Source: Crocinitomicaceae bacterium (GTDB lineage Bacteria > Bacteroidota > Bacteroidia > Flavobacteriales_D > Crocinitomicaceae). From it: a stretch of DNA of 64,000 nucleotides. Under the pieces are notes generated by a model. The model was not told the origin of the DNA and ran no database searches. It was given only the letters and a program-made list of their open reading frames with translations. The translations under genes were made by a program, and so were the position numbers. Every line of letters begins with the position of its first letter. Position 1 is the first letter of the stretch. The DNA lies in the NCBI GenBank assembly GCA_029238665.1, contig JAQWFQ010000024.1, forward strand, positions 124,001 to 188,000. Reading direction: 5' to 3'. Positions 1-64,000 of this stretch are shown one piece after another.

Positions 1-1808
1 TTCCTATGGTAATGTCTGTTTGGGATGATGGGTATGGAATATCAGTACCTCGAAATAAACAAACAACCAAAGACAGTATCTCAGAGGCATTAGCCGGAAT
101 GCAACGTACTAAAGACAAACCAGGGTATGAAATCTTTATAACAAAAGGTTGGGATTATGCTGACTTATGTTTGACTTACGAAAAAGCTGTCAAACTAGCC
201 AGAGAAGAACATATTCCTGTTTTAGTCCACGTAAAAGAAGTAAATCAACCTCAAGGTCATTCAACGAGTGGGTCACACGAACGTTATAAAGATGAGGCTA
301 GAATGCAATGGGAAATTGATTTCGACTGCATTTCAAAATTTGAACATTGGATTTTAACATTTAATACTGATGGACTAAGCATTGCTACGAAAGCTGAACT
401 TGAAGCAATTCAAAAAGATGCTAAGAAATTAGTTCGTGACCAAAAAAATGCTGCCTGGAAAAACTTTACAGACTCTGTAAAAGAAGACCTTACAAACGCT
501 GTCTCTTTAATTAAAGCTGTTGGAGAACAAAGTTCAAACAACGCCTTTATTAATAAAATTGCAGCTGACCTAGAAAAGGAAATGAATCCGATACGTAGAG
601 ACATACTAGGTGCTTCTCGGAAGGTACTTCGCATGGTTCGTGAAGAAAATTTAAGCGCAAAAACAGCTTTATCCTCTTGGATACAAAGCCAACTTAAAGT
701 TAATTTTGACAGATATAGCTCTCACCTACACTCAGAATCGGAATCTTCAGCAATGAACGTTGAACGTGTCGATCCAACATATGACGATGACGTTAAAATG
801 GAGGATGGTAGAATTATCCTTAAAAATAATTACGAGAAAATTCTTGCCAACAATCCTGCCGTTCTTGTTTTTGGAGAAGATGCCGGGAAAATTGGTGGCG
901 TAAATCAAACGCTAGAAGGAATGCAAGAGAAATTCGGTGAAGATCGCGTTTCGGACACAGGAATTCGTGAATGTACAATTATTGGACAAGGTATTGGAAT
1001 GGCCATGCGTGGATTAAGACCAATTGCAGAAATTCAATACTTAGACTACTTACTGTACGCAATACAAGTTATGTCTGATGATCTATCCACACTTCAGTAC
1101 AGAACAAAAGGTGGACAAAAATCACCTTTAATCATCAGTACACGTGGACATCGTTTAGAAGGAATTTGGCACAGTGGATCTCCAATGGGAATGATTGTGA
1201 ATTCAATTCGAGGAATGCATGTATGTGTACCTCGTAACATGACTAAAGCGGCTGGATTTTACAATACTCTATTGCAAGCAGACGAACCTGCATTGGTTAT
1301 TGAACCCCTAAATGGCTATAGAACAAAAGAACGTTTACCTAACAATATTGGGGATTTTAGAGAACCCCTAGGAATTCCTGAAATTGTAAAAGAAGGGAAT
1401 GACTTAACGATTGTTTCGTATGGGTCAACATTTAACCTATGTGAAGTAGCATCAAGCCAACTCGCCGAGCTGGGTATATCAGTTGAATTAATTGATGTTC
1501 AAACCTTACTTCCGTTTGATATTGAACACATGATTACTGATTCAATAGAGAAAACAAATCGTTTATTAATTGTTGATGAAGATGTTAGCAGTGGTGCAAC
1601 AGCATATATGCTTGATAAAATCTTGGTTGAACAAAAAGGATATTACCACCTAGACTCTGTACCAGAAACACTTAGTGCTAAAGACCATAGATCAGCCTAT
1701 AGCTCTGACGGAGACTACTTCTCTAAACCAAATATTGAGGACATTGTTGAAAAGGCATACACAATTATGCACGAATCAAGCCCCTTAGACTTTCCCTCCA
1801 TTTATTAA
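1..1808 (+). CDS. 2-oxoacid dehydrogenase E1, fused alpha-beta (5' partial)
   Basis: Thiamine-diphosphate E1 component of a branched-chain 2-oxoacid or pyruvate dehydrogenase complex. It decarboxylates the 2-oxoacid and passes the acyl group to the lipoyl E2. The gene runs in from the left edge (frame begins at base 3), so the N-terminal part of the alpha half, probably including the ThDP-binding GDG motif, is missing. The visible 600 or so residues hold the end of the alpha domain (YGISVP, then GHSTSGSHERYK) and, from about residue 250, a complete beta domain with GEDAGKIGGV, SDTGIRE and the C-terminal transketolase fold (VSYGST, LIDVQTLLPFD, DEDVSSG). Alpha-beta fusion is common for this enzyme in Bacteroidota. 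Substrate specificity cannot be read from the sequence. It is followed 30 nt later by a thioredoxin-fold gene. Confidence 0.9.
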   Translation, partial: PMVMSVWDDGYGISVPRNKQTTKDSISEALAGMQRTKDKPGYEIFITKGWDYADLCLTYEKAVKLAREEHIPVLVHVKEVNQPQGHSTSGSHERYKDEARMQWEIDFDCISKFEHWILTFNTDGLSIATKAELEAIQKDAKKLVRDQKNAAWKNFTDSVKEDLTNAVSLIKAVGEQSSNNAFINKIAADLEKEMNPIRRDILGASRKVLRMVREENLSAKTALSSWIQSQLKVNFDRYSSHLHSESESSAMNVERVDPTYDDDVKMEDGRIILKNNYEKILANNPAVLVFGEDAGKIGGVNQTLEGMQEKFGEDRVSDTGIRECTIIGQGIGMAMRGLRPIAEIQYLDYLLYAIQVMSDDLSTLQYRTKGGQKSPLIISTRGHRLEGIWHSGSPMGMIVNSIRGMHVCVPRNMTKAAGFYNTLLQADEPALVIEPLNGYRTKERLPNNIGDFREPLGIPEIVKEGNDLTIVSYGSTFNLCEVASSQLAELGISVELIDVQTLLPFDIEHMITDSIEKTNRLLIVDEDVSSGATAYMLDKILVEQKGYYHLDSVPETLSAKDHRSAYSSDGDYFSKPNIEDIVEKAYTIMHESSPLDFPSIY

Positions 1809-1838
1809 TCAATCTTATCTAGACTGAATAAGCACACG

Positions 1839-2402
1839 ATGAATTGGAATGAATACCACGCGAAATTTGCAGCAATTTTACACGGAGAAATTACCGCTAC
1901 ACCTTATGATAACCCAAGCTATCTAGAGTACGTAAAACTGAACAACTCAAGATCTAATCGTTGGTTAAAAAAAACAGACTTACTCGACGAAACTAAAGCT
2001 GCATTAGCCTCATTGAAATGTCATCAAAAATGGTACTTAATTACTGAACCTTGGTGTGGAGATGCTGCTCACCTCACTCCATTTATACAAAAAATAGCTG
2101 AATACAGCCCTCACATTGAACTACATGTAATTCTTAGAGACGGTGACGACAACATGATTGACTCCTACCTAACAGATGGAAGTAAATCTATCCCCAAATT
2201 AATTGTACGTGACGACAACAATACAGACTTATTTACCTGGGGACCTAGACCAATTGAAGCCAAAGAATTAGTTGACAACCTAAAAGAATCCACAAAAACG
2301 ACACAAGAAAAGAAAGCTGCGCTACAAGTGTGGTATAACAACGACAAAGGAATATCAATTCAACGCGAATTGATGGCACAACTTAAACAAGTTAGCGCTT
2401 AA
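1839..2402 (+). CDS. Thioredoxin-family protein with a single active-site cysteine
   Basis: Cytoplasmic 187-residue protein of the bacterial thioredoxin-like family (Thioredoxin_9 type). No signal peptide is present. The strand-turn-helix that normally carries WCxxC reads EPWCGDA at about residues 68-74, so the resolving cysteine is replaced and only one cysteine remains in the motif. A cis-proline-like segment follows (SIPKLIVRD, about residues 118-126). The single cysteine suggests thiol exchange with a small thiol (bacillithiol is made here, see bshB1 and bshC) rather than classical disulfide reduction; this is inference. It follows the E1 gene by 30 nt and its last 11 nt overlap the convergent trmN6. 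Confidence 0.8.
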   Translation: MNWNEYHAKFAAILHGEITATPYDNPSYLEYVKLNNSRSNRWLKKTDLLDETKAALASLKCHQKWYLITEPWCGDAAHLTPFIQKIAEYSPHIELHVILRDGDDNMIDSYLTDGSKSIPKLIVRDDNNTDLFTWGPRPIEAKELVDNLKESTKTTQEKKAALQVWYNNDKGISIQRELMAQLKQVSA

Positions 2403-3102
2403 GGGTTTTAAAATGAAACGCTCGCGTAAGATCAATGTACGCTTCCGTATAGTTATTTTTAGCACATCGAATACTAAAATCAGTTACAGCTAGATCACTA
2501 CGTTTTTTTGAGAACCTCAATACAGAACGAATATAATCTCCCCCCTGCTTTCCTCGTATATTGATTTGAGCAACTACACTTAAACCATTTAAAGATCCAG
2601 TTTCAACCCAACCCTTAACATCATTATGCGGTACAATAATCCAAAAGTCTCCCTGCGGACTCAACAGGCCTGAAACTTTCTTTACAAACAATGCTTTTGG
2701 CAAACTTCTTTCGTGACGAGAATTTGACTTTCGCTCATCATCATTCTCTAAATGCGTTTGAAAAAAAGGAGGATTTGAGATAATTAAATCGTACTGCTTC
2801 GTCCCTTCAAAGTTTAGAAAATCAACATGAATTGAAGTAAGTCTTTCAGAAAAAATTGATTCAGAAAAATTACACTCACATTCCCTCGATGCCAATTCAT
2901 CCAATTCAACTGCATCCATTTCAATAGACGTATTCTGCTGGGCGCACATTAAAGAAAGAACCCCTGTACCTGCACCCACGTCTAATCCATGCCTTTTATC
3001 AAGCACATCAATAGAGGCACCTAAAACCATAGCATCTGTACCAACCTTCATTGGAGAGTCAGCTTGTTTAATCTCAAAAAACTTAAACTTAAAAATGGAC
3101 AT
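2392..3102 (-). CDS. trmN6: tRNA1(Val) (adenine(37)-N6)-methyltransferase
   Basis: SAM-dependent methyltransferase of the YfiC/TrmN6 family, which methylates N6 of A37 in tRNA1(Val). The 236-residue protein begins with the family signature FKFFEIKQADSPMKVGTDAM, followed by SAM-binding motif I (LDVGAGTGVLSLMCAQ, about residues 40-55) and the N6-adenine catalytic motif NPPF (about residues 110-113). Length is normal. Its start codon overlaps the last base of the rimM stop, so the two are translationally coupled at the end of an rpsP-rimM-trmN6 operon. The 3' end overlaps the convergent thioredoxin-like gene by 11 nt, leaving no room for a dedicated terminator. Confidence 0.88.
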   Translation of the reverse strand: MSIFKFKFFEIKQADSPMKVGTDAMVLGASIDVLDKRHGLDVGAGTGVLSLMCAQQNTSIEMDAVELDELASRECECNFSESIFSERLTSIHVDFLNFEGTKQYDLIISNPPFFQTHLENDDERKSNSRHERSLPKALFVKKVSGLLSPQGDFWIIVPHNDVKGWVETGSLNGLSVVAQINIRGKQGGDYIRSVLRFSKKRSDLAVTDFSIRCAKNNYTEAYIDLTRAFHFKTLKR

Positions 3103-3629
3103 TATCCCAGGTAAAGCTCTACAAGTCCGTCTGGAGCCTTAATATGCAACTCTTTCTTCTTACGATCAACTCGTTTTACGACACCCTCAATCAAAGGAAC
3201 AAGAATCTCCTTTTCATCGCACATAATCTGAAGTAAAGGATTTACCTTCAAATCAATGACTAAAGCCAGCTCACCGATATCACCATGCACCTCATCCACA
3301 ACCTTGTATCCCATAACTTCATGGTCATAGAAATTAATCCCATTTAGCTCAGGTAAAATCTCAATAGACAAGTAGACATCTTTACGCAATAACTTTCGTG
3401 CACTAAGCTCATCATTAACACCTTCAAGTTTCACTGCAGAAAAACCTTTATTCTTCAGCTTTATCGATTCAATAAAGAAAGGTGTGAGGTTATCGCCTAA
3501 ATCAATAAAAATGGTGTCAAGTGACGCATAATCACTCGGATTAGTAACGTCTAAAAACAACGAAACTTCACCTTTAAATCCGTGAAGTTTCGCTATATAT
3601 CCTAAATGAAAGCAATCTGCTTTGTTCAT
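3102..3629 (-). CDS. rimM: Ribosome maturation factor RimM
   Basis: 16S rRNA processing protein that assists late assembly of the 30S head. It has an N-terminal RimM barrel (LGYIAKLHGFKGEVSLFLDV, about residues 9-28) and a C-terminal PRC barrel (residues 95-175) with the typical NPLLQI and LVPLIEGVVKRVD strands. At 175 residues it is a standard size. It lies 12 nt downstream of rpsP and shares one base with trmN6. The S16-RimM pairing is one of the most conserved operon arrangements in bacteria and strongly supports the call. Confidence 0.95.
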   Translation of the reverse strand: MNKADCFHLGYIAKLHGFKGEVSLFLDVTNPSDYASLDTIFIDLGDNLTPFFIESIKLKNKGFSAVKLEGVNDELSARKLLRKDVYLSIEILPELNGINFYDHEVMGYKVVDEVHGDIGELALVIDLKVNPLLQIMCDEKEILVPLIEGVVKRVDRKKKELHIKAPDGLVELYLG

Positions 3630-3641
3630 TCAATCTTTTTA

Positions 3642-4232
3642 TTACTCTGCTGCTGGAGTTTCCTCTGCTGCTGGAGCTTCCTCAACTGCTGGAGTTCCCT
3701 CAACTGCTGGAGTTCCCTCTGCCGCTGGAGCCTCCTCTACTGGAGCCTCCTCTACTGGAGCTTCTTCTACTACTGGAGCATTTTTCGCTTCAATTTCTTT
3801 AGCTCTTGCTGCTGAAACATTTGCTTCTGCTTTTAATTTATCTGCTTCTGCTTTATCAGCTGCTTTAGATAAACTTGAAGTTTTCGCATCAACTTTTTTA
3901 GCTTTTTCCTCTACCCACTTAGCAAATTTCTCTTCTACTTGAGCTTCATTCAAAGCACCTTTAGCAATTCCTTTAATTAAGTGATTCTTGTAAAGAATTC
4001 CTTTGTAAGATAAAATTGCTCGAGCTGTATCAGTCATCTCAGCACCATCCTGTACCCAGTTCAATGTCTTATCGAAATCGATATCAATAATTGCTGGATT
4101 CGTGTTTGGGTTGTAAGTTCCTAACTTCTCGATGAAACGTCCATCTCTTTTCGCTCTGCTATCTGCAGCTACGATGTGGTAAAAAGCTTTTCCTTTTTTA
4201 CCGTGTCTTTGCAATCTAATTTTAGTTGCCAT
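3642..4232 (-). CDS. rpsP: 30S ribosomal protein S16 with long acidic C-terminal tail
   Basis: Small-subunit ribosomal protein S16, binding 16S rRNA in the 30S body. Residues 1-80 are a normal S16 ([20 protein letters not shown], then [11 protein letters not shown]). The protein then continues for over 100 residues: a lysine/alanine-rich, probably helical segment (residues 95-150), then a tail of tandem VEEAP / AAEGTP / AVEEAP units rich in Glu, Ala and Pro. Typical S16 is 80-90 residues; this is 196. Extended S16 is known in some Bacteroidota, but the role of the tail is unknown; it is presumably disordered and solvent exposed. First gene of the rpsP-rimM-trmN6 operon, with a promoter at 4307-4340. 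Confidence 0.95.
3645..3779 (-). repeat. Tandem repeat encoding the S16 acidic tail
   Basis: The 3' end of rpsP is a degenerate tandem array with a period of mostly 18 nt (core read on + as GCTGGAGTTCCCTC). It encodes six-residue units such as VEEAPA and VEGTPA. Copies differ mostly at silent or conservative positions. An array like this can change length by slippage. Confidence 0.85.
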
Positions 4233-4306
4233 AATTGTTTTACAATATAGGGTACAAAACCCCGATTTATAAATTTATTTAATCCTGCCTTCTCGAGACA
4301 GGTCTG

Positions 4307-4340
4307 CAAAGATACTACTAAAATCATTAAAACCACCCAA
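4307..4340 (-). promoter_or_regulatory. Promoter of rpsP-rimM-trmN6
   Basis: On the minus strand a Bacteroidota -7 element TATCTTTG (4307-4314) is preceded by TTG (4338-4340) with a 23-nt spacer, matching the TTG-N17-23-TAnnTTTG form. It lies about 75 nt before the rpsP start. Confidence 0.6.
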
Positions 4341-4443
4341 TTACCATTTTATTATTTGAAATAAATCAAATACAAAGTCCTTGAAAAGTTTACCTAGTTT
4401 ATTTATCTTCATTGCCGAAAACAAAACCTACAAACAGATTACT

Positions 4444-6768
4444 ATGCATCGATTCATACTTTCACTTCTTTTAGTATCTACCCTCACAAGTAAGGCTCAA
4501 GAAATTAAAAATGACTCCCCCCTTAAATTACGCGAAATAATGCGAGGCGATGACTTCATTGGACATCAACCCACTCACATTCGATGGGATAAGAATGGGA
4601 ACTCTATTCTATTTGAATGGAATCCTGAAAACAACCCTGGTAATTCTGAATATGTCTACAACTTAAAACGTAAAACAATAGTCAAAAAAAATAAGTCTTT
4701 TTACGAAACAAACAGCGACTACCACAAAGATTCGTATTATTCCGAGCACGGAAACTTAATTCACTTCAATAATAAGGTTAAACAATCAATCATTTCGCTT
4801 CATGACGACATTTATAATGTGCAGGAATATGATGAGATTGTTTACTTCCAATTAAAAACAGACCTCTATAGATATCATAAATCTAAAGGAGAAATTAAAC
4901 AGCTTGTTGCATTCTCCAAACAAAAAGAAGCATCAAAAAAAACACCATCTAAAATGGAGGAAGAAGAGCTAGCACTCTTTCAATTCCATACAGATCAAAA
5001 AGAAGCGGCTAACTGGCGAGACAACGAACCTAAATTTCATCAAAAAATAAAAACTATTTATCATCCACAAGGCTCTGTAAGTAATATTCAAGGTACTCCC
5101 GATGGAAAATTTATTTTATTTAGGGTTAATGAGTATCCCGAAGTGAAAAACACACATGTAGAGCATCACATATCAAAAAATGGTCATTCTTATCTAAAAA
5201 ATGCACGATCAAAAGTGTCAGATAAAGATCCAGATCACAAACTTGGAATTTACAATCTAATATCCGATAGTGTTTATTACGTCGATTTCTCTTCGCTCAA
5301 AAACATTAAAAAAAAGCCGGAATATTTACGCTTATACAAAGACTTTACAGCAGGGGAATACGCAAGCAACAGAAAGCTAATAATGCATCAAGTTAAATTC
5401 TCTGCCGATGGCAAAAAAAACGTCATGGACATTAGAAGCTATGACAATAAAGACCGCTGGATTGTCTCCATTAACTTCACAACGGGAGAAATACAAACAT
5501 TTGAACACCAACACGACGAGGCTTGGATTGGTGGGCCAGGAATTTCCAGTTGGAACATGGTGCAAGGAGTACTTGGCTGGCTAACCGACAACGAAACAAT
5601 CTACTTTCAATCAGAAGAGACCGGATACGCTCACCTTTACCTTTACAACACCTCTCGCAAACAAAAAGAGGCGCTAACTTCGGGGGAATGGGAGGTTCAC
5701 AATGTAGAGCTCAGCAGTAATGGCTCTAAATTCTATATTCACGCAAACAAAACACACCCTGGTAATCGCAACTTTTATCACCTGAACTTGAAGAGCAAAC
5801 AATTAATTCCAATTCTAGAAGATGATGGCAATTATACTGTAACTATTTCTCCAGATGAAAAAATGCTTGCCATAAGGTATTCTTATAAAAATAAACCCTG
5901 GGAACTTTACATTGCTCCAAACAAAGAGAATGCGACACTCAACCAAATAACACACTCAACCACAAGTGCTTTTAAAAACTATAATTGGTACGACCCTGCA
6001 ATAAAAACATTTACAGCTACAGACGGAAACTTGTTACATGCTAGGGTATACGTTCCAGACAGTGCAAAGCAAAACGGCAGTGCAATTATTTTTGTGCATG
6101 GCGCAGGTTACCTTCAAAACGCACACAACTTTTGGAGTGGTTATCACAGAGAGTACATGTTTCACAACATGCTACGCGACAATGGTTTTACAGTTTTAGA
6201 CATTGACTATCGCGCAAGTAAAGGCTATGGTAGAGATCATCGAACAGCAATTTATCGACATATGGGAGGGCTTGATTTATCTGATCAATTAGATGGAAAA
6301 CAGTATTTAATTGACTCTTTAAACATTGACTCTAAACGCATTGGCATCTATGGCGGGTCCTATGGTGGATTCATCACCTTAATGGCCTTGCTCACTGCTC
6401 CTGGAGAATTCAAAGCTGGAGCGGCTCTTCGATCTGTTACAGACTGGATGCACTACAACCACGAGTACACCAGCAATATCTTAAACTACCCTGGAACCGA
6501 TCCAGAAGCCTATAAAAAAAGCTCCCCTATTTACTTTGCTGAAAATTTAACCGATCGTTTGCTCATGTTACACGGAATGGTCGATGATAATGTTCAATTT
6601 CAAGATGTTGTGCGGTTATCTCAGCGTTTTATAGAATTAGAAAAAACCAATTGGGAACTTGCCTTATTCCCTGTTGAAGCACACGGATTCAAAAAATCAA
6701 GTTCTTGGAACGATGAATACCGTAGAATTTACACCCTTTTTTATGAAGAATTAATTCTCAATAAATAA
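4444..6768 (+). CDS. S9 family prolyl oligopeptidase / dipeptidyl peptidase IV-like serine peptidase
   Basis: Exported serine peptidase of 774 residues. I chose the ATG at 4444 because it opens a clean signal peptide (MHRFILSLLLVSTLTSKAQ, cleavage after the Gln); an upstream in-frame TTG at 4381 would bury it. Residues about 50-520 form the DPPIV-type propeller region; residues 560-774 form the alpha/beta-hydrolase domain. The nucleophile is in GGSYGG (Ser about 639), the acid in HGMVDDNV (about 714-715) and the histidine in EAHGF (about 747). Such enzymes remove X-Pro dipeptides or cut short peptides in the periplasm, probably for peptide nutrition. It is monocistronic, convergent with the dtxR-family gene. 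Confidence 0.88.
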   Translation: MHRFILSLLLVSTLTSKAQEIKNDSPLKLREIMRGDDFIGHQPTHIRWDKNGNSILFEWNPENNPGNSEYVYNLKRKTIVKKNKSFYETNSDYHKDSYYSEHGNLIHFNNKVKQSIISLHDDIYNVQEYDEIVYFQLKTDLYRYHKSKGEIKQLVAFSKQKEASKKTPSKMEEEELALFQFHTDQKEAANWRDNEPKFHQKIKTIYHPQGSVSNIQGTPDGKFILFRVNEYPEVKNTHVEHHISKNGHSYLKNARSKVSDKDPDHKLGIYNLISDSVYYVDFSSLKNIKKKPEYLRLYKDFTAGEYASNRKLIMHQVKFSADGKKNVMDIRSYDNKDRWIVSINFTTGEIQTFEHQHDEAWIGGPGISSWNMVQGVLGWLTDNETIYFQSEETGYAHLYLYNTSRKQKEALTSGEWEVHNVELSSNGSKFYIHANKTHPGNRNFYHLNLKSKQLIPILEDDGNYTVTISPDEKMLAIRYSYKNKPWELYIAPNKENATLNQITHSTTSAFKNYNWYDPAIKTFTATDGNLLHARVYVPDSAKQNGSAIIFVHGAGYLQNAHNFWSGYHREYMFHNMLRDNGFTVLDIDYRASKGYGRDHRTAIYRHMGGLDLSDQLDGKQYLIDSLNIDSKRIGIYGGSYGGFITLMALLTAPGEFKAGAALRSVTDWMHYNHEYTSNILNYPGTDPEAYKKSSPIYFAENLTDRLLMLHGMVDDNVQFQDVVRLSQRFIELEKTNWELALFPVEAHGFKKSSSWNDEYRRIYTLFYEELILNK

Positions 6769-6805
6769 TTGTGGATAAAACGAATTAAAACAATTATAAA
6801 AAAAA

Positions 6806-7504
6806 CTAGTGCTTACAAGTACAATCTTTAGCTTTCAGACACTTAGCACAAACAACAAAAATATTATCTGTAAACCTAGGGGAAACAACATGTTGCTTCC
6901 CTTTTATTTTTATCGTAATTAAAGAATCAAACTCCTCTTTTTCTTTAATTGTCATTTCGTCTTGAATTACAAGCCCTATTTTATCAACATATTGCAAAAA
7001 TTCTGATGAATTGTCTTTAACAGCAACAATTTTCACCACATCTCCTTTTTTTGCTTCTGACAGTGTTTTTCGAAAAGGTATTACAATTTCACCATCAACA
7101 TTTGGAATAGCATCACCGTGAGGATCAAATGCTGGGAAATCTAAAAACTGATCTAGTCGATTGATTAATTTCTGAGAATGTATATGCTCTAGTTCTTCCG
7201 CTAACTCATGCACTTCGTCCCAAGAAAAATCTAACTTTTCTTGTAAAAATGTTTCCCATAAACGATGGCGGCGAATAACCATCATTCCTGACTTCTTACC
7301 TACAGCAGTTAACGAAATCTTTCCATACTTTTCATAATTAACCAAAGACTTCGCTTTTAGTTTTCGAACCATATCACTTACAGTTGCAGGTTTTACGGTT
7401 AAGCAAGATGCTAATTTATTCACCCCCACCTCGTCCTTGCCATCTTCAAAAATGGTTAATTGAACAAGCGCTTTTAAGTAATTCTCCTCTGTAAATGATA
7501 ACAT
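6806..7504 (-). CDS. DtxR/MntR-family metal-dependent repressor
   Basis: Metal-sensing transcriptional repressor of 232 residues. The N-terminal winged helix is at about residues 5-65 (LASCLTVKPATVSDMVRKLK is the recognition region). The metal-binding dimerisation domain follows (RRHRLWETFL, then HELAEELEHIHS, about residues 78-110), carrying the expected His/Glu ligands, and then a C-terminal FeoA/SH3-like domain (residues 150-220). An unusual cysteine-rich end, CAKCLKAKDCTC, could bind a further metal. Divergent from a TonB receptor/thioredoxin pair; a palindrome lies between the two promoters, consistent with control of metal uptake and self-regulation. Whether iron or manganese is sensed cannot be told. 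Confidence 0.88.
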   Translation of the reverse strand: MLSFTEENYLKALVQLTIFEDGKDEVGVNKLASCLTVKPATVSDMVRKLKAKSLVNYEKYGKISLTAVGKKSGMMVIRRHRLWETFLQEKLDFSWDEVHELAEELEHIHSQKLINRLDQFLDFPAFDPHGDAIPNVDGEIVIPFRKTLSEAKKGDVVKIVAVKDNSSEFLQYVDKIGLVIQDEMTIKEKEEFDSLITIKIKGKQHVVSPRFTDNIFVVCAKCLKAKDCTCKH

Positions 7505-7508
7505 ACTT

Positions 7509-7539
7509 CAAATGTAAAAAAAAATAAAAGTTAAATCAA
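7509..7539 (-). promoter_or_regulatory. Promoter of the dtxR-family gene
   Basis: Minus-strand -7 element TACATTTG (7509-7516) and upstream TTG (7537-7539), spacer 20 nt. The -7 box ends only 4 nt before the start codon, so the transcript would be leaderless or nearly so. Confidence 0.55.
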
Positions 7540-7541
7540 TT

Positions 7542-7559
7542 AGTTAGATAAGGCTAACT
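7542..7559. promoter_or_regulatory. Candidate DtxR-type operator palindrome
   Basis: Perfect inverted repeat AGTTAG-N6-CTAACT between the divergent promoters of the metal regulator and the TonB receptor. The TTAG...CTAA content resembles DtxR/IdeR boxes. It abuts the regulator's upstream TTG element and sits just before the TonB -7 element, where binding could silence both. Confidence 0.5.
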
Positions 7560-7563
7560 TTTA

Positions 7564-7571
7564 TAGTTTTG
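7564..7571 (+). promoter_or_regulatory. -7 promoter element of the TonB receptor operon
   Basis: TAGTTTTG matches TAnnTTTG exactly and ends 18 nt before the ATG at 7590. It also argues against an in-frame TTG at 7569, which lies inside the element. Confidence 0.55.
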
Positions 7572-7589
7572 CAAATAAAAAATCATAAA

Positions 7590-9881
7590 ATGATCAAAAA
7601 AATAGCATTTATCGTTCTTGTATTAAATACACTGTTACTTTCTGCACAAACGAATATTAATGGTGTTCTTACTTCTAACAATGAAGTGATTCCTTTTGCA
7701 AAAGTAAAGTTAAAGAGCCTTAACATCAATGCAATCACCGATCTTGAAGGGTTCTTTTCCCTCAAAAATGTTCCAAGTGGAAATCATCAAGTAGAGTTTT
7801 TTGCCTTTGGATTCAAACCAAAAACCATTGAATTAAAATCGCCCTCAACACAATTAAAAATTTCACTAGAAAAAGACCTACAGGATATAAACGAAGTTGT
7901 CGTTAGTGGAACATTAAAGGAAGTATCAAAAAAAGAAAGTACTGTAAATGTTGAAGTCTTTTCACCTACCTTTTTCAAGAAAAACCCTGCTCCTTCAGTT
8001 TTTGAATCAATTGGAAGCGTAAACGGTGTACGACCACAGTTAAACTGTAACATTTGTAACACCGGAGACATTCACATTAACGGATTGGAAGGTCCATATA
8101 CCATGGTACTAATTGATGGGATGCCAATTGTTAGTAGTTTATCTACAGTTTACGGCCTAACAGGAATCCCAAACTCACTTGTTGAACGTATTGAAATTGT
8201 AAAAGGTCCGGCATCAACATTGTACGGTAGTGAGGCAATTGGAGGAATCATCAATGTCATTACAAAGAAACCTCAAAATGCTAATTTATTTTCTGCAGAC
8301 CTTTTTACAACAACATGGCTAGAAACAAATGCAGATATTTCTCTTAAATCAGACGTAGGGGAAAAAGCCACGGTGTTAACAGGGATCAATTATTTCAACT
8401 ACGACTATAAGCGTGATGACAACAATGACGGATTCACAGATGTTACGCTACAAGATCGTATTTCTGTATTTCAAAAATGGAATTTTAAACGTAAAGATTA
8501 CCGCTTATTTTCAATAGCAGGAAGGTTTCTATACGAAGATCGATGGGGAGGTGATATGGACTGGACTCCTGACTTTCGTGGAGGTGATAGTTTATACGGG
8601 GAAAGTATCTACACAACGCGCTATGAGCTACTAGTTAATTATCAACTACCGACAAAAGAAAAACTTTTTCTTTCTGGATCTTTCAACCACCACAACCAGA
8701 ACAGCTACTATGGAACAACGTCATTTATGGCTGATCAATTTATCGGGTTTGGACAACTACACTGGGACAAAAAAATTGGAAAGCATGACCTTATTGTTGG
8801 AGCCGCAATGCGATTCACGCAGTACGATGATGACACACCTGCTACACAAACAGCTGATTCATTAAACCCTCAAAATGCTCCATCTAAATCTTGGTTACCT
8901 GGAATCTTCATTCAAGATGAATTAAAATTCAATGACAAACACAAACTTTTATTAGGGCTGCGTTACGATCAAAATTCAATTCATGGGTCAATTTTCACTC
9001 CACGCATTGGATACAAGTGGATGATTAATCCAAGTACAATATTCAGAATTAACACAGGTACTGGATATCGTGTTGTAAATATCTTTACAGAAGATCACGC
9101 CGCATTAACAGGAGCACGTGAGGTTGTAATATCAGACAACATTGCTCCAGAGCAATCCTACAATGGGAACATTAATTTCAACAAATCAATTATTACCAAG
9201 AAAAATAAATACATCAACATCGATTTCACAGGTTTCTACACCTACTTCACCAATAGAATTATTGCTGATTATGAAACAGATCAAAACTTTATTTATTATG
9301 AGAACTTAAGCTCTCATGCGATAAGTCAGGGGGTTAGTTTAAATGTTACAGCCAAAGTAATTCGAAATTTATCGATACAAGCTGGAGCAACATACATGGA
9401 CATTGCAATATTTGAAGATGGAGTTAAAGAACAACAAATTTTAACCGAGAATTTTTCTGGAACCTGTGGAATGACCTACAATTTCCCAAAAGCTAAATTC
9501 AGTATTGATTATACAGGAAATGTATATAGCCCTATGCGATTGCCTTTATTGAATGACATGGACCCCCGTGCTCAATACTCACCTTGGTGGAGCATTCAGA
9601 ACATTCAATTTACATACAAAGGGTTTAAATCGTGGGAAATATACGGAGGTGTTAAAAACCTATTAAATTGGACGCCAAATAAAAATACACCTTTTATTAT
9701 TGCTCGAAGTCATGATCCTTTTGACAACAACGTTCAATTTGATGGAAATGGTGACCCTCTTGCAACAGCTGAAAACCCTTACGCACTGACATTTGACCCT
9801 TCTTATGTTTACGCTCCAAACCAAGGGATAAAAGGGTTTTTAGGCGTTCGATACACCTTACACGAAAAGAAAAGAAAGTAA
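7590..9881 (+). CDS. TonB-dependent receptor, probably metal or metal-chelate uptake
   Basis: Outer-membrane TonB-dependent transporter, 763 residues from the ATG at 7590, which opens a signal peptide (IAFIVLVLNTLLLSAQ). Residues about 22-105 form a carboxypeptidase-regulatory-like domain. The plug follows (about 110-230) with the signature VERIEIVKGPASTLYGSEA and GGIINVITKK, then the 22-strand barrel. The plug carries CNICNTGDIHINGLEG, a CxxC motif in a surface that faces substrate. Divergent from a DtxR-family repressor with a palindrome between, so metal-regulated import is the best inference; the exact ligand (iron, manganese, copper or a chelate) is unknown. The stop overlaps the start of the next gene (TAATG). 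Confidence 0.9.
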   Translation: MIKKIAFIVLVLNTLLLSAQTNINGVLTSNNEVIPFAKVKLKSLNINAITDLEGFFSLKNVPSGNHQVEFFAFGFKPKTIELKSPSTQLKISLEKDLQDINEVVVSGTLKEVSKKESTVNVEVFSPTFFKKNPAPSVFESIGSVNGVRPQLNCNICNTGDIHINGLEGPYTMVLIDGMPIVSSLSTVYGLTGIPNSLVERIEIVKGPASTLYGSEAIGGIINVITKKPQNANLFSADLFTTTWLETNADISLKSDVGEKATVLTGINYFNYDYKRDDNNDGFTDVTLQDRISVFQKWNFKRKDYRLFSIAGRFLYEDRWGGDMDWTPDFRGGDSLYGESIYTTRYELLVNYQLPTKEKLFLSGSFNHHNQNSYYGTTSFMADQFIGFGQLHWDKKIGKHDLIVGAAMRFTQYDDDTPATQTADSLNPQNAPSKSWLPGIFIQDELKFNDKHKLLLGLRYDQNSIHGSIFTPRIGYKWMINPSTIFRINTGTGYRVVNIFTEDHAALTGAREVVISDNIAPEQSYNGNINFNKSIITKKNKYINIDFTGFYTYFTNRIIADYETDQNFIYYENLSSHAISQGVSLNVTAKVIRNLSIQAGATYMDIAIFEDGVKEQQILTENFSGTCGMTYNFPKAKFSIDYTGNVYSPMRLPLLNDMDPRAQYSPWWSIQNIQFTYKGFKSWEIYGGVKNLLNWTPNKNTPFIIARSHDPFDNNVQFDGNGDPLATAENPYALTFDPSYVYAPNQGIKGFLGVRYTLHEKKRK

Positions 9882-10363
9882 TGCGATTAACGTTGATATT
9901 TTTACTGTGCTCCGTACAACTTTTAGTCAATGCACAATCTAAATTCAAGAATATATCGACCTTAGATCACAGCTCCGCAAAAGTAAAAATTTTAATGCTT
10001 GGCGCAGACTGGTGTACAATCTGTCAAGCGAATGAAACTCAAATTGAAAAGAAGCATTTTTTGTCTAACAAAAACTTCTCTGAAGTAAGCTTCTTTAAGC
10101 TAAATGAAAACTACCCAAACCCCATTTATTTCAATGGAAAAGTTTACTTATTTGAACAAATAGGCTTCAACCAAGGAACACATCAACTTGTTAGAAAATT
10201 ATTTAATGAATCAGAAACCAGCTACCCCACCTTCCTATTCCTTGACACTCAAAATCATTTAATAGAATCTTGGTCTGGCTTTATTAATGAATCTGAAATA
10301 GAATCAATTTTAAACGGGATTTTAAACCAGGTAGATGCTCCTGATTCGGTTAAAAGCATTTGA
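9881..10363 (+). CDS. Exported thioredoxin-fold protein (WCTIC)
   Basis: Periplasmic thioredoxin-like protein of 160 residues with signal peptide (LTLIFLLCSVQLLVNAQ) and a complete dithiol motif, DWCTIC, at about residues 44-49. A cis-Pro segment (SYPTFLFLD, about 113-121) completes the active site. It shares one base with the TonB receptor stop, so the two are co-translated. The pairing with a receptor that has a CxxC in its plug suggests it may reduce that cysteine pair or the imported metal; this is inference. Its last 109 nt overlap the convergent VanX-like gene. Confidence 0.82.
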   Translation: MRLTLIFLLCSVQLLVNAQSKFKNISTLDHSSAKVKILMLGADWCTICQANETQIEKKHFLSNKNFSEVSFFKLNENYPNPIYFNGKVYLFEQIGFNQGTHQLVRKLFNESETSYPTFLFLDTQNHLIESWSGFINESEIESILNGILNQVDAPDSVKSI

Positions 10364-11085
10364 TGTTTATTTGAAGCTGAAACCCTCGAATAAGCATTAA
10401 AATGCCACCACTCACTAGGAATATTATAAAACCCAGTATGCCGCATTACCTTTCTTAATAATTTTCGGTTTTGATACTGTTTGCTGGTCAATTCTCCTGA
10501 TTTCAAAAACTGAGACTCATGGCTTGGAAAGGCTATTTCCCTAAAGTCATCATACCCTGCCCCCATATCTAAAACATCTCCATTCGCATCCACAATTGTC
10601 AAATCAACCGCTGACCCAAAATTGTGCACACTCCCATTTTTAGGATTTGAAACAAACTTACCTCTTCTATATACTGGAATTGAATCAAGTGCATTCCACA
10701 TTTCTTGTTGCACTTGCCGTGGGCGAACTCCATCATACACCAGTAAAGAATATCCTGGGTAAATAGAATCTAAATAGTGTTGTGATTTTGATAAACGAAT
10801 AGCAACTTTTTTCTGTAAAAACAAACGTGTTAGCGTATCATACAACTGCATCCCCATAAAGTTATCCGAAGTCGCGTATTTTAAATCAATTTGTATTGTA
10901 GAATCAATTGAAACCAGTTCCACCAACCCTATTGAGTTCATAACCTTTTCCACTTCCAATAACAGGGTTGAATCAACTTCAACAGGCAAAACAACTTGTT
11001 TTTCATCACCAGCCACAACTATTTCTTCCGGAATACCTGAACTACATGATAAAAGAACTAAAAAGAGAATCCAAGACCACTTCAT
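10255..11085 (-). CDS. D-alanyl-D-alanine dipeptidase, VanX-like lipoprotein (M15D)
   Basis: Zinc D,D-dipeptidase of the VanX/DdpX family, predicted lipoprotein of 276 residues. The ATG at 11085 is preferred over an upstream TTG at 11100 because it gives a compact lipoprotein signal (MKWSWILFLVLLSCSS, lipobox LLSC). Zinc ligands and catalytic residues are visible: SVHNFGSAVDLT (His and Asp), SEWWHF (catalytic Glu and third ligand His), and the upstream VYDGVRPRQVQ arginine. It probably hydrolyses D-Ala-D-Ala or similar dipeptides from peptidoglycan turnover. No van resistance genes are nearby, so a resistance role is unlikely. A tail of about 45 residues after the catalytic His overlaps the convergent thioredoxin gene. 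Confidence 0.87.
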   Translation of the reverse strand: MKWSWILFLVLLSCSSGIPEEIVVAGDEKQVVLPVEVDSTLLLEVEKVMNSIGLVELVSIDSTIQIDLKYATSDNFMGMQLYDTLTRLFLQKKVAIRLSKSQHYLDSIYPGYSLLVYDGVRPRQVQQEMWNALDSIPVYRRGKFVSNPKNGSVHNFGSAVDLTIVDANGDVLDMGAGYDDFREIAFPSHESQFLKSGELTSKQYQNRKLLRKVMRHTGFYNIPSEWWHFNAYSRVSASNKHQMLLTESGASTWFKIPFKIDSISDSLIKPDQDSIK

Positions 11086-11164
11086 TTTATAAAGAAACAA
11101 AATCTATAGGAATAGAACCTTTTTAGAACTTTTCTATTTATTTTTGCTCTAAAATTTATTTTGT

Positions 11165-12364
11165 ATGCCAATAATCTCTAATAAAGCAATTCAAATGCCC
11201 GAATCACCAATTCGTAAATTGGTTCCTTTCGCAGAAATAGCAAAAGAAAAGGGTAAATCGGTGTTTCACTTAAATATAGGCCAACCTGATATTGAGACTC
11301 CTGAAATTGCACTAAAGGCAGTTAAAGATATAGATAGAAAAGTGATTGAATATAGCCACTCTGCAGGTTTTCAATCATATAGAGATAAGCTTTCTGAATA
11401 CTATAAATCGGTAGGTATTAATGTCGATTCTGAAGATATAATCATTACTACAGGTGGATCTGAAGCATTAACATTTGGATTTATGTCTACTTGCGATGCA
11501 GACGATGAGGTAATTATCCCTGAACCATTTTATGCAAACTACAACGGTTTTGCTGTTGCAGCAGGGCTAAATGTCGTACCCGTTACAGCACAAATCGAAA
11601 ATGGGTTTGCACTGCCTCCAGTTGCAGAAATAGAGAAAAAAATAACTTCTAAAACAAAAGCAATTGTCATTTGCAACCCTGGAAACCCAACAGGATACCT
11701 TTACTCTAAAGAAGAGTTAGAACAATTGAGAGACATTGTAAAAAAACACGATTTATTTTTATTTGCTGATGAAGTTTACCGTGAATTCTGTTATGATGGT
11801 GCTTCACCACTTTCTGTAATGAATTTAGACGGAATTGATCAAAATGTAATTATGATTGATTCTGTTTCTAAGCGCTATTCAATGTGTGGTGCTAGAATAG
11901 GGGCAATTGTTTCCAAAAACAAAGATGTAATGGCAGCAGCACTTAAATTTGGTCAAGCACGATTATCTCCCCCTACAATTGATCAAATAGCCGCAGAAGC
12001 AGCGCTATCTACCCCACAATCTTATTTTGATAATGTGGTAGCTGAATACGTTGAGCGTAGAAACATAATGATTGAAGGCTTAAATAATATCCCAGGTGTA
12101 TTCTGTCCAAAACCAAGTGGCGCATTTTATTGTGTTGCCAAATTTCCTGTCGATAGTGCTGAAAAATTTTGCCAGTGGCTATTAGAAAGTTTTGAATACG
12201 AAGGAAATACAGTAATGATGGCACCTGCCAGCGGATTTTATTCAACACCAGGTCTAGGGGAGCAAGAGGCGCGTATTGCCTATGTGTTAAACCAAGACTC
12301 CTTAAAAAAAGCAGTGAAGTGTATAGAGGAAGCACTTAAAGTTTATCCAGGACGATTGAATTAA
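11165..12364 (+). CDS. Class I/II pyridoxal-phosphate aminotransferase
   Basis: Fold-type I PLP aminotransferase of the aspartate aminotransferase family, 399 residues, cytoplasmic. Motifs: LNIGQPDIETP (N-terminus), TTGGSEAL (cofactor phosphate), NPGNPTGYLYS (substrate carboxylate and PLP ring), the ADEVY aspartate, SVSKRYSMCGARIG with the Schiff-base lysine (about 241), and the C-terminal RIAYVL arginine. Probably transfers amino groups from aspartate or another amino acid to 2-oxoglutarate; specificity cannot be assigned. It stands alone, 40 nt before hemN. Confidence 0.9.
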   Translation: MPIISNKAIQMPESPIRKLVPFAEIAKEKGKSVFHLNIGQPDIETPEIALKAVKDIDRKVIEYSHSAGFQSYRDKLSEYYKSVGINVDSEDIIITTGGSEALTFGFMSTCDADDEVIIPEPFYANYNGFAVAAGLNVVPVTAQIENGFALPPVAEIEKKITSKTKAIVICNPGNPTGYLYSKEELEQLRDIVKKHDLFLFADEVYREFCYDGASPLSVMNLDGIDQNVIMIDSVSKRYSMCGARIGAIVSKNKDVMAAALKFGQARLSPPTIDQIAAEAALSTPQSYFDNVVAEYVERRNIMIEGLNNIPGVFCPKPSGAFYCVAKFPVDSAEKFCQWLLESFEYEGNTVMMAPASGFYSTPGLGEQEARIAYVLNQDSLKKAVKCIEEALKVYPGRLN

Positions 12365-12393
12365 AACAATGTATAAAAGTCAATAATTCACGT

Positions 12394-12401
12394 TATCTTT
12401 G
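12394..12401 (+). promoter_or_regulatory. -7 promoter element before hemN
   Basis: TATCTTTG matches TAnnTTTG and ends 2 nt before the ATG at 12404. A normal start site would fall at or inside that ATG, so either the mRNA is leaderless or translation begins at the in-frame GTG at 12437. Confidence 0.5.
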
Positions 12402-12403
12402 AT

Positions 12404-13798
12404 ATGGTATTTAACGTATGTAAACCAAGCTCATCCGTGAAAAAAATAGTAGAAAAATATAACGTTCCAGGACCACGATACACATCGTACCCTACAGTTC
12501 CTTTTTGGAAACATAACCCTTTAAAAATTGAGGATTGGATAAAGAGTATTTCGACCAATACAGCATCTTTTAAGTCAAATGATTTAAGTCTGTACATTCA
12601 CCTCCCATACTGCGAAAGTCTATGCACATTTTGTGGGTGTCATAAAAGGATTACTAAAAACCATGCGGTTGAAGGACCGTATATTGATGCTGTTATCAAA
12701 GAGTGGGAACTATACCAAAAAGAATTTAAATTCAATCCTGATATTCGCGAGTTGCATTTTGGAGGAGGAACACCTACTTTTTTTGAACCAGACCAATTAA
12801 TTCGGTTAGTAACTGCAATTTTTGGTAAATCATCGATAGACCCCGAACATGCTGAACTTAGCTTTGAAGCGCACCCAAACAACACTTCAAAAGAGCATTT
12901 AGAAAAACTACACGCTTTTGGGTTCCGAAGACTAAGCCTTGGAATTCAAGACTACAGCCCAACCGTTCAACAGGCAATTAATCGAATACAACCCTTTGAA
13001 GACGTTAAAAAAGTACATGAACAAGCAAAGGCAATTGGATATAAATCAATTAGCCATGACCTTGTTTTTGGATTGCCTAAACAACGAATGAATGACATTA
13101 TTGATACTGTTCAAAAAACATTGGAGTTAAGACCTGATAGAATTGCACTGTATAGTTATGCCCATGTTCCCTGGATTAAAGGAAATGGTCAACGTGGATA
13201 TGACGAGTCTGATTTACCTCAAGACTCCGTAAAAAGAGCTTTATACGAGAAAGCAAAAGCGATGCTTGAAGCGGAGGGATATTTAGAGATAGGAATGGAT
13301 CATTTTGCATTAAGTCATGATGATTTATCTATTGCCTTTAAAGCAAAAAATCTACACCGTAACTTCATGGGCTACACAACCCAAAACACAAATTTCTTAC
13401 TTGGATTGGGTATGTCGGCTATTTCTGACAGTTGGTTTGGTTTTGCTCAAAATGAAAAATCTACAGAAGAATACATTAAAATTGTCAACACAGATACAAT
13501 TCCTGTTTTTAGAGGCCATGTATTAAGCGATTTAGATTTAGAAATTAGAAAATACATACTAGACCTGATGTGTCATTTTGAGACCGAGTTTGATTCTGAA
13601 TCTCAATTCAAAGAAAAACACGCACAAATTATAGCACGATTGGATGAAATGATCAACGATGGACTGGTCGTCGTAACAGGGGATAAAGTGACTGTAACAG
13701 AAGAAGGCATTGCATTTGTACGAAACTGTTGCATGGCATTCGATATGGATTTAGCTGACACAGCGCAAAGAAAAAATATGTTTTCTAAAACAATTTAA
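12404..13798 (+). CDS. hemN: Oxygen-independent coproporphyrinogen III oxidase
   Basis: Radical-SAM enzyme that oxidatively decarboxylates coproporphyrinogen III to protoporphyrinogen IX in haem synthesis without oxygen. Of 464 residues, YNVPGPRYTSYPTVPFW at about 19-35 is the HemN signature; the 4Fe-4S site is HLPYCESLCTFCGC (CxxxCxxC, about 66-79), followed by GGGTPTF. The C-terminal HemN domain is complete. The start is uncertain: the ATG at 12404 sits directly behind a promoter element, and an in-frame GTG at 12437 would give a protein beginning KKIVEKYNVPGPR, close to where I expect family members to begin. Supplies haem for the cytochrome c system encoded at 21-24 kb. Confidence 0.93.
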   Translation: MVFNVCKPSSSVKKIVEKYNVPGPRYTSYPTVPFWKHNPLKIEDWIKSISTNTASFKSNDLSLYIHLPYCESLCTFCGCHKRITKNHAVEGPYIDAVIKEWELYQKEFKFNPDIRELHFGGGTPTFFEPDQLIRLVTAIFGKSSIDPEHAELSFEAHPNNTSKEHLEKLHAFGFRRLSLGIQDYSPTVQQAINRIQPFEDVKKVHEQAKAIGYKSISHDLVFGLPKQRMNDIIDTVQKTLELRPDRIALYSYAHVPWIKGNGQRGYDESDLPQDSVKRALYEKAKAMLEAEGYLEIGMDHFALSHDDLSIAFKAKNLHRNFMGYTTQNTNFLLGLGMSAISDSWFGFAQNEKSTEEYIKIVNTDTIPVFRGHVLSDLDLEIRKYILDLMCHFETEFDSESQFKEKHAQIIARLDEMINDGLVVVTGDKVTVTEEGIAFVRNCCMAFDMDLADTAQRKNMFSKTI

Positions 13799-13838
13799 GG
13801 AAAAACATTTAGAATACTAATTAGAATTTCGAATACCT

Positions 13839-13846
13839 TATATTTG
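13839..13846 (+). promoter_or_regulatory. -7 promoter element of the cysteine desulfurase gene
   Basis: TATATTTG matches TAnnTTTG, 18 nt before the ATG at 13865. An in-frame TTG at 13844 lies within the element and so cannot be the translation start. Confidence 0.5.
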
Positions 13847-13864
13847 CTTTCAATATTTTCAGTT

Positions 13865-15004
13865 ATGGCAGTTTATCTTGACAACGCAGCAACTACACCG
13901 ATCGCACCTGAAGTTGTAGATGCAATGATTCCTATTTTAAAAGATAGTTTTGGTAATCCTTCCTCTACCCACTCTTTTGGAAGGAAATCGAAGGCGCTTA
14001 TTGAAACTTCTCGCCGTTCTATTGCAAAGCACATGAATTGTCAGCCAGCTGAAATAATTTTCACTTCAGGAGGAACTGAAGCGGACAACATGGCAATCAA
14101 TTCCAGTGTTCACAAAATGGGAGTGACTCACATTATTACTTCTAGTATTGAACACCATGCAGTTGGCCATACAGCGATTAACATTCACAAAACTGAAGGC
14201 GTAAAATTATCTCTGGTAAAGGTAGACTCCAAAGGAAATGTCGATTTAAACGACTTAGAACGTTTGTTGCAAGAAGATGGAAAAGCATTGGTTTCCCTAA
14301 TGCACGCCAACAATGAAATTGCAACCCTATTGCCAATTAAACAAGTCAGCATCTTATGTAGACGTTATGGAGCACTGTTTCACTCAGACACTGTTCAATC
14401 AATGGCACACTACACATTTGATTTAGAAGATTTAGACATCGACTACATTACCTGTGCGGCCCATAAGTTTCATGGACCTAAAGGCTCAGGATTCTTGTAT
14501 GTAAATAAAAAAGTAGCAATGGATTCATTGATTCATGGTGGTGCTCAAGAGCGTGGACTACGCGGAGGAACTGAGAACGTACCTGGAATTGTTGGGCTGG
14601 CAAAAGCAATGAACTTGGCCTATGAAGACCTTGATGCTCATCAAAAACATGTACAAGGATTAAAAACATACATGATCAACGAATTAACAGAATTTTTTGA
14701 TCAGGTTGATTTTTATGGAGAAATTGATCCCGATAAATCATTATATACGGTATTAAATGTTTGTTTCCCAAAAACAAGCAAAGCAAGTATGTTACTTTTT
14801 ACACTCGACTTAAAAGGAATCGCTGTCTCTGGAGGTTCAGCTTGTTCTTCTGGAGCATCTGTTGGATCTCATGTACTAACAGGTATTGGAGCTGACATGA
14901 CTCGTCCAAACGCACGTTTTTCATTCTCTCGATATACAACGAAAGAAGAAATCGACTTCGCTTTAGAGCAAGTTAAGACCGTTTTCGAAAAAACGTTGGT
15001 TTAA
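13865..15004 (+). CDS. Cysteine desulfurase (IscS/NifS family)
   Basis: PLP enzyme releasing sulfur from cysteine as an enzyme-bound persulfide for Fe-S clusters, thiolated tRNA and cofactors; 379 residues. Signatures: VYLDNAATTP at the N-terminus, FTSGGTEADN, the PLP lysine in CAAHKFHGPKG (about 202), RGGTENVPG, and the catalytic cysteine in the loop SGGSACSSGA (about 325). The conserved SACSSG loop places it with group I (IscS-like) enzymes. No IscU or Suf genes are adjacent. A glycosyltransferase gene follows after 18 nt, which may be chance rather than function. Confidence 0.92.
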   Translation: MAVYLDNAATTPIAPEVVDAMIPILKDSFGNPSSTHSFGRKSKALIETSRRSIAKHMNCQPAEIIFTSGGTEADNMAINSSVHKMGVTHIITSSIEHHAVGHTAINIHKTEGVKLSLVKVDSKGNVDLNDLERLLQEDGKALVSLMHANNEIATLLPIKQVSILCRRYGALFHSDTVQSMAHYTFDLEDLDIDYITCAAHKFHGPKGSGFLYVNKKVAMDSLIHGGAQERGLRGGTENVPGIVGLAKAMNLAYEDLDAHQKHVQGLKTYMINELTEFFDQVDFYGEIDPDKSLYTVLNVCFPKTSKASMLLFTLDLKGIAVSGGSACSSGASVGSHVLTGIGADMTRPNARFSFSRYTTKEEIDFALEQVKTVFEKTLV

Positions 15005-15022
15005 TTTTGTATTTTGCTCTGA

Positions 15023-16144
15023 ATGGCAAAGCGCGAAATCTTAATTCTGAGTTCATGGTACCCGACAAAGCACCATCCTTTTTTGGGGAATTTTGTGGCA
15101 CGAAATGCACAGTTGCTTAATCAACACTACAATGTTACGGTCATTAATACAATACCTTCAGACACCATATCAAAGTTGTCATTAAAAGACGAACAAAATC
15201 TTGGGTATCGTGAAATACAAGTAACTCACCCACGTGGTAAATATGGGTATAGTAAACACTATTGGCAGAAAAAAGCGCTCAAACAGGCCTTCTTAGAAAT
15301 CAACCGTATTGATCTTGTTATTGGGCATATCTTACTCCCAAAAGCTTTGCAATTTACGCTAGCAAAAAAGAAATTTAAAGCCCCCCTAATACTGGTTGAA
15401 CACGGATCATATTACCGTGCAGAACTGCGAAAAAAATGGCATTATTTACACGAAATAATGCTCCGGTACACACGTAAAAAAATCAGTGAAGTTGTTGCTG
15501 TTTCTTCGTTTTTAGTACAAAACATTAAACATGACTTCCCTAAGCACGACATCAAGGTTATCGGAAATCACATTGATACAAGTACATTTATTTTAGGCGA
15601 GCACAAACCATCAAAACGCACTAATTTCTTACACATTTCTACGCTAGATCCATCAACTAAAAATCCACAGGGAATTCTAGATGCATGTAAATTGTTACAC
15701 GAAAATAAAATTGATTTTCACCTGACAATCGTTTGTGATGAAGACTATTCAAAATGGGAGGAAATTGTAGTCTCAAAAGGGTTAAGGGAACACATACATT
15801 TTGCAGGTCCTTTGGAATGGACAGATCTAGTTCCATTTTACCAACAATCAGACGCCTTTATTTTAAATTCCGACTACGAGTCATTCTCTATAGTACTTGC
15901 TGAAGCTTGGGCTACAGGAACTCCCGTTATTTCACCACCGGTTGGAATCGCACATGAACTAAATCCTGAATTGGGAATTCAAACCAAAAAAAATAATTCT
16001 GAATCACTAAAAACGGCCATGCAAACAATGATTGAAACTAAATTCAATTATTCGCAACACCAACTGCGTGAGCATGCGATGCAATTTAGTGAACAGGCAA
16101 TATTGAATCAATGGACACAGCTAATAGACAAGTATGTTAAGTAA
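15023..16144 (+). CDS. Family 4 glycosyltransferase (GT-B fold)
   Basis: Cytoplasmic glycosyltransferase of 373 residues. The N-terminal acceptor domain begins LILSSWYPTKHHPFLGNFV; the C-terminal nucleotide-sugar domain (from about residue 190) carries the GT4 features HFAGPLEWTDLVPFYQQ and SFSIVLAEAWATGTPVIS (the E-x7-E region). Likely a surface polysaccharide or glycolipid glycosyltransferase; donor and acceptor are unknown. It is not BshA, which begins with a different loop (KIGIVCYPTYGGSG type). Starts 18 nt after the cysteine desulfurase and overlaps the next gene by 11 nt. Confidence 0.85.
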   Translation: MAKREILILSSWYPTKHHPFLGNFVARNAQLLNQHYNVTVINTIPSDTISKLSLKDEQNLGYREIQVTHPRGKYGYSKHYWQKKALKQAFLEINRIDLVIGHILLPKALQFTLAKKKFKAPLILVEHGSYYRAELRKKWHYLHEIMLRYTRKKISEVVAVSSFLVQNIKHDFPKHDIKVIGNHIDTSTFILGEHKPSKRTNFLHISTLDPSTKNPQGILDACKLLHENKIDFHLTIVCDEDYSKWEEIVVSKGLREHIHFAGPLEWTDLVPFYQQSDAFILNSDYESFSIVLAEAWATGTPVISPPVGIAHELNPELGIQTKKNNSESLKTAMQTMIETKFNYSQHQLREHAMQFSEQAILNQWTQLIDKYVK

Positions 16145-16583
16145 ACAAATTGCATTTGATGCCGTTCGAAAAGAACTCAATGAACGTACTGCTAGAGTTC
16201 AAACAGCATTTGATGATTTAAAAAACTCGCTCAACTCAGAATCAAAAAGTACTGCTGGCGACAAACACGAAACAGGTCGTGCTATGGCACAATTGGAGCA
16301 AGAAAAACTATCTAACCAGCTGATCCAAATAATGACCTTAAAAGAGACCCTAAGCAAGGTAGACCCAACTGAACACCACAAGCTTATACAGTACGGAAGT
16401 TTAGTAAACACGAATAACGGTACTTTTTTCTTTTCTGTAGGGCTTGGCAAACTAACTATTAATGACTACGATGTTTTTTGCATTACAGCCACTACTCCAC
16501 TCGGGCAACTGCTAATCGGTAAACGTAAAGGCGATACAGTAAAAATGAATGGTAGAGCCATGAAAATATTGGATATATTATAA
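16134..16583 (+). CDS. GreA/GreB-like transcript cleavage factor homologue
   Basis: Protein of 149 residues with the layout of Gre factors: an N-terminal coiled coil (residues 1-75) and a C-terminal FKBP-like domain ending TPLGQLLIGKRKGDTVKM. The coiled-coil tip reads AGDKHETG, keeping an acidic pair as in the catalytic tip of GreA (GDLKEN). It may therefore act in the RNA polymerase secondary channel. It is divergent from canonical GreA, so a Gre-like paralogue with altered function is possible; close relatives have sometimes been misnamed 3-oxoacyl-ACP synthase. Overlaps the glycosyltransferase by 11 nt. Confidence 0.68.
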   Translation: MLSKQIAFDAVRKELNERTARVQTAFDDLKNSLNSESKSTAGDKHETGRAMAQLEQEKLSNQLIQIMTLKETLSKVDPTEHHKLIQYGSLVNTNNGTFFFSVGLGKLTINDYDVFCITATTPLGQLLIGKRKGDTVKMNGRAMKILDIL

Positions 16584-16646
16584 GACGATTTAACAGAAAA
16601 AAATCTAATTAATGTATATTGTCAACCTATATACAAGGTGAAAACT

Positions 16647-18494
16647 ATGGAAAACATTAAAATGCTAAATTACATTAAAGATGTAACTGAACAGATGCCA
16701 ACTGGATGGTTAAACTTAACAACACATCGACTAGACATTTACAATGAAAGTTTGGCTAAATCGCAGTTTTTAGACCAGTTTGAGCTTTTATGTAATGACA
16801 ACAACTCGAGCGCATCAGCACTAAGTGAATTGCCTACTGCATTCGACTACATTCGACTTGGGCATCCATTATCTTGTATCTTAGAATGGGGACTTGCTAA
16901 GTTAAACGACTTAAGCCCTAACAACGTAATTAGCTTTTCATCCAAAACGATTCCTCTTTTAGGAATTCTTAGAACAAATTTATTAAACAATAAAAACACG
17001 CTAATTATTCATACAGGTGATCTACCTGACTTTATTGACATACAGACACTTAAATCTATTTACGGCTATACATTTGAGCTGAAAAAAATTGAATCTAAAG
17101 ATGATATTCCTGCCTTTAACGGCAGTACAGTCTTTATTTCTCAAGACAATGAATTTTATAATTTTGAGATCAATCCTGCTGTCGATTTTTTCATTTCTAT
17201 TCATACTGACTTAGGCAGTATGCTGTTCGTAAATGGCACACATAACGAATCTTATATTTCAGAAATACAGCATGTTCGAAGGAGAGAAACAATTGCCATG
17301 ACTCCTTCAAATTCTTTAACAGCCTTAAACGAACTAACAAAAAAATCACAAGTAAATCAGACCTTTAATTCTGAAGCAGATAAAATAAGTGTTTTAGATT
17401 CAATTAAAGAGATTACTGGTACAACTACAAATGCACTTATTGCCTCTAGTGGATTATCTATTCAGTATGCCATTTTAATGGGGCTTATTCATGATGCGCT
17501 GGAAAACCATAAGGGACAGAAAATAAAGATTATTGTCCCTCCAAATTGTTACGGCGGAACAAATGATCAGGCAAGACGTATAGCGGCATGCATTGACCTC
17601 GTTGAGGTTTTGGACCTCCCTGTTGATGGTGGTAAAGACATGGTTCAAAGTATCGATGTCGTTTTAGAAAAAATTGCTCACGAAGACGCTATTCCATATA
17701 TAATTGCTGAAATACCAACAAACCCTAGAGTTGAAGTTCCAAACCTTTTAAACTTAAAAAAGGTTTTAAGCATGCCTCGACAAACTGCGACAGGAAAAAT
17801 TGCAGTTGACCCTGTTTTTATTCTAGATCAAACATTTTGTCCTAACGTGTACTTTTTAGGTGAGGGAGAAGTGTTGTCAACAGTTAGAGCAATTTCATAT
17901 GCCAGTGGTTCAAAATTCCCAAGTGGTGGCCTTTGTACTGCAGGTTATTGTACATCAAATAAAAAAGCTGAGCTTTTGATGGAAAAAATAGCACTACACC
18001 TAAGGCTTTGTGACAATGAGGCCACATTCCTTCAAATGGAATTGTTAGCAAAGCAATTGCCATCAATGAAACAGCGAATTTACGATGCGTATAAAAACAC
18101 CCGTGAATTTGTAAATCACATTAAAGCAACCTTGCCAGAAGCAAAAATAAACTTTGTATCAGAAGAACTTGCCAGTAAAGGATTCACTCCATCTGTATTC
18201 TCCTTAGACCTTCCGACTAAAGGAAACACTGCTGAAGAAAAAGAGGCCTATAAAAGAGCTTTAAACCATACATTAATCAACTTAATGATTACACAAATAC
18301 CGAATGAGAGTAAGTACTGTGTGAGTTATGGACAACTAAAAGGGTGCTACTGGACGATTCCTGCAACGTCTACACAGGGAACCACTAAAGAAGGGGATAA
18401 AGATTATATTGCCCGAGTAGCACTCTCTCACAATATGGACCTTGAACTTCACAAAAAAGTGTTTTTAGATTTTGTAAAACAAATTGAATCTTAA
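16647..18494 (+). CDS. Large PLP-dependent transferase, Cys/Met metabolism type
   Basis: Protein of 615 residues. I chose the ATG at 16647 (AGGTGA stands 5 nt upstream) over the GTG at 16638. The C-terminal 370 residues resemble the Cys/Met-metabolism PLP family (cystathionine gamma-synthase/lyase): IASSGLSIQYAILMGLI (cofactor loop), VPPNCYGGTNDQ, and a probable Schiff-base lysine in YASGSKFPSGGLC (about 424). The first 240 residues are additional; their FDYIRLGHPLSCILEWGLAKL resembles the start of the same fold, so the N-terminus may be a degenerate duplicate. The family normally has about 400 residues. The reaction is unknown; a sulfur amino acid substrate is only a suggestion. Confidence 0.7.
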   Translation: MENIKMLNYIKDVTEQMPTGWLNLTTHRLDIYNESLAKSQFLDQFELLCNDNNSSASALSELPTAFDYIRLGHPLSCILEWGLAKLNDLSPNNVISFSSKTIPLLGILRTNLLNNKNTLIIHTGDLPDFIDIQTLKSIYGYTFELKKIESKDDIPAFNGSTVFISQDNEFYNFEINPAVDFFISIHTDLGSMLFVNGTHNESYISEIQHVRRRETIAMTPSNSLTALNELTKKSQVNQTFNSEADKISVLDSIKEITGTTTNALIASSGLSIQYAILMGLIHDALENHKGQKIKIIVPPNCYGGTNDQARRIAACIDLVEVLDLPVDGGKDMVQSIDVVLEKIAHEDAIPYIIAEIPTNPRVEVPNLLNLKKVLSMPRQTATGKIAVDPVFILDQTFCPNVYFLGEGEVLSTVRAISYASGSKFPSGGLCTAGYCTSNKKAELLMEKIALHLRLCDNEATFLQMELLAKQLPSMKQRIYDAYKNTREFVNHIKATLPEAKINFVSEELASKGFTPSVFSLDLPTKGNTAEEKEAYKRALNHTLINLMITQIPNESKYCVSYGQLKGCYWTIPATSTQGTTKEGDKDYIARVALSHNMDLELHKKVFLDFVKQIES

Positions 18495-18504
18495 TTGACG
18501 AGAA

Positions 18505-18534
18505 AGTGATTTTTATATCTCTGTAAAAATCACT
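18505..18534. other. Perfect 11-bp hairpin upstream of the T9SS propeller gene
   Basis: AGTGATTTTTA (18505-18515) and TAAAAATCACT (18524-18534) pair perfectly around an 8-nt loop containing TATCTCTG, a near match to the -7 consensus. No T run follows, so it is a poor intrinsic terminator. It lies 10 nt before the ATG at 18545 and could be an operator, an attenuator or an mRNA leader structure. Confidence 0.5.
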
Positions 18535-18544
18535 ACATTAGAGT

Positions 18545-20281
18545 ATGAATCGACTTATACTCTCTCTCTCCCTCCTTGTTAGTGTAACCGCATACACTCA
18601 AAGTTTTGACTGGCTTATTTCAGCAGGTGGAAACAAATCTGACAAAGGAACAACAATTGCCAATGATGACTTAGGCAATACCTACATTACAGGTTATTAT
18701 AATGAAGAAGCTAATTTTGGAGCACTCTCTACCGGATTTTCATTCTCAAGCAGTAAAGAAGTCTTTGTAGCCAAAATTGACCCAAATGGGAATTACCTAT
18801 GGGTAAGAAATGGACTTAATTACTATGATGACCGTGGATTAGGACTCTGTCTAGACCCGGACGGAAATTCCTATGTTACAGGAACATGTTGGGGAGGTCT
18901 TGAATTTGGACCACTTACAGTTTACAATAGTACCAGCTACACCGATCAAATTTTTGTAACGAAAATTGACCCTGACGGAAATGTAATATGGATGAAAAAT
19001 GCAGGTGTAGATAATAATGGAGGGTTCCCATACAGCGATGATCACGGGTTGGATTTAGCATCAGATAGCCAAGGAAACATCTTTGTTACAGGATTCTTAT
19101 CAAACACAAACAGCTACAATACAGATGCAACATTCGATGCAATTACCATTGATATGGATCAGTACGATACGCTTGCATTTGTAGCTAAACTAGACAACGA
19201 TGGAAATTGGCAATGGGTTGAAACATTTCAAGGTATTGTAGACCATAGAGACAATGGCATAACAGTCGATGATGAAGACAACGTTTATGTAGTAGGAGGT
19301 TTTACAGACACCAAAAACTTTGGTACGGAAACAATTACAAGTGATGGTTCTATCGATATTTACGTAGTAAAGTACGATAACAATGGAAACTTCCAATGGG
19401 TTAATCAAGCTGGAAGTACTCGAAAAGATAGAGCAAATGCAATTGTTGATGGCCATGACGGTTACATGTATGTAGCGGGTGAATTTAGAGGCGAGTGTTA
19501 TTTTGGGCCACAATTCCTGAACAACTATGGAAGCGCAAGTAAACGTGACATTTTTGTTGCGAAAATTAGTAAAGATGGAAATTGGGTATGGGCACGAAAA
19601 GCAGGTTCAAAGAAAGGAAGTGATCGAGCCAATTCAATAATAGCGAATAACAATGGAAATATTTTTGTTACAGGCCAGTTTAGCAGTGAAGCAAAGTTTG
19701 GTGATAATGAAATCGATTCGAGCGGTGATAGCATCCAAGTATTTGTTGCAGCAATAGACACATTGGGAGAATGGCGCTGGGTAAAGCAAGGTGGAGGAGC
19801 TAGTTTTGATCGTGGAAATGGTATTTCATGTGACAATGATTGTAACCTCTGGGTTATCGGATACTTTGAAGACCAAATTACAATGGAAACCGTAAACACC
19901 GCCCCCCTTAATGGGAAAGATATATTTACATTCAAAATGTCTGATGTGTGCTTTGACTACACCGAACCAACAGAACCAATAGAACCCGAGACCCCAGAAA
20001 CATGTATTATTGACGTTCCAAATATTTTTACACCCAACAACGATGGATTAAATGAATTGATCACGTTTACAACTGCGTGTAATATTCCTGTAGAAGTGAC
20101 TGTATTAAATAGGTGGGGACAAATCGTCTACAAACACAATGGTGACTCGCCTCAGTGGAATGGAACGTCAACATCGGGGGAACCACTTGTAGAAGGGACT
20201 TATTTTTACTCCATAACTACACTGTTCTCAGATAACACTGAAAACAAAGAAAGTTCAGGATTTATTCAGTTGGTTCGTTAA
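18545..20281 (+). CDS. Secreted seven-repeat beta-propeller protein, T9SS type B sorting domain
   Basis: Exported protein of 578 residues with signal peptide (LILSLSLLVSVTAYTQ). It contains seven repeats of about 60-70 residues, each with an aromatic strand (FDWLISAGG, YLWVRN, VIWMKN, WQWVETF, FQWVNQAG, WVWARKAG, WRWVKQGG) followed by a G-N-x-Y/F-V-x-G strand, of the SBBP type; seven repeats would close one seven-bladed propeller. A Glu/Pro/Thr linker (about 465-478) leads to a gliding-motility-associated C-terminal domain (VPNIFTPNNDGLN, VLNRWGQIVYK, GTYFYSI), the type B signal for T9SS. Probably a surface or secreted binding protein; no enzymatic residues are recognisable. Confidence 0.82.
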   Translation: MNRLILSLSLLVSVTAYTQSFDWLISAGGNKSDKGTTIANDDLGNTYITGYYNEEANFGALSTGFSFSSSKEVFVAKIDPNGNYLWVRNGLNYYDDRGLGLCLDPDGNSYVTGTCWGGLEFGPLTVYNSTSYTDQIFVTKIDPDGNVIWMKNAGVDNNGGFPYSDDHGLDLASDSQGNIFVTGFLSNTNSYNTDATFDAITIDMDQYDTLAFVAKLDNDGNWQWVETFQGIVDHRDNGITVDDEDNVYVVGGFTDTKNFGTETITSDGSIDIYVVKYDNNGNFQWVNQAGSTRKDRANAIVDGHDGYMYVAGEFRGECYFGPQFLNNYGSASKRDIFVAKISKDGNWVWARKAGSKKGSDRANSIIANNNGNIFVTGQFSSEAKFGDNEIDSSGDSIQVFVAAIDTLGEWRWVKQGGGASFDRGNGISCDNDCNLWVIGYFEDQITMETVNTAPLNGKDIFTFKMSDVCFDYTEPTEPIEPETPETCIIDVPNIFTPNNDGLNELITFTTACNIPVEVTVLNRWGQIVYKHNGDSPQWNGTSTSGEPLVEGTYFYSITTLFSDNTENKESSGFIQLVR

Positions 20282-20284
20282 TGA

Positions 20285-20314
20285 AAAAACTTAATTTAAA
20301 TCCATTAAGTTTTT
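20285..20314. terminator. Bidirectional terminator overlapping the end of bshB1
   Basis: AAAAACTTAAT (20285-20295) pairs perfectly with ATTAAGTTTTT (20304-20314) around an 8-nt loop, with A and T runs on the two sides, so it can serve both the propeller gene (+) and bshB1 (-). The bshB1 stop codon at 20291-20293 lies within the stem. Confidence 0.6.
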
Positions 20315-21013
20315 AACTTCTGGGAAACGCTCAACAGTAAAGCCTTCAGCAAATTTAACTCCGGCTGGACGGCCCAACTCCATCATTCGTGATTTTATAA
20401 ATTCAAAAAAATCTGCGCCTGATATTGGTGTTTGTGGCTCATTTGATTCTGGATGAAAGAACTGCGTTTTGAATGATTTTATAACATCCATCTTACGGTC
20501 AATATACGAAGACACATCAACAATAAAATCTGGTTTTATGTAATAATCTTGAATGTAATGGTAAACTGCTTTAGGGCGCATTGCATCTTGAGGTTCATTG
20601 TTCCAAGTTGTTTCAAACATACGTAAACCGGATAAAAAGCATGCTTCTGAAACCAATTGCCCTGCCCTACCATGATCTGGATGACGGTCCTTTATTGCAT
20701 TTGCCAACACAATTGACGGCTGAAATCTTCTTATTTGTTCAACAATTAAACGTTTACTCTCTTTGTTGATTTCAAAAAAACCGTCAGCGAGTTTTAAGTT
20801 AACACGCGCGTGAATACCCATAAGCTTTGTTGCATCCTCAGCTTCGGCATAACGTGTTTCAACCGTTCCACGCGAGCCCATTTCACCTTGAGTCAAATCA
20901 ACAATCCCAACCTTCAAACCCGCATCAATGTGTTTCATTATAGTCCCCGAACAAGACAATTCTGCATCATCTGGATGTGCAGCAAAAACAAGAACATCTA
21001 ACTTCTCACTCAT
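20291..21013 (-). CDS. bshB1: Bacillithiol biosynthesis deacetylase BshB1
   Basis: Zinc LmbE-type deacetylase that converts N-acetylglucosaminyl-malate to glucosaminyl-malate, the second step of bacillithiol synthesis. The 240-residue protein has the zinc motif AAHPDDAE (about 11-18), the BshB1 signature LTQGEMGSRGT and RHPDHGRAG (about 107-115), and the typical C-terminus ISGADFFEFIKSRMMELGR. Length fits. Its ATG overlaps the stop of the cytochrome c synthase gene (ATGA), so the two are co-translated. The last-step enzyme BshC is encoded 40 kb away; BshA is outside the window. Confidence 0.93.
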   Translation of the reverse strand: MSEKLDVLVFAAHPDDAELSCSGTIMKHIDAGLKVGIVDLTQGEMGSRGTVETRYAEAEDATKLMGIHARVNLKLADGFFEINKESKRLIVEQIRRFQPSIVLANAIKDRHPDHGRAGQLVSEACFLSGLRMFETTWNNEPQDAMRPKAVYHYIQDYYIKPDFIVDVSSYIDRKMDVIKSFKTQFFHPESNEPQTPISGADFFEFIKSRMMELGRPAGVKFAEGFTVERFPEVKNLMDLN

Positions 21014-24000
21014 AATTCATTCAGTTCGTTTTTCTTTACCCTCTTGTACTGGCTATTTCTAACTGCAGCAAGAACCGTAAAAAGTATAAAGATAATAACA
21101 GTGATAACTATTGAATTTGGAATTTCCCCCAAACCTTCTCCTTGTGCATACGAGTGTAGCCCTACCAAATAAAAGTTTACTCCGAAAAAGGTAAATAGAA
21201 TTGATGCATATCCCCAAAAACTTACAGCATTAAACAAGAACTTTCCCTTTAATCCGGGTATATACCTCAAGTGTAAGATAACTGCATAAACTAAAACAGC
21301 AACAAGTGCCCAAGTTTCTTTTGGATCCCATCCCCAATACCTACCCCACGATTCATTAGCCCATATACCTCCAAGAAAAGTACCTATCGTTAGCATAAAA
21401 ACACCAATCGTCATTGTCATTTCAGTCACATAAGTTAATTCGTTGATATTCATTGTAATTACTTTTCCATTTTTTCTTGTACGGAAAATGTATAACATCA
21501 AGTTCAGTAAACCTAGAATACATGAAATCCCTAATGGGCCATAAGAACCCGTAATAATGGCCACATGAATCATTAACCAGTATGATTTTAAGACCGGCTG
21601 AAGCTGTGTAATTTCTGGATCCATTAAATTCATCTCGGTTACAAAAATCATTAGGGATGCTAAAATTGCTGTTCCCGCTAAAATTGCGGCATTTTTTCTA
21701 GAAAAAATTAATCCGAATAGCATTGAAACCCAAGCAATAAAAATAACTGCTTCATAACCATTACTCCAAGGAGCGTGCCCTGAAATATACCAACGCATAT
21801 ACACACCGTAACCATGATAAAAGAAAACTACACTTATCAATACGGTCAAAATGAGTGTTACTACTCTAAATTTTTTCTCCGATTTTTTTGTTGGGGTCAC
21901 AAAAATTTTAACAAAAAACAAGATTAACATGGTTAGTCCAAGTAATAAATAAGAGCGGTATGATTTTTTGAAAACATTCATTTTATTATAACTCACCTCC
22001 ATTCCTATTTGGCGTTCAGAAGGTATAACCTCTGCTCCTACTTCCTTTTGAAACTTCTTCAATTTATTCAAATAATCTGTCGCTTGACCAAAACTCCCTT
22101 CTTTAGCTCCTTCATCCAAACTAGACAAGTAACGCAACGCCAAACCTGAAGAAAGCGAATCCTTTTGTATCAATTCCATATTCATAGGAACATACCACGA
22201 GTTACTTGGATCATTTGCCAATGGTAATATTTTCATGTAACTCCAACTAAAAATAGCTTGAACTACTTGGTATCGCTCTACCATTTTAATCAGTCGCTTT
22301 TCATATTCTCCACGTTGCGACTCCAATATTTGATGTGCTGCTGCATACTCAGCAGCCAATTTAAATTCACCATGATTGTTTGTCAAATCACGGTATGAAA
22401 TCAAACTTGACTCCATTCCTAAATCCGTTCGCAAAGAAGATTTAGTAGAAACATAAATCATCGGAACTTCAGCCCAATATGCAGGGTACATGTGCATGCT
22501 CATTATTGTTTGAACCGCGTTGTAACCTTCGTATGTACTACTTCTTGAAATCTTACGTAAAATCTGATCTGACAAGGTATGTATTGGTGCTATTCTTCCT
22601 TCAAAATTTTGAACTAACAATGTTTCAAATGCTTCTGCATGTTCTTTTGACATAAATCGGACAATAGCATTTGGTTTTACTTCACTTTGACCGTGCCCTT
22701 CATCTACAGCATGATTATGCCCCGAATGGCCCTCTACTTGTTCCACTTCATAATCGTGCCCTTCACCTAAAGCATGGTTATGACCCTCATGCCCTTCTTG
22801 TGCAGAGACACCTGTCAATAGAACCAATCCAGCAATTACTGAAATCAATTTTTCACGGTTTTTTCTTGATTTTATTATTTTATTATTTAGCTCTCTAAAG
22901 CGACCGTTTCTTGCGATCAAAGATAAAATCATCCCTATCCCCATCATTAAATAACCTAAATACGATACGTTTGTTCCCCACCAGTCATGACTCACACTTA
23001 AACGTGTACCGCCTTCATCTGGATCATAACTCGATTGGAAAAATCGATACCCTCTATAATCCATTACATTGTTCATGAAAATTCGCTGATCTCTCGTATA
23101 GCTCAATTCTTCATCAATAATTGTAACCTCACTGGCAAAAGATGAAGGTGAATTTGAGCCGGGATATTTGTCCAATTGGAAGTCTCGACATTTAATGGCA
23201 AATGGCAGTGGTAAACGCATAGACCCGTATTCCATTTCGTAGGTTAATCCGTTAAAATTAAATACAACGTGGTTTGGAATTGCACCTTGGCCACCCTCTA
23301 GTTCTACTAAACGCGATTGATTTCCATCAGTTAAACGCACAGTTAAATAGTCTGAACCTTTTTTACGACTTCCAGATGATACCTTCATGTTTTTTGAGTT
23401 GGAAACAATCCCTTTAAAAACAAACTGCTCTTCACCAACCTGATAAAGTGTTGTCGTTTGAAATGGTACTAAGGAATCAATAGGAATATCACGATACATT
23501 GAATCCATTACCCCCATTCCACTTTGTCTTGCTTTTTGCATTTCTGCCATGGGCAAGTAACGCATTGGAAACTGTGTCTTCATTAACATTTTTGCACCCT
23601 CTTGAAACACTTCAATTCCAGGCATTGCATCTTGCTTATTATATGAAAGAGCAATGTCACCTACCATTAGAAACTCTCCGTCAGAAATATAGTTCGAATT
23701 CATTCCGCCAGTTACAATATCTAACGATGATGAACGTATTGAATCATTCACAACCAACGAGTCAATCATCTTTTTATGAAAGTCAACGTATTCAATTTTT
23801 ATAGGGGTTGGGTGATTGGGAAATGAAACATCAAAATCAAAATAATTCGACGTCTGCTCTGACATGTATTTTTGACGATAGTCGGTGTATTGTAACTTCC
23901 CGTCATTTATTTTAAACCAAACGTGTGGATCAGAAGAATAAATGAAATCTGTTTGTGCGTTTTCACGGATCAACATTAAGCCTTCAAAGCTGACAAATCG

Positions 24001-24285
24001 CGTAATTCCAGCACCAATAATCATAACAATAAAGGACAAGTGAAACATCAGCATCGCTACCTTTTCACGTTGAAACATTTGGTAACGAAAAATATTCGCG
24101 ATGAGATTTACACACAGGAAAACCAATAAAATTTCAAACCACTTCGCATTGTAAACCATTATTTTTGCTGTTTGGATATCGTACTTAGATTCAATCAAAG
24201 TAGCAGCACCAATAGCAACCAAAAAAACAATCATTCCAAGAGCCATCATGCGCATTGAAAAGAGTTGACGAGCAATTTTATCCAT
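21010..24285 (-). CDS. ccsA: Cytochrome c synthase, ResB-CcsA fusion with His-rich loop
   Basis: System II cytochrome c biogenesis protein that exports haem and attaches it to apocytochrome CxxCH motifs. The 1091-residue chain fuses a ResB/CcsB-like N-terminal half (membrane segments near residues 15-30, 50-65 and 75-95, large periplasmic domain, segment near 450) with a C-terminal CcsA half (residues 775-1080, eight or so membrane segments). The haem-handling WWD signature is ESWGRYWGWDPKETWALV. Between the halves, residues about 494-536 hold a duplicated histidine-rich stretch (EGHEGHNHALGEGH and EGHSGHNHAVDEGH) just after a hydrophobic segment, probably periplasmic and metal- or haem-binding. 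Upstream partner of bshB1 in one operon. Confidence 0.92.
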   Translation of the reverse strand: MDKIARQLFSMRMMALGMIVFLVAIGAATLIESKYDIQTAKIMVYNAKWFEILLVFLCVNLIANIFRYQMFQREKVAMLMFHLSFIVMIIGAGITRFVSFEGLMLIRENAQTDFIYSSDPHVWFKINDGKLQYTDYRQKYMSEQTSNYFDFDVSFPNHPTPIKIEYVDFHKKMIDSLVVNDSIRSSSLDIVTGGMNSNYISDGEFLMVGDIALSYNKQDAMPGIEVFQEGAKMLMKTQFPMRYLPMAEMQKARQSGMGVMDSMYRDIPIDSLVPFQTTTLYQVGEEQFVFKGIVSNSKNMKVSSGSRKKGSDYLTVRLTDGNQSRLVELEGGQGAIPNHVVFNFNGLTYEMEYGSMRLPLPFAIKCRDFQLDKYPGSNSPSSFASEVTIIDEELSYTRDQRIFMNNVMDYRGYRFFQSSYDPDEGGTRLSVSHDWWGTNVSYLGYLMMGIGMILSLIARNGRFRELNNKIIKSRKNREKLISVIAGLVLLTGVSAQEGHEGHNHALGEGHDYEVEQVEGHSGHNHAVDEGHGQSEVKPNAIVRFMSKEHAEAFETLLVQNFEGRIAPIHTLSDQILRKISRSSTYEGYNAVQTIMSMHMYPAYWAEVPMIYVSTKSSLRTDLGMESSLISYRDLTNNHGEFKLAAEYAAAHQILESQRGEYEKRLIKMVERYQVVQAIFSWSYMKILPLANDPSNSWYVPMNMELIQKDSLSSGLALRYLSSLDEGAKEGSFGQATDYLNKLKKFQKEVGAEVIPSERQIGMEVSYNKMNVFKKSYRSYLLLGLTMLILFFVKIFVTPTKKSEKKFRVVTLILTVLISVVFFYHGYGVYMRWYISGHAPWSNGYEAVIFIAWVSMLFGLIFSRKNAAILAGTAILASLMIFVTEMNLMDPEITQLQPVLKSYWLMIHVAIITGSYGPLGISCILGLLNLMLYIFRTRKNGKVITMNINELTYVTEMTMTIGVFMLTIGTFLGGIWANESWGRYWGWDPKETWALVAVLVYAVILHLRYIPGLKGKFLFNAVSFWGYASILFTFFGVNFYLVGLHSYAQGEGLGEIPNSIVITVIIFILFTVLAAVRNSQYKRVKKNELNEL

Positions 24286-24308
24286 ATTTATAACTATAGT
24301 AAGTCAAG

Positions 24309-24341
24309 CAAAGATAATGAGATATTCAGTTATCACGACAA
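24309..24341 (-). promoter_or_regulatory. Promoter of the ccsA-bshB1 operon
   Basis: Minus-strand -7 element TATCTTTG (24309-24316), TTG at 24339-24341, spacer 22 nt; 23 nt before the ccsA start. Confidence 0.55.
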
Positions 24342-24460
24342 AGAAAACCATAAGTGTTTCTCATTTTAACAAAAAGTAGAATTCTATGCTATAGACGTGT
24401 GACTATTCTTCCTTACACAAAGAGATCTCGTAAATTGAAACCCAAGTAATACGCAAAAAA

Positions 24461-24484
24461 AAAGCCTTGAATAATCAAGGCTTT
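24461..24484 (-). terminator. Intrinsic terminator of purC
   Basis: Perfect 10-bp stem AAAGCCTTGA / TCAAGGCTTT with an ATAA loop, followed on the minus strand by a T run (24455-24463). It lies 20 nt past the purC stop. Confidence 0.85.
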
Positions 24485-24504
24485 CCATCTATTTTCAATT
24501 CAAT

Positions 24505-25452
24505 TTACAATGCCTTGATATATGCATCTACATTATTCTGAATTCGTTCTGTAATATTAGAAGTATCCGATTTCTCAAACGTATTCCCTGTTATAACTTC
24601 ATACAATTCAATATAACGGTCAGTAACTACCTGGACAAAACTGTCAGGCATAACAGGCATTGTTTGCCCTTCTAAACCTTGAAATCCATGCTCAATTAAC
24701 CATTGACGTACAAATTCTTTAGACAATTGTTTTTGCTCCTCTCCATTTTGCTGACGTGCTTGATAACCATCAGAATAAAAATAGCGCGAAGAGTCAGGTG
24801 TATGAATCTCATCAATCAAAATAACTTCTCCGTCTTTGACACCAAATTCATATTTCGTATCCACCAAAATTAACCCACGTTCTGCAGCCATTTCAGTGCC
24901 TCTTTGAAACAGTGCTCGTGTATATTCTTCTAACTTTAAATACATTGCTTCAGGAACAATTCCTTGCGCTATAATTTCTTCACGCGAGATGTCTTCATCA
25001 TGCCCTTCTTCTGCTTTTGTTGCAGGTGTAATAATTGGAGTCGGAAATTTATCATTTTCTTTCATCCCTTCTGGCATTGGCACCCCACATAAAATACGCT
25101 TACCTGCTTTATATTCTCGTGCAGCATGCCCAGACATATAACCACGAATAACCATCTCAACGCGAATAGGCTCGCACGCATGCCCAACTGCTACAGAAGG
25201 ATCTGGGGTTGCCATTAACCAATTTGGTACAATATCTTCTGTTGCTTTCAAGAACATTGTTGCAACTTGATTTAACACCTGCCCTTTAAATGGAATTCCT
25301 TTTGGTAAAATATGATCAAATGCAGAAATTCTATCTGACGCCACCATAACCAACAATCCATTGTCAAGTGTATAAACATCTCTAACTTTTCCTTTATATT
25401 CGTTTGTTTGCCCTTTAAACTCAAACTTACAGTCGATAATCGCGTTGCTCAT
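24505..25452 (-). CDS. purC: SAICAR synthase
   Basis: Phosphoribosylaminoimidazole-succinocarboxamide synthase, the ATP-dependent condensation of CAIR with aspartate in purine synthesis. At 315 residues it is the longer form, as in many Bacteroidota. Visible motifs: [20 protein letters not shown] and [18 protein letters not shown] (N-terminal ATP fold), [29 protein letters not shown] and [12 protein letters not shown] (C-terminal catalytic signature). It lies 53 nt downstream of phoH on the same strand and has its own promoter element and a strong terminator, so it can be expressed independently. Confidence 0.96.
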
Positions 25453-25477
25453 TTCTTTTCGCTTATTAATTTTTGTG

Positions 25478-25485
25478 CAAAAATA
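25478..25485 (-). promoter_or_regulatory. -7 promoter element of purC
   Basis: TATTTTTG on the minus strand matches TAnnTTTG, 25 nt before the purC ATG, in the phoH-purC gap. Confidence 0.45.
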
Positions 25486-25505
25486 GCTATTCCTTTAAAC
25501 TGATG

Positions 25506-26486
25506 CTATTTCTCCCCTTCCTTTTTGACGCTTACCTTATCTTGCGCTTCAGCTGATTCAAATGCCGTAACAATTTTTTTCACCAAACTGTGACGCATTA
25601 CATCGGAAGCTCCCATTCGAATAACTCCCACGCCATCAACTGAATCTAATGCATCTAGAGAAAATGCCAATCCAGACTTCTGTTTACGTGGTAAATCAAC
25701 TTGTGACATGTCTCCAGTAACAACAAATTTAGCGGTCATTCCCATTCGTGTCAAAAACATTTTCATCTGCATTGTTGTGGTGTTTTGGGCTTCATCCAAA
25801 ATTACGAATGCTTTATCCAATGTTCGTCCTCTCATAAAAGCCAACGGTGCTATTTCAATTACACCAAACTCAATCATATCGGCTAATTTTTCGGCGGGGA
25901 TCATATCGCGTAAAGCGTCATACAACGGCATTAAGTATGGGTCCAGTTTTTCTTTCAAATCGCCAGGAAGAAAACCTAAATTCTCCCCCGCTTCAACTGC
26001 AGGTCGAGTTAAAACAATACGTTTCACCTCTTTGGCTTTTAATGCCCGAACAGCAAGTGCAACCGCTGTATATGTTTTCCCTGTACCCGCAGGCCCAACA
26101 GCAAACACCATATCGTTTTTATCGACCAACTCTACCAACTTACGCTGATTCAGTGTTTTCGCCGTTATTTTAGCGCCATGATTTCCATGAACAATAATGC
26201 CTGCAGCTTTTTCCGTTGCCAATAATTTTGCACCATCATCCTGCATCAGATTTTCAATGTTACGCTCTGTCAACGCATTGAATTTATGAAAGTGACGCAC
26301 CAACAAGTCAAATTTAGCTTCAAATTGATCCATCACCTCATCATCACCAGCGATACTGATAACATTACCCCTCGCAATAACCTTTAACTTAGGAAAGTAC
26401 GTTTTAATTTGTTTCAATTTTGAATTATTCACCCCGAATAATTCCAATGGGTTTATCCCTTTAATTTCTAGTTTTCTTTCCAACAA
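25506..26486 (-). CDS. PhoH-like ATPase (YbeZ type)
   Basis: Cytoplasmic P-loop ATPase of 326 residues linked in other bacteria to RNA metabolism and ribosome maturation. An N-terminal KH-like region (residues 1-110) precedes the PhoH core: Walker A GPAGTGKT (about 132-139), TRPAVEAGENLGFLPGD, Walker B AFVILDEAQN and sensor TGDMSQVDLP. The only in-frame starts before the core are two consecutive TTG codons (26486 and 26483); an in-frame TGA lies just upstream, so this gene appears to start with TTG. The E. coli relative is coupled to ybeY; here the downstream neighbour is purC. Confidence 0.9.
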   Translation of the reverse strand: MLERKLEIKGINPLELFGVNNSKLKQIKTYFPKLKVIARGNVISIAGDDEVMDQFEAKFDLLVRHFHKFNALTERNIENLMQDDGAKLLATEKAAGIIVHGNHGAKITAKTLNQRKLVELVDKNDMVFAVGPAGTGKTYTAVALAVRALKAKEVKRIVLTRPAVEAGENLGFLPGDLKEKLDPYLMPLYDALRDMIPAEKLADMIEFGVIEIAPLAFMRGRTLDKAFVILDEAQNTTTMQMKMFLTRMGMTAKFVVTGDMSQVDLPRKQKSGLAFSLDALDSVDGVGVIRMGASDVMRHSLVKKIVTAFESAEAQDKVSVKKEGEK

Positions 26487-26564
26487 TAAGTGTTTATATA
26501 CCTTTCAACATTGAGCTCGTTATCCTTTTACGCAAATGCTTCATCATAAAGCAAAGCTTTTTCT

Positions 26565-26572
26565 TATTTTTG
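26565..26572 (+). promoter_or_regulatory. -7 promoter element of the SAM hydrolase/ABM genes
   Basis: TATTTTTG matches TAnnTTTG, 49 nt before the ATG at 26622, in the gap divergent from phoH. Confidence 0.4.
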
Positions 26573-26621
26573 ACTCAAATTTATAAAATAATTTGCCGCT
26601 ACGCTGCTCATTTTATTCACA

Positions 26622-27482
26622 ATGGGAATAATAACATTAACAACCGACATGGGTTTGAACGACCACTACGTGGCTTCGCTCAAAGGGACTATATTAAAAT
26701 CGATACAAGATGTCCACATTATTGATGTCTCACATACGGTTAAACCATTTGACATTTCAGAAGCTGCCTACCTCTTAAGCTCATGCTACAAAGACTTTCC
26801 AGATGAAACCATTCACGTCATTGGAGTAGACAGTGAGCCCATCGTTAACTTTGGCGGTACAGATGGAAGTTTCCCTTCTATCTTAAGGTATAACAATCAA
26901 TATTTCATTTCAAACGACAATGGTTTTTTTGGATCATTCTTAAAAGAAGAGGCTCCTGAATCGTTTTGGCGCATTGACAATGTGTTATCTAACCCCAACT
27001 TGTTTCAATTTCCTACAAAAAACTTATTGCTAACTGCAGGTATTCGTTTACTAAAAGGCGATAAAATGGAAACAATTGCATCTCCTTTTGAAGGCTTCAA
27101 GAAGGCGTTTACGCCAATAGCAATTATGGAGCCTAATTTAATTAAAGGCTATGTTATTCATATTGACAACTACGGAAATGCAATAACAAACATACATAAG
27201 TCATTCTTTACACGTTTTGAAAAGGAGACTTCATTCAGCATCTTCTTTAAGAAAAAAGACTACTACATCGATGAAATTTCTGGATCATACAACGAAGTTC
27301 CACAAGGAGAAAAAGTAGCCTTATTTAATGAAAACGGCTATTTAGAAATAGCCATTAATCGCGGAGCCAATGGCAGTACTGGTGGAGCTCAACAACTATT
27401 TGGGCTACACACCCACGACATGATTCGTGTAGAGTTTACACCACAGGGTTCTCGGCAAACATTAGATTCTTTCTTCACATGA
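26622..27482 (+). CDS. SAM hydrolase / SAM hydroxide adenosyltransferase family (DUF62)
   Basis: Member of the family that includes fluorinase and chlorinase but whose common bacterial members use hydroxide to split S-adenosylmethionine into adenosine and methionine. The 286-residue protein has the N-terminal TLTTDMGLNDHYVASLKG (conserved aspartates that bind SAM ribose), IDVSHTVKPFDI, and the C-terminal barrel with HIDNYGNAITNI and INRGANGSTGG. With no halogenation genes nearby, hydrolase is the likely activity. Its stop overlaps the start of the next gene (ATGA). Confidence 0.85.
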   Translation: MGIITLTTDMGLNDHYVASLKGTILKSIQDVHIIDVSHTVKPFDISEAAYLLSSCYKDFPDETIHVIGVDSEPIVNFGGTDGSFPSILRYNNQYFISNDNGFFGSFLKEEAPESFWRIDNVLSNPNLFQFPTKNLLLTAGIRLLKGDKMETIASPFEGFKKAFTPIAIMEPNLIKGYVIHIDNYGNAITNIHKSFFTRFEKETSFSIFFKKKDYYIDEISGSYNEVPQGEKVALFNENGYLEIAINRGANGSTGGAQQLFGLHTHDMIRVEFTPQGSRQTLDSFFT

Positions 27483-27787
27483 TAACACGTATAGTTAAAC
27501 TCGAATTTAACGTTGATAAAGTGGATGATTTTTTACGTTTTCTTGACACTGTAAAACATGTTGTCAATGAATTTCCGGGGTGTCACGGAATGAAACTATA
27601 CCAAGACACGAACAAGCCTTGGATTATTATCACCTACAGCCACTGGGAGTCACAAGAACATTTGAATGATTACCGTAATTCTGAAGAATTTGGTTCAATT
27701 TGGCCAAAAATCAAGCCTTGGTTTAGCAATAAACCTGAAGCCTGGAGCGTAAGCGCATACTTTAATGGATTTGAAGACAACAAATAA
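27479..27787 (+). CDS. Antibiotic biosynthesis monooxygenase (ABM) domain protein
   Basis: Small dimeric ferredoxin-like fold protein, 102 residues, of the ABM/YgiN family. Visible features: VKLEFNVDKVDDFLRFLDTV, the FPGCHGMKLYQD strand, and YSHWESQEHLNDYRNSEEF, the typical helix with conserved Trp and His. Members oxidise quinols or act as small haem/flavin-independent oxygenases; the substrate here is unknown. Coupled by a 4-nt overlap to the SAM hydrolase gene. Confidence 0.8.
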   Translation: MITRIVKLEFNVDKVDDFLRFLDTVKHVVNEFPGCHGMKLYQDTNKPWIIITYSHWESQEHLNDYRNSEEFGSIWPKIKPWFSNKPEAWSVSAYFNGFEDNK

Positions 27788-27904
27788 TCTTTATACGACT
27801 AAACGTCCTTCAAAAATAACCTAAGCTAACAAGCTTATTGTCACCACAATTAGCAATCAACAATCACATATTAATAAATGTTGTGAGTACTTCATCATTT
27901 AGCA

Positions 27905-27935
27905 TTGACCATTCGGATAAGAAATCTTACTTTTG
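27905..27935 (+). promoter_or_regulatory. Promoter of the gldF-gldG operon
   Basis: TTG (27905-27907), 20-nt spacer, TACTTTTG (27928-27935), 22 nt before the gldF ATG. The rest of the 170-nt gap after the ABM gene is AT-rich with nothing else recognised. Confidence 0.6.
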
Positions 27936-27957
27936 ATTCTTATAATTAAACCAAAGA

Positions 27958-28698
27958 ATGAGAGCATTATATTTCAAAGAAATTCGAAGCTTCTTAAGTT
28001 CAATCATTGGGTATGTGTTTATCCTGATATACTTAATCGCATCTGGAATTATGCATTGGGTAGCTTCAACAGAGGCAAACTTACTAGAAGGCACAGAGGC
28101 AGACCTCATACCATTTTTCAACTCATCGCCTATTATATTCCTGATTTTAATTCCAGCAATTACAATGCGGTCTATTGCTGAAGAACGCAGGACAGGCACA
28201 ATGGAGCTGCTATTTACCCGCCCCATCTCAGATTTAAAAATACTGCTGGCCAAATACTTTGCAAGTGTTACCTTAATGCTTATTGCCATTTTACCAACAT
28301 TGGTTTATTACTATTCAATGGTTCAACTTTCTGTAGACCCAAGTACATTTGACCACGGAGCAACAATTACATCATACCTAGGGTTAATTCTATTAGGCTC
28401 ATCATTTGTTGCTATAGGCATATTCACTTCTGCCTTAACAAGCAGTCAAATTGTTGCCTTTATTTTAGCCCTTTTCTTTTGCTGGGTTTTTATGCCAGAC
28501 ATTGGCGGACTTGCCCTGCTAGGATCTTACAACCTAATGGGAAATCTTGATACTGTAGTCCAATACTTCGGAATGACATTTCATTACGAAGGAATTCAAC
28601 GTGGTGTAATCGACACGAAGAATATCACCTATTTCTTATCGTTTATTTTCACCTTCATTTTTGCTGCGCTGACAGTTATTAAATCATTAAAAAAATAA
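27958..28698 (+). CDS. gldF: Gliding-associated ABC transporter permease GldF
   Basis: Six-helix ABC-2 permease of 246 residues. Membrane segments start near residues 17, 55, 105, 140, 165 and 220. The N-terminus (MRALYFKEIRSFLSSIIGYVF) and the segment SIAEERRTGTMELLFTRPIS are typical of the family. GldF acts with GldG and the ATPase GldA in gliding flavobacteria; GldA is not in the window, as is usual. The complex is required for gliding in some species but absent from others, so motility is suggested, not shown. Two nt separate it from gldG. Confidence 0.9.
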   Translation: MRALYFKEIRSFLSSIIGYVFILIYLIASGIMHWVASTEANLLEGTEADLIPFFNSSPIIFLILIPAITMRSIAEERRTGTMELLFTRPISDLKILLAKYFASVTLMLIAILPTLVYYYSMVQLSVDPSTFDHGATITSYLGLILLGSSFVAIGIFTSALTSSQIVAFILALFFCWVFMPDIGGLALLGSYNLMGNLDTVVQYFGMTFHYEGIQRGVIDTKNITYFLSFIFTFIFAALTVIKSLKK

Positions 28699-28700
28699 CC

Positions 28701-30488
28701 ATGTCAGAAAACAAAAAACTCATTAAAGGCCTATATAACTGGACATTTTTAACCATTGTTATTGTTGCTGTTGTCTTAATCAACATCATCTCTTCTTTTA
28801 TTTATCAACGTTACGATATAACAGAAGATCAACGCTATTCATTAGCTGACGGAACAATTTCATACTTAGAACAATCAGACAATTTTAAAAGTCGTTTAAA
28901 CCTGAAAATTTATTTAGAAGGCAACCTTCCCGCAGAAATTAATCATTTCAGAAACGCAGTAGAAGATAAACTCCAAGAATTCAAACAGTACACTGGAAAT
29001 AAAATTGAATACCAATTCATCAATCCAAACGTAGGCACTGAAAAAGAACAACAGGAATTATTTCAAAACATCTTTGCTGAAGGAAAAGGAATTCTTCCTA
29101 TGGATTTGGTTTACATGAAGGATGGGTCTCAAAGCCAGCTGATGCTTTGGCCAGGAGCAATTATTGAATATGGAGGGTCAACTGTGCAAAGCGTTCAGTT
29201 ATTGCCAGGATCAAAAACAGGTCGCCCGTATCAATTAGGAAACATGTCCTCAATTATTCAAAACTCGATTAATAATCTTGAGTACATGTTAATTAGTGCG
29301 CTCCGAAGAGCGACACAAGAAACCAAGCCACGCATTGGTTTTTTACACGGACACGGGGAACTAACTTGGCCACAAACACAACGCGTTAGGGCACTAATAT
29401 CTCCTTACTTTAATATCGCTGACATCACAATTAACGATTCCGTCCACGCATTAGAAAATTTAGACGGGTTAATTATTGCGCAACCAAGAAAACGCTTTAG
29501 TGACAAAGACCTCTTTCTGATTGATCAATTCATTATGCGCGGCGGTAGACTAATGTGCTTCTTAGATCAATTAAAATTAAACACAGACACACTCGAATCA
29601 ACAGGAACGGCTCATACAACCCGCTATTCAGACATCCGACTCGACCGAATGCTTTTCGATTACGGCTTAAAAATCAACGACAACTACATTATGGATGCTC
29701 GTTGCCTACCAAAGCAAGTTCCCTTAGCTAAACAAGCTATGATTCCTTGGTTTTTTAACGTGATGGCATCCCCTACTACACATCCTATAACTAGAAATGT
29801 TGAACCTGTGAATTTAGAATACACCAGTGAAATTCAATTTGTAGGAAATAACAAAAACATTCGCCTAACCCCAATACTTACCTCAAGTACCAATTCAACT
29901 GCAACAGGCCTAGCCCCTATGGTTAACTTAGCCCTACCATTAAATTATGGAAAGAACCCCGAGTTGGTATCAAATCCTAAAAGCGAGGCAAATAAAAAAT
30001 GCTTAGCAGGATTAGCAGAAGGAACATTTAAATCACATTTCAGAAATCGTATTAGTGAGGCTTACGCCAAAAACCCAGCTACAAAAACACTGGAATCTAG
30101 CAGTAAAGAAGGTAAGGTTTTACTTGTCGGAAACGGGCGTTTTATTGAAAACGAATACGACTCTATGCCAAACAAATTGGGCACAGGATATCAATTCCGT
30201 CCAAAACAACTAAACAACTTACAGTTTAACCAAGAGTTAATCAACATGAAAATTCCTCACTTTTTCGGAAATCAAGACTTTTTTCAAAACATGACGGACT
30301 ACATGCTCGACGATATATCTGTACTAGACCTGCGTAGTCGTCAAATTGATATTCATGAGATAAATTCAGGGAAAATTAAATTAAAAGCAACCTTCTATAA
30401 GGTGTTAAACATCGGATTACCCGTTGGAATCATTCTTTTACTCGCTCTCTTTTTCGGGTTTATTCGAAACAAAAAATACACTAATTAA
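28701..30488 (+). CDS. gldG: Gliding-associated ABC transporter auxiliary protein GldG
   Basis: 595-residue membrane protein with an N-terminal transmembrane segment (residues 12-35), a large periplasmic domain of the ABC_transp_aux type, and a C-terminal transmembrane segment (about 568-588, GLPVGIILLLALFFGFI). Family features include RYDITEDQRYSLADGT just after the first segment and IGFLHGHGEL in the middle. Partner of GldF. Six nt before the next gene, in a compact operon. Confidence 0.9.
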   Translation: MSENKKLIKGLYNWTFLTIVIVAVVLINIISSFIYQRYDITEDQRYSLADGTISYLEQSDNFKSRLNLKIYLEGNLPAEINHFRNAVEDKLQEFKQYTGNKIEYQFINPNVGTEKEQQELFQNIFAEGKGILPMDLVYMKDGSQSQLMLWPGAIIEYGGSTVQSVQLLPGSKTGRPYQLGNMSSIIQNSINNLEYMLISALRRATQETKPRIGFLHGHGELTWPQTQRVRALISPYFNIADITINDSVHALENLDGLIIAQPRKRFSDKDLFLIDQFIMRGGRLMCFLDQLKLNTDTLESTGTAHTTRYSDIRLDRMLFDYGLKINDNYIMDARCLPKQVPLAKQAMIPWFFNVMASPTTHPITRNVEPVNLEYTSEIQFVGNNKNIRLTPILTSSTNSTATGLAPMVNLALPLNYGKNPELVSNPKSEANKKCLAGLAEGTFKSHFRNRISEAYAKNPATKTLESSSKEGKVLLVGNGRFIENEYDSMPNKLGTGYQFRPKQLNNLQFNQELINMKIPHFFGNQDFFQNMTDYMLDDISVLDLRSRQIDIHEINSGKIKLKATFYKVLNIGLPVGIILLLALFFGFIRNKKYTN

Positions 30489-30494
30489 GCCATA

Positions 30495-31544
30495 ATGAAA
30501 AAAATAATTACGCTAATCATCGCAATAGGAGTTGTTTCTGGACTTACATACTCTGTGATTCAATTGAATAAAAACAAGGGTAAATCAGATTCTGAACTCA
30601 TAGAGTTCGCAATCAAAAACACAGACCTCGTTGATAAAATAGTCATCAACGATGCATTTGGTAGAACGTTCGAAGTTATACGTGGAACAGAAGGGTGGAC
30701 AGATAAAGATGGTGGCTGCATCCAACAAACAAGTGTTGAATTCATACTTAACGCATTCAGAACAATTGAATTTAAAGGATACCTACCTGAAAACTCACAC
30801 GACAAATACAACAAACTCATGTCTAGTCAACACACAAAAGTTGACATCTACCAAAATGGTGAGTGGGTTAAGTCATGGTACATGGGACCAAGTGCACAAG
30901 ATCATCACGGTCAAATTATGCTACTAGATTCCAAAGAATACGGAAAAAGTGACAACCCTGTAATCATGAAGCTCAAAGGAGTAAACGGCATCATTGAACC
31001 ACGCTTTTTTGCAGACAATAAAAAATGGTTGTGTACAAATATTTTTGCCGTACAATCGTACCGCATAAAAGAAGTAGACTTAAAATTCTATGATGAGCCT
31101 GAACGCAGTTTTACAGTACAAAAAGATGGGCCCAACATGCATGTGCTACAGCAAGGAAAACCGTTAGCATCTGTAGATACAGCCATGATATTTAGATACC
31201 TCAACAATTATCAAAAAATTCACTTTGATATTGCCAACTACGAACTCTCTCCCGAGCAAGTTGATAGCATGAAAGCTTCAACACCTTTTTGCGTGCTTTC
31301 ATTAACAAAAACAAATGGCAGTGTAACAAAACTAAAGTGTTTCAGAATTAAACAGAGTGAATATACACCCACAGGAAAGGTGGAATATAGAGACATTGAT
31401 AAAGATCGTTTTTGGGCAGAGTTACCAACAGGTGAAGTTGTAAAATGCCAGTATTTTGTTTTCAATCCACTATTCTTGGGACACATCTACTTCCCTATGG
31501 ATATATCAATGCTTGATGTAGAAAATAAAACGCAAGAGAAGTAG
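30495..31544 (+). CDS. Membrane-anchored protein, DUF4340-like, of the gldFG-dnaN cluster
   Basis: 349 residues with one N-terminal membrane anchor (ITLIIAIGVVSGLTYSVI) and a periplasmic domain. I recognise only general similarity to the DUF4340 type: IDKIVINDAFGRTFEV-like strands early and EGWTDKDGG. There are no catalytic motifs. It follows gldG by 6 nt, and a protein of this kind commonly sits between gldG and dnaN in Flavobacteriales, so it probably works with the GldFG transporter. Function unknown. Confidence 0.7.
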   Translation: MKKIITLIIAIGVVSGLTYSVIQLNKNKGKSDSELIEFAIKNTDLVDKIVINDAFGRTFEVIRGTEGWTDKDGGCIQQTSVEFILNAFRTIEFKGYLPENSHDKYNKLMSSQHTKVDIYQNGEWVKSWYMGPSAQDHHGQIMLLDSKEYGKSDNPVIMKLKGVNGIIEPRFFADNKKWLCTNIFAVQSYRIKEVDLKFYDEPERSFTVQKDGPNMHVLQQGKPLASVDTAMIFRYLNNYQKIHFDIANYELSPEQVDSMKASTPFCVLSLTKTNGSVTKLKCFRIKQSEYTPTGKVEYRDIDKDRFWAELPTGEVVKCQYFVFNPLFLGHIYFPMDISMLDVENKTQEK

Positions 31545-31612
31545 CTAACATTTTGTTAATAACTCGCCTAAAAAAGAACAAAAAGGCCCTTCGATAATTA
31601 CCTAGAAATTGA

Positions 31613-31620
31613 TAGCTTTG
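31613..31620 (+). promoter_or_regulatory. -7 promoter element of dnaN
   Basis: TAGCTTTG matches TAnnTTTG, 24 nt before the dnaN ATG at 31645. An in-frame TTG at 31609 lies upstream of it and so would not be in this transcript. Confidence 0.5.
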
Positions 31621-31644
31621 AACGTACAAAACAAACGTTTGAAA

Positions 31645-32760
31645 ATGAATTTCGTAATATCTAGCACATCTTTATTAAAGCACCTTCAAGGAATTTCTGG
31701 AGTACTAAGCACCAACAACACGCTACCTATTCTTGACAACTTCCTGTTTGAAATTGTTGATGGACGACTAGCAGTCTCAGCTTCTGATTTAGAAACAACA
31801 ATGCGTACTTCGATGGAGATCGAAGCAAAAGAAGAAGGTAAAATTGCCATACCAGCTAAATTGCTCTTGGATGTTTTAAAGAACCTTCCAGATCAACCGT
31901 GTACATTTTCAGTAAACCCTGATAATTTTGCAGTTGAAATTGCTTACGACAATGGTAAATCTAAAATGGTTGGTTATAATGGAGATGATTTCCCTAGAAC
32001 TCCAGGGCTAGAACAGTCAAATTCTATTACTATTTCTGGAGAAATTATTTCAAATGCCATCAATAAAACATTATTTGCTACAGGAGTTGATGACTTAAGA
32101 CCTGTAATGAGCGGTGTTTTTTGTGAGTTTTCTCCAGAAAGCATCACTTTTGTTGCTACAGATGCCCATAAACTAGTTCGTTATACGAGAACAGATTCTC
32201 AAGCTTCAGGAAGCTCTTCCTTTATCTTACCAAAGAAACCACTAAACCTTTTAAAATCAAACTTAAAAGGTGATGAAGAGGTGAAGCTTGAATACAACGA
32301 TTCAAACGCCGTTTTTACATTTAACGATGTCGTATTGGTTTGCCGCTTGATTGATGGGAAATACCCAAACTACGAAGCTGTGATTCCTAAAGAGAATCCG
32401 AATGTACTTAGAATTGATAGGCTTCAATTTTTAAGTTCAATAAAACGTGTATCAATTTTTTCAAACAAAACGACACACCAAATAAAATTAAAACTAGCTG
32501 GTTCCGAGCTCTCACTATCTGCTGAAGACATTGACTTTTCAAACGAAGCAAACGAGCGTTTAACGTGTAATTATGCTGGTGACGATATGGAAATTGGCTT
32601 CAACTCTCGTTTTTTAATGGAAATGTTGAATAACCTTGATACTTCTGAAGTTCGTTTAGAGATGAGTGAACCTAGTAGAGCTGGTTTACTAATGCCATCT
32701 GAAGACAATGAGCACGAAGACATCTTAATGCTTGTTATGCCAGTTATGTTGAACAGGTAA
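31645..32760 (+). CDS. dnaN: DNA polymerase III sliding clamp (beta subunit)
   Basis: Processivity clamp of the replicase, 371 residues, three clamp folds. I chose the ATG at 31645 (MNFVISSTSLLKHLQGISGV), which matches the family N-terminus, over an upstream TTG. Recognisable segments: LPILDNFLFEI, SASDLETTMRT, TDAHKLVRY in the middle domain, GKYPNYEAVIP, and the C-terminal LMLVMPVML that ends normal clamps. It lies 100 nt after the gldFG cluster with its own promoter element and a strong terminator. No dnaA or origin is nearby. Confidence 0.96.
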   Translation: MNFVISSTSLLKHLQGISGVLSTNNTLPILDNFLFEIVDGRLAVSASDLETTMRTSMEIEAKEEGKIAIPAKLLLDVLKNLPDQPCTFSVNPDNFAVEIAYDNGKSKMVGYNGDDFPRTPGLEQSNSITISGEIISNAINKTLFATGVDDLRPVMSGVFCEFSPESITFVATDAHKLVRYTRTDSQASGSSSFILPKKPLNLLKSNLKGDEEVKLEYNDSNAVFTFNDVVLVCRLIDGKYPNYEAVIPKENPNVLRIDRLQFLSSIKRVSIFSNKTTHQIKLKLAGSELSLSAEDIDFSNEANERLTCNYAGDDMEIGFNSRFLMEMLNNLDTSEVRLEMSEPSRAGLLMPSEDNEHEDILMLVMPVMLNR

Positions 32761-32807
32761 GCACCTTTAAATTACCTTTTAAAGCAGATTGACAACTAAA
32801 TAGATTT

Positions 32808-32840
32808 AGCCAATGAAATTCATTTTTCATTGGCTTTTTT
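32808..32840 (+). terminator. Intrinsic terminator of dnaN
   Basis: Perfect 11-bp stem AGCCAATGAAA / TTTCATTGGCT with a 6-nt loop and a T run (32835-32840), 47 nt past the dnaN stop. Confidence 0.88.
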
Positions 32841-32859
32841 ATTTCTAAAAGAAGGTGTT

Positions 32860-32937
32860 GGCCATCAGAAAAAACTGTTTTAAATTTTTGATTCGTTTTG
32901 TATCAAGACAAAATGAATAAACACTGAACAAAAAATG
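32860..32937. repeat. Structured intergenic repeat, short copy (A)
   Basis: Part of the 583-nt stretch without a gene call between dnaN and the FISUMP gene. Begins GGCCATCAGAAA and ends ACAAAAAATG like copy B at 33016-33209, but lacks about 115 nt of its interior. Contains an 11-bp hairpin, ATTCGTTTTGT (32891-32901) with ACAAAATGAAT (32908-32918), one G-T pair, 6-nt loop. No protein is encoded. Confidence 0.7.
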
Positions 32938-33015
32938 ATTCGATGTTCTCTAAACTCATTAAACTTTTATCAAGCTAACCTTTTTAACAACAATTACTTC
33001 AGCAGGAACACAACC

Positions 33016-33209
33016 GGCCATCAGAAAGAACGACTCTGATAGTCAAGTAAAAACATTAGTAAGACCGAGAAGTTCCGATGGTGACCACCTAGGAAATCAC
33101 TCGGCCGCACTTTTGTTTTGCGCAGAATGAAGTCCGTTGTTTCTGCAGGTCTTGAATTTTTGGTTCGTTTTGTGTCAAGACAAAATGAACGAACGTTAAA
33201 CAAAAAATG
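33016..33209. repeat. Structured intergenic repeat, long copy (B)
   Basis: Shares both ends with copy A. The interior has nested inverted repeats: CCGAG (33065-33069) with CTCGG (33100-33104), enclosing TTCC (33073-33076) with GGAA (33092-33095) and GGT/ACC. The 3' hairpin pairs GTTCGTTTTGT (33163-33173) with ACAAAATGAAC (33180-33190). A 60-codon minus-strand reading frame (33021-33203) spans it but looks incidental. From memory, similar extragenic elements occur in other Flavobacteriia; I cannot verify this. Confidence 0.7.
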
Positions 33210-33270
33210 CCTAGCTAATACTAAGGAACCTTAAAGTCCATTTAATTCACTAAATTTAAACATACCATAA

Positions 33271-33331
33271 AACAAATAAACGCTCTAGCAATATATTGAC
33301 TAATATAATCTATAGCGTTTAGCAGATTGTT
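33271..33331. repeat. attC-like inverted repeat upstream of the FISUMP gene
   Basis: AACAA + TAAACGCTCTAG (33271-33275, 33277-33288) pairs with CTATAGCGTTTA + TTGTT (33310-33321, 33327-33331), with one mismatch and an asymmetric bulge (1 versus 5 nt), around a 21-nt AT-rich spacer. The layout, with AAC at the left end, GTT at the right end and unpaired bases on one strand, resembles integron attC sites. The match to the R'/R'' consensus is only partial. It ends 12 nt before the gene start. Confidence 0.4.
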
Positions 33332-33343
33332 GTGTTCAATTAA

Positions 33344-33910
33344 ATGAAGTACTTAACATATTTGATTACTATTTTGACCAGCCTGAACAGTTTAGGACAG
33401 GTTAATGGAACTATTGTTGACGAACGAGATTCTACAACATATGGAACTGTGACTATCGATTCGTTGGTTTGGATGACTGAAAATTTAAACTTTGAAACCA
33501 CAGGCGCTTTTCAACATCCTGATTCTTGTAACACTTGTGGTCTACTGTACACATACAGTGCCGCTAAAGATGTGTGTCCATACGGGTTTAGAATGCCTAG
33601 TGAATCTGATTGGAGTGAATTATTCACTTCGCTTGGCGGTCAGGTTGAAGTTGAAGAATATGGGACCTATTATCATGGCATAATAAATCTTCTGCAATCA
33701 GAAAAATTGTTAGACCTTAGATACTGCGGCAATTATGATGGCGATGAAAACGATTTCAAATATTGCGGAACTTATGGTGCTTATTGGTATTTGAATTATA
33801 ATGAATTTAAAGGCATTCATTTTGAAAAATCACAATATCAAGATTGGATTGGAACTGTTATGGGAGATCAATATTCAGGGCTTAGTGTTAGATGCGTTAA
33901 AGATCTGTAG
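33344..33910 (+). CDS. Exported FISUMP-domain protein (cassette-like gene)
   Basis: 188-residue secreted protein: signal peptide (KYLTYLITILTSLNSLGQ), then a Fibrobacter succinogenes major paralogous (FISUMP) domain. Signatures are YGTVTIDSLVWMTENLNF, LYTYSAAKDVCPYGFRMPS, the SDWSELF helix and the C-terminal LSVRCVKDL. The domain is common in Bacteroidota surface proteins; its function is unknown. Cysteines at SCNTCG, DVCPYG, LRYCG, KYCG and VRCV could form disulfides. It has no neighbours on its strand, is preceded by an attC-like repeat and followed directly at its TAG by CTAACAA, an arrangement like a single-gene cassette. Probably accessory and recently acquired; this is inference. Confidence 0.8.
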   Translation: MKYLTYLITILTSLNSLGQVNGTIVDERDSTTYGTVTIDSLVWMTENLNFETTGAFQHPDSCNTCGLLYTYSAAKDVCPYGFRMPSESDWSELFTSLGGQVEVEEYGTYYHGIINLLQSEKLLDLRYCGNYDGDENDFKYCGTYGAYWYLNYNEFKGIHFEKSQYQDWIGTVMGDQYSGLSVRCVKDL

Positions 33911-34003
33911 CTAACAAGGTGTACAAAACATAGCTAGCAATCTCTAAACCAGAAGTTTGGTACTTATTTACAAAGTCCACCAACCGCACAAAATAACCCA
34001 GAA

Positions 34004-35941
34004 TTAAATCGAAAACGCAATAGCCCCCTGTGAAAGAGGTTCTCCATAATCGTTCATTACCAAGTACGGCATGTCAACCACCTTCCAATTCTCTTGAACA
34101 GGAAAACTTGCACGAAATCGAACCGCAACTGTTTTTTCTTTAAACGAAAAAATTATCCCATCTTCAAAACGTTTAATCTTAAATCTATGTATACCCAAAG
34201 ACATTGTTGTAACACCTAATTTCACCCTATGGTAAGACATTGATGCAGGCCTTACTTTTGAATAACCTTCAAGCATATAACTTAAATGCCCTGGCCTTTT
34301 CTGATTAGAAACATAAAAACAAACCGCCTGATTTCCCACTTTTACAACAGATGTAAATTGTTTTGAATTAAACAACACCACTTCATTGGACGACAAATTT
34401 TCATGCCTCGTATATTGAATTGATGTAAACAAAACTAAAAGGAGTACTCCCGACAAATAAACAATCTGTTTATTATTCCTAAAGACAAACAATAAGATCA
34501 GGCTAAAATATATAATCAAAACAATGAAACTAGAAAGTGTAAAACCTGTTGCTACAGCTCCTGGAATTGACTCAACAAATTGAACAAACCAAAGTAAAAC
34601 GCCAAAACAAACACCGAGAAGAATACCGATAACATTGCTCAGAACACCAAATGAGTGAACCAAAAACAGAAACAAAGCCAAGGATAAAATTACTCCCGCT
34701 AAAACCATTATCCCTAAATTAGTTAATGCAAAATAATTTGGGAATTGATGGAAATAATACAAAGTTAAGGGTGCGGTTAGTAATTGTGCAGAAATACCAA
34801 TAGCTGTTCCTTTCCAAACCCAGTTAAGTAGCTTATATTTAAAATACATCAGCTTCCAAATTGGGTCGTATAATGAATAAATCCCAAACATCGCTAAATA
34901 CGAAAGTTGAAAACCAATGTTAAAAATTAAACTCGGCTGAATCAACAGCAATAAAAAGGCTGTGAAAAATAGCACATTTATAGAATCAGACTGCTTGCTG
35001 TACACCTTTGACAAGGACAACATCGAAAACATAAAACTTGCCCGAATAACAGAGGGTGAAAATTCTGTTATTGCCGCATACCCCCAAATAATCAAAATTG
35101 AGATTACAACAGACACTCTTTTAGAAATCAACCACGTAAACTGACCAAAAACAAATTGAATAATCATCAAAATAATTCCTACATGCAATCCAGAAACGGC
35201 CAATACATGCATGGCTCCAGAGTTACTAAAACTGGATTTAATTTTTGTGGTTAGCAATTGCTTATCTCCCAAAACCAATGCCCTAGCCAGTGCCAACGAC
35301 TCACCCTTTAAGTAATCACCTAAAACATTTGACAAATAAGCCCTACAGGTTTTTGGGAATTTCCGAAGCCAATTTACCTCTAGGTAACCGAGTCTTACAA
35401 TCTCATTTTCAGACACAAATCCACTTCGATAAACACCTTGATTATTCCAATATGTCTCAGCATCAAACTCACCTGGGTTACCTCTATTGTCAATTACATC
35501 AAGCTCCGTATAAACAAATAACTGATCTCCAGCCTGAACGGTCGTCTCTAAAACATAAAGTAATACCCGTTCATTGTGCTTTTCAAGCTTCAAGCTATCG
35601 ACCCTACCTACAATTGTACATAGCGATTTACGCCACCCCTCTGCTTCTTCTTCAATCTCATCAACATTAATTATTAAACCATACCTTGAAGGTTGGAGTT
35701 GGTTTATTTCGGGAGTGGAATTATTAAACGAAAGCGCACCTAAAAAGAAAAATGGAATTAGACACCAGCTTGAAAACACCTCTTTCTTTAAGAGCTTAAC
35801 GAAAAAAAAGCCCGCCACCACAATAGACAATAAGCACGCAAATAATATTGAAAAGTTATCAATTGGAAAAAACTTAACAGCTACAACCCCTCCAATAAAT
35901 AAGGAGGTTACATACGTAAATGGCCGTCTATAAAAATTCAT
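34004..35941 (-). CDS. comEC: ComEC/Rec2-type DNA uptake channel
   Basis: Inner-membrane channel protein for import of single-stranded DNA during natural transformation, 645 residues. An N-terminal domain with membrane segments and an OB-like DUF4131 region (residues 10-190, NPGEFDAETYWNNQGV) precedes the competence domain (from about 215, MHVLAVSGLHVGIILMI, then SVIRASFMFSMLSLS), with around ten hydrophobic segments. The C-terminal metallo-beta-lactamase domain of Gram-positive ComEC is absent, as usual in Bacteroidota. It suggests but does not prove transformability. Confidence 0.9.
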   Translation of the reverse strand: MNFYRRPFTYVTSLFIGGVVAVKFFPIDNFSILFACLLSIVVAGFFFVKLLKKEVFSSWCLIPFFFLGALSFNNSTPEINQLQPSRYGLIINVDEIEEEAEGWRKSLCTIVGRVDSLKLEKHNERVLLYVLETTVQAGDQLFVYTELDVIDNRGNPGEFDAETYWNNQGVYRSGFVSENEIVRLGYLEVNWLRKFPKTCRAYLSNVLGDYLKGESLALARALVLGDKQLLTTKIKSSFSNSGAMHVLAVSGLHVGIILMIIQFVFGQFTWLISKRVSVVISILIIWGYAAITEFSPSVIRASFMFSMLSLSKVYSKQSDSINVLFFTAFLLLLIQPSLIFNIGFQLSYLAMFGIYSLYDPIWKLMYFKYKLLNWVWKGTAIGISAQLLTAPLTLYYFHQFPNYFALTNLGIMVLAGVILSLALFLFLVHSFGVLSNVIGILLGVCFGVLLWFVQFVESIPGAVATGFTLSSFIVLIIYFSLILLFVFRNNKQIVYLSGVLLLVLFTSIQYTRHENLSSNEVVLFNSKQFTSVVKVGNQAVCFYVSNQKRPGHLSYMLEGYSKVRPASMSYHRVKLGVTTMSLGIHRFKIKRFEDGIIFSFKEKTVAVRFRASFPVQENWKVVDMPYLVMNDYGEPLSQGAIAFSI

Positions 35942-36013
35942 TCTTCTCTTTTAATTTAAATCGTTTAACTCAATAGAATTCATTATCTTCACACCCTAAA
36001 TTTATTGAAAAAA

Positions 36014-37957
36014 ATGATTAATATAACGCTACCTGATGGTTCTATAAAACAAGTTGAAAGCGGTACTTCTGCAATGGTTATTGCAAAAAGTATCTCTGAA
36101 GGACTTGCCAGAAACGTACTCGCTGCTAAAGTGAATGATGAAGTTATTGATGCAAATCGTCCAATTAAGGTCGATTCAACACTACAATTACTGACCTGGA
36201 AAGATACTGAAGGTAAATCTACAATGTGGCATTCATCAGCCCACCTAATGGCAGAAGCGTTAGAATTTCATTTTCCTGGAGTTAAATTAGCGATTGGACC
36301 CCCTATTAAAAATGGATTCTACTATGATGTAGACTTTATGGACCATACAATTACAGAGGCAGATTTAGCTAAGGTTGAACAAACAATGAAAACCTTGGCA
36401 AAGCAAAAAAATGCTTTTGTTCGTAAAGACATTTCAAAAAATGAAGCCGTTGCTTATTTCAAGCAGAAAGACGATGAATATAAATTAGAACTACTCGAAG
36501 GCTTAGAGGATGGTACAATTACATTCTATACACAAGGGGAATTTACAGATTTATGTCGTGGGCCACACATACCTCACACAGGGTTCATTAAAGCGGTTAA
36601 GTTAACCTCAATTGCTGGTGCATACTGGCGTGGAGATGAAACAAGAAAGCAACTTACACGAATATACGGAATTACCTTCCCTAAAAATGCTGAATTAACA
36701 GACTACCTAGAAAAAGTTGAACTCGCGAAAGCTAGAGACCATAGAAAATTAGGAAAAGAACTTGATTTATTTACATTTTCACAGCGCGTTGGACAAGGAT
36801 TACCAATGTGGCTTCCTAAAGGTGCAGCATTGCGTGAACGTTTAGAAAACTTCTTAAAGAAAGCACAAAAGAAAGGCGGTTACGATCAGGTCATTACTCC
36901 ACACATTGGAAGTAAAGAACTTTATGTTTGTTCAGGTCACTACGCAAAATATGGTAAAGATTCTTTTCAGCCAATAAACACTCCTGATGACAATGAAGAG
37001 TTTTTATTGAAACCAATGAACTGCCCTCATCATTGCGAAATATTTAAAGCAAGACCAAAATCTTACAAAGACTTACCAACCCGATATGCTGAATTTGGAA
37101 CGGTTTACCGTTATGAACAATCAGGCGAATTACATGGACTTACACGCGTTAGGGGCTTTACACAAGATGACGCACATATTTTCTGTACTCAAGACCAGGT
37201 TGAAGATGAATTCAAAAAAGTAATTGACTTAGTATTGTATATTTTCAAGACCTTAAAATTCGAAAATTTTAAGGCACAAATTTCATTGCGAGACCCTGAA
37301 TCACCTGAAAAATATATTGGTTCTGATGAAAATTGGAATAAAGCAGAACAAGCAATTATTGACGCTACAGCTCAAAAAGAATTGAACACAACAATTGAGT
37401 ATGGTGAAGCGGCTTTCTACGGACCAAAGCTAGATTTCATGGTTGAGGATGCCTTAGGGAGAGAATGGCAGCTAGGAACCATTCAGGTAGATTACAATTT
37501 ACCGGAACGTTTTGAGCTAGAATACACAGGTGCCGACAACCAAAAGCACAGGCCAGTAATGATTCACCGTGCACCTTTTGGATCCATGGAAAGATTTGTT
37601 GCAGTATTATTAGAACATTGTGCCGGTGACTTCCCACTGTGGCTGGCTACAGATCAAATATCGATCTTACCAATTAGTGAGAAATACAATGATTACTGCC
37701 AAAATCTTTTACAATTACTAAATAATTACGATATTCGCGGATTCGTTGACGATCGTAATGAGAAAATTGGTAAAAAAATCCGTGAATCGGAGTTAGGAAA
37801 AATACCTTTCATGCTAATCGTTGGAGAACAAGAAGCTGAGAATAACCAGGTGGCAGTTCGACAAAGAGGACATGGAGATTTAGGCGCGATGAGCGTTGAA
37901 GCCTTTGCCAAACTAATTAACGACGCAATTGAAAGCGAATTAGCTTTAAACGATTAA
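36014..37957 (+). CDS. thrS: Threonyl-tRNA synthetase
   Basis: Class II aminoacyl-tRNA synthetase of 647 residues. The ATG at 36014 ([17 protein letters not shown]) begins the TGS domain; an in-frame TTG 9 nt upstream is less likely. Order: TGS (1-62), editing/SAD domain with [11 protein letters not shown] (about 73-83) and [12 protein letters not shown], catalytic core with [10 protein letters not shown] (zinc Cys) and [11 protein letters not shown] (motif 3), and the anticodon-binding domain (from about 545). All key motifs are intact. First gene of thrS-infC-rpmI-rplT, a classic translation operon; infC follows by 8 nt. Confidence 0.97.
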
Positions 37958-37965
37958 TTTAATTA

Positions 37966-38517
37966 ATGAGAAGACCGAACAACAGAAGGAAATTTGTAAA
38001 AAGAGAAGAAACTGATCAGCACAAAATCAACGAAAAGATTTATGCTAGAACAATTCGATTAATTCAAGATGGTGCTGAGCCTATTGTTATAGCTACACCT
38101 GAAGCTATCAAGCTTGCCGAGGAAAAAGATCTTGACTTGGTTGAAATTTCTCCTAAAGCTGACCCGCCGGTATGTAAGATTTTAGATTATAGAAAATTCT
38201 TATACAACCAGAAAAAGAAACAAAAAGAACTAAAAGCAAAGCAGAGTAAAGTTGTATTGAAAGAAATCAGATTTGGACCAAATACGGATGATCATGATTT
38301 TGAATTCAAGTTGGCTCACGCTAAAAAGTTCTTAGAAGAAGGAAATAAGGTAAAAGCATACGTTTTCTTTAGAGGACGTACTATTGTGTTTAAAGACAGA
38401 GGTGAAATTTTACTTCTAAAACTAGCACAGGAACTTGAAGGGTATGGTATAATTGAACAAATGCCGAAACTGGAAGGTAAGAGAATGATTATGATGATCA
38501 ACTCTAAGAAAAAATAA
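37966..38517 (+). CDS. infC: Translation initiation factor IF-3
   Basis: Binds the 30S subunit, checks the start codon-anticodon pair and prevents premature 50S joining. 183 residues: N-terminal domain ([14 protein letters not shown]...[20 protein letters not shown]) and C-terminal domain ([32 protein letters not shown]). It starts with ATG here, unlike the AUU start that autoregulates infC in enterobacteria, so that control is absent. The basic leader [13 protein letters not shown] is typical of Bacteroidota. Lies 8 nt after thrS. Confidence 0.97.
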
Positions 38518-38525
38518 TAAAACAT

Positions 38526-38550
38526 TAGAATAGCGAAACACGTTATTCTA
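38526..38550 (+). promoter_or_regulatory. Hairpin in the infC-rpmI gap, possible ribosomal protein leader
   Basis: TAGAATAGCG (38526-38535) pairs with CGTTATTCTA (38541-38550) over 10 bp with one G-U, loop AAACA. No T run follows, so it is not a terminator. It lies 39 nt before rpmI, where L20 controls L35/L20 translation in other bacteria. Confidence 0.4.
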
Positions 38551-38588
38551 CAAGAAGCTATATAGAGGTAACTTAAACTTGAATAGAG

Positions 38589-38786
38589 ATGCCAAAAATG
38601 AAAACTAAATCTAGTGCTAAGAAGAGATTCAAAATCACTGGAACTGGTAAAATCAAAAGAAAACACGCTTTTAAGAGTCACATCTTAACTAAGAAGACTA
38701 AAAAGCAAAAACGTAACTTGACACACGCTGGATTGGTTCACCAAGCCGATGAAGCGAATATCAAGCAACAATTATGTATGAAATAG
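38589..38786 (+). CDS. rpmI: 50S ribosomal protein L35
   Basis: 65-residue basic large-subunit protein: [20 protein letters not shown] is the family N-terminus, followed by [17 protein letters not shown]. Length and position between infC and rplT are diagnostic. The 93-nt gap to rplT is longer than usual for this pair; no clear promoter or structure is seen in it. Confidence 0.97.
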
Positions 38787-38879
38787 TTTCATACTGGTTT
38801 ATTTAAAAATGTTAACCCGATAATGAGTAACTAAGACATCTGAAAAATTGATGCACTCTTTGTCAAAAAACTTAAAATT

Positions 38880-39227
38880 ATGCCTAGATCGGTAAATCAT
38901 GTTGCTTCAAAAGCGCGTCGTAAGAACGTAATGAAGCACGCCAAAGGTTACTTTGGAAGAAGAAAAAATGTTTGGACTGTTGCTAAAAATGCAGTAGAAA
39001 AAGGTATGCTTTACGCATACACTGGACGTAAACAAAAGAAAAGAAACTTCCGTTCATTGTGGATTACGCGTATTAACGCAGGTGCACGTCAGCACGGAAT
39101 GAGCTATTCTCAATTCATGGGACTAGTTAACAAAAGTGAAATGGAACTAAACCGTAAGGTTCTTGCGGATTTAGCGATGAATCACCCAGACGCTTTTAAA
39201 GCGGTTGTTGACAACGTCAAAAAGTAA
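38880..39227 (+). CDS. rplT: 50S ribosomal protein L20
   Basis: 115-residue 23S rRNA-binding protein essential for early 50S assembly. Family motifs: [50 protein letters not shown] and [11 protein letters not shown]. In many bacteria it represses its own operon by binding the leader of rpmI. Last gene of thrS-infC-rpmI-rplT, closed by a strong terminator. Confidence 0.97.
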
Positions 39228-39248
39228 TTATTAACTCTTCTATATAGC

Positions 39249-39278
39249 AAAAGCGCTCATTAAAATGAGCGCTTTTTT
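39249..39278 (+). terminator. Intrinsic terminator after rplT
   Basis: Perfect 12-bp stem AAAAGCGCTCAT / ATGAGCGCTTTT with a TAAA loop and seven T residues (39273-39279). Confidence 0.92.
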
Positions 39279-39367
39279 TGTGCTTATACATTGCTACAAT
39301 ACCGAACTAGTGCTACATTAATCAAAAAATACATATATTTAATCAAATCAATCTAAAATACAAAATT

Positions 39368-40195
39368 ATGAAAAGAACAATTACTCTTATTGCATCATTT
39401 GTGATGCTAATTCAATTATCATTTGCTCAAGTTGGGACTGTTGCTGATGATTTCACAGTAACCGATATTAACGGTAATCCCCATACACTTAGCGCGATCC
39501 TTGCTGCTGGAAAAGTTGTAGTATTAGATTGCTCTGCTACTTGGTGTGGACCATGTTGGTCATTTCATGAAGCACATTTCTTAAAAGACATCCATGACAC
39601 TTACGGTCCAAATGGAACCGATCAAGTACGTGTTATTTTCTACGAAGCTGATGCAGGAACTACATTAGCTGATTTACAAGGAACTACTAGTGGAACACTG
39701 GGGGATTGGTTAACTAATGTTGAATATCCTGTTATTAATGAAGACCCAGTTACTTTAAACGGTGCTAAATTCTGGCCATTAGGATTTCCTACAATTAACG
39801 TTATTAACCCAATCAATGGTGTTATTGAAGCTGATTTATATGACTCTTGGGGGAATGACGATGCTGTTTCCTTGGCTGCAATGGTTGACGTAATCGATGA
39901 CTTCTTTCAAAATGGAGCTGTTGCTTCAGTAGATGAATTGAGTCTAGCAGAAGTTAAATTATTCCCTAACCCTTCTAAAGGTGACGTTACTGTTTCTATC
40001 AATGCTGTTGATGCAAACAACACTACAATTGAAGTAAGTAACTTACTAGGGCAAGTTGTTTTTACAACAAACAACGAATTAGTTGCAGGAAACAATGACA
40101 TTAAACTTGATCTTTCCTCTTTAGAGGCTGGTCAGTATGTTGTACGTATCTCTAATGAGAATACATCTACTACAACTTCAGTTCAGATTAAATAA
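39368..40195 (+). CDS. Secreted TlpA/ResA-like thioredoxin with T9SS type A sorting domain
   Basis: 275-residue exported protein. Signal peptide (TLIASFVMLIQLSFAQ), then a TlpA/AhpC-type thioredoxin domain (residues 22-185) with ATWCGPCWSFHEAHF (dithiol at about 59-62) and a cis-Pro in GFPTINVI. Residues about 198-275 are a type A T9SS C-terminal domain (KLFPNPSKGDVTVSI, LLGQVVFTT, GQYVVRIS), so the protein is predicted to cross the outer membrane and be surface-anchored or released, unusual for a thioredoxin. It may act on disulfides of other surface proteins; this is inference. Monocistronic with its own terminator. Confidence 0.88.
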   Translation: MKRTITLIASFVMLIQLSFAQVGTVADDFTVTDINGNPHTLSAILAAGKVVVLDCSATWCGPCWSFHEAHFLKDIHDTYGPNGTDQVRVIFYEADAGTTLADLQGTTSGTLGDWLTNVEYPVINEDPVTLNGAKFWPLGFPTINVINPINGVIEADLYDSWGNDDAVSLAAMVDVIDDFFQNGAVASVDELSLAEVKLFPNPSKGDVTVSINAVDANNTTIEVSNLLGQVVFTTNNELVAGNNDIKLDLSSLEAGQYVVRISNENTSTTTSVQIK

Positions 40196-40214
40196 TATCT
40201 TAACATCGATAATC

Positions 40215-40249
40215 AAAAGGCTTCAACACATGTTGAGGCCTTTTTTTTT
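40215..40249 (+). terminator. Intrinsic terminator of the T9SS thioredoxin gene
   Basis: AAAAGGCTTCAACA pairs with TGTTGAGGCCTTTT (one G-T pair, 2-nt nominal loop), followed by a long T run. Confidence 0.85.
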
Positions 40250-40304
40250 GCTCACATATTTGATTAAAAAGATATTATCAAATACGGTACTTATTATTTA
40301 AAGA

Positions 40305-40342
40305 CATAAAAAAAGAGCCAATCATAAATGATTGGCTCTTTT
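40305..40342 (-). terminator. Intrinsic terminator of dnaK
   Basis: Perfect 15-bp stem AAAAGAGCCAATCAT / ATGATTGGCTCTTTT (40311-40325, 40328-40342), followed on the minus strand by a T run. It lies 22 nt past the dnaK stop. Confidence 0.9.
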
Positions 40343-40363
40343 AATTGTTGCATTACGCAATGC

Positions 40364-42259
40364 TTATTTTTCTTCAACCTCTTCGAAGTCAACATCAGTC
40401 ACTTCATCTTCTGAAGCACTTTCTGCACCTGCATTTTCTCCAGCGTTTCCACCTTCATTTGATGCATTATACATCTCCTCAGAAGCAGCAGAGAATAATT
40501 GGTTTAACTTCTCCATTGCTGGTTCTAAGTTATCCATATTCTTAGCTTCAAACTCAGTCTTTAACTCAGCAAGAGCATCTTCAATTGGTTGTTTTTTCTC
40601 AGCTGGAAGTTTATCACCATATTCTTTTAATTGTCTTTCCGTTTGGAAGATCAATGAATCGGCCTTATTAACTGTTTCAACTTCTGCTCTTAATTTAGCA
40701 TCAGAATCTGCATTCGCTTCAGCTTCAGCCTTCATTCTTTCAATGTCCTCATCAGACAATCCTGAAGAAGCCTCAATCTTAATAGACTGTTCTTTTCCTG
40801 TTCCTTTGTCTTTTGCTGATATATTCATGATACCATTCGCATCAATATCAAAAGTAACTTCAATTTGTGGAACACCTCTTTGTGCTGGTGGAATATCCGT
40901 TAATTGAAATCTACCTAACGACTTGTTATCCGTTGCCATTGCTCTTTCACCTTGTAATACGTGAATATCAACAGATGGTTGATTGTCAGCAGCAGTAGAG
41001 AATACTTCAGACTTCTTAGTTGGAATGGTTGTGTTAGCTTCAATTAACTTTGTGAAAACACTACCCATTGTTTCAATTCCTAATGACAATGGAATAACAT
41101 CTAAAAGAAGTACATCTTTTACCTCTCCTGTTAAAACACCACCTTGAATAGCTGCACCTACAGCAACAACCTCATCAGGATTAACTCCTTTAGAAGCATC
41201 TTTACCGAAAAAGTTTTTAACTGCATCTTGGATAACAGGGATTCTTGTAGAACCACCAACCAAAATTACCTCATCAATATCACTTGTAGATAATCCTGCA
41301 TTTTTAAGTGCTGAACGACAAGGAGCTATAGTTCGCTCAACAATATCAGAAATCAATTGCTCGAATTTAGAACGTTGTAATGTTCTAACCAAGTGCTTAG
41401 GTACACCATCAACTGGCATAATGTAAGGCAAGTTGATCTCTGTTGATGTCGTAGAAGAAAGTTCAATTTTCGCTTTCTCTGCAGCTTCTTTCAAACGTTG
41501 TAACGCCATTGGATCTTTTGTCAAATCCAACCCTTCATCTTTTTTGAATTCAGCAGACAACCAATCAATAATTGCTTGATCAACATCATCTCCACCTAAA
41601 TGTGTATCTCCATCTGTAGACAACACTTCAAATACTCCGTCACCTAATTCAAGGATAGAAACATCATGTGTACCTCCACCAAAATCAAATACTACGATTT
41701 TTTGATCAACACCTTTCTTATCTAATCCATAAGCTAATGCCGCAGCAGTTGGCTCATTGATAATTCTTTTAATTGTCAATCCAGCAATTTCACCAGCTTC
41801 TTTCGTTGCTTGTCTTTGTGAATCGTTAAAATATGCAGGAACTGTAACTACAGCTTCTGAAACTTCTTGCCCAAGGTAATCTTCAGCAGTTTTCTTCATT
41901 TTCTGAAGAATCATTGCAGAAACCTCTTGCGGTGTATATTTTCTGTCATCAATTAATACACGTGGTGTATTGTTGTCTCCTTTAACGACCTTGTAAGGTA
42001 CTCTTCCAGCCTCTTTACTTACATCATCAAAAGATGACCCCATAAAACGCTTTATTGAATAAATTGTTTTTGTTGGATTAGTAATTGCCTGACGTTTTGC
42101 AGGATCTCCTACTTTACGCTCACCGCCTTCTACAAATGCCACAATTGATGGCGTTGTTCTTTTCCCTTCTGAATTTGAGATAACTACAGGTTCATTTCCT
42201 TCCATTACAGAAACACACGAGTTTGTAGTACCTAAATCAATTCCGATTATTTTTCCCAT
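40364..42259 (-). CDS. dnaK: Hsp70 chaperone DnaK
   Basis: ATP-driven folding chaperone, 631 residues. The ATPase domain (1-380) has [20 protein letters not shown] (phosphate 1), [16 protein letters not shown] (phosphate 2) and [14 protein letters not shown] (adenosine). The linker [16 protein letters not shown] precedes the substrate-binding domain, and a Glu/Gly-rich disordered end finishes with [10 protein letters not shown]. All normal. grpE and dnaJ are not adjacent, so dnaK is monocistronic here. The 178-nt upstream region holds several TGNCA repeats that may be heat-shock control sites. Confidence 0.98.
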
Positions 42260-42347
42260 GATTATTATTAACTATTTAAACTTTAATTCAATTTTGATAC
42301 TAAGCTCTAGTCAATCTCTATGCCATTGGGTTTTTGTTCGAGTTTCA

Positions 42348-42424
42348 TGCCATTTTTGACATTTTGTGGTGAAATGAAGTCAGATTTAATGTCGAATTGG
42401 CGGTCAAAATGTCAGTCTTCTGAC
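42348..42424. promoter_or_regulatory. Cluster of TGNCA inverted motifs upstream of dnaK
   Basis: Between dnaK and the M23 peptidase gene: TGCCA-TTTT-TGACA (42348-42361), GGTCA-AAA-TGTCA (42402-42414) and GTCAG-TCTT-CTGAC (42411-42424). TGACATTTTG (42357-42366) and CAAAATGTCA (42405-42414) are exact inverted copies. They are 90-170 nt from the dnaK start and may bind a stress regulator. Confidence 0.4.
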
Positions 42425-42437
42425 AAAACACTAAAAA

Positions 42438-43409
42438 TTAGTCGAGTGACTTATATGAATTTTCACTCATTTCTAAAAGGGTTTCATATTGTTCAGGGGA
42501 AAGGTCTGAATGATAATACCCTATTGGATTTACTTTTTTGCCATTTTGAATGACCTCATAATGTAAATGTGGTCCTGTTGATTTACCCGTTGAACCAATT
42601 AGCCCTATCAATTCTCCACGCTTCACCTTTTGTCCTTTTACAACTTTAAACGCGTTCAAGTGTGCATAGCGTGTTTTATATCCGAATCCATGGTTAATCA
42701 CGATAGATTTTCCGTACCCCCATCTCTTCCTTTCAACAAGTTCTACCACCCCATCTCCGGTTGCATAAACTTCAGTCCCTCTAGCTGCTGTGAAATCCAT
42801 GCCTGCATGCATTCTTCTTGTTTTATATATTGGATCTATACGATAACCATATCCTGAAACCATTCGTTTTAAATCTGAATTCCGAACCGGTTGAATTGCA
42901 GGCACACAGGCCAATAGTTTTTCTTTTCCCTTAGCTAAACGCAATAACTCTCTAAAAGAAAGACTTTGGGCATTCAATCGTTTTTCAAATTTATCCAATT
43001 GAATTGACGTTGATTTTAGAAGGTCACTATCTGTCATGCCAGACAAATAAGCATATTTATCACTACCTCCTGTTCCCATCTGCCTTAATTGATCTGGGAA
43101 TTTTTCTGCATATAATACTGCACGGTATAAATCTTCATCACGGCTTTCAATAATGTCCAAAACATCATTCGCTAGAATTAAATCTTTTTGAATTCGTTTT
43201 AATTCTTGGGTGTTTGCATTTAGCGCTGCTTTTAATTGCTTCTCCTTGGGGGAGTTTATTCGCTTCGTAAAAAAAAAGGCTAAAATAAGCCCCAATAAAA
43301 CACTTGGAGCTATCCACAGTAAGACTCTAAATATTTTTTTTCCAAAGGACACATACACCGCATCATACGACAGTGTCTTAGAATTATATTTATACTTCTG
43401 CTTTGACAT
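42438..43409 (-). CDS. M23 family metallopeptidase (LytM domain), membrane-anchored
   Basis: Cell-wall endopeptidase of 323 residues. I chose the ATG at 43409 (MSKQKYKYNSKTLSYDAVYV, a typical opening for this group) over an upstream TTG at 43454, which lies ahead of the promoter element. One membrane segment (about 31-51), a coiled coil (60-100), then a LytM domain: RRMHAGMDFTAARGTEV (first zinc His and Asp), YAHLNAF and GPHLHYEV (HxH, catalytic). All zinc ligands are present, so it is probably active in cross-link hydrolysis for cell growth. Divergent from alaS. Confidence 0.9.
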   Translation of the reverse strand: MSKQKYKYNSKTLSYDAVYVSFGKKIFRVLLWIAPSVLLGLILAFFFTKRINSPKEKQLKAALNANTQELKRIQKDLILANDVLDIIESRDEDLYRAVLYAEKFPDQLRQMGTGGSDKYAYLSGMTDSDLLKSTSIQLDKFEKRLNAQSLSFRELLRLAKGKEKLLACVPAIQPVRNSDLKRMVSGYGYRIDPIYKTRRMHAGMDFTAARGTEVYATGDGVVELVERKRWGYGKSIVINHGFGYKTRYAHLNAFKVVKGQKVKRGELIGLIGSTGKSTGPHLHYEVIQNGKKVNPIGYYHSDLSPEQYETLLEMSENSYKSLD

Positions 43410-43412
43410 AGT

Positions 43413-43420
43413 CAAAACTA
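43413..43420 (-). promoter_or_regulatory. -7 promoter element of the M23 peptidase gene
   Basis: TAGTTTTG on the minus strand matches TAnnTTTG and ends 3 nt before the ATG at 43409, implying a leaderless or very short-leader mRNA. Confidence 0.45.
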
Positions 43421-43546
43421 CAAATAATCTGATTGAATACGACCAGACATCCAATATATTTCAGCAATTAAACTTCTTATTTTAGGCGGATTAAGGAACA
43501 AATATGACTTCGTTTACACATCTACTTATTTTGACCTAAAAAAGAT

Positions 43547-43554
43547 TAAATTTG
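43547..43554 (+). promoter_or_regulatory. -7 promoter element of alaS
   Basis: TAAATTTG matches TAnnTTTG, 34 nt before the ATG at 43589. Confidence 0.5.
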
Positions 43555-43588
43555 TGTCACGATTTTAGAACAAAAACAACAATTGACA

Positions 43589-46201
43589 ATGACTATTTCC
43601 GATATACGCCAAGCATTTTTCGATTATTTCGAATCAAAAGGACACGAAATTGTTCCTAGTGCGCCTATGGTGGTAAAGAATGATCCTACTTTGATGTTTA
43701 TCAATGCAGGCATGAATCAATTTAAGGATTACTTTTTAGGTAATGCTATCCCAAAAAATCGTCGTGTCGCTAACACTCAAAAATGCCTACGTGTTTCAGG
43801 AAAGCATAACGACCTGGAAGAGGTTGGTGTAGACACATATCACCATACAATGTTCGAAATGCTTGGAAATTGGTCTTTTGGAGACTACTTCAAAGAAGAA
43901 GCAATTGGATGGTCTTGGGATTTATTAACAAACGTCTATAAAATTCCGGTTGATCGCATCTACGTTACCGTATTTGAAGGGGACATCAAAGATGGTGTCG
44001 GTGTAGACCAAGAGAGTATAGACATTTGGAAAAAACACATTGCTGAGGACAGAATAATCTTGGCCGATAAAAAAGATAACTTCTGGGAAATGGGTGATAT
44101 CGGTCCTTGTGGTCCTTGTTCTGAAATCCATGTTGACCTAAGGTCAGACGAAGAAAGGGCTAAGATTGACGGTAAATCCTTGGTTAATGAAGACCACCCA
44201 CAAGTAGTTGAAGTTTGGAACAATGTATTCATGCAATTCAACAGAAAAGCAAACGGATCATTAGAGCCACTCCCAGAAACGCATGTTGACACAGGCATGG
44301 GACTTGAACGCTTAGCAATGGCCCTTCAAGGAAAGCAGTCAAACTATGACACCGATCTATTTCAAACGCTAATAAAGCATATGGAAAAAGTATCTGGGGT
44401 TCAATATGGCCTTAACGAAGAAACAGATATCGCCTTGCGTGTTATTGCAGATCATGTTCGTGCTATTGCATTCTCAATTGCCGATGGTCAACTTCCATCC
44501 AACACAGGAGCAGGATACGTTATCCGAAGAATTTTAAGAAGAGCTGTTCGTTACGGATACCAAACGCTTGGATTAAAAGAATCTTTTTTATGCGATTTAT
44601 TTAACGTACTCACTGAATTAATGGGTGATTCATTCCCTGAAATCAGACAACAAAAGGACTTGGTTTACAAGGTGATTCGGGAAGAAGAGATTAGTTTCTT
44701 TAGAACCTTAGAGCAAGGTATTCGTAGAATGGATGTTGTTATTTCAAAAACAAAAAAAGCAAACAAAGATACCATTGACGGAGCGACCACTTTTGAATTA
44801 TATGATACATTCGGTTTTCCCCTAGACTTAATTTCATTGATTGCGCGAGAAAATAATCTACAGATAGACGAGAAAAGTTTTGAAGAGAAATTAGAAATTC
44901 AAAAGAACAAGTCTCGTGCCGCAACAGCAATTGAAACAGATGACTGGGTTAACGTAAGAGAAGATCATGTTGAAGAATTTGTAGGTTATGACTTGCTATC
45001 GGCTTCAATTAAAATTGTCAAGTATCGAAAAGTTAGCCAAAAGAAGAAAGAATTTTTTCAAGTCGTTTTTAACTTAACACCATTTTATCCAGAGGGTGGT
45101 GGCCAAGTTGGCGATACAGGATACCTTGAATTAGATGGTGTTAAAACATCGGTTTTTGACACAAAAAAAGAGAACAACCTTATCGTTCATTTGATGAAAG
45201 AAATGCCATCAGATGTAAACGCAACATTTACGGCCAATGTAAGTAAAGCTAAGCGCACTGCTTCGGCAAACAACCACTCAGCTACGCACTTATTGCATCA
45301 CGCACTAAGGACAGTGCTTGGTGACCACGTTGAACAAAAGGGCTCTTTAGTAAATGCTGATTATTTACGCTTTGACTTTTCACATTTCGCGAAAGTAACG
45401 GATGAAGAGTTAACACAAATTAATGAGATCATCTCTTCGAATATTCAGGCAAACATGGCATTGGATGAAAAACGCAACACACCAATTGAAATAGCTCAAG
45501 AAATGGGAGCTATGGCATTATTTGGTGAAAAATATGGCGATACCGTTCGTGTTATTAAGTTTGGAGATTCAGTTGAGTTATGCGGAGGAACACATGTAAA
45601 GTCCACAGGTGAAATTGGACTATTCATTATTACATCTGAAGGGTCTGTTGCCGCTGGTGTAAGAAGAATTGAGGCCATAACCTCAGAAAAAGCTCAAGCA
45701 TTTTATGCAAATAAAGCATCAAAATTAGATGATGTAAATGCTGCATTAAAGAACCCTAAAGATGTTGTAAAAGCAATCAATGAGCTTATCACTAAAAATG
45801 CATCACTAACAAAAGCACTTGAGCAATTCCAAAAAGAAAAAACAAAAGCCGTTAAATCCAAATTGAAAGACGCTATAAAACCACACAATGGCATAAGCTT
45901 ACTCGCTGAAATTGTTGAACTAGATGGCGGATCAATTAAAGACATTCTATTCCAATTAAAAGGTGAAAATGACAATTTCATTGGAGTGCTTGGAGGTGAC
46001 GAAAAAGGAAAGTGCACCTTAAGTGTTATTGCCTCTGAAAACTTAGTAAAAGAGAAAGGAATTCACGCGGGAAATATTATTCGTGAAGTATCTAAATATA
46101 TTCAAGGTGGTGGTGGTGGACAACCTTTCTTTGCTACTGCAGGTGGTAAAAATCCATCAGGGCTAAAAGACGCCATTGCAGCAGTGCTTGAAAAACTATA
46201 A
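43589..46201 (+). CDS. alaS: Alanyl-tRNA synthetase
   Basis: Class IIc synthetase of 870 residues. The ATG at 43589 ([20 protein letters not shown]) matches the family N-terminus; an in-frame TTG lies 6 nt upstream. The catalytic domain has [31 protein letters not shown] and [10 protein letters not shown]. The editing domain has [10 protein letters not shown] and [13 protein letters not shown] (HxxxH and CxxxH zinc site, about residues 570 and 672). The C-terminal oligomerisation domain ends with [15 protein letters not shown]. Complete. The glycosyltransferase downstream starts 2 nt after its stop. Confidence 0.97.
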
Positions 46202-46203
46202 CA

Positions 46204-47478
46204 TTGAAAACTTCGAAAAACGTTTTACTGATTACCTTTTACTGGCCACCTTCTGGAGGAGCAGGAGTTCATAGGTGGTTGCGTTTTTCTGCATATTTCA
46301 AACAAAACGGATGTAATCTGACTGTATTTTGCCCAGAAGATGCTGCCTGGCCAGTAATGGATGAAGAACTTCTAAAACAAGTACCAAAAGAGCTTACTAT
46401 TCTTAGAAGAAAAGTAATTGAGCCACATAAATATTTAGGTGAAAAAAGTGCTAAAGGCACTGGTTTTAGTCAGAATAAAAAAGCCGGAATAATTCAAAAA
46501 TTCATTATTTGGGTTCGTGGAAATCTATTTATTCCAGATGCGCGTGTATTTTGGATAGGCCCTTCTACCCGATTTTTATCTAAATACCTAACAGAACACC
46601 CAGAAATAGACACCATTATTTCTACAGGACCTCCACACTCCACACATTTAATCGCTCAAAAACTAAAGAAAAAACATGCTTTAAAATGGTTAGCAGACTT
46701 TAGAGATCCCTGGACACAAATTGATTTTTACCACGATCTATTACCTGGAAAACGTGCAGATTCAAAACATAAACGATTAGAGAAAATGTGCCTAACAGAG
46801 GCTGACGAAGTTATTACTGTAAGTAACTCGTGTGCAACAGGACTCCAAGAAATTGAATGTCGACCTGTTCATGTAATTACGAACGGGTATAATTTCCCAA
46901 CCTTTGACGCATCAAAAGTTAAACTTAACGAAGCCTTTACAATTGTTCATTTTGGATCTATGCCATTTGCTCGAAACCCACAGGTGGTTTGGAACGCATT
47001 ATCTGAATTGATTACTGAACAACCTGAACTCGACTCACAATTAAGAATACATTTAATTGGAACTGTCGACTATCAAGTAATTGAAGCTGCGGAAGCTGCA
47101 GGGTTAAAGCCATATCTTCATATTATGCCTGCAGTCACACACGCTAAAAGTTTAATGATGCAACGAGAAGCACAACTACTACTTCTCGCAGCCAACAATA
47201 CTGGAAATGTAAAAGGAATACTCACCGGTAAATTTTTTGAATACTTAGGAGCACAACGACCAATAATAGCAGTTGGACAAAAAAATAGTGACCTAGAATC
47301 TGTTTTCAACGCTACACAAGCCGGTCATTTTTCAGATTTCAAGGATACCCAAAGTATGAAAACCTATATTTCAGAAAGCTTTAAACTGTATCAAGAACAA
47401 AAACTCTTACACGCTCCTGTCAACATTGAGCAATTCAGCTCAGAAAAGTTAGCCAAAGACTTCATCAAATTAATCTAG
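46204..47478 (+). CDS. Family 4-like glycosyltransferase, TTG start
   Basis: GT-B glycosyltransferase of 424 residues. N-terminal domain: VLLITFYWPPSGGAGVHRWL; middle: LKWLADFRDPWTQIDFY, typical of surface-polysaccharide GT4-like enzymes; C-terminal: GKFFEYLGAQRPIIAVGQ, the donor-binding region. No ATG precedes the conserved N-terminus, so the TTG at 46204 is the probable start, with translation coupled to alaS, whose stop is 2 nt upstream. Sugar specificity unknown. No other polysaccharide genes are adjacent. Confidence 0.82.
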   Translation: MKTSKNVLLITFYWPPSGGAGVHRWLRFSAYFKQNGCNLTVFCPEDAAWPVMDEELLKQVPKELTILRRKVIEPHKYLGEKSAKGTGFSQNKKAGIIQKFIIWVRGNLFIPDARVFWIGPSTRFLSKYLTEHPEIDTIISTGPPHSTHLIAQKLKKKHALKWLADFRDPWTQIDFYHDLLPGKRADSKHKRLEKMCLTEADEVITVSNSCATGLQEIECRPVHVITNGYNFPTFDASKVKLNEAFTIVHFGSMPFARNPQVVWNALSELITEQPELDSQLRIHLIGTVDYQVIEAAEAAGLKPYLHIMPAVTHAKSLMMQREAQLLLLAANNTGNVKGILTGKFFEYLGAQRPIIAVGQKNSDLESVFNATQAGHFSDFKDTQSMKTYISESFKLYQEQKLLHAPVNIEQFSSEKLAKDFIKLI

Positions 47479-47610
47479 TTCAACCTTGGTACATTGATTG
47501 TACTGAGAACATGAAACAAAATACTTAATGCTCCGATTCGTTTTCCTCAACAAGAAATCGTATCTTACAACAAACAAATACTTGTTAATCATTGCTTTAA
47601 CTAAAAATAA

Positions 47611-48093
47611 ATGAAGTATAGAATGCTTTCGGCACTGTCAATAATTTTGGTTCTTTCGATCAAAAGCATGGACATTTCGGCGAAAGATTACCACCAATTA
47701 AGAATAATGGTTCGTGCTATTCCACCTGATCCATATGCCCCTCAACTTGTACCATTTATTCTAGAAAATAAATTGGATACTCTTGTCTATCAATTGGCTC
47801 AAGCTCCAGGGGTTAAAGAAATGTACTCCGGCACAAACAACACCGCTACAATAGAGTTTCAGATCTATGAGAAACTGCGGGAGCTTGCCTCAGAAAAAGA
47901 ATTAAATGAACTGCTCTATCACGACTCTCCTGTTGTTAATGTATATGCTTATCGTGCATTAAGAACAAATCAAATGACGATAGACTGTGATGTTGAAACG
48001 TCGTTACTCTCAGACACAACATGTTTAGAATGGTACATTAATGAAAATCTTATTACGACTACGGTTGGAGAAATTATCCAAACTCCATTTTAA
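47611..48093 (+). CDS. Small exported protein, HEAT-like fragment, unknown function
   Basis: 160 residues with a signal peptide or N-terminal anchor (SALSIILVLSIKSMDISA). The middle reads LNELLYHDSPVVNVYAYRAL, resembling a HEAT-type helical repeat (conserved SPVV-x-YA) seen in small exported Bacteroidota proteins. The C-terminal part (CDVETSLLSDTTCLEWYI) has two cysteines. No enzyme motif is visible. The 132-nt gap upstream holds no clear promoter. Convergent with the response-regulator gene 16 nt away. Confidence 0.6.
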   Translation: MKYRMLSALSIILVLSIKSMDISAKDYHQLRIMVRAIPPDPYAPQLVPFILENKLDTLVYQLAQAPGVKEMYSGTNNTATIEFQIYEKLRELASEKELNELLYHDSPVVNVYAYRALRTNQMTIDCDVETSLLSDTTCLEWYINENLITTTVGEIIQTPF

Positions 48094-48109
48094 CATCGAT
48101 TTAAAGAAA

Positions 48110-49285
48110 TTAGGGTTTCGCCTTAGGGTTTGCAAACATTAAAACATCATCTGCAGTAATAACATCTGAACTCAATATAATTAACCGTTCAATAATATTT
48201 CTGAGCTCACGAATATTTCCTGTCCAATCTATTTTTTGAAGGGCCATTAAAGCATCATCATTAAACGACTTCCTTGCTATACCATGCTCCGAACAAATCA
48301 TTGCTAAAAAATAATTTGTTAATAATGGAATATCATCACGACGTTCATTTAGCGCGGGTACATTAATTAAAATAACTGCTAAACGGTGGTATAAATCTTC
48401 TCGAAATGCTCCTTTTTCAATTTCATTTCTAAGGTTTTTATTTGTTGCCGCAACAATACGCGCGTTTACCTTTATATCTTTCTCTCCTCCCACACGTTGA
48501 ATAACATTTTCTTGTAGGGCACGTAGTACTTTCGCTTGTGCGCTGGCTGACATATCTCCAATTTCATCTAAAAACAATGTCCCTCCCGAAGCGAGTTCAA
48601 ACTTTCCTTTTTTCTGCTTAACAGCTGATGTAAAAGCTCCTTTTTCGTGTCCAAACAGCTCACTTTCGATCAATTCTGCTGGAATAGCGGCACAATTAAC
48701 CTCAATGAATGGCTTTCCTTTACGATTACTCAAATCATGTAGTGATCTCGCTACAAGCTCCTTACCCGTACCATTTTCACCTGTAACAAGGACTCTTGCA
48801 TCTGAAGGCGCAACCTTTTCAATCATTTCCTTAATCTGGTTAATCACTTCAGTTTCACCTATAATTGATGAGCCTTTAAATTTTTTGACTGTTTTACGAA
48901 GTACTTTTTTCTCTTCAATTAAAACGGTTTTATCTCTTGCATTCCTAATTGTGACTAAAATTCGGTTTAAATCTAATGGCTTTTCAATAAAATCAAATGC
49001 ACCCTTTTTTATTGCCTGTACTGCAGTTTCGATGTTGCCGTGACCACTGATCATAATGACAGGTGAATCAACCTTAGCTTGTTGAAGCCCCTCTAGGACT
49101 TCCATGCCATCAACTTCAGGCATTTTAATATCACAAAATATAATGTCATACGTTTCCGACCTCGCTTTATCTAACCCTTCCTTTCCATTTTCAGCTTCAT
49201 CAACTTCAAACTCTTCAAACTCAAGGATTTCGCGCAGCGCTCTGCGTATTGCTCTCTCATCATCAATTATTAATATCTTATGCAT
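48110..49285 (-). CDS. NtrC-family sigma-54-type response regulator lacking a Fis domain
   Basis: 391 residues: receiver domain (1-120, phosphoacceptor Asp in IIFCDIKMPEVDGME, about 53), then an AAA+ domain (about 140-375) with Walker A GENGTGKE, Walker B GGTLFLDEIGD and arginine finger region FREDLYHRL. The loop that touches sigma-54 reads GAFTSA rather than the canonical GAFTGA. The protein ends shortly after the AAA+ lid (WTGNIRELRNIIERL), so the C-terminal Fis-type DNA-binding helix-turn-helix is absent. It may act without specific DNA binding, or not with sigma-54. No histidine kinase is adjacent. 61 nt after ppx on the same strand. Confidence 0.88.
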   Translation of the reverse strand: MHKILIIDDERAIRRALREILEFEEFEVDEAENGKEGLDKARSETYDIIFCDIKMPEVDGMEVLEGLQQAKVDSPVIMISGHGNIETAVQAIKKGAFDFIEKPLDLNRILVTIRNARDKTVLIEEKKVLRKTVKKFKGSSIIGETEVINQIKEMIEKVAPSDARVLVTGENGTGKELVARSLHDLSNRKGKPFIEVNCAAIPAELIESELFGHEKGAFTSAVKQKKGKFELASGGTLFLDEIGDMSASAQAKVLRALQENVIQRVGGEKDIKVNARIVAATNKNLRNEIEKGAFREDLYHRLAVILINVPALNERRDDIPLLTNYFLAMICSEHGIARKSFNDDALMALQKIDWTGNIRELRNIIERLIILSSDVITADDVLMFANPKAKP

Positions 49286-49346
49286 TGATTTCTTTTTTTG
49301 TTAAAGGTAATTATGATACCCTTCCTTTATCAAAAAGGGGGCCATC

Positions 49347-50234
49347 TTATTCATTTAAAACGCCTTCTTTTAAGGAAAAAGGAGAAATAATGATTCTTTT
49401 TATGTTGAAATGGTTGATTACCCAAATTATTTTTAATGCTGCTATTGGGAGCATCCTTTTTCTAATTTTAACAATCCAATCGTGATTAAGCCGCTCTTGC
49501 AGTGTTGAAGCAATAATCCATTCCAATGCCAACATTGCTTTATCCAAAGGAATTTCAACTGCTCCTCCACGTGCATTAAAAGGCTTTTCATAAACCATTT
49601 CATATATCGTTTCAAAACTTCCTGATGAGCCTAGTAATATTTCTGAATGCGCCTTATTGAAAAAGGTACATTTTTCATCCTCCAAAAATTGAACGATTGT
49701 TTTAAGGTTATCCTCTGTGAATTCTTCGGGTTTATTCAAAGTTTGAAAAATACGAGAAACACCTATATCTAAACTGGTTAACTCTTTGACACCTCTGGTA
49801 TCTGCAAAGATAAACTCAGTACTACCCCCCCCAATATCCATAACAATCGCAGGCTCAGAAAAATCATGCTTCCATTTTACTCCTCGATAAATGTATTCAG
49901 CCTCTTGTTGTCCATCAATAATTTGAATTTCAATGCCAATAACATCTTTAGCATAGTCAACTAATTGATTTCTATTTCTAGAGGCTCTTAACGCACTTGT
50001 GCCTATCGCTCTTATTGTTTTAACACCATGTACATCACACTGATTTTTAAATGAATAAAGCGCATCTTTTGCGCGCTCAAGGGCGTCTGCTACAATAAAC
50101 CCATGATTAATCCCGCCCATACCTAGCAGTACAGAAATCTTGTCTGAATGAATAACATTTAGCGCTTCATTTTCAACTTCTGCAATGAGTAAATTGAATG
50201 TGTTTGTTCCAAGATCAATAACAGCTTTCCGCAT
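49347..50234 (-). CDS. Ppx/GppA family exopolyphosphatase
   Basis: Actin-fold phosphatase of 295 residues acting on polyphosphate or pppGpp. Motifs: AVIDLGTNTFNLLIAE (phosphate 1), TIRAIGTSALRAS, and IVMDIGGGSTEFIFAD (phosphate 2), with the catalytic Glu region IIDGQQEAEYIYRG. This is the short form without the C-terminal HD domain, as in Bacteroidota. Starts 9 nt after the ABC permease gene, so probably in the same operon. Confidence 0.88.
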   Translation of the reverse strand: MRKAVIDLGTNTFNLLIAEVENEALNVIHSDKISVLLGMGGINHGFIVADALERAKDALYSFKNQCDVHGVKTIRAIGTSALRASRNRNQLVDYAKDVIGIEIQIIDGQQEAEYIYRGVKWKHDFSEPAIVMDIGGGSTEFIFADTRGVKELTSLDIGVSRIFQTLNKPEEFTEDNLKTIVQFLEDEKCTFFNKAHSEILLGSSGSFETIYEMVYEKPFNARGGAVEIPLDKAMLALEWIIASTLQERLNHDWIVKIRKRMLPIAALKIIWVINHFNIKRIIISPFSLKEGVLNE

Positions 50235-50243
50235 AGGTTTTAA

Positions 50244-51584
50244 TTACGATTTTTTTAGCCATTTAAAAATGTGCTTCAAACGAACACGGTGCCCAAATTG
50301 CAATATTCCATTTTTATATAAACGAGATGCGAGTCCTAGCATCAAACAAGCAGAACTAATTAAAGCCAATAAGCTTAGATAAATTTCATAAACATGCCCT
50401 GGTCCATAGTAACCCTGAGCTAATTTAACCATTACAACAACAGGTGAAGTAAAAGGTAAATAATGTAAGACATCAACCATAGGGCTCTCGGGATAATTTA
50501 AACTATAATACCCTCCATAAAGTGCTAGGCAAAGTAGAACTATTAACGGTATAACAAACTGTTGACCATCACTTTCAGACCCCATCGTTGCTCCAACAGC
50601 AGCAAATAAGGCTCCATAAAAAAGATAGCCAGAAATAAAGAACAACATAAAGAATACCGTCATATTCACAAACTGAACACGATTGTATACCAGTTCAACA
50701 AATTGATTGTACTCGCGCGATGCAAATGCCGTATCTTGATATGATTGACTATCTACCTGAAGTGTTAAATCATGGATGTTCATATTTGCAGCATTTAGCA
50801 TATCAGGGAATAAGGTTTCACGCATAAAATACAAGCCAACGCCTATAACAACAACCCAAACAACAAACTGTAGTAGTGCAGACAGTCCTACTCCGACAAT
50901 CTTTCCTATCATTAATTGATTTGGTGATACAGAAGCTAATAAAACCTCTACAATACGATTGCTTTTTTCTCTAGAAACCGAGCGCATAATCGTTATTCCA
51001 AACAAAAATATGAATGTAAATATTACTCCTCCATAAAACATCCCTACCCATCCGCTTAAGTCAGACGACTCATTATAAGGATCGTATACATCTCTAAAGT
51101 TTACAGATAACGGTTGTTTTATTTTTCTAAAATCTTTTAATGACAGCGAGGTGAACTCTTTCACCATAAGCTCCTCTAATCGACGTTCAAACTGGTATTG
51201 CACACGTGTTTGCATGCGAATAGATGGACTTTCTCGAAAAAAAACAAACCCTACCTTGTTCGAAAGTACTTTTTCATTAACCTCTAATAAGGCATCGTAT
51301 AACTGGTACTTTTTTGCATCAGCAAACTCTTCCATTTCAATATAATCATTGGCAAATGCATAGCTTATTGACTTATCGTCATTAACCATCATTTTATTCT
51401 CCATAATCCCAGTAGGGTCAGCAACTAAAACATTCCAATGTTGTTTAGACTGTCCACCAAAAGCAAACATCAAATAAACAAACCCTAAAACGATAAGCGG
51501 ACCAAGCGTTGAAAACAACAGAAAGGATCTTGACCCTATGCGTTCTTTCAATTCTCTAATGGCAATCAACATACTATTTCTCAT
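50244..51584 (-). CDS. ABC exporter permease, NatB-like
   Basis: ABC-2 family permease of 446 residues. First membrane segment about 20-42, a large extracytoplasmic domain (45-175), then five C-terminal membrane segments. The segment TIMRSVSREKSNRIVEVLLASVSPNQLMIGK is the coupling-helix region typical of NatB. Probably exports ions, drugs or lipids; in Bacillus NatAB exports sodium. Pairs with the ATPase gene one nt upstream. Confidence 0.85.
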   Translation of the reverse strand: MRNSMLIAIRELKERIGSRSFLLFSTLGPLIVLGFVYLMFAFGGQSKQHWNVLVADPTGIMENKMMVNDDKSISYAFANDYIEMEEFADAKKYQLYDALLEVNEKVLSNKVGFVFFRESPSIRMQTRVQYQFERRLEELMVKEFTSLSLKDFRKIKQPLSVNFRDVYDPYNESSDLSGWVGMFYGGVIFTFIFLFGITIMRSVSREKSNRIVEVLLASVSPNQLMIGKIVGVGLSALLQFVVWVVVIGVGLYFMRETLFPDMLNAANMNIHDLTLQVDSQSYQDTAFASREYNQFVELVYNRVQFVNMTVFFMLFFISGYLFYGALFAAVGATMGSESDGQQFVIPLIVLLCLALYGGYYSLNYPESPMVDVLHYLPFTSPVVVMVKLAQGYYGPGHVYEIYLSLLALISSACLMLGLASRLYKNGILQFGHRVRLKHIFKWLKKS

Positions 51585-51585
51585 C

Positions 51586-52515
51586 TTACTCTGATTCCTT
51601 AGGTTGAACTAAATCAATGAAAATATTATCCATTGTTGGGAGAACTTCCCAAGCAGCTTCTATTTTTACTTGCCCTATTAATACTTTAAGTAAGTCTTCG
51701 AACGAGCTATCTCCTCTCATTTTTACACGGACAATAAAACGATCATCTCCGAGTATATCTTTGTCATGAACTTCAAAACCTGTCCACAGTGCATTTACAA
51801 ATGCTATCATACTTCCTCTAAAACGAACAGCGTAAAGCCCTGTTTTACGTGCATTTTGCAATTCAGAGATTGTACCCTCAGCTATTTTCTTGGAGTTGTG
51901 AATTAAAACTGCTCGATCGCAAATCTCTTCTACACTTTTCATATTATGGGTTGAAAGCATGACTGTTTTTCCAGCCGCCCTCATTTCAATTAGCTCCTGT
52001 TTAATTAAATCCACATTAATCGGATCAAAACCACTGAATGGCTCATCTAAGATTAAAAATTTAGGTTCGTGTAGGACCGCACAAATAAACTGTACTTTTT
52101 GTGCCATTCCTTTTGACAATTCTTCAATACGCTTTTTACGCCAATCGTTAATTCCAAAACGGTCAAACCAATAGTCAACTTTTATATGCGCATCTTTTCT
52201 TGAAAGGCCTCTCAACTTACCAAGAAAAACTGCATGTCCTTCAACTGTCATGTTTTTATATAAACCTCGCTCTTCTGGAAGATAGCCAATTTGAGACAAA
52301 TGATTTTCAGTCATCAAATCACCATCAAAACGAATGGAACCAGAATCTTGCTCTACTATTCGATTGATAACTCGAATTAGCGTTGTCTTACCTGCTCCAT
52401 TTGGCCCAAGTAATCCAAAAATCTCGCCTTTATTTACACGCAAAGAAATCTCACTCAAGGCTTCTTTTCGGAAAAATGACTTACTTATATTTTTTACTTC
52501 TAACATAAAATTCAT
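51586..52515 (-). CDS. ABC exporter ATP-binding protein, NatA-like
   Basis: Nucleotide-binding subunit of 309 residues: Walker A GLLGPNGAGKTTLIR, Q-loop IGYLPEERGLYKNMT (the LPEERGL form is typical of NatA-like exporters), signature region ELSKGMAQKVQ (SKGM in place of SGGQ), Walker B FLILDEPFSGFDP, H-loop MLSTHNM. The C-terminal 85 residues are an extra domain common in this group. First gene of the ATPase-permease-ppx cluster. A near-consensus promoter element (TATCTTCA on the minus strand) lies shortly upstream. Confidence 0.9.
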   Translation of the reverse strand: MNFMLEVKNISKSFFRKEALSEISLRVNKGEIFGLLGPNGAGKTTLIRVINRIVEQDSGSIRFDGDLMTENHLSQIGYLPEERGLYKNMTVEGHAVFLGKLRGLSRKDAHIKVDYWFDRFGINDWRKKRIEELSKGMAQKVQFICAVLHEPKFLILDEPFSGFDPINVDLIKQELIEMRAAGKTVMLSTHNMKSVEEICDRAVLIHNSKKIAEGTISELQNARKTGLYAVRFRGSMIAFVNALWTGFEVHDKDILGDDRFIVRVKMRGDSSFEDLLKVLIGQVKIEAAWEVLPTMDNIFIDLVQPKESE

Positions 52516-52738
52516 TCTGTTGTGAAGATAATAAAATTCATGTTTTAAGTTACAGCCTTTTAAAGAGATCTAATTAAAAGTGTAACGATACTAAGTTTAA
52601 CGTAAAAAGTCTTTCGTACGAGCATGACTACAGTAACACTAAACAAAGATTTCAAGATTATACTTAGCTATCACACAATAGATATTTTCACGTACCTTTA
52701 CTTCGTCGAAACCAACTTCGTCAAGAAATTTTTATTGA

Positions 52739-53881
52739 ATGTCTTTTTCAGATTTAGGTTTAACACCTGCCCTGCTCAATATATTAACGAATCAAGAATA
52801 TGAAAACCCATATCCGATTCAAAAAAAAGTAATCCCTTCCATTATTGAAAAACAGGATTTACTTGGGATCGCTAGAACAGGTTCAGGTAAAACTGCGAGC
52901 TTTGTTTTGCCAATTCTAACAAATCTTCAAACTTCTGAAATTAGTCAAAACAGACACGTTAATGTATTGGTTTTAGTACCTACAAGAGAGCTCGCAACAC
53001 AAGTTAGAGATGTATTTCATATTTTTTCGGTAGGATTACCAAAACCGATAAAAACAATGGCCGTTTTTGGTGGAGCATCAATTAACCCTCAAATGAAAGC
53101 GATGAGAGGGGTTAATGTACTTGTTGCAACCCCAGGTCGATTAATCGAACTTGTTGAATCAAATGCTGTTCATTTGTCTGCTATTGAAACCCTTGTCCTA
53201 GACGAGGCAGACAAGATGCTTAACCTTGGCTTTAAAGATGAAATGAATGCTATCTTTAAGCTTCTACCTCAAAAACGACAAAATTTATTATTCTCTGCTA
53301 CACTGAGTGAAAACATTGAAGCTATCACCCAGTTTTTATTAAAGAACCCCGTCGTTGTAAAAATCGAAACTGGTGAAACAAACCTAGATTTAATTGACCA
53401 ATTGGCTTACGACATAAGCGAAGAGAAAAAAGGACCATTGTTACGATACTTAATAAAAAGTCAAGACATGCAACAGGTATTGGTCTTTGCCTCATCCATT
53501 TTTAAAGTGGATAATATTGCTGAAAAGCTAACTAAAAATGGCATTCAGGCAGTAGCTACACATAGTAAAAAAAGTTCCAAGGCACGTAGGGATGCACTCC
53601 ACAATTTTAAAGCTGGAAAACTCCGTGTTTTAGTTACAACAGATTTGCTTTCTCGCGGAATTGACATTGAATTTTTGCCTTATGTTATTAATTACGAGCT
53701 GCCTCGATCTCCAAAAGATTATGTTCACCGAATAGGAAGAACTGGTCGTGCAGAAGCGCCAGGAAAAGCCCTTACGCTAGTAACTCCTCAAGATCAGCAT
53801 CATTTTAAAATCATTCAAAAGAAAATGAAACGCCAAGTAAACCGTCAAGATGGTAATGTTATCAATCTACAAGGGTATTAA
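52739..53881 (+). CDS. DEAD-box RNA helicase (RhlE-like)
   Basis: ATP-dependent RNA helicase of 380 residues: Q motif FSDLGLTPALLNIL...YPIQKKVIP, Walker A ARTGSGKT, PTRELA, TPGR, DEAD box VLDEADKMLNLGF, SAT, and C-terminal motifs TTDLLSRGIDI and YVHRIGRTGRA. It has only a short basic end, so it is a minimal helicase acting in ribosome assembly or mRNA turnover. The 223-nt gap upstream has no feature recognised beyond a weak promoter-like TACCTTTA. Followed 2 nt later by the next gene. Confidence 0.92.
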   Translation: MSFSDLGLTPALLNILTNQEYENPYPIQKKVIPSIIEKQDLLGIARTGSGKTASFVLPILTNLQTSEISQNRHVNVLVLVPTRELATQVRDVFHIFSVGLPKPIKTMAVFGGASINPQMKAMRGVNVLVATPGRLIELVESNAVHLSAIETLVLDEADKMLNLGFKDEMNAIFKLLPQKRQNLLFSATLSENIEAITQFLLKNPVVVKIETGETNLDLIDQLAYDISEEKKGPLLRYLIKSQDMQQVLVFASSIFKVDNIAEKLTKNGIQAVATHSKKSSKARRDALHNFKAGKLRVLVTTDLLSRGIDIEFLPYVINYELPRSPKDYVHRIGRTGRAEAPGKALTLVTPQDQHHFKIIQKKMKRQVNRQDGNVINLQGY

Positions 53882-53883
53882 CT

Positions 53884-54429
53884 ATGAAGCCAAGATTAGC
53901 CATTGTTTCTGATTTGTGGGGATTCAACAATGATTCGTACATCAACTTGTACATTGAAGAACTATACAATTACTTTGATGTAGACCTCATTGACGCACAG
54001 GTTTTAGGTGATGTTAATCGAAACCAAGATAAACAGTTAATCCACAAACAATTTATGAGCTCTGGTATTGATTTAGCAGCAAGCCGCCTCGCGAAAGCAC
54101 ACATTCATTTTGACATTCTACTTGGATTTAATATTGGAGGTACTATTGGCTGGGAGGCAATTCAATTAGGGGCTAAGATAGACTCATTAATCACAGTTTC
54201 TACAACACATTTTAAAACTAAAAAAAACTTCCCCTCAAAGTCAATCAAACTCTATCTTGGGGAAGCCGAAAAGAACATATCCTCAGAAAAATGGCTGCAG
54301 GAATTAGGACTTAGTTACTCAATAAGACCCAGTTATGGAAACTTAATCTATAACAATGAAGCTTTCATTAATGAACTTTGCACCGAGTTAACCGAGAGTT
54401 ATTCAACAAAAAACGATTGTTGCGAATGA
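53884..54429 (+). CDS. Alpha/beta-hydrolase-like protein without the serine nucleophile
   Basis: 181-residue cytoplasmic protein whose pattern resembles a small alpha/beta hydrolase: an N-terminal strand (RLAIVSDLWGFNN), then ILLGFNIGGTIGWEAIQLG where the nucleophile elbow G-x-S-x-G would be, with Asn in place of Ser, followed by LITVSTTHF and KLYLGEAEKN. With the serine missing, classical esterase activity is unlikely; it may be a non-catalytic or binding protein. Lies 2 nt after the DEAD-box gene and overlaps the flavoprotein gene by ATGA, so all three are co-translated. Confidence 0.6.
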   Translation: MKPRLAIVSDLWGFNNDSYINLYIEELYNYFDVDLIDAQVLGDVNRNQDKQLIHKQFMSSGIDLAASRLAKAHIHFDILLGFNIGGTIGWEAIQLGAKIDSLITVSTTHFKTKKNFPSKSIKLYLGEAEKNISSEKWLQELGLSYSIRPSYGNLIYNNEAFINELCTELTESYSTKNDCCE

Positions 54430-55619
54430 AAGCAACAATTGGAATTATAGGCGGTGGGGCCGCAGGATTGGCTTTCGCCTCCTTTATCGATACTTCAAAG
54501 TTTGACGTGACAATCTATGAAAAAAATAAAACCGTAGGCCGAAAATTCTTAGTAGCAGGAGATGGTGGCTTCAACCTTACCCATGCTGAACATATAGATC
54601 AATTTATAACCCGATATACACCGCATTCCTTTTTAGAAAATGCACTCACTCATTTTTCAAATAAAGACACTCAAAAATGGCTAAATGAGTTAGGAATACC
54701 AACCTTTACGGGTAGTAGCAATCGTATTTACCCTGAAAAAGGCATTAAACCGATACAAGTTCTCAATGCAATTATTGATCAATTAAAAAGCAAAGGAGTA
54801 AAATTTAAATTCAATAAAACATGGACAGGGTGGAATGGCAATGCGGCTACATTTAAACCAAATGAATCTGTTCAAATGGACCATCTCATTTTTTGTTTAG
54901 GCGGTGGTTCATGGAAAATTACAGGCTCTGATGGTACGTGGTCAACCACCTTTAAGAAAGCCAACATTAAAACCATTCCTTTTGCTCCTGCAAATTGTGC
55001 TTACAAAGTTGCTTGGTCATCAAAGTTTCTAGATGATTTTTCGGGTCAACCTTTAAAAAACATAGCCGTGTCTTACGGAAAAAAAACGCAAAAAGGAGAA
55101 CTGGTAATTACTGATTTTGGTATTGAAGGAAATGCTGTATATGCGCTTAGTTCTGAAATACAACCAGCACTTAACTTGGGAGAAATAGTGCCTTTGAAAA
55201 TTGATTTCAAACCGATGTTCACAGAAACGGAAGTATTTAATAGGCTAGAAAATTCCACGTTCAAAAACAGTACTGAAACACTAAAAAAAGGATTAAAGTT
55301 AAGTAAAGTTCAAATTGGACTACTTAAAAACACATTAACCAAAAATCAATACACATCGAACAAAACCCTCGCACATTGGATTAAACAGTTTAAACTAGAA
55401 ATTACAGCACCAGCAAGTTTAAATGAAGCAATATCATCTACCGGAGGTGTTGCGCTAAATGCAATTGATTCAAACTACCAACTCCTTCAAAAGAAATCCA
55501 ATTATTGTATTGGTGAAATGCTAGATTGGAATGCTCCAACTGGTGGATACTTACTTCAAGCATGTTTCAGTATGGGAGCTTTACTTGCTAATCATCTGAA
55601 TACTTCTTCGGAGTCATAG
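54426..55619 (+). CDS. FAD-dependent oxidoreductase, HI0933/YhiN (BaiN) family
   Basis: Flavoprotein of 397 residues. Start at 54426 (MKATIGIIGGGAAGLAFAS), which overlaps the previous stop; an upstream TTG at 54378 would add residues before the Rossmann strand. FAD-binding GGGAAG is at 10-15; GRKFLVAGDGGFNLTHAE is the family signature (the usual GNGRCN equivalent reads GDGGFN); GIEGNAVYALS lies mid-protein; ISSTGGVALN and APTGGYLLQACFSMG form the C-terminal FAD site. Members reduce unsaturated bonds in varied compounds; the substrate is unknown. Its 3' end overlaps the convergent DUF1456 gene by 32 nt. Confidence 0.88.
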   Translation: MKATIGIIGGGAAGLAFASFIDTSKFDVTIYEKNKTVGRKFLVAGDGGFNLTHAEHIDQFITRYTPHSFLENALTHFSNKDTQKWLNELGIPTFTGSSNRIYPEKGIKPIQVLNAIIDQLKSKGVKFKFNKTWTGWNGNAATFKPNESVQMDHLIFCLGGGSWKITGSDGTWSTTFKKANIKTIPFAPANCAYKVAWSSKFLDDFSGQPLKNIAVSYGKKTQKGELVITDFGIEGNAVYALSSEIQPALNLGEIVPLKIDFKPMFTETEVFNRLENSTFKNSTETLKKGLKLSKVQIGLLKNTLTKNQYTSNKTLAHWIKQFKLEITAPASLNEAISSTGGVALNAIDSNYQLLQKKSNYCIGEMLDWNAPTGGYLLQACFSMGALLANHLNTSSES

Positions 55620-55860
55620 GTTTTGGACGTTTGTCTTCCCTTGGTCCTCTTAGGTGAATAACGAGGCCATTCAAGAAGTTTCTTAAAATTTGATCTTGAA
55701 GCTCCATATATTTCGGATGCTCTTCGCTTCTGAAAAATGCTCCAAGTTCACTTTTCGTGATTTTGAAATCTACCAATGCCAAAATTTTTACAATATCATC
55801 ATCCCGTAACTTTAGAGCTACTCGTAATTTCTTAATTATGTCATTGTTTGTAAGTCCCAT
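55588..55860 (-). CDS. DUF1456 family protein, single-domain
   Basis: 90-residue protein with one DUF1456 domain (MGLTNNDIIKKLRVALKLRD, VDFKITKSELGAFFRSEEHP, LRNFLNGLVIHLRG), as in E. coli YehS. YehS has two copies in about 156 residues; here only one is present, with a charged end (KRPKPMTPKKY). Function is unknown; the helical domain may bind nucleic acid or protein. Overlaps the convergent flavoprotein gene by 32 nt. Confidence 0.85.
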   Translation of the reverse strand: MGLTNNDIIKKLRVALKLRDDDIVKILALVDFKITKSELGAFFRSEEHPKYMELQDQILRNFLNGLVIHLRGPREDKRPKPMTPKKYSDD

Positions 55861-55920
55861 GTGCTTTATTTATTGAGCTGCAAGTTACGTAAAAGAGCGA
55901 AAACTGTCACTAGTAAATCA

Positions 55921-55954
55921 AAAAAAAGGGCAACTTCAAATGAAGCTGCCCTTT
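55921..55954 (-). terminator. Intrinsic terminator of the T9SS protein gene at 55973
   Basis: AAAGGGCAACTTCA (55925-55938) pairs with TGAAGCTGCCCTTT (55941-55954), one mismatch, followed by a T run on the minus strand (55920-55927). Confidence 0.82.
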
Positions 55955-55972
55955 GAAATCTATCGACTGATG

Positions 55973-57832
55973 TTATTTAATCAATACGCGTTCAGTAGTT
56001 TGAAAATTAGAATTACCTACTCGTACAAAGTAAATGCCTGTTTCCAATGAACTCACATCAACAGTACCAGATACCTTTTGATTTTGAGCTTGTTTTGAAC
56101 CCAGAGTCTTAACAACCTGACCATTCATTGCGATTACCTCCATAACAACAGAAGCATCACCATAAACACCCTCAACATTAATATTTAAGTCTGTATTCGA
56201 TTGGTGAACATTCATTTCTAAATTTGAATAATATGGGTTTGTAATGTCAATACCCGCATTTCCAGCTAGTCTAAATGAGAAGAATCGAGTTCTAGTGGCT
56301 CCGCCCGCTGCCAAGTATTCACCTGTATGCCAAAATGTTCCTCCATCTGGATCTAAAGACATATGCCCATAATCTCCAAAACGATCAGCAAATGTTTGAG
56401 AACCTGCTCCATCAATCGCTGTTTCTTCTGCAAACGTCATCTGACCTAATGGGTCTGTACTTAAACGTCCTGTGTATCGAATACCCGGATAAATTGATGT
56501 AGCGTTACAAATACTATATGCCATCGCAATGTTACCATAGTTATCCATTGCAGCACTACTCATAAAACGACTATCATTTGTTGGATCATATGTTCCTGAC
56601 TGATAAACAGACCAGTTTCCATTGTTTGCGTCTCTTAGTTCATACCAACGAACGGCAGACCTATTTCCACCCATATCTACAGCGTGAGATAATACAATTG
56701 TATTGTAACCCGTCCAACGCATGTGTTGAGCACGGTACATTAAAACCCCTTGAATTGCGTCAATTCTCTGCGAGGTTCCAGGCTGAGAAATATTAGCAAA
56801 ACCTCCTGTAAAAACAGCGTCAAAAGAAGGAACAGATAATTGTTGTGAACTTGAAACAGATGTGCTTCCAGTATTTGTCCAGTTTGTGTTCATTTCATAA
56901 ATCTCTATTTGATCTTGAAAAACACCACTAAACGCATTATCTTCTAGGTTAAAGAAATAACAAGGTGTTCCTGCTGGAGGTAATGGTCCGTCTGCATCTG
57001 CAGGAAGAGGGCTTCTAAAACCACCAGAACCTAAACTAGGTAAACTCAATGAAACCATTTGAGCAGTTGGGTCTCCTGCCAACATTTTAGTTCTATCAAA
57101 AACAACAGCTGTATGCGTAGAATTTGAAGTCATGTAATAACCATCCCACCAAACAGAATACTTTGGGTAATCTGGAAATTGTGAGAACGTATAGCTGTAA
57201 GCATAATAAGACCCTGTTGGATCGTTTGTTTCAGAAATTGCAATTAAAATTCTATTTGGGCTAGTGTTAAATTGAGAAATAAACCAACGATCAGCGTGCC
57301 TGTCATACATTACAATTGGGTCACCCGCATTTGAACTTCCGGACCACAAAGAACTTAAACTAAATGTTCCTCCAGGGATAACACCCCCTGTATTTGTATA
57401 ACAACGAACACTTGTGTTTACAGCTTGTACATAGTGGTTTGGTCCAGCTGCTCCAGAAGGGTCTGGTGGCAATCCACTTCCGCTTTGGCCATTTTTATTT
57501 ACAATTGGAGCTCTTCCCGACCTTGTACCTGCTACTTTTTGAACAACTGGATCTATTTCAGTTGAAAGTTGCGCCTCTAAGTACCCATCACGTTCAAAAT
57601 TATTACGAATTTTTACCTTTTCTTCTGAAGGAATTGTTGAATCTTCTAATTGTGGCCATTCTCTAGCTGGAGTAGTATGTAAAAAAGCAGACGGTTGAAA
57701 TGTCGTTACCTGCTGACCATTAGCATTCGTTTCAACACGTTTTTCACTCATTGTTTGTGGTAGCTCAGATGTCTGAGATAGCGCAAAACCAGAAGTAAAA
57801 ACCAGTGCAATTGTGAGTGTTTTCATTTTCAT
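55973..57832 (-). CDS. Large secreted protein with T9SS type A sorting domain
   Basis: 619 residues: signal peptide (LTIALVFTSGFALSQ), a charged propeptide-like stretch (residues 20-105), then a domain opening GLPPDPSGAAGPNHYVQAVN, a recurring Bacteroidota extracellular family with many Trp/Tyr/Gly strands (MYDRHADRWFISQF, YPKYSVWWDGYYM) that is probably a beta-propeller. Residues about 540-619 are the type A sorting domain (VMEVIAMNGQVVKTL, GIYFVRVGNSNFQTTERVLIK). No catalytic residues are recognised. Probably surface-exposed adhesion or binding. Start could also be the ATG two codons later (57826). Monocistronic. Confidence 0.82.
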   Translation of the reverse strand: MKMKTLTIALVFTSGFALSQTSELPQTMSEKRVETNANGQQVTTFQPSAFLHTTPAREWPQLEDSTIPSEEKVKIRNNFERDGYLEAQLSTEIDPVVQKVAGTRSGRAPIVNKNGQSGSGLPPDPSGAAGPNHYVQAVNTSVRCYTNTGGVIPGGTFSLSSLWSGSSNAGDPIVMYDRHADRWFISQFNTSPNRILIAISETNDPTGSYYAYSYTFSQFPDYPKYSVWWDGYYMTSNSTHTAVVFDRTKMLAGDPTAQMVSLSLPSLGSGGFRSPLPADADGPLPPAGTPCYFFNLEDNAFSGVFQDQIEIYEMNTNWTNTGSTSVSSSQQLSVPSFDAVFTGGFANISQPGTSQRIDAIQGVLMYRAQHMRWTGYNTIVLSHAVDMGGNRSAVRWYELRDANNGNWSVYQSGTYDPTNDSRFMSSAAMDNYGNIAMAYSICNATSIYPGIRYTGRLSTDPLGQMTFAEETAIDGAGSQTFADRFGDYGHMSLDPDGGTFWHTGEYLAAGGATRTRFFSFRLAGNAGIDITNPYYSNLEMNVHQSNTDLNINVEGVYGDASVVMEVIAMNGQVVKTLGSKQAQNQKVSGTVDVSSLETGIYFVRVGNSNFQTTERVLIK

Positions 57833-57955
57833 AGTTCTAATTGTTTAGTTTCAAATAAGTAAATTAAAAAAAATATCATTCAATATTAACCTATTTTAAG
57901 CAGTTTCAAGTCCTTTATTTATAAAAAAGAACGCTTTATTAATTCATAAATGCAT

Positions 57956-57978
57956 TTAACTTTGGAGTGCAAAGTTAA
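57956..57978 (+). promoter_or_regulatory. Promoter of the pseudouridine synthase gene with a perfect palindrome
   Basis: The -7 element TAACTTTG (57957-57964) lies in a perfect 9-bp inverted repeat, TTAACTTTG-GAGTG-CAAAGTTAA. The ATG at 57986 is 22 nt after the -7 box; an ATG at 57950 is upstream of it. The palindrome could be an operator or a 5' hairpin. Confidence 0.55.
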
Positions 57979-57985
57979 AGTTAAC

Positions 57986-58555
57986 ATGAAAACTCACCGT
58001 CATTTCGTAGTTCACAAACCGTATGGATTCATCTGTCAATTCATTTACAACGGAAAACGAAAGAAAAAAATGCTCGATCAACTAGGTAGTTTTCCGAGTG
58101 GAACAATGTCTGTAGGGAGGCTTGACGAACACTCAGAAGGACTACTAATACTAACAACTGACGGGAAAACAAGCTTTTCCGTGCGCAGCAAGAAAATTGA
58201 AAAAGAATACTACGTACAGGTTGATGGATTAATTACAGACGAAGCCATTCTAACACTAAAAAAAGGTGTTGAAATTGGAATAAAAGGTGAAAAATACATG
58301 ACACTTCCTTGTAATGCTTTCAAAATTGAGGACCCTAAATTTGCAGAACGTTCCAGAAAAGTAAGGGACGATCGACATGGCCCAACCTCATGGGTTTCAG
58401 TTGTTGTAACCGAAGGGAAATTTAGACAAGTACGAAAGATGACAGCAGCAGTAGGCTTTCCTACCCTACGTTTAATACGTGTTCGAATTGGCAAACTAAA
58501 TTTAGGCGACCTCCCTTCTGGCGACTATTATGAATTGGAAAAAGTAACCGTTTAG
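57986..58555 (+). CDS. rRNA pseudouridine synthase, RsuA/RluE family
   Basis: 189 residues from the ATG at 57986 (KTHRHFVVHKPYGFICQF, the usual opening of RluE-type enzymes); the in-frame ATG at 57950 precedes the promoter. Catalytic aspartate in SVGRLDEHSEGLLILTTDG (about 46), then EKEYYVQVDG and EGKFRQVRKMTAAVGFPTLRLIRVRIG, the family C-terminus. No S4 domain, as in RluE, which modifies 23S rRNA U2457. The exact target here is unproven. Its last 4 nt overlap the convergent TonB receptor gene. Confidence 0.88.
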   Translation: MKTHRHFVVHKPYGFICQFIYNGKRKKKMLDQLGSFPSGTMSVGRLDEHSEGLLILTTDGKTSFSVRSKKIEKEYYVQVDGLITDEAILTLKKGVEIGIKGEKYMTLPCNAFKIEDPKFAERSRKVRDDRHGPTSWVSVVVTEGKFRQVRKMTAAVGFPTLRLIRVRIGKLNLGDLPSGDYYELEKVTV

Positions 58556-61194
58556 AATCGGGCTATTAACTTCAAGTTAAAGCGACGGGCAGTTAAATTG
58601 TTTGGAATGGCATAATACTTCCCTTGCGTATCTTGCACCCATTGTTTGGAAAGAACATTGTTAATTCCGAGTAAATTAAACACCTCAAAGGACAAAATTA
58701 AATCCGTGAAATTTTTATTCCAAAAGGTTTCGCGGTCTTTTTTATTATATAAAAAGTCATACGATGTTCCTATATCTACACGAAAATAAGAACGTAGCCT
58801 CAAGGTATCTTTGTAACGTTCAAAGTCTGGCGGCCCATAAGGAAGCGGCGTACCGAATTGCATTCCCATCTGAACACTGACGCTTTCATAAATAGGCATT
58901 CGATCTTGTATTAACGCACCAAAATTAACCCATTGATCAGTTGGTCTTGGAATATAACCTGGCGTCACTCGGACTGTATCAACAACCGTTTGATCTTCGC
59001 TAAATCCAAAAATTATCTTATCTCCTGCAGCATTATAGTATTCGTCGTAATAATCGCCAATAATGTCTTCTTTAGTAGAAAGTAATCCAAGTTTAAAAAA
59101 CGACTCTATGCCTTCAACAAATTGACCATGAAGGTTAAAATCTAACCCATAAGCGTATGCTACAGCATCATTATTGGCATAGTAACGCGTTCTTACATTG
59201 TCAATTTCATAGGGGTTGACATCCCATAAATACTTATAATACGCCTCAGCTGTAAACTTAAAGGGCGTCTCTCTACCCCACATTCCAAAGTAAACATCAG
59301 AACCCAGTACAAAGTGTGCTGATTTTTGAGACTTCACACCTAAATTTAAATCTCCAGAAAAAGTCCTAAATTCTCTATAAAATGGCGGTTGGTAATACAT
59401 TCCTGTTGAAAAATAGACGCTGACATCTCTACGTATTACCTTTTCATCCTTGATCATATACGCCCTTGGAAAGTATTTAACCGATGCTCTTGGTGTTATG
59501 TAATATTCTCCGTTTGCTGATGTATACCCTGCTCTTGTACCTACACTGAGTGCCCATTTAGAAGGAGATTCTAAAATAGAGTCCGTAATTATTTTCTCAT
59601 ATTTTCTTTTTACACCATTTTCAATAACGGTATACTTTTTAGACAGTGAAACCACCTTATTACGTTGGTTCTTCGACCAAATTGAATTGAATTGCACAAA
59701 GCCTGTATATCGTTGTGATTGAAGATTCAAATCACTTTTTAAAGACTCTGACAATGTAATTTCATTTGTGCCCGATTGAGGAATAGAATATCCTGCTGAA
59801 TCAACCAGTTTCCACTCGCTTAGTTTGTCTGTAAAATCATCGTATTGAAAGTTGACACCCCACTTCAGTGCATGGTGTTGAAATTTGGTTTTTTCACGAT
59901 CCTTGTATCCTTTATTAAACGTATGAGATCCATCGTGGTAGATATTTATAATTGTAGCATTTAATTTATTTCTCGAATGCGAAAGGAATGAACCAACTCC
60001 TAAGACAGCGATTGAATCTCCAAACTCCTCTTGACTAGGGTCTGTTTCTAACTCGTTAATATAGTACTCTGCTAGAATATCAAAATTTTCTGATTCTACC
60101 GAATTAAAAACGGTAGCGTATAAATCAAGGTTGGTCTTATCGTTTACCTCCCACTTTAAAGAGGTTCCTCCAGTCATTGTTGTAAACTTGGTTTGTTCCT
60201 GCCCTTCAAAATACACACGAAATGAATACGCTTCATTGGCTGTTCCAAAATCAGTTTCAGCAGACTCTGGTGTAAAACGATAATTATTTGAAGATAAATG
60301 CCCAATTACAGACCAGGTTAGATTTTCTGTAATTGCATAATTGGTTAAAAATTGTGCATCCCAAAAAACAGGATTATATGCCCCCTTTGTTGGAAGCGCA
60401 TTTAGCAAGTAACCATTTGAGCGGTACCTCGCACCAACTAAGTAATTAAATCGAGTGTTAACTGCATGTTCGATATGAGACTCAGCACCTAGTAATGATG
60501 CCATCACGGACCCATGAAGCGTTGTTGGTGTCTTATATTTAATATCTAAAACAGAGCTTAGCTTATCTCCATACTGCGCATCAAACCCACCACCAGAGAA
60601 ACTCAAGGATTCAACCAGCGCTGAATTGATAAAACTCATTCCTTCTTGTTGTCCTGAACGCGTTAAGAATGGACGATAAATATTAAACCCATTTACATAC
60701 ACAAGGTTCTCATCATAGCTTCCTCCTCTAACGTTGTAGTTTGTTGTTAATTCATTATTCGAACTAGCTGGAGTTGTATAAACAAGATAACGTTCAGGGC
60801 TTCCCATAGGAAGGTTTTGCCAGTCGATGACCTCAAGTTCTGGCAAGTCAAAAGGATCAGTTTGTCTAGCCTGTACATCAACCTCATCTTGCTGTAAAAA
60901 CTTAAACTGTATATCACCCAACCGATTTACACCTGCTTTTAAGACCACCCTTTTTATTAACGTAAGGTTTGATATTCGAAATTCAATTTCAATGGAGTCA
61001 AGCTTGTTAAAATTTAACTCAAACGCTCCATTTTTATCTGTATATAAAATCGGAATTATTGCTTTTTTAGCAATCACTTTAACATTATCTATAGGCGTTC
61101 CTTTTTTATCCGTACACATACCAACAACACGAATTTCTTGAGAAAAAGAAATTGATGTAATGAGAACAAATAGAATTAGCAGTAATCTGTGCAT
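58552..61194 (-). CDS. TonB-dependent receptor with carboxypeptidase-like N-terminal domain
   Basis: Outer-membrane transporter of 880 residues: signal peptide (LLLILFVLITSISFSQ), carboxypeptidase-regulatory-like domain (25-105), plug (120-225) with TTNYNVRGGSYDENLVYVNG and GGGFDAQYGDKLSSVLDIKY, then the barrel ending in ARRFNLKLIARF with a terminal Phe as outer-membrane proteins have. No SusD partner is adjacent, so it is not a polysaccharide locus; the ligand is unknown. Unlike the receptor at 7590 it has no metal-type motifs in the plug. Promoter element at 61199. Confidence 0.9.
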   Translation of the reverse strand: MHRLLLILFVLITSISFSQEIRVVGMCTDKKGTPIDNVKVIAKKAIIPILYTDKNGAFELNFNKLDSIEIEFRISNLTLIKRVVLKAGVNRLGDIQFKFLQQDEVDVQARQTDPFDLPELEVIDWQNLPMGSPERYLVYTTPASSNNELTTNYNVRGGSYDENLVYVNGFNIYRPFLTRSGQQEGMSFINSALVESLSFSGGGFDAQYGDKLSSVLDIKYKTPTTLHGSVMASLLGAESHIEHAVNTRFNYLVGARYRSNGYLLNALPTKGAYNPVFWDAQFLTNYAITENLTWSVIGHLSSNNYRFTPESAETDFGTANEAYSFRVYFEGQEQTKFTTMTGGTSLKWEVNDKTNLDLYATVFNSVESENFDILAEYYINELETDPSQEEFGDSIAVLGVGSFLSHSRNKLNATIINIYHDGSHTFNKGYKDREKTKFQHHALKWGVNFQYDDFTDKLSEWKLVDSAGYSIPQSGTNEITLSESLKSDLNLQSQRYTGFVQFNSIWSKNQRNKVVSLSKKYTVIENGVKRKYEKIITDSILESPSKWALSVGTRAGYTSANGEYYITPRASVKYFPRAYMIKDEKVIRRDVSVYFSTGMYYQPPFYREFRTFSGDLNLGVKSQKSAHFVLGSDVYFGMWGRETPFKFTAEAYYKYLWDVNPYEIDNVRTRYYANNDAVAYAYGLDFNLHGQFVEGIESFFKLGLLSTKEDIIGDYYDEYYNAAGDKIIFGFSEDQTVVDTVRVTPGYIPRPTDQWVNFGALIQDRMPIYESVSVQMGMQFGTPLPYGPPDFERYKDTLRLRSYFRVDIGTSYDFLYNKKDRETFWNKNFTDLILSFEVFNLLGINNVLSKQWVQDTQGKYYAIPNNLTARRFNLKLIARF

Positions 61195-61198
61195 TGTA

Positions 61199-61206
61199 CA
61201 AAAGTA
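61199..61206 (-). promoter_or_regulatory. -7 promoter element of the TonB receptor gene at 58552
   Basis: TACTTTTG on the minus strand matches TAnnTTTG, 4 nt before the ATG at 61194, so the leader would be very short. Confidence 0.45.
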
Positions 61207-61245
61207 GCTTTAGAAACGAGAAATTAGATAGTTTATTTCAATACA

Positions 61246-62835
61246 TTAATTTTCTCTAACAACTAAGAAGTCCTTCTGTTCAGGGTCAACAACTTCATAC
61301 AGCATTTTAATTCGCTTTGAAACATTTCCATCTGGGCAAAACGAAAGAATATTTGAGGAGCGTTCTTGAAGTCCACCATCAGGAAAAAGTCGCTCACGTA
61401 TTTGTTCAATAAATTTCATTGACTGTTCATGATTCGCCTTTGACAGCTTGATTAACTTTGATTTCACGCCTTCAATTTGCTTATTCAGCTTTACCTTTTC
61501 AGCAGTAGCATATCCTTGCATGTTTGGTTCCGTTAATAAAATTGAATCTTCAATTTGTTTACTCAGACGGGTCGTAACTTCATCTATTTCTTTAAAGTTT
61601 AACGCTTTTCCTGAGTGGTTCTCAATGAACTCACGTTTTAAAACATCAACACCTTTAAAAAGGTCTTCTAAACTCAATTCAATTTTATTTATTTTTTTAG
61701 CCACAGATTTTTCAACCCACATCATTGAATTCCGAATGCAAATCATTGGATAAACGACATTGACAGCATCAAAAACACGTTTTAACTGCAGCCAGTAAGA
61801 AATTTCTCCCCCACCTCCAACATAAGCTAAATTTGGTAGTATTGTTTCTTGATATAATGGTCTAAGAACAACGTTGGGTGAAAAGCATTCTGGATTTAAT
61901 TGCACCTTTTCAAGTAGCTCTGATTCCGAATAGCTTCCTACGCCTTCAATCTCAAACCCTACATCTGTTTTCTCTATACGCTGACGTACTCCTTTCTCAA
62001 TGTAAAATAAATTTATTTCACGAGCCAAAACCTGAATTTTACCCCCATCATTTTCTAAGGTTTGGTTCGTTGTTGAAACTGCTTTATATGAAAACTGCTC
62101 TTTTAATTCTTTTTCAATTGTTGGAATGAATAATCGCTTTAAATCACACTGGTCTCCATCCACAATAACCAATCCATAATCCTTAAATAATTCATGAACG
62201 AATTTAAAGGTTGCTTCTGCTAAATTATCCCCATCATAAGCCTCCATTAATTGGTGGATTTCTGCATCTACATGATTCCCGAAAAACGCAACAACCTGAG
62301 ACTTAACATCTTCAAATTCATTTAAATCAAACTTCCCTACAGGGCCTTTTTGAGAAGAATCCCATTTTATTTCTTTTCCATATAAATTAACGGATTGTAT
62401 TTCTTGAAAATCATGGTCTTCTGTAGCCATCCAGAATACAGGAACAATATACCGATCTGAATTCTCTGAGTTTAGACGCTCAGCCAGCTTAATTACATGA
62501 ATAATTTTTAGAATGAAGTAAAGAGGGCCTGTGAACAACGAAAGTTGATGTCCTGTTGTAACTGTAAATGTATTGTTCAACTTTAATCGTTCAATATTTT
62601 CTGCAGATTTCACCTTATCATTAAGTGTAGAATACTGTTTTTCTAACGTAGAAACTAAAACCTTTCGTTTTGATTCTAGATAATTTAATTCCTTTTCATT
62701 TTCTTGACTTACAAAATTTGAAATTGAAAACTCACGGTGAATATAAGCCTTGTAAAAAGCTTGATTATACACCAAGTTAATGTGCTGAGCACTAAAAAGA
62801 TTTAAATCACTTCTATTAAAATTAAAAACCTGCAT
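61246..62835 (-). CDS. bshC: Bacillithiol biosynthesis cysteine-adding enzyme BshC
   Basis: Last enzyme of bacillithiol synthesis, adding cysteine to glucosaminyl-malate; 529 residues. The ATG at 62835 (MQVFNFNRSD) is preferred, since an upstream TTG (62841) lies in the promoter element. Family signatures: FTVTTGHQLSLFTGPLYFI (about 92-110), VFWMATEDHDFQEI (HxGH/EDHD nucleotide-binding type), YVGGGGEISYWLQLK and the C-terminal FPDGGLQERSSNILSF. Complete. Complements bshB1 at 20 kb; together they indicate a bacillithiol-producing organism. Confidence 0.95.
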   Translation of the reverse strand: MQVFNFNRSDLNLFSAQHINLVYNQAFYKAYIHREFSISNFVSQENEKELNYLESKRKVLVSTLEKQYSTLNDKVKSAENIERLKLNNTFTVTTGHQLSLFTGPLYFILKIIHVIKLAERLNSENSDRYIVPVFWMATEDHDFQEIQSVNLYGKEIKWDSSQKGPVGKFDLNEFEDVKSQVVAFFGNHVDAEIHQLMEAYDGDNLAEATFKFVHELFKDYGLVIVDGDQCDLKRLFIPTIEKELKEQFSYKAVSTTNQTLENDGGKIQVLAREINLFYIEKGVRQRIEKTDVGFEIEGVGSYSESELLEKVQLNPECFSPNVVLRPLYQETILPNLAYVGGGGEISYWLQLKRVFDAVNVVYPMICIRNSMMWVEKSVAKKINKIELSLEDLFKGVDVLKREFIENHSGKALNFKEIDEVTTRLSKQIEDSILLTEPNMQGYATAEKVKLNKQIEGVKSKLIKLSKANHEQSMKFIEQIRERLFPDGGLQERSSNILSFCPDGNVSKRIKMLYEVVDPEQKDFLVVREN

Positions 62836-62838
62836 ATA

Positions 62839-62846
62839 CAAATGTA
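62839..62846 (-). promoter_or_regulatory. -7 promoter element of bshC
   Basis: TACATTTG on the minus strand matches TAnnTTTG, 3 nt before the ATG at 62835, implying a leaderless or near-leaderless mRNA. Confidence 0.45.
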
Positions 62847-62886
62847 ATTAAGCTTACGAAAAATGGGAAAAATAATCGCCAGAACC

Positions 62887-62894
62887 TATCTTTG
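62887..62894 (+). promoter_or_regulatory. -7 promoter element of the cyclophilin gene
   Basis: TATCTTTG matches TAnnTTTG, 16 nt before the ATG at 62911. Confidence 0.5.
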
Positions 62895-62910
62895 ACGAAA
62901 TTGAAATTTT

Positions 62911-63363
62911 ATGGAAGCAGTAATTAAGACGAATAAAGGAAATATGCGGGTAACGCTTTTTGAAAGTGAAGCTCCAAAAACAGTTGCAAATTTTGTTAAA
63001 CTAGCAAAGAAAGGATACTATGATGGTTTACAATGGCACAGGGTTATTCCTAACTTTGTAATTCAAGGTGGATGTCCTAACTCTAAACCCGGAGCTAGTG
63101 GTCATGCAGGCACGGGTGGTCCAGGATATGAAATCGATTGTGAATTATCAGGAGGTAAACAACATCACGAAAGAGGTGTGCTATCGATGGCTCATGCAGG
63201 AAGAAATACAGGAGGATCTCAGTTTTTCGTATGTCACTCAAGAGAAAACACAGCACACTTAGATGGCAATCATACGTGTTTCGCTAAAGTTATAGAAGGA
63301 GTTGATACTGTTGATGATATCCGTGAAGGAGACAGTATTGATACAATTGAAATTATAGACTAA
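62911..63363 (+). CDS. Peptidyl-prolyl cis-trans isomerase, cyclophilin type
   Basis: Cytoplasmic cyclophilin of 150 residues with no signal peptide. Motifs: [36 protein letters not shown] (catalytic Arg and Phe-x-x-Gln), and [20 protein letters not shown] with the conserved FF and the LDG-x-H/YT-x-FAKV end. Speeds prolyl isomerisation in folding proteins. Monocistronic with its own promoter and terminator. Confidence 0.95.
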
Positions 63364-63395
63364 ATCTACGTTGTAGATCACGTTTTAATCATAAT

Positions 63396-63428
63396 AAAAA
63401 ATGCACACTAGAAATAGTGTGCATTTTT
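63396..63428. terminator. Bidirectional terminator after the cyclophilin gene
   Basis: A 14-bp stem AAAAATGCACACTA / TAGTGTGCATTTTT with a GAAA tetraloop and A/T runs on both sides; it serves the cyclophilin gene (+) and the lipoprotein gene (-). Confidence 0.9.
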
Positions 63429-63447
63429 TATTTAATTCATTTTATCC

Positions 63448-63744
63448 CTATATACCGTCAAGATAATCGGCATGAGCATCTATTAAGTCTGGACATTTTT
63501 CAGCAATTGAGGCTGACATTTGAGCATCCTGAACATCTACATCAGCATCTTTAATGCAAATGGAGTATTCTAGGCTCGTTAAATCAAGCTCAAAACCCAA
63601 ATCTGCCATTTCGCTATCTACACCTTTATCTGCCATACAATCGCACAGCTCAACGGCCACTGCATCAAACTCTGCTTTACCTGGTTCTCCACAAGAAGCT
63701 AAAGTCAAAGCCAATCCTCCTATTACTAAACTAATTTTTTTCAT
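63448..63744 (-). CDS. Small cysteine-containing lipoprotein, unknown function
   Basis: 98 residues: lipoprotein signal (KKISLVIGGLALTLASC, lipobox LASC), then a short acidic helical domain with CDCMADKG, YSICIKDAD and EKCPDL, giving four cysteines spaced for a helical disulfide-rich hairpin. Many Bacteroidota have such small lipoproteins; I do not recognise a named family. Acidic overall, so a periplasmic binding role is possible. Promoter element at 63772. Confidence 0.72.
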   Translation of the reverse strand: MKKISLVIGGLALTLASCGEPGKAEFDAVAVELCDCMADKGVDSEMADLGFELDLTSLEYSICIKDADVDVQDAQMSASIAEKCPDLIDAHADYLDGI

Positions 63745-63771
63745 AATACATTTTCATTAAAAGTGTTCAAC

Positions 63772-63779
63772 CAAACTTA
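63772..63779 (-). promoter_or_regulatory. -7 promoter element of the small lipoprotein gene
   Basis: TAAGTTTG on the minus strand matches TAnnTTTG, 27 nt before the ATG at 63744. Confidence 0.5.
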
Positions 63780-63839
63780 CTAAAAAACTTCAGTTATCAA
63801 TAATTGAAAGAAACAATTTCTTTTTCTCTAGCAAAAGAG

Positions 63840-63847
63840 TAACTTTG
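63840..63847 (+). promoter_or_regulatory. -7 promoter element of dnaX
   Basis: TAACTTTG matches TAnnTTTG, 5 nt before the dnaX ATG at 63853. Confidence 0.45.
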
Positions 63848-63852
63848 TTTCA

Positions 63853-64000
63853 ATGAGTGATTTTGTAGTATCCGCAAGAAAGTATCGTCCACAAACCTTT
63901 GACACTGTTGTAGGTCAAAAGTCGATTACTTCTACATTGCGTAACGCTATAAAAAACAACCACTTGGCACAAGCATTCTTGTTTTGTGGGTCTCGCGGTG
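63853..64000 (+). CDS. dnaX: DNA polymerase III gamma/tau subunit (3' partial)
   Basis: Clamp-loader ATPase; only the first 49 residues fall in the window. The translation reads MSDFVVSARKYRPQTFDTVV, then GQKSITSTLRNAI and HLAQAFLFCGSRG, the DnaX N-terminus leading into Walker A (GSRGxGKT). It runs off the right edge. A promoter element is at 63840. It loads the clamp encoded by dnaN at 31.6 kb. Confidence 0.93.
   Translation, partial: MSDFVVSARKYRPQTFDTVVGQKSITSTLRNAIKNNHLAQAFLFCGSRG

Follow-up and report, generated by a model that had tools for sequence, protein, structure and literature searches.

A probable MITE-like family of intergenic Bacteroidota elements with a conserved, covarying fold

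The two related repeats between a DNA polymerase III beta gene and a Fib_succ_major-domain gene in the window (the whole 64,000 nt stretch of Crocinitomicaceae DNA analysed here) belong to a family of intergenic elements that is multi-copy and patchily spread in the Bacteroidota, and in which the fold is kept by compensatory changes. The family is probably MITE-like: its members are short and non-coding DNA elements, would be non-autonomous, and carry a structured core of approximately 190–200 nt that is conserved. It is classed as MITE-like rather than as a proven MITE because a partial search found no cognate autonomous element with the same ends. The copies in the window are placed as follows:

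32860..32937, + strand: copy A, 78 nt; truncated, 116 nt shorter than copy B
32938..33015, + strand: spacer between copies A and B, 78 nt
33016..33209, + strand: copy B, full-length element, 194 nt; homologous to the C7 copy over positions 3–184

The genes on either side, DNA polymerase III beta (31609–32760) and the Fib_succ_major-domain gene (33344–33910), are on the same strand, and this dnaN locus is intergenic. As in the preliminary description, two copies with common ends are present here; they share the left end GGCCATCAGAAA, and their right ends are 85% identical over 61 nt. The shortfall in the first copy, put at about 115 nt, measures 116 nt, copy A having lost the rod and most of the outer stem described below while keeping hairpin b/b'. 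This is the 11 bp hairpin that had been noticed before, with a G·T at pair 5 in both copies and an outermost pair that is indeed A-T in copy A and G-C in copy B. Selection for the fold had been argued from that outermost pair; a single A-T to G-C change between two copies is weak evidence for it, whereas the covariation in the wider family is decisive.

Five DNA matches to the element are found in its own genome: B, A, C32 (96%), C7 (85%), and C14 (94%, cut by the contig end). The C32 and C14 matches (L002 and L004) are at contig ends that overlap by exactly 133 nt and are therefore probably one copy, so that the genome probably carries three full copies plus copy A. There are thus further copies outside the window locus, at 96% and 85%, and with these and the matches in relatives given below the repeat is far beyond chance. 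The dnaN and pck (L004) loci are alike, with an element followed by the same 78 nt spacer and then the start of a second element, which would suggest the duplication, within this genome, of a unit made up of element, spacer, and element, after which copy A lost its rod; judging from these two loci, the spacer travels with the element. That the host species acquired these copies recently is indicated by the lack of any match in the 33 other genomes of the genus. Empty sites for the window copies were sought in the congeners and none was recovered, the congeners being too diverged outside the coding parts.

Other repeated sequences are present nearby. Directly left of copy A, positions 32786–32852 contain a terminator-like stretch, AGCCAATGAAATTCATTTTTCATTGGCTTTTTT, which is repeated in the same genome (C15, C7, C19) at 83–94%. 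Between copy B and the Fib_succ_major-domain gene, positions 33233–33344 recur in the same genome (C21, 86%), and congeners have matches to them of up to 90% (G022, two copies); the resemblance is closer than that of the coding DNA of the congeners, and this is possibly another mobile or shared upstream repeat. The flank of the C7 copy (TATAACGGTCTTGTATATGAAAAGTAGCGGGG..., L003:1790-1930) is yet another repeat of intergenic sequence, with matches of up to 90% in several congeners. The elements seem to sit among other repeats.

Three parts make up the core: an outer stem, a rod whose internal loops are conserved, and a 3' module in which two helices interlock. The first two of these are placed in copy B as follows:

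33022..33035, + strand: outer stem P1, 5' strand, CAGAAAGAACGACT; predicted fold, with family-wide flank-pairing support
33049..33120, + strand: rod P2 (covariance model R1), with internal loops AAGA/CCGC and AAG/ATCA between covarying helices; tip variable
33131..33145, + strand: outer stem P1, 3' strand, AGTCCGTTGTTTCTG; predicted fold, with family-wide flank-pairing support

In the first alignment of the rod, containing 13 sequences, 15 of the 21 pairs change on both sides, and among 47 distinct sequences of the order all 21 do so, with 92.8% of cells paired. The covariation score for these 47 sequences is 0.600, against 0.209 when shuffled and no more than 0.153 for slid partners, so that the variation between copies is accompanied by base-pair covariation; a pattern-selected set of 81 others gives 0.385 against 0.138. 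The larger rod alignments (A4, A7) are biased towards the model, having been fitted to it, but the margins are too wide for this bias to be the cause of the covariation excess. The nested repeats CCGAG/CTCGG and TTCC/GGAA noted earlier within copy B are real helices of it, at columns 17–21/72–76 and 25–28/64–67 of the rod alignment. For the outer stem, the flanks of a copy pair with each other at 39.3, as against 27.7 for flanks swapped between copies. Compensatory changes support the helices of both the rod and the outer stem.

Of the two strands, the + strand gives the better fold in 116 copies and the poorer one in 15, and G-T pairs exceed A-C pairs (28 vs 9 and 48 vs 20), which indicates that the + strand is the folded one. 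That the core covaries, and that its + strand folds better than the complement, would suggest that it acts as RNA, this being the likelier form of the folded strand if the spread of the element is by DNA transposition. The earlier suggestion of a structured RNA is in keeping with the strongly covarying, strand-specific fold of the core, in what would be its RNA form. Whether the family represents a hitherto unknown class of bacterial RNA, noncoding and about 200 nt long (rod, invariant loops, and interlocking 3' module), dispersed by transposons in the Bacteroidota and having a definite role in protein binding, as a transposition cofactor, or as a regulator, is more doubtful, such a class being a possibility on the unlikely side.

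The helices of the 3' module are placed in copy B as follows:

33149..33155, + strand: helix a, 5' strand, GTCTTGA, then a T-run
33163..33173, + strand: hairpin b, 5' strand, GTTCGTTTTGT
33175..33181, + strand: helix a', 3' strand, TCAAGAC; inside the b/b' loop, overlapping the first two bases of b'
33180..33190, + strand: hairpin b', 3' strand, ACAAAATGAAC

Downstream of the rod the order is therefore a, T-run, b, a', b'. The hairpin mentioned above is b/b', and its loop pairs with upstream sequence to form helix a/a'. In copy A helix a/a' has decayed, GTTTTAA facing TCAAGAC with one G·T and one mismatch, as read directly from the sequence. Among the subfamilies a/a' varies in step (CTTGAC/GTCAAG, GCGTC/GACGC, TGGGAA/TTTCCA, AGGGAA/TTTCCT, TTGGCG/TGCCAA). 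Since the MAFFT alignment of the 3' module mis-registers the subfamilies, each copy was tested on its own for the interlocking helices. Of 44 copies, 22 score higher than every one of 40 dinucleotide shuffles; the arrangement is not seen in some subfamilies. The module may be a pseudoknot or, equally possibly, a switch between two hairpins, because the 0–3 nt between a' and b' may strain a pseudoknot.

A pseudoknot-like 3' module at the right end of the element recalls the RNA component of RNA-guided nuclease elements (TnpB/IscB omegaRNA), which could have been left behind by an IS200/IS605-type transposon. However, Rfam gives no match, whether to HEARO or to a related family, the bases left of GGC form no conserved motif, no gene recurs within 3 kb of the copies, and the 9 bp duplications described below also speak against such an origin, which is scarcely credible.

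Of the wider family, some part of copy B is matched in 24 of 99 relatives, mainly in two modules, at positions 41–97 and 134–178. These modules adjoin in the same order in other families of the order, so that they form one element. A pattern scan of named genomes gave 77 stretches, mostly in the Marinilabiliales (Carboxylicivirga, Saccharicrinis, Labilibacter, Labilibaculum, Marinifilum, Ancylomarina, Prolixibacteraceae) and the Flavobacteriales (Crocinitomicaceae, Cryomorpha). The covariance model R1, for which copy counts are lower bounds as the search scores a limited number of candidates, detects, within the order, copies in 20 of 299 genomes, with up to 10 counted per genome, and counts 1–42 per genome in 12 genomes from the pattern scan, including 27, 31, 5, and 1 in four Carboxylicivirga genomes. 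The preliminary description had suggested similar elements in other Flavobacteriia; these are found, and the family reaches the Marinilabiliales too. No family match was found in plasmids, phages, or viral contigs.

All 46 of the copies examined are intergenic. Their orientation relative to the neighbouring genes is mixed (13 convergent, 12 divergent, 10 on the same strand as both sides, 5 opposite to both sides) and no gene recurs within 3 kb of them, there being only chance housekeeping pairs. The position of the window element between two same-strand genes would fit a role in cis for the adjoining genes, as a regulatory element or a terminator, but the mixed orientations and the lack of a shared neighbour contradict this for the family as a whole, leaving it next to no probability.

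Some copies (L008/L011) have been retained at the same orthologous position in two species, as would also be expected of a gene passed on vertically. The elements might be a multi-copy family of small-RNA genes with a host function, occasionally carried by transposons, the use by the host conserving the fold. Orthologous copies kept in two species, covariation and invariant loop letters in two orders, the strand bias, and the presence of the same core within different inverted-repeat types all agree with this. Nevertheless, the copy number is very uneven among congeners, as in the four Carboxylicivirga genomes, most genomes of the order lack the element, as do 33 congeners of the window genome, and it has no fixed neighbours, making such a gene family unlikely.

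The MITE-like interpretation draws on the ends of certain copies. Some Marinilabiliales cores sit between terminal inverted repeats (TIRs), CAATNNTGTCCTAAATA. Six elements bounded by CAATNNTGTCCTAAATA, four of them with the rod, have 9 bp flanking duplications with 9, 9, 9, 9, 8, and 7 identities, against a mean of 2.8 out of 9 in a control with mismatched ends. A second type of inverted repeat (S. aurantiacus) is associated with 9, 8, 8, and 7 identities; its AT-rich control has a mean of 6.0, so only the 9/9 case is telling. The elements bounded by inverted repeats are approximately 180–440 nt and no transposase frame was seen inside them. In a search of 136 copies for inverted repeats with duplications, an excess over the control is present only at the highest scores, with none in the Flavobacteriales, and the window copies and other Flavobacteriales copies have no recognisable inverted repeats or target duplications. 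The site of the L030 element is empty in three congeners, which are too diverged to give exact ends. The L373 element, which is flanked by TIRs with perfect ends and has no rod, parallels copy A. The inverted-repeat ends and 9 bp duplications of some members, together with a copy number of 1–31 among the four Carboxylicivirga, support the mobile non-autonomous element that was among the readings first proposed.

At L357:438-878 the same inverted repeats, with a perfect 9 bp duplication, ATATGGGAT, enclose other sequence with no recognisable rod. At L008:1338-1757 and L011:1337-1762 one element in two related species has direct repeats of about 82 bp on its flanks, derived from the start of a NUDIX-like gene and far exceeding the 9 bp duplications elsewhere. 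Such long flanking duplications are not a general feature of the family.

A transposase with matching ends, which it had been suggested might accompany the element, was not found; among the Y1, GIY-YIG, 23S-IVP, and DUF4372/IS4 families tested, none is consistently present or adjacent. The window genome has no 23S-IVP and only large GIY-YIG proteins, small GIY-YIG genes adjoining copies in G065 only. In that genome (L089:5200-6205, L089:11642-12658) small GIY-YIG nuclease genes lie between or near copies, several of which are clustered in 40 kb; no such arrangement was seen in the other genomes. An IS4/DUF4372 gene beside a matching end (L364) is present in 2 of 12 genomes, and is therefore a coincidence or a local partner.

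Intergenic, palindromic sequences with a strand-specific fold, Y1 genes being carried by most of the relatives tested, could be REP/BIME-like palindromes moved as single-stranded DNA by a RAYT (Y1) transposase. Y1 transposase chemistry, however, makes no target duplications, and the 9 bp duplications do not fit it. There is no Y1 match in the window genome, and only 1 of 30 Y1 genes in element-rich genomes is near a copy, so Y1/RAYT is rejected as the partner, the earlier label of a REP-like sequence fails in the strict, RAYT-linked sense, and movement of this kind is very unlikely. REP/RAYT elements are intergenic palindromes in many copies (PMC2817692, PMC12306157), from which the present family differs in the lack of a Y1 gene in its own genome, the lack of adjacency, and the 9 bp target duplications.

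Under the MITE-like interpretation, the 9 bp duplications of some Marinilabiliales members are the signature left by staggered-cut DNA transposition, with the transposase provided in trans, and the window copies would descend from such TIR-bounded elements. While DNA transposition is evident for those Marinilabiliales members, for the window copies it is inferred by analogy, and the fact that their mechanism is carried over from the Marinilabiliales is a point against this explanation. As to why the fold is kept, the best guess, held with less than even confidence, is that insertions become tolerable or stable through a transcript that folds, by which neighbouring transcripts would be insulated or protected.

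Small mobile repeats are often simple palindromes, or debris in the course of decay. The present one has kept a complex fold over two bacterial orders, with compensatory changes at every rod pair, and either the life cycle of the element depends on RNA or transposition is the means by which a useful RNA spreads. These two readings are testable in cultured marine Bacteroidota, and the covariance model could annotate many unannotated intergenic regions.

ERIC/IRU, NEMIS/CREE, and RUP are bacterial MITEs that fold as RNA; they are short, intergenic, and non-coding, and have inverted-repeat ends, the inverted repeats mostly forming a single long palindrome. The present family is alike in being short, intergenic, and non-coding, in the inverted-repeat ends of some members, and in being able to fold as RNA if transcribed, but differs in that the fold belongs to a core of its own inside the element, with invariant internal loops and an interlocking 3' module; this core is conserved in both orders and occurs with inverted repeats of more than one type. 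BrickBuilt and other MITEs of Porphyromonas gingivalis are Bacteroidales MITE-like elements that are exclusively intergenic, with inverted-repeat ends and predicted stem-loops, BrickBuilt having 23 nt tandem repeats and ends of the type AAGACCTTTGCA (PMC4596501); intergenic position, predicted stem-loops, and, in some members, inverted-repeat ends are alike here, while no common sequence was seen.

No Rfam family, Flavo-1 RNA (RF01705) included, matches on the element at the gathering threshold. Searches with the motif and of the MITE, REP, and RNA-motif literature found no description of the family in open-access papers, and the family is apparently undescribed. Flavo-1 is a structured motif of the Flavobacteria with many hits per genome and no consistent orientation to transcripts (PMC9723704), and is a different family, its sole hit being below threshold and beside an element rather than on it. 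This match, at L031:1318-1471 (34.3 bits, cut-off 42), is approximately 33 nt downstream of the L031 element and in the same orientation.
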